Assembly: GCA_024404505.1 (NCBI GenBank)
Contig: JAKSPU010000018.1
Location: forward strand, 1-32,878
Reading direction: 5' to 3'
Length of the DNA stretch: 32,878 nucleotides
Origin: Clostridia bacterium
GTDB taxonomy: Bacteria > Bacillota > Clostridia > Oscillospirales > CAG-272
A model generated the notes under the pieces. The model searched no databases and was not told the DNA's origin. It saw only the letters and a list, made by a program, of their open reading frames with translations. Of this stretch, positions 1-32,878 are shown piece by piece. The position numbers were made by a program, and so were the translations under genes. Every line of letters begins with the position of its first letter. Positions within the stretch are counted from its first letter, which is position 1.

Positions 1-54
1 ACGAAATTTCTGGCAGCGCATCTGTACCGTCATCATTGTGCGGTAATGCCTTAA
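1..54. mobile_element. Right end of a TTAA-ended MITE, cut by the window edge
   Basis: Positions 1-54 match the right end of the complete element at 27177-27356 (compare 27304-27356) with only a few substitutions. They end in the same 21-bp terminal repeat at 34-54, which closes with TTAA at 51-54. There is no coding sequence in it. The left end lies outside the window, so its full length is unknown. The TTAA is shared with the base of the adjoining hairpin repeat, which suggests insertion into that repeat. Confidence 0.75.
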
Positions 55-110
55 ACCCTTCTTTCAAGAAGGGTTTAAGCGAGGTGTGGGGCAGAGCCCC
101 ACACGCTTCC
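50..110. repeat. Composite hairpin repeat (REP-like), copy 1
   Basis: Two consecutive perfect hairpins: stem TTAAACCCTTCTT/AAGAAGGGTTTAA at 50-79, and GTGTGGGGC/GCCCCACAC at 84-104. Both recur in the opposite orientation and order in the block at 14764-14873. The repeat lies just downstream of the holin gene on the minus strand. It could stop transcription there by hairpin formation, although no clear U-tract follows either hairpin. Confidence 0.75.
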
Positions 111-117
111 CCTCGAT

Positions 118-522
118 TCACTCCTTGTCTGACAGCTGCTCCAGAATGGCGCGCAGCTTGTCCGGGATCGGGAGCCCGAGGCGGGCGGCGTTTTCCAGCA
201 GGGAGATGCCCTCGTTGGACAGGTAGAAGCAGATCACGGCAGTCCGCACGGCGGCGCCCGTGCCGATCAGGAAAAGATCGGTCATATGTCCGATGCCGAC
301 CAGCGCGAAGATCAGCGCCTTCCGGCAGATGCCCCGGAAGCCGACGGCGGAGGAGAGCCTGTGATCGGCGATGGCGCAAAGCACACCGGTGACGTAGTCC
401 AGACAGACGAACGCCACGAGTGTGTACAGGAAGCCGTCCGCTCCGCCCAGAAACCAGCCGATGAAGCCGCCGGCCGCGGTCAGGACCGTCTGCACGAGTC
501 CCCAAAACTGTTTCAGGCGCAT
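118..522 (-). CDS. Phage-type holin (holin family 4 / toxin secretion-phage lysis holin)
   Basis: A 134-residue hydrophobic protein. Successive membrane segments run from about residue 10 to 100, including a glycine-rich first segment (GGFIGWFLGG) and the DYVTGVL motif typical of the Phage_holin_4 family. Proteins of this family permeabilise the inner membrane or help export proteins. The start at 522 is chosen over an upstream in-frame ATG because AGGAGG sits 7 bases before it. The gene begins 2 bases after the stop of the SGNH hydrolase, so it is the last gene of the cassette. No endolysin or amidase follows; the next sequence is repeat DNA. It may be a phage remnant or a domesticated export aid. 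The family call is fairly secure; the role in this place is inferred. Confidence 0.8.
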   Translation of the reverse strand: MRLKQFWGLVQTVLTAAGGFIGWFLGGADGFLYTLVAFVCLDYVTGVLCAIADHRLSSAVGFRGICRKALIFALVGIGHMTDLFLIGTGAAVRTAVICFYLSNEGISLLENAARLGLPIPDKLRAILEQLSDKE

Positions 523-524
523 GG

Positions 525-1592
525 TCAATCCTCCTCTCCGCCGACTCCGATCCACAGACCGCCCGTGTCATAGCTGCCCACGGAGAGCGAGGACGGAAGC
601 CCTGCGCGGCTGATGCCGAATACGTCGCACAGAAGGGCGGCGAACACAGGCCCCAGCCACAGCCGGTTGTATCGGTCGTTCGGATGTCCGGCACCGTCAT
701 AGGTATAGTAGCCGCGGAACACGCTGTCCTCCAGCTGCCCGGAATCGAACGACAGCCCGGCATTCGCCACGGTGTTCAGGTATTTACGCTCGCTGTCGTC
801 AAGCCCCTCGAACCGGCATTCGTTGAGCTTGAACAGGTACAGCCAGCCGTCCCCGGACGCCCTGCGCTTCGTGACGATCGCCTCTCTGATCGCCCGCTCC
901 TTCTTCAGCTGCCCGGCTTTCGTGTTGTAGAACGCGATCTCGTGCACCAGCACGACCTTCGCGTTCGGGTACTTTTCGTGCGCCGCATCGATGCAGTCGT
1001 TGACGTAACCGACGAAGGTCTTCGTCCCGCTCTGCGGATTCCGGTCGTCAAGAGAGAGCTGCGCGATGCCCGACGCGATCTCCGCATCCGACGGAGCCGT
1101 CGTGTTGCCCAGCACGTCGAACGATACGTATCCGCCGCTTTCAGCCGCTCCGGCCTTGAGGTAGTAGTTATCGCTCCCGTAGCCTCCGCCCCAATATACC
1201 GTGTGGTCGTTGACGGACCCGAAGATCGTCACGATATCCACCGCGCTGTCCGCGGCGGACGCGGCCATCCGCTGGCTGAAGCAGGTGCCGGCATCCTGCG
1301 TTTTCCAGTAGCCGGTACCGCCGAGACCCTTGACGACGACAGCCGCGCCGGTGCCGTCCGCGATCAGCTTGTGATATTTGTTGGGCGCGCCATCGCGGCA
1401 CGCGCCCGTGTCGTCCGTCAGCGAGTCGCCGAACGCGACCCAGCGGATGCCGGACAGAGAAGAAGAAAAGGACAGTTCCTGCTTGTTCTTTCCGTACAGA
1501 TGCGCGGGGTGGACGGCAGCGCCGCTTGCGTTCCGGGTCCATACGTCGGTGTAACCGGTGAGCGGACGCCCGGATTTGTCAAATACAGCCAT
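525..1592 (-). CDS. SGNH/GDSL hydrolase associated with a phage-like cassette
   Basis: A 355-residue protein with the SGNH-hydrolase landmarks: GDSLTDD with nucleophile Ser57, the Asn block IFGSVNDH (Asn128), and the C-terminal DGAGHPND block supplying Asp299 and His303. Enzymes of this fold remove acyl groups, often acetyl, from carbohydrates or lipids. About 45 residues precede the catalytic domain and look like an attachment segment (KSGRPLTGYTDVWT) rather than a signal peptide, and no export signal is visible. The start at 1592 has AAGGAGG upstream; an earlier in-frame start at 1616 is poorer. It sits between a DP-hinge structural protein and a holin, which suggests a tail- or surface-associated deacetylase that acts on cell-envelope sugars. 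The substrate is unknown. Confidence 0.8.
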   Translation of the reverse strand: MAVFDKSGRPLTGYTDVWTRNASGAAVHPAHLYGKNKQELSFSSSLSGIRWVAFGDSLTDDTGACRDGAPNKYHKLIADGTGAAVVVKGLGGTGYWKTQDAGTCFSQRMAASAADSAVDIVTIFGSVNDHTVYWGGGYGSDNYYLKAGAAESGGYVSFDVLGNTTAPSDAEIASGIAQLSLDDRNPQSGTKTFVGYVNDCIDAAHEKYPNAKVVLVHEIAFYNTKAGQLKKERAIREAIVTKRRASGDGWLYLFKLNECRFEGLDDSERKYLNTVANAGLSFDSGQLEDSVFRGYYTYDGAGHPNDRYNRLWLGPVFAALLCDVFGISRAGLPSSLSVGSYDTGGLWIGVGGEED

Positions 1593-1603
1593 GTGCCGCC
1601 TCC

Positions 1604-2356
1604 TTACGAGGACCATCCGTCGGCGTAGGCCGTCACCGCATAGGTCGCCTTGTCGCTGCCGATCCCGGCAAAGGCGACGTCGACCGTCGAGCCGCTGTAC
1701 ACGCCTCGCAGGCTGATCGTCAGATTCAGCCAGTGCCCCTCACTGTTGTCCGAGAAGGAAACGGTCGGGGTCGTGGAGGTGAAAGCGTAGACGGAGTTTT
1801 CGCCGACGACGTAACTGTTGACCTTCCAGCCGCTGTCCGTCCGCTTGAGGACCAGATCCCGGAGCTTCAGGCCGGAGGGCGCGATGCCGTTCTGCCATTG
1901 AATGGTGATCTTATCGGGCTGGCTTTCAAAGCCGCTGCCGCTGTCAGGCACCAGCACGGCTGTGAGGACCGTTTGATTGGCGGACGTCTGCACGGACGCC
2001 GCCGCAGACGCGGCATATTCGCCGCCGCCCGTGCCGGGATCGTCGGGATCACCGGGATCGTCAGGGTCTTCAGGGTCGTCAGGTTCTCCGGGATCGTCCG
2101 GATCCTCCGGATCACCGGGATCGGGGTCATCGGGACCGGGGTCGTCCTGACCGCCGGAGCTGCCCCGCAGGCTGGCAATGAGCGCGTCGGCGGTATCCTG
2201 TGCGGTCTGATCGGTGTACGCGAGGGACGCGAAGATCAGCTCCAGCATCCGGATCTGTTCGGCGGACCAGCTCATGCTGCCGGAGCCGCCGGAGCCGCCG
2301 ACCGTCTTGGCCGCCAGCAGCGCGAGGGCCAGCATATCGTTTTCAGACATATCCAT
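1604..2356 (-). CDS. Phage-structural-like protein with an Asp/Pro-rich hinge
   Basis: A 250-residue protein in three parts: a short helical N-terminus (about 1-70, beginning MDMSENDMLALALLAAK and containing a Gly/Ser stretch), a low-complexity hinge of repeated DDP/EDPDDPG units (about 70-112), and a C-terminal region of about 130 residues rich in beta-prone sequence, Ser, Thr and Val. Such an N-helix/hinge/beta-domain layout is common in phage fibre and head-decoration proteins. The start ATG overlaps the upstream stop (TGATG) and has GAGGAGG upstream. The stop lies inside the ribosome-binding region of the next gene, so translation is tightly coupled. No enzymatic motif was seen. The family assignment is an inference from architecture and neighbours. 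Confidence 0.6.
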   Translation of the reverse strand: MDMSENDMLALALLAAKTVGGSGGSGSMSWSAEQIRMLELIFASLAYTDQTAQDTADALIASLRGSSGGQDDPGPDDPDPGDPEDPDDPGEPDDPEDPDDPGDPDDPGTGGGEYAASAAASVQTSANQTVLTAVLVPDSGSGFESQPDKITIQWQNGIAPSGLKLRDLVLKRTDSGWKVNSYVVGENSVYAFTSTTPTVSFSDNSEGHWLNLTISLRGVYSGSTVDVAFAGIGSDKATYAVTAYADGWSS

Positions 2357-2595
2357 CAGACATCCTCCTCCAGCTTGAGTCCGTTGGCGACGTTGTACCA
2401 GCTGCCGCCGTCCGTATCCAGCATATACATCTTCGCCTCACGGATGACGAACAGGATGGAGCCCTGCACGAAATACTCGGTATCCAGTGCCAGCGCCTCG
2501 GACCGGGTGGTGGTGTATACGGTGACCTCCTCCATGTAGGTGTGCGTCCGGCTGTACGACGTATGGACCGGACGACTGTTCTTTTTGATGCTCAT
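2356..2595 (-). CDS. Small phage-type structural protein, first gene of the cassette
   Basis: A 79-residue protein. Its central segment (FVQGSILFVIREAKMYMLD followed by a Trp-Tyr) resembles small phage head- or tail-fibre accessory proteins that carry a 'GS-xxFVI-xx-xxYM' beta pattern. The ATG at 2595 has AAGGAG 9 bases upstream and lies about 43 bases after the predicted transcription start; the longer open frame to 2727 would run back across the promoter and is rejected. It overlaps the next gene by one base. The function is not established. It looks like the proximal member of a four-gene unit. Confidence 0.6.
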   Translation of the reverse strand: MSIKKNSRPVHTSYSRTHTYMEEVTVYTTTRSEALALDTEYFVQGSILFVIREAKMYMLDTDGGSWYNVANGLKLEEDV

Positions 2596-2644
2596 AGGTT
2601 CATGCTCCTTTCCGGTACGGCGCAGACCTCCCGTACCTGCGTCC

Positions 2645-2673
2645 ATTATACCGCGCACACCCCCGTTTTGTAA
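2645..2673 (-). promoter_or_regulatory. Sigma-A promoter for the four-gene phage-like cassette
   Basis: Read on the minus strand: TTACAA (2668-2673), a 17-bp spacer and a perfect TATAAT (2645-2650). The predicted start near 2638 gives a short leader to the first gene. A dedicated promoter means the cassette does not depend on an upstream phage operon. Confidence 0.75.
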
Positions 2674-2721
2674 GCCCCATTCCGCGAGTCCTGCCAATTC
2701 GTGATACGAATAATCCCGGGA

Positions 2722-2754
2722 CATCACCGCGCAAAGCGCGGCTGACGCCTTGAC
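2722..2754. mobile_element. Truncated MITE left end
   Basis: 33 bases agree with the left end of the complete MITE (27183-27215) at 31 positions. The terminal TTAAGG and everything after position 2754 have been lost. The TTGAC at its inner edge forms most of the -35 box of the promoter at 2750-2778. Confidence 0.7.
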
Positions 2755-2778
2755 AAATCACCCGCGGTATGGTACAAT
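2750..2778 (+). promoter_or_regulatory. Promoter for the sugar isomerase-glycosidase pair
   Basis: TTGACA (2750-2755), a 17-bp spacer and TACAAT (2773-2778) with the extended -10 TGG. The predicted start near 2785 is about 65 bases before the ATG at 2852. The first five bases of the -35 lie in MITE-derived sequence. Confidence 0.8.
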
Positions 2779-2851
2779 GAAGGACAGCGGATCGCATACC
2801 GTCCCGGGAAAACCGGGAACGGGATCACGATCGGAGAGTGAGGATTGAATC

Positions 2852-3781
2852 ATGCGTCTTGCCACGTCCACAAGTGACTTCAACGGCTACGGACCGGCTC
2901 CGGAGGACCTGCTCGAGCTGTACGCCAGAACGCCGTTCAGATATGTCGATCTGGATATCCCGCACCGGTTTGCGGGACCGGATTGGGAGGCTTACGCCGA
3001 CGTTATCGGCAACGCGGCTGCCCGCCTCGGACTGACCTTCGTGCAGTCCCATTCCGCCGATTTCTACATCGGCGGTCCGCGGACCGGCACCTTCCATATC
3101 GAGAATCTGAAAAACGCTCTGCGGCTGTGCCGGCGGCTGGGCATCCCGAAAACCGTGGTCCACGCGCAGTATACGCCGTTCATCAGGTACGAAAACGGGA
3201 ATCCGGAGCGCCTCGCGGAATTCCGCCGGTGGAACAAGAGCCTGTACGACCAGCTTGTCCCGACGATGGAGGAGACCGGCGTCAAGGTGCTGGTCGAGAA
3301 CAGCGCGGAGCCGAACGTCGGCGAATGGTGCTACTTCATGACCGGTGAGGAGCTGGCTGCCATGGTGGACGAGATGGATCATCCGCTGTTCGGCGCTGTC
3401 TGGGATATCGGTCACGCCAACATCCGCGGCAACAATCAGTACGCGGACATCCGGGCGCTCGGCAGCCGCCTGTGTGCGGTCCACATCCAGGACAACGACG
3501 GCCGCTGCGACGAGCATACCTCGCCCTTCATGGGCACGACCGACATGGACGCGGTCATCCAGGGCCTGATCGACGTGGATTTCAAGGGCGATTTCGTGTT
3601 TGAGTGCTTCAACTTCCCGATGCGGGGCGGCTCGTGGCCGTACTCCCGCCGGACGAACGAAAGCCTGCCTTACCCCCGCCGCCTGACGCATCCGTCCGTC
3701 GAGCTGAAGATCGCCGCCGCGACGTGGATGTACGAGTGCGGCAAATATATGCTGGAACAGTACGGACTGTTCGAAGAATAA
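2852..3781 (+). CDS. Sugar phosphate isomerase/epimerase-like TIM barrel
   Basis: A 309-residue protein of the AP-endonuclease-2/xylose-isomerase-like TIM-barrel superfamily. The metal-binding ladder is visible: VLVEN (Glu149), WDIGHAN (Asp185, His188), VHIQDND (His211) and VFECFN (Glu251). These sit in the order used by divalent-metal sugar isomerases and epimerases. There is no signal peptide, so it is cytoplasmic. GAGG lies 8 bases before the ATG. It is followed after 48 bases by a DUF4091 glycosidase-like gene, which suggests joint work on a sugar released by that enzyme. The exact substrate and whether it is an isomerase, epimerase or dehydratase cannot be read from the sequence. Confidence 0.85.
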   Translation: MRLATSTSDFNGYGPAPEDLLELYARTPFRYVDLDIPHRFAGPDWEAYADVIGNAAARLGLTFVQSHSADFYIGGPRTGTFHIENLKNALRLCRRLGIPKTVVHAQYTPFIRYENGNPERLAEFRRWNKSLYDQLVPTMEETGVKVLVENSAEPNVGEWCYFMTGEELAAMVDEMDHPLFGAVWDIGHANIRGNNQYADIRALGSRLCAVHIQDNDGRCDEHTSPFMGTTDMDAVIQGLIDVDFKGDFVFECFNFPMRGGSWPYSRRTNESLPYPRRLTHPSVELKIAAATWMYECGKYMLEQYGLFEE

Positions 3782-3829
3782 AGACCGGCATCGGAAATCA
3801 GAATCTGACAGATAGAAAGGAAAAACGCC

Positions 3830-5524
3830 ATGATCAAGTCCATGATCGTTTCATCGCTTGAAAAGCCCTTCCTCGGCGATCCCATCGAAAAGTATCAGCC
3901 CCTGACCTTCATCCGCATGATGAAGAACCAGCGGCTGTCCATCCAGCTGCTGCACACCCTCAAGGACGAGGGTACGCGCGCCATGCCGAAGCTGCATATC
4001 TCCGGCGGTCTTGAAGCCTGCGCGCACGCGTATACCGTCGAGCAGGTCCCCGTGGCACTGCCGGTCTGGAAGGACGGTCAATACGACGATAACTACCTTT
4101 CCTTTGAGCCGGGTCTGTACCCCGATTGGCTGCAACCGCTGCATTACGGCGGACGCCTGTCCGTGGTCCGCGACCAGCTCCGCGCCGTGTGGATCGACTT
4201 TGACCCGCAGGATACCCTGCCCGCCGGCATCTACGAGACGACGATATCGCTGGAGACCGACACGGGAGAAGCCGTCACGTCGGATAAGATCACCATCGAG
4301 ATGCTGGACGTCGACCTGCCCGAGCAGGAGATGAAGCTCACGCAGTGGTTCCACTGTGACAGCCTCGCTCATTTCTATAACTGCGAGCCGTGGAGCGAGC
4401 GCCACTGGGCGGTCGTGGAGAACTTCGCAAGGACCGCCGTGAAAAACGGCATCAATCTGCTGCTCACCCCGCTGTTCACGCCTCCGCTGGATACCGCGGT
4501 CGGCGGCGAGCGCCTGACATGCCAGCTGCTGGACGTCACCGTCACGGACGGCGGGTACAGCTTCGGCTTTGAGAAGCTGGACCGCTGGATCGATATGTGC
4601 GACCGCGTGGGCGTTAAGTTCTTTGAGATCTCCCACCTGTTTACGCAGTGGGGCGCGGGCCACGCACCCAAGGTCATGGCGGTCGTGGACGGCGAATATA
4701 AGAAGATCTTCGGCTGGGAGACCGACGCCACCGGCCCTGAGTATACGAGGTTCCTGCGGACCATGCTGCCCGCGTTCCTCGACCACATGAAGCAGAGAGG
4801 CGACGACAAGCGCTGCCTGTTCCACATCTCCGACGAGCCGGGCGAGAGCCAGCTCGAGCAGTACCGCAAGTCCAAGGCCGTAGTCGCGGACATTCTGGAA
4901 GGGTATACCATGATGGACGCGCTGTCCAACTTCACGTTCTGGGAGCAGGGCGTGGTCACGACACCCATCCCCAGCAACGACCACGTGGAGAAGTTCATCG
5001 AGGCGAAGGTCCCCGGCCTCTGGACCTACTACTGCTGCGGTCAGAGCCGTAACGTCTCCAACCGCTTCATCGCCATGCCCGCATGGCGCAACCGGTCCAT
5101 CGGTATGCAGTTCTATAAGTACGATATCGCCGGCTTCCTGCAGTGGGGCTATAACTTCTACAACAATATGTCCTCTGTGGACAGCATCAATCCGTATACC
5201 GATCCGAGCGGCGAGTATTGGGTGCCCGCGGGAGACCCGTTCTCCGTCTACCCGGCGCAGGACGGCACCGCATACGAGTCCACGCGCATCATCGTGTTCC
5301 ACGAGGCGCTTGAGGACTGCCGCGCCATGAAGCTGTGCGAGACCTATTACGGCAAGGAAAAGGTCGTGGCCGAGGTCGAGAAGGCGTTCGGCGGAGAAGT
5401 GAAGTTCGACAGATGCGCGAAGTCGTCCGCCCAGATGCTGGCCGTCCGCGCCCGCATCGACGAGATGATCGCCGACGCACTGTACCTGCAGAAGAAAAAG
5501 AGAAGCCGCACGACCAGAAAGTAA
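3830..5524 (+). CDS. DUF4091 / GH123-like glycoside hydrolase
   Basis: A 564-residue protein resembling DUF4091 proteins, which are related to the GH123 catalytic domain. An N-terminal beta-rich region (about 1-165) is followed by a TIM-barrel part. It contains the adjacent acid pair Asp335-Glu336 in HISDEP, the position used in GH123 for substrate-assisted catalysis. Aromatic blocks (NFTFWEQG, YKYDIAGFLQWGYNFYNN) line the expected sugar site, and VFHEALEDCRAMK is a typical DUF4091 C-terminal motif. No signal peptide is seen, so the enzyme is probably intracellular and acts on imported oligosaccharides. The C-terminus is Lys/Arg-rich. AAAGG precedes the ATG and it is probably co-transcribed with the upstream isomerase-like gene. 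The substrate, perhaps an N-acetylhexosaminide, is unproven. Confidence 0.8.
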   Translation: MIKSMIVSSLEKPFLGDPIEKYQPLTFIRMMKNQRLSIQLLHTLKDEGTRAMPKLHISGGLEACAHAYTVEQVPVALPVWKDGQYDDNYLSFEPGLYPDWLQPLHYGGRLSVVRDQLRAVWIDFDPQDTLPAGIYETTISLETDTGEAVTSDKITIEMLDVDLPEQEMKLTQWFHCDSLAHFYNCEPWSERHWAVVENFARTAVKNGINLLLTPLFTPPLDTAVGGERLTCQLLDVTVTDGGYSFGFEKLDRWIDMCDRVGVKFFEISHLFTQWGAGHAPKVMAVVDGEYKKIFGWETDATGPEYTRFLRTMLPAFLDHMKQRGDDKRCLFHISDEPGESQLEQYRKSKAVVADILEGYTMMDALSNFTFWEQGVVTTPIPSNDHVEKFIEAKVPGLWTYYCCGQSRNVSNRFIAMPAWRNRSIGMQFYKYDIAGFLQWGYNFYNNMSSVDSINPYTDPSGEYWVPAGDPFSVYPAQDGTAYESTRIIVFHEALEDCRAMKLCETYYGKEKVVAEVEKAFGGEVKFDRCAKSSAQMLAVRARIDEMIADALYLQKKKRSRTTRK

Positions 5525-5530
5525 AACACA

Positions 5531-5565
5531 GGGGCTGCCCCACGTCCGTGAGGCAGCCCCGCGTT
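5531..5565 (+). terminator. Hairpin terminator after the DUF4091 gene
   Basis: Stem GGGGCTGCC (5531-5539) pairs with GGCAGCCCC (5552-5560), followed by GCGTTTCCC. The U-tract is poor, so it may leak into the following GTPase gene, for which no separate promoter was recognised. Confidence 0.6.
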
Positions 5566-5609
5566 TCCCGGCTGACCCGGGCAAGGATCATGGAAAGGAG
5601 GTCGTTCCG

Positions 5610-8294
5610 ATGGCAGCTTCATCATCCCGCCGACTTGTGGTCGGCATCGTCGCCCACGTGGACGCGGGTAAGACCACGCTCTCCGAGGGGATGCTGTACC
5701 TGTCGGGCCGCACACGCCGGCTCGGCCGGGTGGATCACCGTGACACCTTCCTTGACACCAACCCGATGGAGCGGGAGCGCGGCATCACGATCTTTTCCAA
5801 GCAGGCACGCCTGACCATCCCCGTGGAGGGCAGGGAACCGCTGGACGTCGTGCTGATGGATACCCCCGGGCATACCGATTTTTCCGCCGAGACCGAGCGC
5901 ATCCTGTCGGTGCTGGACTATGCGATCCTCGTGGTCAGCGGCACCGACGGTATTCAGAATCATACGCTGACGCTGTGGCGGCTGCTGGAGGCATACCGTG
6001 TGCCCACCTTCCTGTTCGTCAACAAGATGGACCAGCCCACGGCGGGCGCACAGGGCCTTTGCATGGATATGCGCCGCAAGCTGTCCGACAGGATCCTGCC
6101 GTTCTATCCCGACGATACCGACGACGCACGGAACGAGCGCATAGCTGCCGCCTCGGAGGATCTGATGGAGGGCTACTTTGAGACGGGGGAGGTCGACCTG
6201 ACCGCGGCGGCCCGCCATATCGTCGACCGGGAGCTGTTTCCCTGCTTTTTCGGCTCGGCACTCCGGCTGGAGGGCGTAGCCGAGCTCATGACGTACTTGT
6301 CTGCTCTTACGCTGTCGCCTGTTTACGGGCCGGACTTCGGGGGCAAGGTCTGCAAGATCGCCCGCGATCCCGCCGGGATACGCCTCTCCTACCTCAAGGT
6401 CACGGGAGGGCGCTTGTCCGTCCGCGACGAGCTGACCTACACCGGCACGGACGGCAGCCGGATCACCGAGAAGATCGCCCAGCTGCGGCTGTACAGCGGG
6501 GATAAATTCGAGCAGGTGGACAGCGTGGAGGCGGGCGACGTCTGCGCGGCGGCGGGCCTGTCCGGGACGTGGGCAGGCCTCGGCCTCGGCGCGGAGCCGG
6601 ACAACGGTACGCCGCTCCTTGAACCCGTGCTGTCCTATCGGCTGACGCTGCCGCCGGACGCCGATCCCCGCCTGATATATCCGAGACTGAAGGTATTGGA
6701 GGAGGAGGATCCCGCGTTGCATTTCACGTGGTCGGAGGAGCTATCCGAGATCCACGTGCGCCTGATGGGGAACGTGCAGACCGAGGTCCTGACACGCCTG
6801 ATCGGCGAGCGCCTTGGCGTGGACGTTATCGTGGAGGACGGGCGCATCCTGTACCGCGAAACCATCGCCTCACCGGTCGAGGGGGTCGGGCATTACGAGC
6901 CGCTGCGCCACTATGCCGAGGTCCACGTCGCTATCGAGCCGCTGCCGGCAGGGAGCGGCGTCGTGACGGCGGATGCCTGCCCGGACGCCGTGCTGGAAAA
7001 GAATTGGCGGCGGCTGATCATGGCCGGGCTGGCTTCCAAAACGCATCGCGGCATCCTCATGGGAGCGCCGCTGACAGACGTACGCATCACGCTGCTGTGC
7101 GGCCGCGCCAGCATCAAGCATACCGACGGCGGCGATTTCCGCGAGGCGGTCTGCCGTGCCGTCCGCCACGGACTCATGCAGGCCAGACCGATCCTGCTTG
7201 AGCCGTGGTATCGCTACCGCCTGACCGTACCCACCTCCGTTGTGGGACGCGCCATGACGGATATGCAGGCCCGTTTTGCGGACTTTACCGTATCGGAGGA
7301 TCCCGCCGACGGTGAGAATATGACCACGCTGTCCGGGCGCGTGCCCGTATCCGAGCTGCGCGACTATGCACGCGACGTGTCCGCCTACACGCACGGTACC
7401 GGCAGGCTTGTCTGCACGCCGGACGGCTATGCGCCGTGTCATGATACCGAAAAGGCTATGGCCGGGGTGACGTATGAGCCGGAGGCCGACGTGAGCAATC
7501 CCCCGCACTCCATCTTCTGCGCTCATGGGGCCGGATTCTTCGTCCCGTGGCAGGAAGTCACCCGCTATATGCACATGGACAGCGGCTGGAAGCCGCAAAC
7601 CACGGCAGCGGCCAATACGCTGTCCGTCACCGAGACGGCCGAAGCACGCGCATCTGCCGTGATCCCGTCCGTCCGGTCGGTCCGTAAAGCGTACACGCTG
7701 TCGGATGCGGAGATGGAGGCGATCATGCGCCGCACCTTCGGACCCGAAAAGCGCCGCGACTACCGGGAGCCTGTCATCCGGACGGCCGATCCGGCCAAGA
7801 AGCCGAAGGCTGTCAAGCCGCCGCCTCCGCCCCGCCCGCCGCACGTCATCATCGACGGTTACAACCTGATCTTCCAATGGGGGTACCTCTCCGGGCTGGC
7901 CAAGGACAATCTCGAGACCGCGCGGCAGACGCTGATGGACCTGATCGCCAATTACGCCGCCTTTACACGCACGCGGGTCACGCTGGTATTTGACGCCTAC
8001 ATGGTCACGCCCAATCTCGGTAAGACCGAAACGCGCGACGGCTTCACCGTGGTCTATACCGCGAAGAACCAGACCGCCGACGCCTATATCGAGCGGCTCG
8101 TCCATGAGCTGGGACCGGATTACCGCATCCGCGTCGTGACCTCGGACGAGCTCGTACAGGTATCCGCGCTGCACGCCGGAACGAGCCGGATGTCGTCACG
8201 CGAGTTTACCGAGGAGCTGGTCCGCACAGGGCAGGAGATCACCGGGTTTATCCGCAAGCTGGAGGAACAAAACGCAAAAGCAAAACGGGACTGA
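5610..8294 (+). CDS. TetM/TetO-like ribosome-protection GTPase fused to a C-terminal YacP/Rae1-type NYN domain
   Basis: An 894-residue protein. Residues 1 to about 640 follow EF-G/TetM: G1 AHVDAGKT (15-22), G2 RGIT (57-60), G3 DTPGH (84-88) and G4 NKMD (138-141), then domains II-V. The classical TetM family is about 640 residues long. After a proline-rich linker (about 735-743) comes a domain matching YacP/Rae1: IIDGYN (Asp749), LVFDAY, a TADAYIE block and VVTSDELVQ. Rae1 of Bacillus subtilis is known to cut mRNA in the ribosomal A site. TetM-like GTPases act at that same site. The fusion could therefore recognise stalled or drug-bound ribosomes and cleave the mRNA there; this is inference. 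The start at 5610 has AAGGAGG 8 bases upstream. It should not be called a tetracycline-resistance gene without testing. Confidence 0.85.
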   Translation: MAASSSRRLVVGIVAHVDAGKTTLSEGMLYLSGRTRRLGRVDHRDTFLDTNPMERERGITIFSKQARLTIPVEGREPLDVVLMDTPGHTDFSAETERILSVLDYAILVVSGTDGIQNHTLTLWRLLEAYRVPTFLFVNKMDQPTAGAQGLCMDMRRKLSDRILPFYPDDTDDARNERIAAASEDLMEGYFETGEVDLTAAARHIVDRELFPCFFGSALRLEGVAELMTYLSALTLSPVYGPDFGGKVCKIARDPAGIRLSYLKVTGGRLSVRDELTYTGTDGSRITEKIAQLRLYSGDKFEQVDSVEAGDVCAAAGLSGTWAGLGLGAEPDNGTPLLEPVLSYRLTLPPDADPRLIYPRLKVLEEEDPALHFTWSEELSEIHVRLMGNVQTEVLTRLIGERLGVDVIVEDGRILYRETIASPVEGVGHYEPLRHYAEVHVAIEPLPAGSGVVTADACPDAVLEKNWRRLIMAGLASKTHRGILMGAPLTDVRITLLCGRASIKHTDGGDFREAVCRAVRHGLMQARPILLEPWYRYRLTVPTSVVGRAMTDMQARFADFTVSEDPADGENMTTLSGRVPVSELRDYARDVSAYTHGTGRLVCTPDGYAPCHDTEKAMAGVTYEPEADVSNPPHSIFCAHGAGFFVPWQEVTRYMHMDSGWKPQTTAAANTLSVTETAEARASAVIPSVRSVRKAYTLSDAEMEAIMRRTFGPEKRRDYREPVIRTADPAKKPKAVKPPPPPRPPHVIIDGYNLIFQWGYLSGLAKDNLETARQTLMDLIANYAAFTRTRVTLVFDAYMVTPNLGKTETRDGFTVVYTAKNQTADAYIERLVHELGPDYRIRVVTSDELVQVSALHAGTSRMSSREFTEELVRTGQEITGFIRKLEEQNAKAKRD

Positions 8295-8313
8295 CGATGC
8301 AGTCCCGTTTTTT
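8282..8313. terminator. Bidirectional terminator between convergent genes
   Basis: Perfect 12-bp stem AAAACGGGACTG (8282-8293) / CAGTCCCGTTTT (8300-8311) with a 6-base loop. T-rich sequence follows on both strands. It overlaps the stop codon of the GTPase fusion and serves the minus-strand SGNH gene as well. Confidence 0.9.
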
Positions 8314-8351
8314 GCTTGGGTGACAGTTGACGCTCCCGGATGCCGCATACC

Positions 8352-9023
8352 TTACAGGCTCTTGAGGAAGCTCCCGAGGCAGGCTGCCATCAGCCGATGC
8401 CCGGCGGCGTTCGGATGCAGACCGTCCGGGCAGAGATCCTGCATATGGATGGGCAGATTGGGCTGGATGCCGGCCTTCGCGTGGAAATCGCACACGGGGA
8501 TGGAGTACCAATCCGCCACCTCGCGGATGATGTTGACGTAGGTCAGCAGGGTAGGGTGATCGACCACGGCACCGTCGGGCGAGACCTTGGTGTGCGGCTG
8601 ATCGTCGCCGAGGCAGTGCAGGGGCGTGACCACGACCAGCTGCGCGTGCGGGAAGGTCTCGTACAGCTTGGTGTACAGGCAGTGGCAGGCACCGTAGAAG
8701 GTGTCGGGCGTGCGGTCGGACATCTGACCGATCACGGCGTCCCCGTGACCGTAGTCGTTGGTGCCGCCGAAGACGACCACGACGTTGGCATCCTTGTCCA
8801 TACCGTCCACGCGGGAGGTATAGTACCGGTCAAAGCTGGGGGCGTAGGTCGTGGGATTGTGCTGGCGGGCAATGCGGGTCCCGCTGATGCCGTAGTTGTT
8901 GGCGGCCTTGAGACCGCAGGCCTCCTTCAGAACGTTGAGGTAGATATGCTCCGGGACGTCGACGCCCACGCCTTCCGTGATGCTGTCCCCGAGGAAATTG
9001 ATGATCTTGCCGGTAAGCTCCAT
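8352..9023 (-). CDS. SGNH/GDSL-family esterase
   Basis: A 223-residue, single-domain SGNH hydrolase. The catalytic blocks are complete: GDSITEG (Ser14), GISGTR (Gly47), GGTNDYGHG (Asn89) and DGLHPN (Asp200, His203). There is no signal peptide and no accessory domain, so a cytoplasmic carbohydrate or small-ester deacetylase is likely. The ATG at 9023 is the first codon of the conserved N-terminus and has AAGGA upstream. It is monocistronic: it has its own promoter at 9074-9102 and shares the bidirectional terminator. The acyl substrate is unknown. Three SGNH hydrolases in this window point to extensive handling of acetylated sugars. Confidence 0.85.
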   Translation of the reverse strand: MELTGKIINFLGDSITEGVGVDVPEHIYLNVLKEACGLKAANNYGISGTRIARQHNPTTYAPSFDRYYTSRVDGMDKDANVVVVFGGTNDYGHGDAVIGQMSDRTPDTFYGACHCLYTKLYETFPHAQLVVVTPLHCLGDDQPHTKVSPDGAVVDHPTLLTYVNIIREVADWYSIPVCDFHAKAGIQPNLPIHMQDLCPDGLHPNAAGHRLMAACLGSFLKSL

Positions 9024-9073
9024 AACGGACCGTCCTTCTCCCGCCGTCGGCGGGCATTTTGTTTGATGGACAC

Positions 9074-9102
9074 ATTATAGCACACCTGACGGGGCGTGTC
9101 AA
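9074..9102 (-). promoter_or_regulatory. Promoter of the SGNH esterase gene
   Basis: On the minus strand TTGACA (9097-9102), a 17-bp spacer and TATAAT (9074-9079) with extended -10 TGC: a near-consensus promoter. A perfect small hairpin (9040-9054, CCCGCCG/CGGCGGG) lies in the leader immediately upstream of the ribosome binding site. Confidence 0.85.
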
Positions 9103-9157
9103 GATTTCCCGCGGAGAGAAGTGCCCGCCGGACGGCGATTTCTGCCCCGTTTCGATG

Positions 9158-9204
9158 AAATAATCATTTATCTACTTGACGAATGAGAATTTTTATGATA
9201 TGAT
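9158..9204 (+). promoter_or_regulatory. Distal promoter of the RiPP exporter with a shared AT-rich box
   Basis: TTGACG (9176-9181), a 17-bp spacer and TATGAT (9199-9204). The 12-bp box AAATAATCATTT at 9158-9169 ends 6 bases before the -35. The identical box occurs 5 bases before the -35 of the precursor promoter (13054-13065). This suggests a common regulator or an UP-like element. Confidence 0.7.
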
Positions 9205-9501
9205 ATTATTGCAAAGCCTTATTATGAGATGGCTCTTATCTGATAAAGGCGATGCGGCGGCCGGCCGGACAAGGGTCGGGACGTCTGCGGCGGTCGGCGC
9301 CGGTTTCCGTCGGTGTGCATTGGCTCTGTCACGCTGCCCGAAGCCGCTTCCGGTCTCCCGGACGCTCCCGAAGGGCGTTCGTCAGCCGAGGCTCTTCTCT
9401 GCAAGGAGGAGGGCCTTTCCTTTTCGGAACGGCCCGACCGCTTTTTGACCGGCCGGTCAAAAGAAAACGGCTATTTCAACGGAATTTTGTCTGTACGACT
9501 A
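9205..9501 (+). other. Long non-coding leader between two promoters of the RiPP exporter
   Basis: About 290 bases of GC-rich sequence lie between the distal promoter and the proximal one, with several short inverted repeats and no convincing gene. It also contains the 20-bp palindrome at 9443-9462. It could be a structured leader or a small RNA. I did not recognise a known riboswitch or T-box, and no clear terminator is present. Confidence 0.4.
9443..9462. promoter_or_regulatory. Perfect 20-bp palindrome, candidate operator
   Basis: TTTTGACCGGCCGGTCAAAA reads the same on both strands and lies 40 bases upstream of the -35 of the proximal exporter promoter. No T-tract follows the stem, so it is not a usual terminator. 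It may bind a dimeric regulator, but no regulator gene is in the window. Confidence 0.5.
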
Positions 9502-9530
9502 TTGATTTTTTAATAGGAGTATGGTATAAT
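9502..9530 (+). promoter_or_regulatory. Proximal promoter of the RiPP exporter
   Basis: TTGATT (9502-9507), a 17-bp spacer and TATAAT (9525-9530) with extended -10 TGG. The predicted start near 9537 leaves about 80 bases to the ATG at 9616, which rules out the upstream in-frame ATG at 9535-9537 as the normal start. Confidence 0.75.
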
Positions 9531-9615
9531 TATAATGATATCGTATGGAAACCGGCGGATCGGGCTCCCTGAGGGGCTGCTTCGTCCGCGGTTCTTAAGA
9601 GAGGACAGGTACCCT

Positions 9616-11538
9616 ATGGGATATATTCGGGAAAAAATAAAAAAAATACCTCAATACCTGCGGGAATGGCGCTGGCTGTTCCGGTACATCCGCAAGTATT
9701 GGGTGAGCGTCATGGCGTACATACTGCTCGGCGTGATCGCCGTGCTGATGGGACTCGCCGTGTCTGTTGCCAGCAAGGTGCTGATCGATGCGGTCGTCAC
9801 GGTCAACAACGAAGGCCCGGTACAGACGGAGACCGTATCGGAGGATGCCGCGCCGGAAGATGAAGCTGCCGGGGAGACGGGTGAACAGAAGTCCGGCATC
9901 AACGCGGTAGCGGAGGCGCTGTTCTCGGGTATCGTGTCACCCCACGGGGAAGCAACGAGCCGCGGCGAGCGGGTCGTCCGGGCGATGTGTCTTGTCATCG
10001 GTCTTGCGCTCAGCCAGATCATCTTCAACGCCATTGCCTCGTGGATCACCGCCAACGTCAACACCAAGATCACCAATGAGATCCGCCACGAGATCTTCGA
10101 GCGGATCATGACCTCCCGCTGGGAGTCGCTGCGCGCCTACCATTCCGGTGAGATCCTGAACCGCCTCGAGGGAGACGTCAACGGCGTGGTGGATGGAATC
10201 GTTTCCTTCATCCCTACCCTCGTGACCTGCATCGTCCGGTTCGCCGGCGCGTTCATCATCATCATGCTGACGGATCCCCTCATGGCCGTGTTTGCGCTTG
10301 CATCCGCGCCCATCCTCGTGTTTACCGCCAAGCCGCTGATGAAGGTCATGCGTAAATTCAACGAGAAGCAGCGCGAGATCAACGGTCAGATCCTCTCCTT
10401 CAACGAGGAGGCGTTCCAGAATATCCAGCTCGTCAAGGCGTTCGACCTGACCAGACAGCGCTGCGAGGCGCTCGGCGTCCTGTTGAAGAATCACCGCAAG
10501 GTACAGCTGGACTATGCCAAGGTTTCCGTATGGGTCGGCGCGGCAATGAGCCTCATCGGCCTCATCACCGGGTATGCCTGCTACGGCTGGGCTGTGTACC
10601 GTCTGTATCAGGGACGGATCTCCTACGGTGACCTGACGCTGATCATGACGCTGTCCTCGCAGCTCCAGGGCTCCTTCAGCGCGCTGGTCGCCATGTTCCC
10701 CCGCGCCGTCAGCGTGGCCACGTCTGCCGGACGTGTCATGGAGATCACCGGCCTGCCCGCCGAGGAGGACAAGGACGCCGAGTCTGCCATAGCTATGGCA
10801 GGCAAGGTCGAGGAGTGCGGTATCGGCGTGGTCGCCGACCACATCAGCTTTGCCTATGAGGACAGCACCGATCCCGTGATGAAGAACGTCAGCTTCAGCG
10901 TACATCCGGGTGAGATCGTGGCGTTCGTCGGACCTTCCGGCGGCGGCAAGACCACCACGCTGCGCATCCTGCTCGGCCTTCTCAAGCCGCAGGAGGGTCA
11001 GCTGACCGTGTCTCTCGGCGACGGGTCCATGACCCTGCCCGTCAGCGACAGCACGCGCCGCCTGTGTGCCTATGTGCCGCAGGGCAACAGCGTGTTCTCC
11101 GGTACCATTGAAGAAAACCTGCTGGCGGTCGCGCCCGACGCGACAGCCGAACAGGTGGAACAGGCACTCCGCGTGGCCGACGCGTGGGAGTTCGTGTCCG
11201 GCCAGCCGAACGGTGTGAAAACCGTGCTGGGCGAGCGCGGTGTCAACCTATCCGAGGGTCAGCTGCAGCGTCTGGCGATCGCCCGCGCCGTGCTGCGCGA
11301 CGCGCCCATCCTGATCATGGACGAGGCCACGTCCGCGCTGGACGTGGATACCGAATCCCGCGTTCTGCACGCATTGATGAAGGCCAATCCCAGCCGCATC
11401 ATTCTGATCACCACGCACCGGGCAAGTATGCTGGACTACGCCGATCAGGTCATCCGTGTCGGCGAGGGGTGCTTTGAAATGAAGGAGCCGGTCAAAAAGA
11501 CGGAAGAGTCTGCGGCCGCTGCCCAAGAGTTGAACTGA
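9616..11538 (+). CDS. ABC exporter (fused transmembrane and ATPase domains) of the RiPP locus
   Basis: A 640-residue half-transporter. The membrane domain spans about 1-370. The ATPase domain has Walker A GPSGGGKT (439-446, Lys445), the Q-loop region YVPQGN, signature LSEGQ (545-549), Walker B LIMDEATSALD and the switch His in TTHRAS. There is no N-terminal C39 peptidase domain, so leader removal must be done elsewhere, presumably by the peptidase encoded at 14221. An acidic hydrophilic insert of about 60 residues lies between the first two membrane segments (about 62-120), which is unusual for this family. It is followed after 26 bases by the PqqD-like gene in what looks like one operon. It probably exports the mature peptide as a homodimer. 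Confidence 0.9.
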   Translation: MGYIREKIKKIPQYLREWRWLFRYIRKYWVSVMAYILLGVIAVLMGLAVSVASKVLIDAVVTVNNEGPVQTETVSEDAAPEDEAAGETGEQKSGINAVAEALFSGIVSPHGEATSRGERVVRAMCLVIGLALSQIIFNAIASWITANVNTKITNEIRHEIFERIMTSRWESLRAYHSGEILNRLEGDVNGVVDGIVSFIPTLVTCIVRFAGAFIIIMLTDPLMAVFALASAPILVFTAKPLMKVMRKFNEKQREINGQILSFNEEAFQNIQLVKAFDLTRQRCEALGVLLKNHRKVQLDYAKVSVWVGAAMSLIGLITGYACYGWAVYRLYQGRISYGDLTLIMTLSSQLQGSFSALVAMFPRAVSVATSAGRVMEITGLPAEEDKDAESAIAMAGKVEECGIGVVADHISFAYEDSTDPVMKNVSFSVHPGEIVAFVGPSGGGKTTTLRILLGLLKPQEGQLTVSLGDGSMTLPVSDSTRRLCAYVPQGNSVFSGTIEENLLAVAPDATAEQVEQALRVADAWEFVSGQPNGVKTVLGERGVNLSEGQLQRLAIARAVLRDAPILIMDEATSALDVDTESRVLHALMKANPSRIILITTHRASMLDYADQVIRVGEGCFEMKEPVKKTEESAAAAQELN

Positions 11539-11564
11539 TTATAATAATAGGAGGATATACAACT

Positions 11565-11840
11565 ATGACTATCAAGATCAAGGATGGATTCGTACTGAGA
11601 AAGATCGGTGCCAGCTACATGGCAGTTCCTTTCGGTGCCAGAGCCAACGAGGTGAAGGGCATGATCTCTTTGTCCGAGAGCGGATACCTGCTGTGGAAGG
11701 CGATCCAGGGCGGGACCGATACCGTGGAGGGCCTTGTTGAGGTGCTTCGCAAGGAATATGACGTGCCCGAGGAGATCGCTGACAGAGACATCAGAGCATT
11801 TCTGGATGGCCTGCTGCAGCAGGGGGTGCTTGCAGAATGA
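11565..11840 (+). CDS. PqqD-like RiPP recognition element protein
   Basis: A 91-residue protein with the PqqD fold pattern: three N-terminal strands (DGFVLRKIGASYMAVPF, then VKGMISLSESGYLLWKAI) and a helical C-terminus ending in FLDGLLQQGVL. Stand-alone proteins of this family bind the leader peptide and present the precursor to the radical SAM enzyme. TAGGAGG precedes the ATG by 9 bases. Its stop overlaps the start of the radical SAM gene by 4 bases, which fits tight co-expression and a stable complex. The likely ligand is the leader (residues 1 to about 25) of the precursor encoded at 13144. Confidence 0.9.
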   Translation: MTIKIKDGFVLRKIGASYMAVPFGARANEVKGMISLSESGYLLWKAIQGGTDTVEGLVEVLRKEYDVPEEIADRDIRAFLDGLLQQGVLAE

Positions 11841-12964
11841 ACGATTTCGAAGGCCTTAAGGGCCTCATGCCGGACTTCGAAATCAATCTGCTTTCTCTGC
11901 GTCAATCAGCCATTGAGGAGAGATTCCCGCTGTCGATGACGTGGGAGCTGACTCCGTACTGCAACTTCAGCTGCCCGATGTGCTACGTCCACCTGACACC
12001 CGAAATGGCCAGAAAGAAGGGCACCATGCTGACAGCCGATCAGTGGCTGGAGCTGGGCCGTCAGTTCTCCGAGATGGGGCTGCTTCTGGTCAACCTCACG
12101 GGCGGCGAGCCGCTGACCCGCCCGGACTTCTGGGAGATCTATGAGGGACTCTGCCGTATGGGCATCTTCGTGGCCGTGTTCACCAACGGTTACATAGTCG
12201 ACGAGAAGGTGGTGGAGCGTTTCAAGGAGATGCCGCCCCGCTTCGTCAAGGTGTCCGTGTACGGCGGATGCAACGAAACGTATGAAAAGATGTGCGGCGT
12301 CAAAAACGGCTTCACGAGGGTCTGCCACGCGCTGGATCTGCTGAAGGAGGCGGGTATCCCCATTTCCCTCACTTCGACGATCGTCAAGGAGAATCAGGAC
12401 GATCTGCCGCTGATCGTTCAGATGGCCAAAGAGAAGGACATCACGATCCAGACAACGGATACCGTGATGACGACCGCCCGCGGCGCCGCGTCCGATCCGG
12501 CCAATTCGCGGCTGGAGAACACACGTGTGCAGAAGATGACGCTGGAGGATCTGAAGAAATACCGGCACGAGCCCGTAGCCTCCATGCTGGAGGAATGCGG
12601 CTCCTACGGCCGCGCCGCGTCCATCACGTGGCACGGACACCTGCAGCTCTGCAACTTCTTCGAGCATGAGTACGTGCAGGTGAGTTCTCCGATCAACGCG
12701 GAGGAGCTGTGGAAGCAGTTCTTTGCCGTCACGGACGCTATCAGGAAGCCGCCCGAGTGCGCTGACTGCCCCGACGCGGAGTTCTGTCACGTATGTCCCG
12801 GTGCGCTGGCCTCTGCAAGCGGATATGCGGACCGTCTCTCTCCCGACGTGTGCGTCGATGCCGCGCTGGCGCACAAGCGGTATAACGAGCTGATGGCAGC
12901 AGAAGCTGCAGAAGCTGCAGAAGCTGCTGAATCCGCGGAAGACGCCGGGACATGCCGCGAATGA
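11837..12964 (+). CDS. Radical SAM/SPASM peptide maturase
   Basis: A 375-residue enzyme. The radical SAM cluster motif is Cys42-x3-Cys46-x2-Cys49 (CNFSCPMC), followed by the SAM-binding GGEPL block (about 95-99). The C-terminal SPASM region holds seven cysteines: 254, 272, 308, 311, 317, 320 and 339. That is enough for two auxiliary iron-sulfur clusters. Such enzymes make thioether, C-C or C-O cross-links, or epimerise residues, in RiPP precursors. The precursor here has a single Cys, so multiple thioethers (a classical sactipeptide) are unlikely. A cross-link on Trp/Phe residues is more plausible. The gene ends in an Ala/Glu tail encoded by 9-base GCAGAAGCT-type repeats (about 12894-12930). 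The start overlaps the PqqD-like gene. Confidence 0.9.
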   Translation: MNDFEGLKGLMPDFEINLLSLRQSAIEERFPLSMTWELTPYCNFSCPMCYVHLTPEMARKKGTMLTADQWLELGRQFSEMGLLLVNLTGGEPLTRPDFWEIYEGLCRMGIFVAVFTNGYIVDEKVVERFKEMPPRFVKVSVYGGCNETYEKMCGVKNGFTRVCHALDLLKEAGIPISLTSTIVKENQDDLPLIVQMAKEKDITIQTTDTVMTTARGAASDPANSRLENTRVQKMTLEDLKKYRHEPVASMLEECGSYGRAASITWHGHLQLCNFFEHEYVQVSSPINAEELWKQFFAVTDAIRKPPECADCPDAEFCHVCPGALASASGYADRLSPDVCVDAALAHKRYNELMAAEAAEAAEAAESAEDAGTCRE

Positions 12965-13053
12965 TGCCGGCGGCGGGATACTGTAGAAATTTGGCATATC
13001 CGTACAAAGCAAACCGGCGGGATCACCGCTAATATTGTACAAATTTTTTTGAA

Positions 13054-13099
13054 AAATAATCATTTTCCTCTTGACAGCATTGCTTAAATGTTGTATAAT
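13054..13099 (+). promoter_or_regulatory. Strong dedicated promoter of the precursor peptide gene with the shared box
   Basis: TTGACA (13071-13076), a 17-bp spacer and TATAAT (13094-13099) are both perfect consensus. The AAATAATCATTT box (13054-13065) and a T-tract lie just upstream and could act as an UP element or operator. The predicted start is near 13106, about 38 bases before the ATG. Confidence 0.9.
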
Positions 13100-13143
13100 A
13101 TGCGTACAGAGCCAAAAATAAATTGAAAGGAGTTCTTACTGCT

Positions 13144-13380
13144 ATGAAGAACTATGTTGCTCCTATCTCTGCTGTTCTGTCTATGAACCTCAACGAGAAC
13201 ATCGCTAAGTCTGAAGGTAACACCACCACCAACTGGGCATGGGATCCCGATTCCGGTCTCATCACCAACCAGGAGGGTCTGCCCAAGGCTACTTCCAACT
13301 CTTTCGCTATCCTCGCTTGGATCTCCGCTCACGGCGGTGATGCAACCCTGCTGAACGCTTGCGCTAAGGGTAACAAGTAA
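13144..13380 (+). CDS. RiPP precursor peptide
   Basis: A 78-residue peptide without a signal sequence. The N-terminus (MKNYVAPISAVLSMNLNENI) fits the common clostridial leader pattern of a KxY start, then a hydrophobic strand and an acidic 'NENI' turn. The remainder is rich in Asn, Thr, Ser, Gly and Ala, with aromatic residues at Trp31, Trp33, Phe54 and Trp59, and one Cys73. It uses GCT, TCT, GGT and AAC codons much more than its GC-rich neighbours, as highly expressed genes do. The ATG at 13144 has AAAGGAG 11 bases upstream; the in-frame TTG at 13123 lies ahead of that site and is rejected. It lies between the maturase and the kinase-like gene. The core boundary and the modification are unknown. 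Confidence 0.85.
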   Translation: MKNYVAPISAVLSMNLNENIAKSEGNTTTNWAWDPDSGLITNQEGLPKATSNSFAILAWISAHGGDATLLNACAKGNK

Positions 13381-14217
13381 TTGGTTCATATCCGCATGAA
13401 GGACGTAATGTTTCGGATTGCGGGCCAGAATGCAAGGATTGCAGGCGGCACTTTGTGCCGCCTGCTTTCCGGTTTTGAGGCTCCCGAATCCGAGAAAGAT
13501 CAACAACCCATTTGTACCATCGCCGAAGCGACAGGTACGGCTCAATTCGATATAATCAATCTGACACCCGATTTTCAGGTCCGTCACGTGCTCAGCACGG
13601 TCGAGGATCCGAGCGGTGTCGCGCTGGCTGACGAGGACTTCTCTCATATTTCCATTACTTTCGGTGAGAGCAAGGACGAAAGCCTGATGGAGCTGCTGCT
13701 GGCAGCGTTCTACTCCCGTCTGGTCGCCTTCCGGACCGTTCTGGTCCACGCGTCCGTCGTTGACGTGCCGGGCTTGGGCGGTGTGATGTTTGTGGGCCGG
13801 TCCGGTATCGGAAAGACCACGCAGGCCATGCTGTGGTCCATGTACCGGAACGCTGAGATCATCAACGGCGACAAGGTGTTCCTGTCCCTGAACGAGGCCG
13901 GTGACACCGTGACGGCGCACGGCAACCCGTGGAAGGGCTCTTCTCCGTATTGCCTGAACAAGAGCACGACGCTGAAAGGCATCGTGGTGCTGGATCAGGC
14001 CAAGACCAATACCATCCGTCAGTTGAACGATCTGGAAGTCCTGAACGAGTACGTCACGCATATATTCATGCCCATGTGGAACGGGCAGTCGACGGATCAG
14101 GTCATGGAGACGATCGGCGGTATGATGCCGCTGGTGCCCGTGTTCAAGCTCGCCTGCCGTCCCGAGCAGGAGGCTGTGGACATGACCTTCCGCGCGATCT
14201 TCGGCAGCGAGGTGTGA
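13381..14217 (+). CDS. HPr-kinase-like P-loop protein of the RiPP locus (ScmC/HprK-like)
   Basis: A 278-residue protein of the HPr kinase/PEP-carboxykinase-like P-loop group found in lasso-peptide and radical-SAM peptide clusters. Walker A is GRSGIGKTT (Lys145 if the TTG at 13381 is the start), followed by the downstream block IINGDKVFL and a Gly-rich HGNPWKGSS segment. The regulatory HPr-binding features of true HprK are not evident. It may phosphorylate or otherwise modify the peptide, as HprK-like enzymes do in some lasso peptides; this is inferred. The start is uncertain: TTG 13381 (AAGGG 10 bases upstream, directly after the precursor stop), ATG 13396, or ATG 13408 (AAGGA 4 bases upstream). 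A strong hairpin lies within the first 30 codons. Confidence 0.8.
   Translation: MVHIRMKDVMFRIAGQNARIAGGTLCRLLSGFEAPESEKDQQPICTIAEATGTAQFDIINLTPDFQVRHVLSTVEDPSGVALADEDFSHISITFGESKDESLMELLLAAFYSRLVAFRTVLVHASVVDVPGLGGVMFVGRSGIGKTTQAMLWSMYRNAEIINGDKVFLSLNEAGDTVTAHGNPWKGSSPYCLNKSTTLKGIVVLDQAKTNTIRQLNDLEVLNEYVTHIFMPMWNGQSTDQVMETIGGMMPLVPVFKLACRPEQEAVDMTFRAIFGSEV
13441..13476 (+). terminator. Intragenic attenuator hairpin downstream of the precursor gene
   Basis: A perfect 11-bp GC-rich stem, GCAGGCGGCAC (13441-13451) / GTGCCGCCTGC (13455-13465), has a TTT loop and is followed by TTTCCGGTTTT. It begins 60 bases after the precursor stop but lies inside the kinase-like frame. It would let most transcripts end after the precursor and so give excess precursor over enzymes, as is typical of RiPP loci. 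Confidence 0.55.
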
Positions 14218-14220
14218 TCT

Positions 14221-14736
14221 TTGGAACAATCAACGCAGACTCAGGAGGTCGATCGTTTCTCCATGCTCCGGATCATGAGCGGTATGCCGGATCAGACCGA
14301 GTTTTCGCTCAAGGTGACGGGCAGCAGCATGGTCCCGACCTTTCTTGACAAGCAGAGCATGGCGTGGCTCAAAAAGGACGCCGCCTATACGCCCCGCGCG
14401 GGCGACGTGGTTTTCTTCATCCGTGAGGATGGCGCTTTTGTGCTGCACCGGATCCTGAAGATCCGCAAGGACGGCAAGCTGGTGATGAACGGTGACGCCC
14501 AGACGTGGACCGAGGTCATCGACCCTGCCCAGATCATGGCACGCATGACGCACTATGTCCAGAAGCCCGGCGGCAAGGACCGCAGCGCAGACAGCTTCTA
14601 CTGCCGGAATTGGCAGTGGTGGTGGCGCAAGCTGCGTCCCATCCACGCGATCTGGGCCCGCCTCTACTACTATTGGCACCGCATACCCTACAAGCTGGGT
14701 ATCAAAAAGGATGTAATCGAAACCTCCGCAGAATGA
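14221..14736 (+). CDS. S26/SipW-type Ser-His peptidase, likely leader peptidase
   Basis: A 171-residue member of the S24/S26 serine peptidase fold. The nucleophile is Ser36 in TGSSMVPTF, the general base His76 in VLHRI, and the acid Asp92 (NGDAQ) or Asp101 (DPAQI). A His in place of the usual Lys marks the SipW/eukaryotic-type branch, and the Ser-His distance of 40 residues equals that recalled for SipW. There is no N-terminal membrane anchor, unlike true signal peptidases. The C-terminus (about 128-165) is Trp/Tyr/Arg-rich and could bind the membrane surface. As the exporter lacks a peptidase domain, this enzyme is the best candidate to cut the leader. The start codon is probably TTG, with GAGGTG upstream, 3 bases after the preceding stop; ATG at 14263 is a less likely alternative. 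Confidence 0.85.
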   Translation: MEQSTQTQEVDRFSMLRIMSGMPDQTEFSLKVTGSSMVPTFLDKQSMAWLKKDAAYTPRAGDVVFFIREDGAFVLHRILKIRKDGKLVMNGDAQTWTEVIDPAQIMARMTHYVQKPGGKDRSADSFYCRNWQWWWRKLRPIHAIWARLYYYWHRIPYKLGIKKDVIETSAE

Positions 14737-14753
14737 CTGCGGAGGTTTTTTGT
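14721..14753 (+). terminator. Terminator of the RiPP operon
   Basis: A perfect 10-bp stem, AACCTCCGCA (14721-14730) / TGCGGAGGTT (14738-14747), is followed by TTTTTG. It overlaps the peptidase stop codon and closes the locus. Confidence 0.9.
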
Positions 14754-14763
14754 TGTGGGAGAT

Positions 14764-14873
14764 GCGTGTGGGGCTCTGCCCCACGCCCCGGGACGCTTGC
14801 AGGGCTCTGCCCAGCACATTCTGAAGGGCAAGCCCTTCAGACGCTTAAACCCTTCTTGAAAGAAGGGTTTAAG
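14764..14873. repeat. Composite hairpin repeat, copy 2 (inverted relative to copy 1)
   Basis: It contains GTGGGGC/GCCCCAC (14768-14784), CTGAAGGGC/GCCCTTCAG (14821-14840) and the TTAAACCC hairpin (14844-14873). The first and last are the reverse complement of the block at 50-110; the middle part has no counterpart there. No gene is seen from 14737 to 14988. The rest of that gap (14874-14988) shows nothing recognisable. Confidence 0.8.
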
Positions 14874-14988
14874 GATCCCAAGAACTCTCATACAAGGTAA
14901 GAATTGATCTCGGAACGCTATCCGTCAGGGTGAGGGTGGAAGTGTATGAGGAGAGAAAGCGGTCAGTTGTGACGTCAGAACGGCAAGC

Positions 14989-15534
14989 CTACCTTTTAAT
15001 TATCCCGAGTTCCTTTTCCAGCGTGGCAGCATCCACCACCCGGTAGTGCGGCGCGTATGCTTCACGGTATTCCGGGCTGTGCGATACGGGCGGCAGACCG
15101 GGGATCCGGAGGTATTCGTCAAGGTACGTGTCCAGCGCGGCGCGGTCAAACCGGAACGAACCGCTGTCCGCTGCTTCCCGCAGCAGGGAGAGGCTGTCCT
15201 CAAACGCTGCCCGCGTGCCTTTGATCAGCGGCGCGGACGCAATGAACACGGCTGCCAGCCGGTCCGGCGCAAGACCGTGTGCGTCCAGCGCGGACAGATG
15301 CACGCGGACGATACCGCGCGACCCTTGACCGGGGACCGCGATGACCTCGGCCAGCGGACCCGCCGTCTGCGGGACGGAAGCGTACTCGGCGTTCAGGTAC
15401 CGGCGGCAGGCTTCCTCGTCGCGGATCAGGTGTCCTCCGCCGAATACGGCCTGATAGACCAGCTTGACGGCGTCGGTCGGCTGCATGGCCGGATAGGCAG
15501 CCGCGTGCGCGGCGATGACGGCGGATGTGATCAT
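14989..15534 (-). CDS. Conserved protein of unknown function
   Basis: A 181-residue soluble protein. It resembles an unnamed clostridial family recognised by a block like DAVKLVYQAVFGGGHLI near residue 22-38 and a later RVHL block. I cannot assign an enzyme activity. The two conserved His (in GGGHL and VRVHL) could be catalytic or metal-binding. AGGAGG lies 8 bases before the ATG at 15534, and the gene has its own promoter (15609-15637). It is divergent from the acyltransferase gene and no partner is obvious. There is no signal peptide or membrane segment. Confidence 0.75.
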   Translation of the reverse strand: MITSAVIAAHAAAYPAMQPTDAVKLVYQAVFGGGHLIRDEEACRRYLNAEYASVPQTAGPLAEVIAVPGQGSRGIVRVHLSALDAHGLAPDRLAAVFIASAPLIKGTRAAFEDSLSLLREAADSGSFRFDRAALDTYLDEYLRIPGLPPVSHSPEYREAYAPHYRVVDAATLEKELGIIKR

Positions 15535-15608
15535 GTCCGGTACCTCCTGATGTTCTGATCATGGAAATGTGAGCATGGGGCCGCATCGGTACGGCCTCCG
15601 ATACCCGG

Positions 15609-15637
15609 ATTATACCACAGCGTCTGCCGTGTGTCAA
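15609..15637 (-). promoter_or_regulatory. Promoter of the conserved unknown gene
   Basis: On the minus strand TTGACA (15632-15637), a 17-bp spacer and TATAAT (15609-15614) with extended -10 TGG. Confidence 0.85.
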
Positions 15638-15684
15638 GAAATAAAACGGAAACAAAAGAATTTACACGCATTTTCTCGCATCTC

Positions 15685-15713
15685 TTGACAGGCGCGGCTG
15701 GCTGTGCTATACT
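15685..15713 (+). promoter_or_regulatory. Promoter of the acyltransferase-SGNH unit
   Basis: TTGACA (15685-15690), a 17-bp spacer and TATACT (15708-15713) with extended -10 TGC, about 48 bases from the divergent -35. The predicted start near 15720 excludes the long upstream frame extension of the acyltransferase. Confidence 0.8.
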
Positions 15714-15799
15714 TTTTGTGAACGATTGTGAATCGGCCCGGACATCGCTCCGCCGATCCGACGGCCGGCACCGACCGGGGAGGAGACAGAGAACAAATA

Positions 15800-17083
15800 A
15801 TGAAGATAAAAACCGTGCAGGCGGATTGGGACAAGGTCGCTGCTATGCCGCGTCCCGCCCATTTCAAGCCCCGAAAGCCCAATATCCTTTTCCGCACCGT
15901 CATGCGTGCCGCCTCTTCGTCCGACTTGAGGGCGGTCCGCTTTTCCTATACGGACAGCCGTCCCGCCGACATCAAGGATCTGCCCTGTCTGATCCTCATG
16001 AATCACTCCAGCTTCACGGATCTGGAGATCGTATCGCGCATCCTGTATCCCAAGCCCTACGGCATCGTCTGCACGGCGGACGGCTTCGTGGGCAAAAAGT
16101 GGCTTATGCGGCAGCTCGGCTGTATCCCGACGCAGAAATTTGTGAGCGACGTGACCCTGATCAAGGATATCCGCAGTGCCCTTTGCGAGCAGGAAATGAG
16201 CGTCCTGATGTACCCGGAGGCCAGCTACACCTTTGACGGCACCGCCACCGGTCTGCCCGACAGTCTCGGCGGCCTGATCAAGCTGCTGGACGTACCGGTC
16301 GTCATGATCCGCACCGAGGGTGCCTTCGCTCGTGATCCGCTGTACAACTGCCTGCAAAAGCGGGACGTGACCGTCACGGCAGACATCAGCCTGCTGATGG
16401 ATACCGACCGCAGCCGCGCCATGTCAGCGGATGAGATCAACACGATCCTGCGCGGCACATTTGCCTATGACCATTTCGCATGGCAGCGGGATAAGAAGAT
16501 CGCCGTGCCGGAGCCGTTCCGCGCGGACGGCTTGCACCGCATTCTGTACAAATGCCCAGCCTGCGGCGCCGAGGGGAAAACCGATGGGAAGGGAAGCGAA
16601 CTGCGCTGCGCCGCCTGCGGCAAGTCGTGGTTCATGAACGAGTACGGTGTCCTGAACGCCCGGAAGGGGGAAACGGAGTTTTCCCATATCCCGGATTGGT
16701 ACGCATGGGAGCGGAGTGAAGTCCGGCGCGCGCTGACCGACGGCACCTACTCGCTGGACGTGCCTGTCCGTATCGGCGTCGTGCAGGACTACAAGGCGGT
16801 CTACATGGTCGGAGAGGGTCGGCTGACGCACGGGCTTGACGGCTTCCGCCTCACCGGCTGTGACGGGCAGCTGGAATATATCCGAAAGCCGCTGGCGTCG
16901 TACAGCCTGTATGCCGATTACTATTGGTACGAGCTGGGGGACGTCATCATCATCGGGGACAAGGGCCGTCAGTTCTGCTGCTTCCCGCCCGAGGGGACGC
17001 CCGTCGCCAAAGCAAGGCTGGCTGCCGAGGAGTTGTATAAAATGGTCCGTCAGACCAGACGGAACCCGGCGCAGAGCAGTTGA
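15800..17083 (+). CDS. PlsC-type acyltransferase with a C-terminal zinc ribbon and extra domain
   Basis: A 427-residue protein. The acyltransferase domain (about 20-250) has block I NHSSFTD (His69, Asp74, the HX4D catalytic pair), a block III-like YPEASYTFDG, and the IRTEGAF stretch. Usual bacterial PlsC is about 200-250 residues. Here a two-CxxC zinc ribbon (CPACG...CAACG) follows, then a beta-rich domain of about 120 residues. The enzyme presumably transfers an acyl chain to lysophosphatidate or a related glycolipid at the membrane face; the role of the extension is unknown. ATG 15800 is chosen because the longer frame extends into the leader, but the ribosome binding site is distant (GGAGGAG about 14 bases away). 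The next gene starts 43 bases later. Confidence 0.8.
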   Translation: MKIKTVQADWDKVAAMPRPAHFKPRKPNILFRTVMRAASSSDLRAVRFSYTDSRPADIKDLPCLILMNHSSFTDLEIVSRILYPKPYGIVCTADGFVGKKWLMRQLGCIPTQKFVSDVTLIKDIRSALCEQEMSVLMYPEASYTFDGTATGLPDSLGGLIKLLDVPVVMIRTEGAFARDPLYNCLQKRDVTVTADISLLMDTDRSRAMSADEINTILRGTFAYDHFAWQRDKKIAVPEPFRADGLHRILYKCPACGAEGKTDGKGSELRCAACGKSWFMNEYGVLNARKGETEFSHIPDWYAWERSEVRRALTDGTYSLDVPVRIGVVQDYKAVYMVGEGRLTHGLDGFRLTGCDGQLEYIRKPLASYSLYADYYWYELGDVIIIGDKGRQFCCFPPEGTPVAKARLAAEELYKMVRQTRRNPAQSS

Positions 17084-17126
17084 CGGAACGGTTGAGAAAT
17101 GAAAGCAGCAAAGGAGACATAATCAT

Positions 17127-18206
17127 ATGGAAATCAAAGTACCGGACAAGAATCTCACCGTCGAGACCGCTCTCGGCGTGAATGACGTCGTGTTCCGCGA
17201 CGTGCGGACCAATCCCTTCGAGATATACGGCCTGTATGAGCCGCGGCGGCCCGGCGCGTTCCGCCGTCTGCCGGACGAGGTCGCCGAGGGGACCAATCCC
17301 GGCGTCGCCGAATTGAACGGGCACACCGCGGGAGGCCGCATCCGCTTCTCGACCGATTCACCTTACGTCGCCCTGCGCGTGAAGATGCCCGGCGTCTGCA
17401 AGATGCCGCATATGCCCCTGACCGGCAGCAGCGGCTTCGACCTCTACCTCGACGATCCCGCGTCGTCCGGCAGCCGTTACTTCCGCACCTTCATCCCGCC
17501 GATGGATATGCAGACGGGATATGAGTCCATCGTCCACTTCGGCAGCCGCAAGACGCGGTACATCACGATCAATTTCCCCACTTATAATCCCGTCACCGAG
17601 CTGTATCTCGGTCTCGCGGACGGCTCCTCGCTCGGCCGCGGCATGGCGTACCGTGATCTGCCGCCCGTAGTCTACTTCGGCAGCAGCATCACGCAGGGTG
17701 GATGCTCGTCCCGCCCCGGCAATACCTATCAGGCCGTCATCGGCCGCCGCTTCAACCTTGACCACGTCAATCTCGGCTTTTCCGGCAACGGACGCGCGGA
17801 GGGCAAGATCGTCGACTACTTGGCACACCTCCCGATGTGTGCGTTTGTGTCGGACTACGACCATAACGCGTGGAACGCGGACTATCTGTGGAAGACGCAC
17901 TACCCGCTGTACCGTGCCATCCGCGACGCGAATCCCGACCTGCCCTATATCATCATATCCCGTCCGGACTTCTTTGTAGACCCGGAGTGTCCTGCGCGCC
18001 GCGGCGCCGCCTACGACACCTACCGCCGCGCCCGTGAGGAGGGCGACAGACACGTTTATTGGATCGACGGTGAGTCCTTCTTCCGCGGCGAGTACGAGGA
18101 TATGTGTACGGTCGATACCTGCCACCCGAACGACTTCGGCTTTGCGCGCATGGCCGCCGTCATCGGCTGCGAGCTGGAGCGCGCGCTGATCGGCTGGGGA
18201 GATTGA
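17127..18206 (+). CDS. SGNH-type esterase with a GxDLY-type N-terminal domain
   Basis: A 359-residue two-domain esterase. The N-terminal beta domain (about 1-175) carries GFDLYLDD (103-110), the hallmark of the GxDLY domain found ahead of SGNH esterases. The catalytic domain starts at VVYFGSSITQGG (Ser187) and ends with VDTCHPND (Asp330, His333). Related proteins remove acetyl groups from plant or host glycans. No signal peptide is present. AAAGGAG precedes the ATG. It lies between the acyltransferase gene and a small unknown gene and is probably transcribed with them. The substrate is not known. Confidence 0.85.
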   Translation: MEIKVPDKNLTVETALGVNDVVFRDVRTNPFEIYGLYEPRRPGAFRRLPDEVAEGTNPGVAELNGHTAGGRIRFSTDSPYVALRVKMPGVCKMPHMPLTGSSGFDLYLDDPASSGSRYFRTFIPPMDMQTGYESIVHFGSRKTRYITINFPTYNPVTELYLGLADGSSLGRGMAYRDLPPVVYFGSSITQGGCSSRPGNTYQAVIGRRFNLDHVNLGFSGNGRAEGKIVDYLAHLPMCAFVSDYDHNAWNADYLWKTHYPLYRAIRDANPDLPYIIISRPDFFVDPECPARRGAAYDTYRRAREEGDRHVYWIDGESFFRGEYEDMCTVDTCHPNDFGFARMAAVIGCELERALIGWGD

Positions 18207-18212
18207 TCCGTG

Positions 18213-18854
18213 ATGGAATATACCGTTACCGCGTGGGGAAAGGAGTATTTTCTTGTCACGCCGGACGATCTGGAAACGGTGCTGGAAGGTTTTCACCACG
18301 TTGCGGTCGTCGGCGTGAAGCGGGGCTATACTGAAAGTGATCCTGCCGATTTCCATGCGTCTTACCGCACTCTCTACGACCGTCTTGCCGCCGGGGACAA
18401 GCTGCTGTGGGCGCGGGATTGGGGATTTGCCGGGCTGCATACCGGCCTGACCGACCACACGGAAAACGTCGCCTATGCACCGACGAAACGCCTGTCCGTC
18501 CCGGACTTTGCGGAGCCGTGCGTGGAGCTGCAGGCATTTGCCGTCAGAGCATGGAAGGATTCACCGCTGACCAAGGGCTGGGAGATCTCACAGAATCCGG
18601 AAAACATCCTCGGCCTCGTGATGTGCTTCCCGTCGAAGGTGCTGTATCCCGGGGGCGGGATCAGAACGTCCGACACGTTAGCGGACGTCACCGTGCGGGA
18701 CACGATCCGGTCGCGCTTGAAGACATTCATGAAGCCTCTGAAGGTCACGAACGGAGAAAAGACGGTCAATACCCGAATCCGGGTGTCGGAGGCCGCCAAG
18801 GCCGACCTGAGGCAGTTCTTCTTCATGAAGGATTCCGGATTGACGATTTTATAG
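18213..18854 (+). CDS. Hypothetical protein
   Basis: A 213-residue soluble protein that I do not recognise. It is mixed alpha/beta with several Trp and aromatic residues (ARDWGFAG, AVRAWKDSPL, a QNPEN stretch) and a basic C-terminal third (about 165-195) that could bind nucleic acid or membranes. ATG 18213 is preferred to the overlapping GTG 18210; GGGGAG is about 11 bases upstream. It starts 6 bases after the stop of the SGNH esterase and ends at a strong terminator, so it is the last gene of that unit. No function is claimed. Confidence 0.65.
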   Translation: MEYTVTAWGKEYFLVTPDDLETVLEGFHHVAVVGVKRGYTESDPADFHASYRTLYDRLAAGDKLLWARDWGFAGLHTGLTDHTENVAYAPTKRLSVPDFAEPCVELQAFAVRAWKDSPLTKGWEISQNPENILGLVMCFPSKVLYPGGGIRTSDTLADVTVRDTIRSRLKTFMKPLKVTNGEKTVNTRIRVSEAAKADLRQFFFMKDSGLTIL

Positions 18855-18857
18855 AAA

Positions 18858-18895
18858 AAAACCTGTCGGCTGCGAGCAGCAGCCGGCAGGTTTTC
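18858..18895 (+). terminator. Terminator after the SGNH esterase unit
   Basis: Stem CCTGTCGGCTGC (18862-18873) / GCAGCCGGCAGG (18879-18890) with one G-T pair, flanked by A and T runs (TTTTC after it). Confidence 0.85.
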
Positions 18896-18946
18896 ATTAA
18901 AGGTACGTGTTCTCGTTTTTTCTCTCCGGTAAAATGGATTATCTCT

Positions 18947-18970
18947 CCCCCTCCCGCGAACGGGAGGGGG
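18947..18970. repeat. Perfect CCCCCTCCCG hairpin
   Basis: Stem CCCCCTCCCG (18947-18956) / CGGGAGGGGG (18961-18970) with a CGAA loop. It lies just after the minus-strand membrane protein gene and may end its transcript, but no U-tract follows on either strand. Only this copy was noticed in the window. Confidence 0.6.
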
Positions 18971-19032
18971 CGCGGAGGATATACCGCGCGGTCAGCGTAA
19001 CGGCTCCGGCGATGCACGGGCCTTGCGCCCGA

Positions 19033-19944
19033 TCATTCGCCCTCCGGCGCCCCGTACACCCCGTGAATCCGCATCGCGCGGTACAACTCGGTCATTTCAG
19101 GGAAGACGCTGTCATCAAGCTCGACGGAGCCTTTCTGACCGTCTACCGAGCGGTATACGATCCGCAGACCGGACACATACGGCTGACTGCCCGTCATCAC
19201 TGGCGAGGCGGTCACGTGCCGGCTGCCCGGACGCAGGTATCGGGAAACCTCTGCTACGTTGTCCCAGCCGATCACCGTCGTGAAGCGGATGCCCATGAAC
19301 GACGTCACGTGCCGCAGCTCGTGCGCGTCCCATGAGAAGGAGTCGGCGGTCAGGCTGTCACGCGCCGCGAGACACCAGATGCCGGCGAGGAAAAATAACA
19401 TCAGGCTGCCTCCTGCCTGCTCTGCAAACAGCAGATTGAGAAGTCCGCCGATCACGAGCACGATGACAGCGGCGCGCGGGATGCCGGGGCTTGACAGACT
19501 CACAAGATAGTGTGTCTGCGCGTCGGGATCGGCGGCTTCCTCCGGCTCTTTTCTGCCTTTGGACACGCGATTCGGACGCATAAAACTCAAGCCGATCAAC
19601 ACCACGGTCAGCAGGATCGTCGCCGGGAGGATAAACACCGTCCAGCCGGAGAACGGCTCGGGCAGCGGGATCAGCGCACCGGTGTGTCCGGTCTCCTTCC
19701 CGATCACAGACAGACCGGACAGGAGGAATGTGACCCCGAGCACAGCGGCCATCATTTCAAGCGCGAAGATGAACCGCTCCCTGACGGTTGGCTTATCCTT
19801 GATCAGTCCCGGTGTGTCCGTGCTGCGGTACTGCCCGATGAACAGCTTCCAGATCTCGCGTGAGAGTGGGATCGTGACGGCGGCGATAACGGTCAGCACC
19901 GCACCGACAGCGGCAAAAATGATTCCGAACTGTAGATCGCTCAT
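19033..19944 (-). CDS. Multi-pass membrane protein of unknown function
   Basis: A 303-residue protein with about five membrane segments (roughly 6-27, 60-82, 98-120, 155-172 and 174-192), followed by a soluble C-terminal domain of about 110 residues. That domain has a beta pattern with TVIGWDNVAEVSRYL, reminiscent of bacterial PH-like domains. The first half has a large polar loop (about 30-58) and a Lys/Glu-rich loop (about 123-140). AAAGGAG lies 7 bases before the ATG. It starts 36 bases after the lacZ stop on the same strand with no terminator between, so it is probably co-transcribed with lacZ. It does not look like a sugar permease. Confidence 0.7.
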   Translation of the reverse strand: MSDLQFGIIFAAVGAVLTVIAAVTIPLSREIWKLFIGQYRSTDTPGLIKDKPTVRERFIFALEMMAAVLGVTFLLSGLSVIGKETGHTGALIPLPEPFSGWTVFILPATILLTVVLIGLSFMRPNRVSKGRKEPEEAADPDAQTHYLVSLSSPGIPRAAVIVLVIGGLLNLLFAEQAGGSLMLFFLAGIWCLAARDSLTADSFSWDAHELRHVTSFMGIRFTTVIGWDNVAEVSRYLRPGSRHVTASPVMTGSQPYVSGLRIVYRSVDGQKGSVELDDSVFPEMTELYRAMRIHGVYGAPEGE

Positions 19945-19980
19945 GGCGGGACTCCTTTCACATGATCTTTCCGATCCGGT

Positions 19981-23112
<3,132 letters not shown>

Positions 23113-23155
23113 TCATTTTGAATATATATGGAATGGGAAGAAAATCGCCTCTCTA

Positions 23156-23184
23156 ATGATACCATGATGATGACGGAAAGTCAA
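23156..23184 (-). promoter_or_regulatory. Promoter of lacZ
   Basis: On the minus strand TTGACT (23179-23184), a 17-bp spacer and TATCAT (23156-23161) with extended -10 TGG. It is followed by a leader of about 50 bases. Confidence 0.8.
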
Positions 23185-23224
23185 GCGCCGGGCAAAAAGA
23201 TTTTGACAAATTTGCCGAAAACCA

Positions 23225-23253
23225 TTTACAAACTGACAGGAATATGGTACAAT
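23225..23253 (+). promoter_or_regulatory. Promoter of rsuA
   Basis: TTTACA (23225-23230), a 17-bp spacer and TACAAT (23248-23253) with extended -10 TGG. It places the transcript start near 23260 and supports translation from ATG 23290 rather than from the upstream end of the open frame at 23128. Confidence 0.75.
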
Positions 23254-23289
23254 ATACGCTGTACAAGTACCCTGTATGCGGAGGAAGTC

Positions 23290-24009
23290 ATGCGACTCGA
23301 TAAGTACCTGAGCCTGTGCGGGAAGGCCAGCCGCACCGAAACGGCCAAGGCCGTGAAGGGCGGGGAAGTGCTGGTCAACGGCACTCCGGCCAAGCGCACC
23401 GACGTGCAGATCGACGAGAACGCCGATGCCGTCGTGTTCCGCGGAGAGCCGGTGATCTATCGGCAGTACACGTGGGTCATGCTGCACAAGCCGGACGGCG
23501 TGGTCAGCGCGACCGAGGACAGGCTGAAGGGTGAGCGCACTGTGCTGGACCTTTTGCCCGAGGAGCTGACGCGTCTGCGTCCGCCTCTGTTCCCCTGCGG
23601 ACGGCTCGACAAGCACACGACGGGACTCATCCTGCTCTGCAATGACGGCGCACTGTCGCATAAGCTGCTGTCGCCTGCCCGACACGTGGACAAGGCATAT
23701 GCCTTCACGGTCAAATTTTCCCTGTCGGCGCAGGATATATCCGCGCTGGAGACCGGTGTGGACATAGGGGGGTACGTTACCGCTCCCTGCACGATGGACG
23801 TGCAGGCAGGAGGCAGAGAAGGGCGCATCATCATCCACGAGGGCAAGTACCATCAGATCAAGCTGATGATGGAGGCAGTCCATAACCAGATCACTTCGCT
23901 GTCACGGCTCACCTTCGGTCCCCTTTCGCTCGACCCCGCACTCGCGCCGGGAGAATGGCGGCTGCTGACGGACGAGGAGATCGGCGCCCTGTCCGGCGCC
24001 GTACGATAA
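23290..24009 (+). CDS. rsuA: 16S rRNA pseudouridine synthase RsuA family
   Basis: A 239-residue enzyme with an N-terminal S4 RNA-binding domain (about 1-55, MRLDKYLSLCGKASRTE) and the RsuA/RluB-type catalytic domain. The catalytic Asp is Asp107 in CGRLDKHTTGL. The later block EGKYHQIKLM, corresponding to the usual EGRYHQVKRM, is present. It isomerises a uridine in rRNA, by family most likely the 16S position equivalent to U516. GGAGG lies 6 bases before the ATG. The following glycosidase gene begins 46 bases downstream without an obvious promoter. Confidence 0.9.
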   Translation: MRLDKYLSLCGKASRTETAKAVKGGEVLVNGTPAKRTDVQIDENADAVVFRGEPVIYRQYTWVMLHKPDGVVSATEDRLKGERTVLDLLPEELTRLRPPLFPCGRLDKHTTGLILLCNDGALSHKLLSPARHVDKAYAFTVKFSLSAQDISALETGVDIGGYVTAPCTMDVQAGGREGRIIIHEGKYHQIKLMMEAVHNQITSLSRLTFGPLSLDPALAPGEWRLLTDEEIGALSGAVR

Positions 24010-24055
24010 AAACAAGAGATAAACAACAGGATACGATGAAAAGGAGAACACGACC

Positions 24056-25315
24056 ATGGCAAGATCCGACCGCTTTCTGATCACCCATTGGTGCGGCATC
24101 CCGCACAAGTTCATCCGCAAAGCCGACGGCACGCTGGACCTCGACCGCTTTGTCGAGATGAAGGAATCCGGCATCAACCTGATGGCCTCCTACGACTACG
24201 GCTATGAGACCAACTGCGAAATGCTTGCCGCCTGCGAGAAGCTCGATATGAAGGTCATCATGTGCGTCGACCGCATCGACCGCGCTCTGCGCGACGCGGA
24301 GCATCGCCGCGAGCTGCTCGCGTCCGTCGTCCGCGATTACGCCTCCTACCCGGCTCTGCTCGGCTACCATATCGTTGACGAGCCGAACAGCGGCGCGTTC
24401 CCCGCGCTGGCCGATATCCGCCGCATCCTCAAGGAGCTGGACCCCGTCCACGAGTCCTACATCAACCTGTTCCCGAATTACGCCTCCCTTGAGATGCTCG
24501 GCAACCCCTCCTACTACGACCACGTCGATCAGTACTGCAAGCTGGTCCGGCCCGAGATTGTCAGCTACGACCACTACCACTTCTGCAAGGGCGAGCCGAT
24601 CGAGCAGCACGAGATCACCGACGCCCGCGAGCGGGGCATCTACGAGGCCGCGTTCCAGAAGATCGAGCGCCCCGGCTTCTTCGACAACATCGAGGACGTC
24701 CGAACCGCCTGCCTCAAGCACGATATCCCGTTCATGGTCATCATCCTTGTGGTCGAGCATGGGCCGTACCGCAATCTGACCGAGGCGGAGCTCCGCTGGG
24801 AGGTCTTCCAGTCGCTGGCCTACGGCTCGAAGCGCCTGTCCTACTTCACCTATTGGACGCCCGGCGTTGACCGCGACGAGGGCGACGATATGTGGCATTG
24901 GCAGAACGGCATGATCACCAAGAAGGGCGAAAAGACCGCTCACTACTATATGATCCAAAGCATCAACAAGGAGCTGCAGGCACTCGGCGACATCCTGCTC
25001 GGACGCACGAGTGAGGCCGTCTTCCATATCGGCAAGGTCCCGGACACCAAGGTCACCTATTGGACGGGCGCCTATGGCAGCGTCAACTCGCTGACCGCCG
25101 AAAACGTGACCGCCGGCTTTTTCGAGGGCGGATACGTCTTGCTCGCCTCCAAGGACTACGAGAACGCGCAGACCGTCACGCTGACCGTTCCCGCCGGCCG
25201 GCGCGTCCGGCAGTACGCCAAGGGCGAGGGCATCTGGAAAACGCTTGAGGCGGCTGACGGCACGTATACCGTCGCGCTGGCTGCCGGTGACGGCGAGCTG
25301 ATCCTGATCGATTGA
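24056..25315 (+). CDS. Putative TIM-barrel glycoside hydrolase
   Basis: A 419-residue protein that looks like a clan GH-A glycosidase. The likely acid/base is Glu109 in GYHIVDEPN at the end of a beta-strand. Later strands include IVSYDHYHF, FMVIILVVEHG (a candidate nucleophile Glu) and LSYFTYWTP. A C-terminal beta domain of about 75 residues follows (about 345-419). No signal peptide is present, so it is intracellular. AAAAGGAG precedes the ATG. It is downstream of rsuA and upstream of two secreted lipoproteins. I cannot give the CAZy family; GH42-like or an unclassified family are both possible. Confidence 0.65.
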   Translation: MARSDRFLITHWCGIPHKFIRKADGTLDLDRFVEMKESGINLMASYDYGYETNCEMLAACEKLDMKVIMCVDRIDRALRDAEHRRELLASVVRDYASYPALLGYHIVDEPNSGAFPALADIRRILKELDPVHESYINLFPNYASLEMLGNPSYYDHVDQYCKLVRPEIVSYDHYHFCKGEPIEQHEITDARERGIYEAAFQKIERPGFFDNIEDVRTACLKHDIPFMVIILVVEHGPYRNLTEAELRWEVFQSLAYGSKRLSYFTYWTPGVDRDEGDDMWHWQNGMITKKGEKTAHYYMIQSINKELQALGDILLGRTSEAVFHIGKVPDTKVTYWTGAYGSVNSLTAENVTAGFFEGGYVLLASKDYENAQTVTLTVPAGRRVRQYAKGEGIWKTLEAADGTYTVALAAGDGELILID

Positions 25316-25375
25316 GCGCATCCCCGTGAAAACGGCTGAACGATAATCCGACAAATATTTTAAGGAGGAAACACC

Positions 25376-26164
25376 ATGAAAAAGCGATCCCTGCTTCTGA
25401 TCCTGCTGGCTGTCGTGCTTTGCTTTGCGCTCGCTGCCTGCAATGATGACGTCCCTGAGGAAAAATCCACCGGTACGACTGAAGTGAAATCTACCGACGC
25501 GCCCACCGAAGCCCCCACCGAAGAGCCTACCGAAGCTCCCACCGAAGCTCCCACTGAGGAACCGACCGAAGCGCCCACCGAGGAACCCACCGAGGCTGAT
25601 CCCGACGATCCCACGCAGACCCCCATCAAGGTCGGTACGAGCTACGACGGCAAGACCCCCAGCTACGACGGCCGTCTGAACCTGTTCAGCCGTGACGAGT
25701 GGTTTGACGCCACCGACTCTACCGGTCTGACCGGCGAATTCGACTCCATTCAGGACGCTATGGACTTCCTGGAGGGTGTCGGCGGCAACATCATGGTCGT
25801 CACGAGCGGTGATATCGGCCTGTGCCTGGACGTCGTGGTCCCCGACGACTACTGCTTCTACCGCTTGGCCTACAACTGGAACAACTGTGACTTCACCTTC
25901 AACTACGGCTATACCTACGACGACGGCACCGGCGGATACGCCTACTATTCGATGCTCGAGGAGCTTGACAAGATCGCCGGACTCGACGGCACGCACGTCT
26001 ACTGCTGGAGTACTCACGACGAGTTCCCGCAGGGCTACTACCTGATGACGTGGGTCGGCGACTACAACGGCCCCAACGGACGCAACTACATCTACGAAAA
26101 GATCAACGACGTCGAGGAAGTCTGGCCCGGCCTGCCGTACGGCGAGACCTACTTTGAGGACTGA
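25376..26164 (+). CDS. Lipoprotein with a Thr-Pro-Glu spacer, paralog A
   Basis: A 262-residue lipoprotein. The signal peptide ends in the lipobox LAAC (Cys22). An unstructured spacer of repeated PTEAPTEE units spans about 40-85, typical of surface lipoproteins that must reach through the wall. The C-terminal domain (about 88-262) starts KVGTSYDGKTPSYDGRL and ends GLPYGETYFED. It is rich in Tyr, Asp and Gly with a conserved YNWNNCDF / YTYDDGTGGYAYYS core, and I do not recognise it. The gene at 26279 encodes the same domain, so this is a tandem duplication. RBS: AGGAGG before the ATG. A role in binding a surface ligand is only a guess. Confidence 0.75.
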   Translation: MKKRSLLLILLAVVLCFALAACNDDVPEEKSTGTTEVKSTDAPTEAPTEEPTEAPTEAPTEEPTEAPTEEPTEADPDDPTQTPIKVGTSYDGKTPSYDGRLNLFSRDEWFDATDSTGLTGEFDSIQDAMDFLEGVGGNIMVVTSGDIGLCLDVVVPDDYCFYRLAYNWNNCDFTFNYGYTYDDGTGGYAYYSMLEELDKIAGLDGTHVYCWSTHDEFPQGYYLMTWVGDYNGPNGRNYIYEKINDVEEVWPGLPYGETYFED

Positions 26165-26278
26165 TATCAACTGCCTTTCACGCACGATCCGGATCCCGAT
26201 GTCCTGACGGCGAAACTTATTTCGATTGATTCGACGGTGATCTGATCCGTAATTGACTTCTGACGGAGGAATAATCCC

Positions 26279-27214
26279 ATGAATAAACGTCTTTTGCTGT
26301 CCGCTGCGGCAGCGATCCTGCTGACGGCGCTGCTGGCCGGCTGCAGCTTGAATCACGGCCCCTCCGTCATCACGGATCCGCCGAAGAATACCGACGTCGA
26401 CCCGGCGGACACCGGGATGACAACGTCGGCGGAGACCGTGACGAGGGATCCGGACGCGACGGAAGCCCCCGGCGGAGACGCGACGCAGGCACCCACGGAG
26501 CAGCCGACGGAGGATCAGACAGAGCCTTCTTCCGAAGCTGTTACCGAGGTACCGACCGAGATCACGACAGAGGCCCGGACCGAGGCTCCCACGGAGCTCG
26601 CGACCGAGCCTGCGACCGAGCCCGTACCGGATGATGATCCGCGTGAAACGCCCGTGAAGGTGGGCGTGAGTTACGACGGAAAGACACCCTGCTACGACGG
26701 CAGACTCCGTCATGGGACCGAAACCTTCAAGACCTCCGCGGCAGACGGCACCAAGGGCAAGTACGATTCCCTTCAGGATGCCGTTGACGCGCTGAAGGGC
26801 GTAGGCGGCTCCGTGTCCTGCGAGAGCTTCGGCGACGTCGGTCTGTGCCTGCGGGCTCAGGTCCCGGAGGACGGCTGCTTCTACCGCATCAATTACAACT
26901 ACAACAACTGCGATTTCGTCTTCGATCACGGGTATACCTACGACGACGGAGCGGGCGCGTACGCTTACTATTCCGATCTCGGCCCGTTGGATCGTCTGGA
27001 AACGCTGGGAGAGACTTACCTGTTCGTCTGGGGAGAGCATGAGGAGCTGCCTGCGGGCTGCTACATCATGCACTTCGTCGGCGGCGGGAACGCCGAGGGC
27101 GGCCGCAATTACACCTATGAGCTGCGCGGCGAGGTCAGCGCATATTGGCCGGGCCTCCCCAACGGCGAAACGTATTTTAAGGCATCACCGCACAATGCGC
27201 GGCTGACGCCTTGA
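26279..27214 (+). CDS. Lipoprotein with a Thr/Glu/Pro spacer, paralog B, tail altered by a MITE
   Basis: A 311-residue paralog of the preceding lipoprotein: signal peptide with lipobox LAGC (Cys22), a longer and less regular spacer (about 28-125) and the same C-terminal domain from KVGVSYDGKTPCYDGRL to GLPNGETYF. Its last 10 residues (ASPHNARLTP) are read from the left end of the MITE at 27177-27356. Deleting the MITE and one TTAA restores a frame ending GETYFK then stop, close to the GETYFED end of paralog A. It has two extra Cys in the domain (PC-YDGRL and CESF), so a disulphide is possible. The function is unknown. Confidence 0.8.
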   Translation: MNKRLLLSAAAAILLTALLAGCSLNHGPSVITDPPKNTDVDPADTGMTTSAETVTRDPDATEAPGGDATQAPTEQPTEDQTEPSSEAVTEVPTEITTEARTEAPTELATEPATEPVPDDDPRETPVKVGVSYDGKTPCYDGRLRHGTETFKTSAADGTKGKYDSLQDAVDALKGVGGSVSCESFGDVGLCLRAQVPEDGCFYRINYNYNNCDFVFDHGYTYDDGAGAYAYYSDLGPLDRLETLGETYLFVWGEHEELPAGCYIMHFVGGGNAEGGRNYTYELRGEVSAYWPGLPNGETYFKASPHNARLTP

Positions 27215-27356
27215 CGGCACATCTGCTTGCATAAATTCCGTCATATTTTACAAAATCCCTTCGTGCGGGAGTCACCGCACGCGCGGAATTTTGTTTCATC
27301 TGACGAAATTTCTGACGGCGTATCTGCACCGTCATCATTGGGCGGTAATGCCTTAA
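27177..27356. mobile_element. Complete 180-bp MITE with TTAA ends
   Basis: The 21-bp terminal inverted repeats at 27177-27197 and 27336-27356 differ at only two positions, and TTAA is present at both ends. The interior is an imperfect long hairpin with matching stretches in the two arms (for example around 27230-27262 and 27280-27310) and no open frame. It inserted at a TTAA in the last codons of the lipoprotein gene. Partial copies are at 1-54 and 2722-2754. No transposase is in the window, so it must be mobilised by one elsewhere. Confidence 0.85.
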
Positions 27357-27380
27357 GTAAAGCGCATACCTGAGAATATG

Positions 27381-27413
27381 GGGGGAAAACTGCTCTCCGG
27401 AGAGTTTTCCCCC
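27381..27413. repeat. Strong hairpin upstream of tex
   Basis: GGGGGAAAA (27381-27389) pairs with TTTTCCCCC (27405-27413) around an inner CTCTCCGGAGAG palindrome. It may terminate read-through from the lipoprotein gene. The rest of the gap to tex holds the MITE and no clear promoter. Confidence 0.6.
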
Positions 27414-27472
27414 TTCCCTTGTGCCGCAGGCACCGGGGGAAGCATTTATCACAACATACAGGAGATTAAGAC

Positions 27473-29626
27473 ATGGATATCATTCAAGCATTGGCCGAGC
27501 AGCTGAACCTGCAGGTCGGACAGGTGGAAAAAACCGTCGAGCTGATCGATGAGGGCAATACCATCCCCTTCATCGCCCGCTACCGCAAGGAGGTCACGGG
27601 CAGCCTTGACGACGCCGTTCTGCGTGAGCTGGACGAAAAGCTGACCGCGCTGCGGAATCTGGAAAAGCGCCGCGACGAGGTCAAGGGCCTGATCGACGCG
27701 CAGGGCAAGCTGACCCCCGAGCTGGTCGCCGCCATCGACCGCGCCGCTACCGTGACCGAGATCGACGATATCTACCGTCCCTACCGCCCGAAGCGCAAGA
27801 CGCGCGCTTCCGTCGCGCGTGACCGCGGTCTTGAGCCGCTGGCACAGCTGATCGCCGCGCAGGAGAAGACCTACTCGCCCTCCATCGAGGAACAGGCAGC
27901 GCAGTACGTGGACGCCGAGAAGGAGATCCCGGACGTGACCGCCGCCCTGCAGGGCGCGATGGACATCATCGCCGAGGACGTCTCGGACAACGCCGAGTTC
28001 CGCAAGGCGCTGCGCGGTCTGACCGTGGAATACGGCACCATGACGGTCAAGGCGGCCAAGGAAGAGGATTCCGTGTACTCCATGTACTACGATTTCAACG
28101 AGCCGCTGAAGAAGCTGCCCGGCCACCGCATCCTCGCCATCAACCGCGGCGAGAAGGAGGAGTTCCTCAAGGTCTCGCTGACCGTACCGGACGAGACCGT
28201 GCTCGGGTACCTGTACAATCAGGTCATCACGGATACGAAGTCTCCCGCGGAGCCGTACGTGACCGCCGCGATCAACGACAGCTATGCCCGCCTGATCGCG
28301 CCGTCCATCGAGCGTGAGATCCGGAGTGACCTCTTTGACAACGCCTGCGAGGGTGCGATCAAGGTCTTCTCGGACAATCTCGGCCACCTTCTGATGCAGC
28401 CGCCTCTCAAGGGCAAGGTCGTGCTGGGCTTCGACCCCGGGTACGCACATGGCTGCAAGCTTGCCGTCGTCAACCGCACCGGCAAGGTGCTGGATACGGC
28501 CGTGGTCTACCCGACGATCAAGCCGCGCCGTGACGAGGCTGCACGCGTGGTCAAGCGCCTGATCACCAAGTGGGGCGTGGACGTCGTGGCCATCGGCAAC
28601 GGCACCGCTTCCCGTGAGAGCGAACAGTTCATCGCGGAGTTGCTGAAGGAGATCGAGCGCCCCTGCAAGTATATCATCGTCAGCGAGGCCGGTGCGTCGA
28701 TCTATTCGGCGTCAGAGCTGGCCGCCGAGGAGTTCCCGGACTTTGACGTCATGCAGCGTTCCGCCGTTTCCATCGCACGCCGCCTGCAGGATCCGCTGGC
28801 CGAGCTGGTCAAGATCGATCCCAAGGGTATCGGCGTGGGCCAGTACCAGCACGACATGAAGCAGGCCCGCCTCGACGAGGCGCTCGGCGGCGTGGTCGAG
28901 AATTGCGTCAACAGCGTCGGTGTGGACGTGAACACCGCCTCTTACTCGCTCTTGTCCTACATCGCCGGCATCAACGTGACGGCGGCCAAGAATATCGTCA
29001 AATACCGCGAGGAGAACGGTGAATTCGCCACGCGCAGCCAGCTGACCAAGGTGCCGCGCATCGGCGCCAAGGCGTATGAGCAGTGCGCGGGCTTCCTCCG
29101 CATCCCCGGCGGCAGCGAGATCCTCGACAACACCGGCGTCCATCCCGAGTCCTACGAGCCTGCCCGCAAGCTGCTGGGTATGTTCGGTTACACCGAAGCG
29201 GACGTGGCGGACGGACATCTGGTCGAGCTGCGCCGCAAGGTCATGAAGAAGGGAACCGCCGCCGTGAGCAGCGAGCTTGAGATCGGTGAGCCGACCCTGC
29301 TCGATATCATCGCCGAGCTGGAGAAGCCCGGCCGGGATATCCGCGACAGCTTCGACGCGCCCGTGCTGCGCGAGGACGTGCTGTCTCTCGAGGACCTCAA
29401 GCCCGATATGATCCTGACCGGCACGGTCCGCAACGTGACAGATTTCGGTGCGTTCGTGGACATCGGCGTGCATCAGGACGGACTTGTCCACATTTCGCAG
29501 CTGTCGCAGAAGTATATCAAGCACCCGTCCGAGGCCGTGTCGCTCGGCGACGTGGTCAAGGTCAAGGTGCTGTCCGTGGACCTGCAGAAAAAGCGCATCT
29601 CGCTGACCATGAAATTTAAGGAGTGA
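27473..29626 (+). CDS. tex: Tex family RNA-binding transcription accessory protein
   Basis: A 717-residue Tex protein with the standard domain order: helical Tex N-terminal domain, YqgF/RNase H-like domain starting near LGFDPGYAHGCK (318-329), helix-hairpin-helix pair (about 490-545, SLLSYIAGINVTAAKNIV and VPRIGAKAYEQCAGF) and a C-terminal S1 domain (about 648-716, GTVRNVTDFGAFVDIGVHQDG). The family is known to bind nucleic acids and to affect transcription and stress tolerance. It is full length (usual size 700-780). AGGAG lies 7 bases before the ATG. The GNAT gene starts 5 bases after its stop and uses its last codons as ribosome binding site, so the two are co-expressed. Confidence 0.95.
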   Translation: MDIIQALAEQLNLQVGQVEKTVELIDEGNTIPFIARYRKEVTGSLDDAVLRELDEKLTALRNLEKRRDEVKGLIDAQGKLTPELVAAIDRAATVTEIDDIYRPYRPKRKTRASVARDRGLEPLAQLIAAQEKTYSPSIEEQAAQYVDAEKEIPDVTAALQGAMDIIAEDVSDNAEFRKALRGLTVEYGTMTVKAAKEEDSVYSMYYDFNEPLKKLPGHRILAINRGEKEEFLKVSLTVPDETVLGYLYNQVITDTKSPAEPYVTAAINDSYARLIAPSIEREIRSDLFDNACEGAIKVFSDNLGHLLMQPPLKGKVVLGFDPGYAHGCKLAVVNRTGKVLDTAVVYPTIKPRRDEAARVVKRLITKWGVDVVAIGNGTASRESEQFIAELLKEIERPCKYIIVSEAGASIYSASELAAEEFPDFDVMQRSAVSIARRLQDPLAELVKIDPKGIGVGQYQHDMKQARLDEALGGVVENCVNSVGVDVNTASYSLLSYIAGINVTAAKNIVKYREENGEFATRSQLTKVPRIGAKAYEQCAGFLRIPGGSEILDNTGVHPESYEPARKLLGMFGYTEADVADGHLVELRRKVMKKGTAAVSSELEIGEPTLLDIIAELEKPGRDIRDSFDAPVLREDVLSLEDLKPDMILTGTVRNVTDFGAFVDIGVHQDGLVHISQLSQKYIKHPSEAVSLGDVVKVKVLSVDLQKKRISLTMKFKE

Positions 29627-29631
29627 GCGGC

Positions 29632-30159
29632 ATGGAGTATCGGCTCATCGACGCCGCACACCGGCAGGACATCAATATCAAAAACGAGCCGTTCCCGCTG
29701 TGGGGGCGGATGATCCCGCAGTTCGACGGGACCGCGTGGACGTATGAGGTCCTGCGTTTCCCGGCAGAGGACGTCTCCTCCATGTGCTTCCCCGACGAAA
29801 ACTACGATTACGACGCCATGTCTGCCGATTGCGCTTTCATCGGTGCTTATGAAGGCAATGTTTGCGTCGGGCTGGCGGTCCTGCAGAAAGCCATGTTCAA
29901 ATACCTGTATCTCTACGACCTCAAGGTGAATCAGGCGTGCCGTCATCAGGGTGTCGGGCGCGGCCTGATCGCCGAGTGCCTGCGGATCGCGCGGGCGCAG
30001 GGACACCGGGGCGTTTATACCATCGGGCAGGACAATAATCTGACAGCCTGCCTGTTCTACCTCGGCACCGGCTTCCGCATCGGCGGCCTTGACACCGACG
30101 TGTACAAGGGTACGAAGCAGGAGGGCAAGGCGGATATTTACTTCTATCAGGACGCGTGA
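29632..30159 (+). CDS. GNAT acetyltransferase related to streptothricin acetyltransferases
   Basis: A 175-residue GNAT enzyme. The acetyl-CoA-binding motif is QGVGRG (106-111), preceded by YLYDLKV. The N-terminal half, with MIPQFDG..WTYEV and FPDENYDYDAM, and the FIGAYEGNVCVGLAVLQ block closely recall streptothricin N-acetyltransferases, which acetylate the beta-lysine moiety of that antibiotic. Whether it confers resistance or acts on another amine cannot be told. ATG 29632 is preferred to GTG 29623 because AAGGAG lies 8 bases before it. It follows tex directly. Confidence 0.8.
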   Translation: MEYRLIDAAHRQDINIKNEPFPLWGRMIPQFDGTAWTYEVLRFPAEDVSSMCFPDENYDYDAMSADCAFIGAYEGNVCVGLAVLQKAMFKYLYLYDLKVNQACRHQGVGRGLIAECLRIARAQGHRGVYTIGQDNNLTACLFYLGTGFRIGGLDTDVYKGTKQEGKADIYFYQDA

Positions 30160-30160
30160 T

Positions 30161-30799
30161 ATGAAAGGAAAGACAAAGAAGCATCCCGAGGCGGAGCAGT
30201 TCATCACAAGGAGTGTCATCCTGCTTCTGATCGCAGCCGCGGCGCTGACTCTTTTTGCGTGCCTGTGGCCGACGGTCGATGAATCGGAGGTGCAGTACGT
30301 GACCGGCACGGTGCGGTCGGCCTATAAAGGTAAAGTGCCGAATTTCAAACGACATGGTAGCGGCATTGATTATCATTTGATTTTTATTCTCGATGACGGG
30401 CTGCGCTACGACGTCGGCAAAGAGTACCTGCCTATGGATGACCTTTCTGCCTATCAGGGCAAGCTCTGCCGCATCGGTGTGACTGCCCCGAAGCCGCACT
30501 ACGACGAAATGACGGAGCGCCCGACCTGCTCGCTTGAGATCGACGGCAAAACGTATTTCGGGCCCGATGACGTCAACAGCATCAACCGATCGAGGCGGCG
30601 TCTGCTCTCGTGGGTAGTCGTGGTCATGCTTGCACTTATAGCGATCGTCTGGGTCGGCTTCCCCGCGTGGACGCTGATCAGCCGCGCACACGAGCGGCAC
30701 CGCCTCGCCAAGAAAAAGGCCGTGCGCGACGCGCGGATGGACGAGATCCGACAGTCGTGGGCGGAGAACACGGAGAGGCAGAGATCGGGGAAAAAATGA
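30161..30799 (+). CDS. Membrane protein of unknown function with two membrane segments
   Basis: A 212-residue protein: a short basic N-terminus, a first membrane segment (about 17-38), an external or periplasm-side domain of about 110 residues with beta character, a second membrane segment (about 148-172), and a highly charged Arg/Lys/Glu-rich C-terminal tail. It starts 1 base after the stop of the GNAT gene, so translation is coupled; no independent ribosome binding site is clear. It is the last gene before a strong terminator. I do not recognise a family. Confidence 0.65.
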   Translation: MKGKTKKHPEAEQFITRSVILLLIAAAALTLFACLWPTVDESEVQYVTGTVRSAYKGKVPNFKRHGSGIDYHLIFILDDGLRYDVGKEYLPMDDLSAYQGKLCRIGVTAPKPHYDEMTERPTCSLEIDGKTYFGPDDVNSINRSRRRLLSWVVVVMLALIAIVWVGFPAWTLISRAHERHRLAKKKAVRDARMDEIRQSWAENTERQRSGKK

Positions 30800-30801
30800 T
30801 C

Positions 30802-30847
30802 AACCGGGGAGCAAGGGCGCATCAGCTCTTACTCCCCGGTCTTTTTT
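30802..30847 (+). terminator. Terminator of the tex operon
   Basis: Stem ACCGGGGAG (30802-30810) / CTCCCCGGT (30831-30839) with an inner GAGC/GCTC extension, followed by CTTTTTTTG: a canonical intrinsic terminator. Confidence 0.9.
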
Positions 30848-30962
30848 TGTGAAAAGTGTGCCCCTGTGTAATATCTGCCGTGCTTCGGGGGTATTGAAGG
30901 TGAATAGGGCGGACCGCACGGGACGAGACGCTCCGGAGTCCGTCCGCCCGGACGAAAAAGAC

Positions 30963-30992
30963 TTGACAAAAGGAGGAAAATTATGGTATAAT
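30963..30992 (+). promoter_or_regulatory. Promoter of the 444-residue unknown gene
   Basis: TTGACA (30963-30968), an 18-bp spacer and TATAAT (30987-30992) with extended -10 TGG. The leader to the ATG at 31144 is about 145 bases and contains a GGTCAC/GTGACC hairpin at 31012-31034. The gap 30800-31143 holds this, the upstream terminator and nothing else that I recognise. Confidence 0.8.
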
Positions 30993-31143
30993 GATTTATA
31001 ATTCAAAAACGGGTCACTTCGGGAACGGGTGACCGAAAGAAAAACGCAGAGAAGCACCGCGCCGGGACAGGCCTGACAACATCGCCGCCCGGTCACGGAA
31101 TCGAATAATCCACAATGCCATAACATGAAAAGGAGATTTCATT

Positions 31144-32478
31144 ATGCCGAAACCGACACAACAGCAGCTTGACCAATGGTGGAATGGCTTGCAGAGAACC
31201 TTGGACGAAGCAGGGGCCGATATCGACCTCAACAACCCAGGCGATCTGATCCGCTTCAACGTCATTGACATCACCAACAAAAACCCAAAGGGCCTCGATG
31301 CCGATGTGCACGAATATTTCCCGTTTGCAGACAAAAATCTGAGCATGGATACGGCTACGGACGCTGAGCTCGTTTCCGCACAGAAGACCGGAAAGCCGGA
31401 CCCGGAAAAGCTGACCGAACTGTACAACGCAGCCAAGGAGGGCAGACTGTTCGTCTATTCACTTCTCGAAAGAGGTGCGTCAGCCAGACAGGTCGTTGTC
31501 AATAAGAGCGGCGATTCGGAGGTCCTGCCTGACTACGCACATCCGACGGCTGATATGATCTGCGCGCAAAAAACGTATTCAATGCCCGAAAAGCCGAAGA
31601 AAAAGAGTATCGGAATCGGTACCAAAATCGCAGCTCTTTTCGGCAACAAAAAAGCCAAGCGAGAAATTGATTACGTAAAAAATCATAAAGCAAAAATTGA
31701 TGCAGAATACGCGAAAAAAATGGATGAATACGAAAAAAAGATGAAGGAATTTGAACGGGGAAAACAACTGTTGAAGGAGAATCCCGACTTTGTCTTACAG
31801 GTTCATAACCAGGACTACGCGAATTTGAACTTTTTCACCGGCATGGGAAGGGACATGAATCATGATCAGGAATGGGCTTACAACCGCAGCACACGTTTGC
31901 AGAGAATCGGCGCCTATCAACACAAGAAACCGATGATCGATGCGGTTGTGAATCAGACGAAAGCAAATGAGGTTGATATCAGCCGGAAACTTTCTGATAT
32001 GATGAAGAACAACGGCGAGGTCACGCCGGAGGCACGCAATCTGGTCGCAGAGCTCTGCTATCAGCGGATGCTCGGGAAGCATGTTCAGGATGATTTTATG
32101 CAGGAATTGACTAAGAAAGATATGAAGGCCAGCGATGTTAAAATGACGGAGAAGAACATCGGAATCATGAGTCTGCAGGCGAATCCCGGAACCAAAGAAT
32201 ACAACGTTAATTTTGCCAGGACCTGCGGTTCCGCGTTGTTCCAGAATATCCTCAACCAACTGCCCGAAGAAGAGATCCGGGGATTTGCCCAGGATCCCAA
32301 GAAAGCCGCAGACAATGTGTACGGCTTCTGCACGTCTTCCGTCAAGCGGGCTGCCACTGCCCTGAAGGATGCTCCGGTCAAACAGGCAGCGAAGGATTTC
32401 ACCGCCACGCACAACCGTCCGCAGCTGGAGGAGATCCAGCCGAAGAAGCCCATCAACGAAGCACCGATGCTCCGATGA
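31144..32478 (+). CDS. Hypothetical protein with a central charged coiled coil
   Basis: A 444-residue protein that I do not recognise. It has no signal peptide. The N-terminal part (about 1-145) is mixed; residues about 150-180 are Lys/Gly-rich with a hydrophobic stretch (IGIGTKIAALFG); residues about 175-215 form a charged helix (AKKMDEYEKKMKEFERGK) likely to be coiled coil; the C-terminal half is helical, rich in Asn, Met and Lys. The base composition is more AT-rich than its neighbours, with AAA and GAA codons common, and it stands alone between a promoter and a terminator. This fits recent acquisition or a specialised function. AAAAGGAG lies 8 bases before the ATG. Confidence 0.7.
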   Translation: MPKPTQQQLDQWWNGLQRTLDEAGADIDLNNPGDLIRFNVIDITNKNPKGLDADVHEYFPFADKNLSMDTATDAELVSAQKTGKPDPEKLTELYNAAKEGRLFVYSLLERGASARQVVVNKSGDSEVLPDYAHPTADMICAQKTYSMPEKPKKKSIGIGTKIAALFGNKKAKREIDYVKNHKAKIDAEYAKKMDEYEKKMKEFERGKQLLKENPDFVLQVHNQDYANLNFFTGMGRDMNHDQEWAYNRSTRLQRIGAYQHKKPMIDAVVNQTKANEVDISRKLSDMMKNNGEVTPEARNLVAELCYQRMLGKHVQDDFMQELTKKDMKASDVKMTEKNIGIMSLQANPGTKEYNVNFARTCGSALFQNILNQLPEEEIRGFAQDPKKAADNVYGFCTSSVKRAATALKDAPVKQAAKDFTATHNRPQLEEIQPKKPINEAPMLR

Positions 32479-32501
32479 TCTCCCGCACATAAGAAACAAG
32501 G

Positions 32502-32538
32502 ACGCGTCCCCCGGCCTTCGGCCGGGGGACGCGTTTTT
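32502..32538 (+). terminator. Terminator of the 444-residue unknown gene
   Basis: A perfect 15-bp stem (32502-32516 with 32520-32534), a three-base loop and a TTTT tail. It is one of the strongest hairpins in the window. Confidence 0.9.
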
Positions 32539-32618
32539 CATGTCTCCGCACCTCTGCGATGCGGCAAACGGGCGGCACCAAATTTTTCTTCCTCTCCCGA
32601 AAATATCACCAAAAACCA

Positions 32619-32647
32619 TTGACGAAATCCCCGTAACATGGTATAAT
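32619..32647 (+). promoter_or_regulatory. Promoter of the last gene
   Basis: TTGACG (32619-32624), a 17-bp spacer and TATAAT (32642-32647) with extended -10 TGG, about 52 bases from the predicted start to the ATG at 32706. Confidence 0.85.
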
Positions 32648-32705
32648 ACCCACAGAACTGTACGCAGTTCCCGGAACCGACTTCAATATGTGAGAGGAGA
32701 TACAT

Positions 32706-32878
32706 ATGGATTTCAAGAAGGTTGGTAAGGAATACCGCCCCGTCCCGTTCTGGTCGTGGAACGAGAAGCTGAACGTCCCGGAGACCGTCCGTCAGATCGG
32801 ACTCATGGACGACGTCGGCATCGGCGGCTTCTTCATGCACGCCCGCGGCGGTCTGCAGACCGAGTACATGGGCGAGGA
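32706..32878 (+). CDS. Glycoside hydrolase, GH106-like, N-terminal fragment (cut by window end)
   Basis: 57 complete codons are visible. The start VPFWSWNEKLN...QIGLMDDVGIGGFFMHARGGLQTEYMGE is characteristic of bacterial GH106-related glycosidases (alpha-L-rhamnosidase-like), which open with 'PFWSWN' and 'GGFFMHARGG'. There is no signal peptide, so the enzyme is probably intracellular. AGAGGAG lies 6 bases before the ATG. The rest is outside the window, so catalytic residues cannot be checked. Confidence 0.75.
   Translation, partial: MDFKKVGKEYRPVPFWSWNEKLNVPETVRQIGLMDDVGIGGFFMHARGGLQTEYMGE

Follow-up and report, generated by a model that had tools for sequence, protein, structure and literature searches.

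The window (the whole stretch of DNA analysed, 32,878 nucleotides) carries between positions 9158 and 14753 of its + strand six genes, in the order exporter, PqqD-like protein, radical SAM enzyme, precursor, HprK-like protein and peptidase, with a terminator at the end. This arrangement, known from the original prediction, was confirmed by the profile matches and by the terminal stem-loop, and the compact RiPP locus proposed there was borne out. The cassette recurs in relatives and thus is more than a chance assembly. The genes of the PqqD-like protein and the radical SAM enzyme overlap by 4 bases within the cassette. For the exporter an ATG further upstream, at 9535, is likewise open, and the start at 9616 was favoured on inspection; the best two models in its NCBIfam search were MsbA-type, with scores under the model cut-offs. 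The start codon of the kinase (TTG at 13381) is uncertain. Neither the lasso cyclase, an asparagine-synthetase-like macrolactam cyclase, nor a B2 peptidase was found among the 11 proteins scanned (six of the cassette and five neighbours), and a lasso peptide was rejected on these grounds. The profile searches detected no lasso or lanthipeptide enzymes among the cassette proteins, in agreement with the original prediction. The PF14907 nucleotidyltransferase had no match in the genome of the window, which is 89% complete.

Table 1. Features of the cassette, with positions counted from the first letter of the window.
Feature	Position	Strand	Match
AT-rich box AATAATCATTT, then promoter-like TTGACG-17-TATGAT	9159..9204	+	
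Promoter-like TTGATT-17-TATAAT ahead of the exporter	9502..9530	+	
MsbA-like ABC exporter, LppD-like	9616..11538	+	ABC_membrane E 2.9e-37, ABC_tran E 8.6e-29
Discrete PqqD-family RRE, LppB/B1-like	11565..11840	+	PqqD E 2.2e-16
Radical SAM/SPASM maturase	11837..12964	+	E 7.3e-28
Sigma-70-type consensus promoter of the precursor, perfect TTGACA-17-TATAAT	13071..13099	+	
Precursor peptide, 78 aa, one Cys, start ATG 13144	13144..13380	+	
HprK-like kinase, LppK-like	13381..14217	+	Hpr_kinase_C E 8.7e-5
SipW/ER-type signal-peptidase-like Ser/His/Asp leader peptidase, LppS-like	14221..14736	+	Peptidase_S24 21.7 bits
Intrinsic terminator-like stem-loop with T tail	14719..14749	+	

The hexamers of the precursor promoter, and ACAGAGCCA within the 5' UTR, are identical in four aligned loci (the window, L067, L068 and L069). 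A TTGACA-17-TATAAT-type site was not found directly upstream of the precursor in L070, L071 and L073, nor directly upstream of the second precursors of L068 and L069. Upstream of the exporter L067, L068 and L069 have TTGATT with TACAAT or TATAAT, and in the region seven promoter-like sites were observed as against 2.5 expected from shuffles. The box AATAATCATTT precedes both promoters of the window, and together with TTGAC 4-8 bases away it occurs twice in the genome, both times within the cassette. In 12 upstream stretches of six related loci it had a single match, with two mismatches, and it was therefore dropped as a family-wide regulatory box. A search of positions 8300-15600 for known RNA elements gave 0 Rfam matches. 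The precursor had been described as highly expressed, and this is plausible in view of its perfect promoter and its codon adaptation index of 0.73, compared with 0.51-0.59 for the five cassette enzymes (reference, 17 ORFs of the ribosomal-protein region: 0.54-0.85), but the adjoining GDSL gene reaches 0.70 too.

The linear polyphosphorylated peptide (LPP) pathway, with the lpp cluster of Paenibacillus alginolyticus, was published in May 2026 (PMC13381572). According to its main text the LPP set consists of a precursor, HprK, an RRE, a SipW-like peptidase and an MsbA-like exporter; Ser phosphorylation and the SipW-like leader cleavage were demonstrated experimentally, and the class features include a discrete RRE belonging to an LPP clade of RREs, a SipW/archaeal-type leader peptidase with a Ser/His/Asp triad, an uncharacterised NTP transferase and multiple phosphates on a Ser near the core N-terminus. 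The term 'radical SAM' is absent from this main text. Since the paper describes the same set of components, and everything in the cassette except the radical SAM enzyme matches it, the 'unassigned class' of the original prediction is now too strong.

The kinase scored 22.6 bits with Hpr_kinase_C, under the cut-off of 33.3, and the peptidase also stayed under the cut-off of Peptidase_S24 (21.7 against 23.3 bits); of their relatives, 10/36 kinases and 10/18 peptidases match these Pfam families at E 0.001. Profile searches placed HprK 1ko7 first for the kinase (E 0.001) and the ER-type SEC11A/C first for the peptidase (E 3e-6). The putative catalytic residues of the kinase (H123, P-loop K145 and D164) are invariant in all 36 sequences, and those of the peptidase (S36/H76/D92) in all 18 aligned, where the N-termini of L070, L072, L078 and L084 were extended to upstream starts. 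The latter correspond to S29/H68/D93 of LppS, the mutation of which stops cleavage (PMC13381572). No transmembrane segment was seen by eye in the peptidase.

The RRE residues D75, F79 and Y65 are kept in 8/8 sequences and align with D70, F74 and Y60 of LppB at the Tyr pocket (LppB numbering fitted as chain minus 18). In a single-sequence search with the window RRE LppB (9x8z) ranked first, whereas with the RRE profile of the clade the lasso RREs TbiB1, TfuB1 and PbaB1 outscored LppB. Discrete lasso-type RREs have been found beside radical SAM enzymes with RRE-Finder (PMC7470986). Besides a CX3CX2C motif the radical SAM enzyme has another seven Cys, arranged in SPASM fashion, and all of these are invariant in 6/6 aligned homologues. 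It scores far under the cut-offs of the named NCBIfam radical SAM families; its weak matches there include StsB, SkfB and AlbA, maturases of sactipeptides, and SkfB is its best PDB match.

The precursor is divided into a leader (residues 1-21, with Y4xxP7 and E18-N-I-A21) and a core (residues 22-78) with Ser23 and Cys73; the core contains three Trp and one Phe and includes the stretch NWAWDPD. Compared with the LPP leader motif YxxPxVLxHQxIxFETxxS, the precursor has YxxP and the Ser but neither HQ nor FET, the Tyr-to-Ser distance is 19 residues instead of 18, and the Pro-to-cut spacing would be 2 longer if cleavage takes place after A21.

Nine related cassettes, including the window, have a common gene order, and one contig stops before the peptidase. 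The window belongs to a clade of eight radical SAM proteins (support 100/99), in whose loci PqqD, HprK and the exporter are present in 8/8 and the peptidase in 7/8, the eighth contig ending after HprK. The ninth cassette, L198, was found via its peptidase and has the same gene order; the best eight matches of its radical SAM protein among 80 are the eight clade members. All cassettes other than L198 and that of the window were chosen via the radical SAM gene. The contigs of L067, L068, L069 and L071 are identical with those of L047, L049, L048 and L050, respectively, and were each counted once. PF14907, the LPP-type nucleotidyltransferase, is encoded immediately after the peptidase in five of the nine (L069, L070, L072, L073 and L198), and a capsule-type gene adjoins the cassette of L073.

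These nine cassettes contain 12 precursors, in the ungapped leader alignment of which Y, P and E are invariant. An isolated Ser two residues past the last leader Ala is also invariant (12/12), with variable positions on either side, and resembles the phosphorylated Ser of LppA (PMC13381572). The anchor motif of the alignment includes this Ser; yet since all 12 precursors match it, with a uniform Tyr-to-Ala spacing, it cost the alignment no row. The motif E[NS][IV][AS]xS occurs in 0/12 LPP-like precursors that were counted as lacking radical SAM in the same order, and the Ser parallel is therefore limited to the LPPs of Bacilli. The LPP-type gene set and the invariant Ser support the suggestion, made earlier, of a possibly phosphorylated product, and from its position Ser23 is the likely phosphate site.

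What the related precursors share beyond the leader is the invariant Ser, second residue of the core, and a Cys close to the C-terminus. A Cys lies within the last 12 residues in 10/12 of them as against 1/12 from LPP-like loci in which radical SAM was counted as missing (Fisher p 6e-4, relatedness ignored); in the first 11 precursors 9 were observed, while shuffles gave a mean of 2.4 and a maximum of 7, relatedness again being ignored. One of the two exceptions has no Cys at all. The comparison set came from 63 loci found via the peptidase, ten of which, with the peptidase but without RRE or kinase, were left out; 47/53 LPP-like loci had no radical SAM match within the searched distance. The 12 radical-SAM-less precursors were chosen by eye, one per locus, from 11 of these 47 unflagged loci and from L231, no precursor being recognised in the other 36; the remaining ORFs on display were taken to be something else than precursors. 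In L231 a weak radical SAM match (31 bits) lies some 5 kb away from the peptidase; this locus was counted as lacking the enzyme, and its exclusion gives 1/11. The single Cys counted, at residue 21 of the L167 precursor, falls in the last 12 because this peptide is 32 aa long. Since the Cys content of the precursor differs with the presence of the gene, the target of the radical SAM enzyme becomes predictable to single residues, and in the window it is likely to be Cys73. Such a C-terminal Cys is followed, one or two positions later, by an aromatic residue in 9/10 precursors, the window being the exception, and these residues may for that reason be partners of the Cys.

In a sister radical SAM/HprK group 28/33 precursors have exactly one Cys, and 33/33 have a Cys in the last 12 residues. 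Too few Cys, as brought forward originally against sactipeptides, is thus a poor argument. Sister groups with several Cys exist, and in the sister groups B and D most precursors have a C-terminal Ser, the phosphate site of paeninodin. The precursors of group C were chosen from ORFs for 33/34 loci (none in L127), and in the group D comparison the row of L141 was shortened by trimming.

We consider it probable that a RiPP is produced here through an LPP-type pathway with an added radical SAM enzyme, Ser23 being the likely phosphate site and Cys73 the likely target of that enzyme. The gene content, the invariant putative catalytic residues, the conserved leader, the invariant Ser and the link between a C-terminal Cys and radical SAM are computed, and each enzymatic step and the product we infer as follows. 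The precursor would be strongly expressed from its own promoter; the PqqD-family RRE would bind the leader via Y4xxP7 and the following alternating hydrophobic stretch and would present the core. The HprK-like kinase would then phosphorylate Ser23, and the core would be altered by the radical SAM/SPASM enzyme, for which the C-terminal Cys73 is the most likely target; of the known chemistries a Cys-to-carbon thioether is the most probable. The SipW-like peptidase would cleave after A21, possibly after I20, and the peptide would be released through the MsbA-like exporter. Abstracts and main-text passages yielded no published description of phosphorylated and radical-SAM-modified RiPPs as a class, and earlier sightings are possible.

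Ranked second to the LPP-type pathway, but unlikely, is a Trp/Phe cyclophane, i.e. a triceptide/streptide-like RiPP in which the radical SAM enzyme cross-links the side chains of aromatic residues (e.g. in NWAWDPD) and the kinase is incidental. The three Trp and one Phe of the window core would suit it, as would the aromatic residues within two positions after 9/10 C-terminal Cys in the clade, and SPASM enzymes with PqqD partners, such as PqqE, form C-C bonds (PMC8326336). However, the first 13 core positions of the 12 precursors, beyond which the cores do not align, contain no conserved Trp or Phe, the window lacks an aromatic residue after its Cys, and its enzyme stays far under the cut-offs of the named families. 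The Trp/Phe cross-links of the original prediction thus find little support, and are possible in view of the aromatic neighbours of Cys in the relatives. Because aromatics follow most C-terminal Cys, we gave this alternative slightly more weight and the LPP-type pathway slightly less; a Cys bonded to a nearby aromatic would be intermediate between the two.

We give still less credence to a sactipeptide or ranthipeptide with an additional kinase, where the thioether defines the class and the likeness to LPP is common tailoring only. A Cys-dependent SPASM enzyme is one simple reading of the C-terminal Cys, and the sister groups with several Cys, the weak StsB, SkfB and AlbA matches and SkfB as best PDB match agree with it, but the RRE, the leader logic, the kinase and the leader peptidase are of the LPP/lasso kind and the NCBIfam scores are far under the cut-offs. 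This alternative overlaps the preferred explanation and differs from it mainly in name. Least probable is an ordinary LPP with a radical SAM enzyme that has a substrate other than this peptide or is an evolutionary passenger: the 47/53 LPP-like loci without a match in the searched distance are presumably functional, but here the gene lies inside the cassette and overlaps the PqqD gene, its Cys motifs are intact in 6/6 aligned proteins and the precursor Cys content differs with its presence.

Going beyond the LPP-type pathway with an added radical SAM enzyme, we see about even chances that the window belongs to a large unnamed RiPP superclass found in gut Bacillota and Coriobacteriia. Its members would use a single lasso-type RRE for an HprK-like kinase as well as for a radical SAM/SPASM enzyme. 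The phosphate site appears to shift by lineage: in the clade of the window it would lie just past the cleavage site, and groups B and D would carry it on their C-terminal Ser. If this is true, the products would pair a phosphorylated Ser, which in some may subsequently be glycosylated, with a Cys altered by radical chemistry. Already in the LPP-type pathway with an added radical SAM enzyme, HprK-type (poly)phosphorylation and radical SAM modification would be guided on one RiPP by one small adaptor protein, and to our knowledge there is no example of the two together. The role of phosphorylated RiPPs, left open in the main text of PMC13381572, would become testable in a second, common gut lineage. 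Within the same bacterial order some LPP-like loci have the radical SAM gene and others lack it, which amounts to a natural experiment.

Among the known systems, the SynChlorMet cassette holds PqqD-like, kinase-like and radical SAM/SPASM proteins together, and the window shares this combination (NCBIfam ScmC/D/E/F). It was rejected, since all window proteins are far under the ScmC-F cut-offs (ScmC 11.2/125, ScmD 22.3/100, ScmE 81.4/400, ScmF 75.7/400). Sactipeptides and ranthipeptides likewise combine a Cys-containing core with a radical SAM enzyme of the SPASM type; unlike them, the window has a discrete lasso-type RRE, a kinase, a SipW-like peptidase and a single Cys. HPr kinase occurs in lasso peptide clusters, and with the phosphorylated lasso peptides of the paeninodin type (PadeK, PsmK/PsmN; PMC9266682) the window shares the HprK-like kinase, the discrete RRE and, in its relatives, the nucleotidyltransferase, but neither a macrolactam cyclase nor a B2 peptidase among the proteins scanned, and its precursor lacks the C-terminal Ser which is phosphorylated in paeninodin. 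It differs from LPP by the radical SAM/SPASM enzyme inside the cassette, the C-terminal Cys of most precursors, the lack of a nucleotidyltransferase in the window, and the leader consensus and spacing; the RRE is closest to LppB by single sequence and closer to three lasso RREs by profile. LPPs are linear and made without a macrolactam cyclase; none was found among the 11 proteins scanned, but the radical SAM enzyme of the window may cross-link. The nucleotidyltransferase of 5/9 cassettes and the capsule-type gene beside L073 also recall LPP, and the window itself shares with it the discrete RRE, the YxxP leader, the HprK-like kinase, the MsbA-like exporter, the SipW-like leader peptidase with the same triad and the Ser just past the predicted cleavage site.

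The original prediction of a set of six genes, running from exporter, PqqD and radical SAM genes through the precursor to kinase and peptidase genes and closing with a terminator-like end, was borne out.

Feature list of the cassette in the window
Feature	Position	Strand	Remark
Promoter-like site	9176	+	lies before the six cassette genes
MsbA-like exporter		+	first of six cassette genes
PqqD-family RRE		+	second of six cassette genes
Radical SAM/SPASM enzyme		+	third of six cassette genes
78-aa precursor	13144-13380	+	fourth of six cassette genes
HprK-like kinase		+	fifth of six cassette genes
SipW-like peptidase		+	sixth of six cassette genes
Terminator-like stem-loop	14719-14749		end of cassette

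Four same-genus cassettes emerged when 58 genomes were searched for the kinase and 196 genomes of the family for the radical SAM enzyme. Species genomes were also scanned with the radical SAM alignment, and the best 80 of the 273 relatives, representing 79 loci, were kept. In a tree of 80 radical SAM proteins the window fell into a clade of eight (support 100/99), all of whose loci contain the RRE, the kinase and the exporter; the peptidase was found in seven, while the contig of the eighth stops after the kinase. A ninth cassette, L198, was found through the peptidase search, and the best eight matches of its radical SAM protein are the eight clade members. Each cassette carries one or two precursors, flanked by the radical SAM gene on one side and the kinase gene on the other. 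The closest named relatives are uncultured Clostridia/Oscillospiraceae MAGs, several originating in the gut of ruminants and deer.

The precursor gene is preceded by a separate promoter-like site, a perfect TTGACA-17-TATAAT, whose hexamers as well as the 5' UTR stretch ACAGAGCCA are identical in 4/4 aligned loci; no site of this type was found directly before the precursors of the related loci L070, L071 and L073. The codon adaptation index of the precursor (0.73) exceeds those of the cassette enzymes (0.51-0.59), lies inside the range of ribosomal-region ORFs and is close to that of the neighbouring GDSL-type esterase gene (0.70; 8352-9023, minus strand), which diverges from the cassette and has a perfect, TG-extended promoter-like site at 9102-9074 on the minus strand. 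Searching the precursor against its own genome gave one match. The 11-mer AATAATCATTT occurs at 9159-9169 and 13055-13065, each copy standing before a cassette promoter, with 6 bases (first copy) and 5 bases (second copy) from its end to the -35 element; followed by TTGAC, it occurs twice in the genome assembly, both times in the cassette, and its best upstream matches in relatives carry two mismatches. About 300 bases before the exporter (9205-9500), between two promoter-like sites, hold no convincing gene and have no match in Rfam; the stem-loop at 9388-9417 might be a sign of a leader RNA. Further upstream (5610-8294, plus strand) an EF-G-family GTPase (GTP_EFTU, E 3.3e-44) is fused C-terminally to a YacP-like NYN domain (NYN_YacP, E 2.2e-42), a fusion which seems unusual.

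The 12 precursors of the nine cassettes aligned without gaps over the leader, and positions are counted from its last Ala, which is Ala in 11 and Ser in one. Tyr -17, Pro -14 and Glu -3 are invariant in all 12, and so is Ser +2, which is flanked by high-entropy positions and corresponds to Ser23 in the window, the phosphate site predicted from this alignment. Its placement resembles that in Bacilli LPPs, where Ser follows soon after the cut (accessible text of PMC13381572), and is unlike that in paeninodin, whose phosphorylated Ser is C-terminal (accessible text of PMC9266682). With kinship ignored, a C-terminal Ser was seen in 2/12 precursors of the clade versus 15/17 and 16/16 in the sister radical SAM groups B and D, and the motif E[NS][IV][AS]xS in none of the 33 precursors of groups B and D and none of the 12 counted as radical-SAM-less.

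Cys was found within the last 12 residues of 10/12 clade precursors; among the first 11 the count was nine, against a mean of 2.4 and a maximum of 7 in 2000 shuffles. As a control, 394 genomes of the order were searched with the peptidase profile (137 with a match) and 63 loci were read, 60 high-scoring and three from another search. The peptidase was accompanied by an RRE or a kinase in 53 of these, 47 of which had no nearby radical SAM hit (36 with both RRE and kinase). The 12 precursors counted as radical-SAM-less came from 11 of the 47 loci and from L231, a locus with a distant weak radical SAM hit. Only one of them has Cys in the last 12 residues versus 10/12 in the clade (Fisher p 6e-4), and none versus 11/12 has Cys after residue 22. 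Thus the C-terminal Cys goes along with the radical SAM enzyme and is its predicted target. Since an aromatic residue stands at most two residues after this Cys in 9/10 clade precursors having it, the window being the exception, a Cys-aromatic product may be formed; a thioether would be the most familiar outcome.

The large sister group C comprises 34 loci among L085-L142 (e.g. L118:9552-14013), from gut Lachnospiraceae and others, with PqqD, radical SAM, a 96-151-aa precursor, HprK-like kinase and usually an exporter; no SipW-like peptidase was detected in the loci examined. YxxP is absent from its precursors, and Cys occurs in the last 12 residues in 33/33, as the single Cys in 28. The L118 precursor, the sole one tested, matched no Pfam or NCBIfam family. 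Group D (L052, L053, L109, L133, L135, L136, L144) has HprK and radical SAM genes, in most cases with a PqqD gene as well; its precursors combine a YxKP leader with several Cys and a C-terminal Ser, and a CYH/CYN motif is frequent among them. Some loci adjoin a gene for a 1500-2500-aa protein. Some Coriobacteriia loci (among L081-L084, L096) have multiple radical SAM genes together with multiple short precursors that contain Cys and mostly end in Ser, with one kinase/peptidase/exporter set nearby.

The putative catalytic Ser36, His76 and Asp92 of the peptidase are kept in 18/18 aligned proteins and correspond to S29, H68 and D93 of LppS, each needed for cleavage according to the accessible text of PMC13381572; by profile, ER-type SEC11 signal peptidases are closest. 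The putative catalytic His123, Lys145 and Asp164 of the kinase are kept in 36/36, and HprK was the first, weak profile match (E 0.001). Asp75, Phe79 and Tyr65 of the RRE, kept in 8/8, align with D70, F74 and Y60 of LppB (LppB numbering fitted in this analysis), yet a profile built from the clade's RREs ranks LppB (E 0.009) below three lasso RREs, TbiB1, TfuB1 and PbaB1 (E 6e-6 to 2e-5), so the RRE is lasso/LPP-like without a firm placement.

Literature searches, with many subscription papers outside their reach, found no paper on a RiPP class with both an HprK-like kinase and a radical SAM enzyme; the accessible part of a mining paper (PMC7470986) notes lasso-type RREs adjacent to radical SAM enzymes. 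A separate name for the wider group has a fair chance of being justified.

As described in the accessible text of PMC13381572, the LPP set consists of a precursor, the HprK-like LppK, which phosphorylates core Ser3, the RRE LppB, the SipW-like peptidase LppS, which removes the leader together with LppB, the MsbA-like LppD and the NTP transferase LppN. The window shares all of these parts except LppN, and its genome assembly has no PF14907, the family of this transferase. PF14907 directly follows the peptidase in L069, L070, L072, L073 and L198, and none lies near the cassette of L067; the contigs of L068 and L071 end there. At L073 a Wzz/AAA capsule-type gene adjoins the exporter, a neighbourhood reported for LPPs in the same source. 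The main text of PMC13381572 contains none of the terms 'radical SAM', 'rSAM' or 'SPASM'. Since neither the NTP transferase nor the exact LPP leader motif was found in the window, the RRE is not firmly placed and the radical SAM enzyme is an addition relative to the LPP pathway, the locus was classed as LPP-like rather than LPP.
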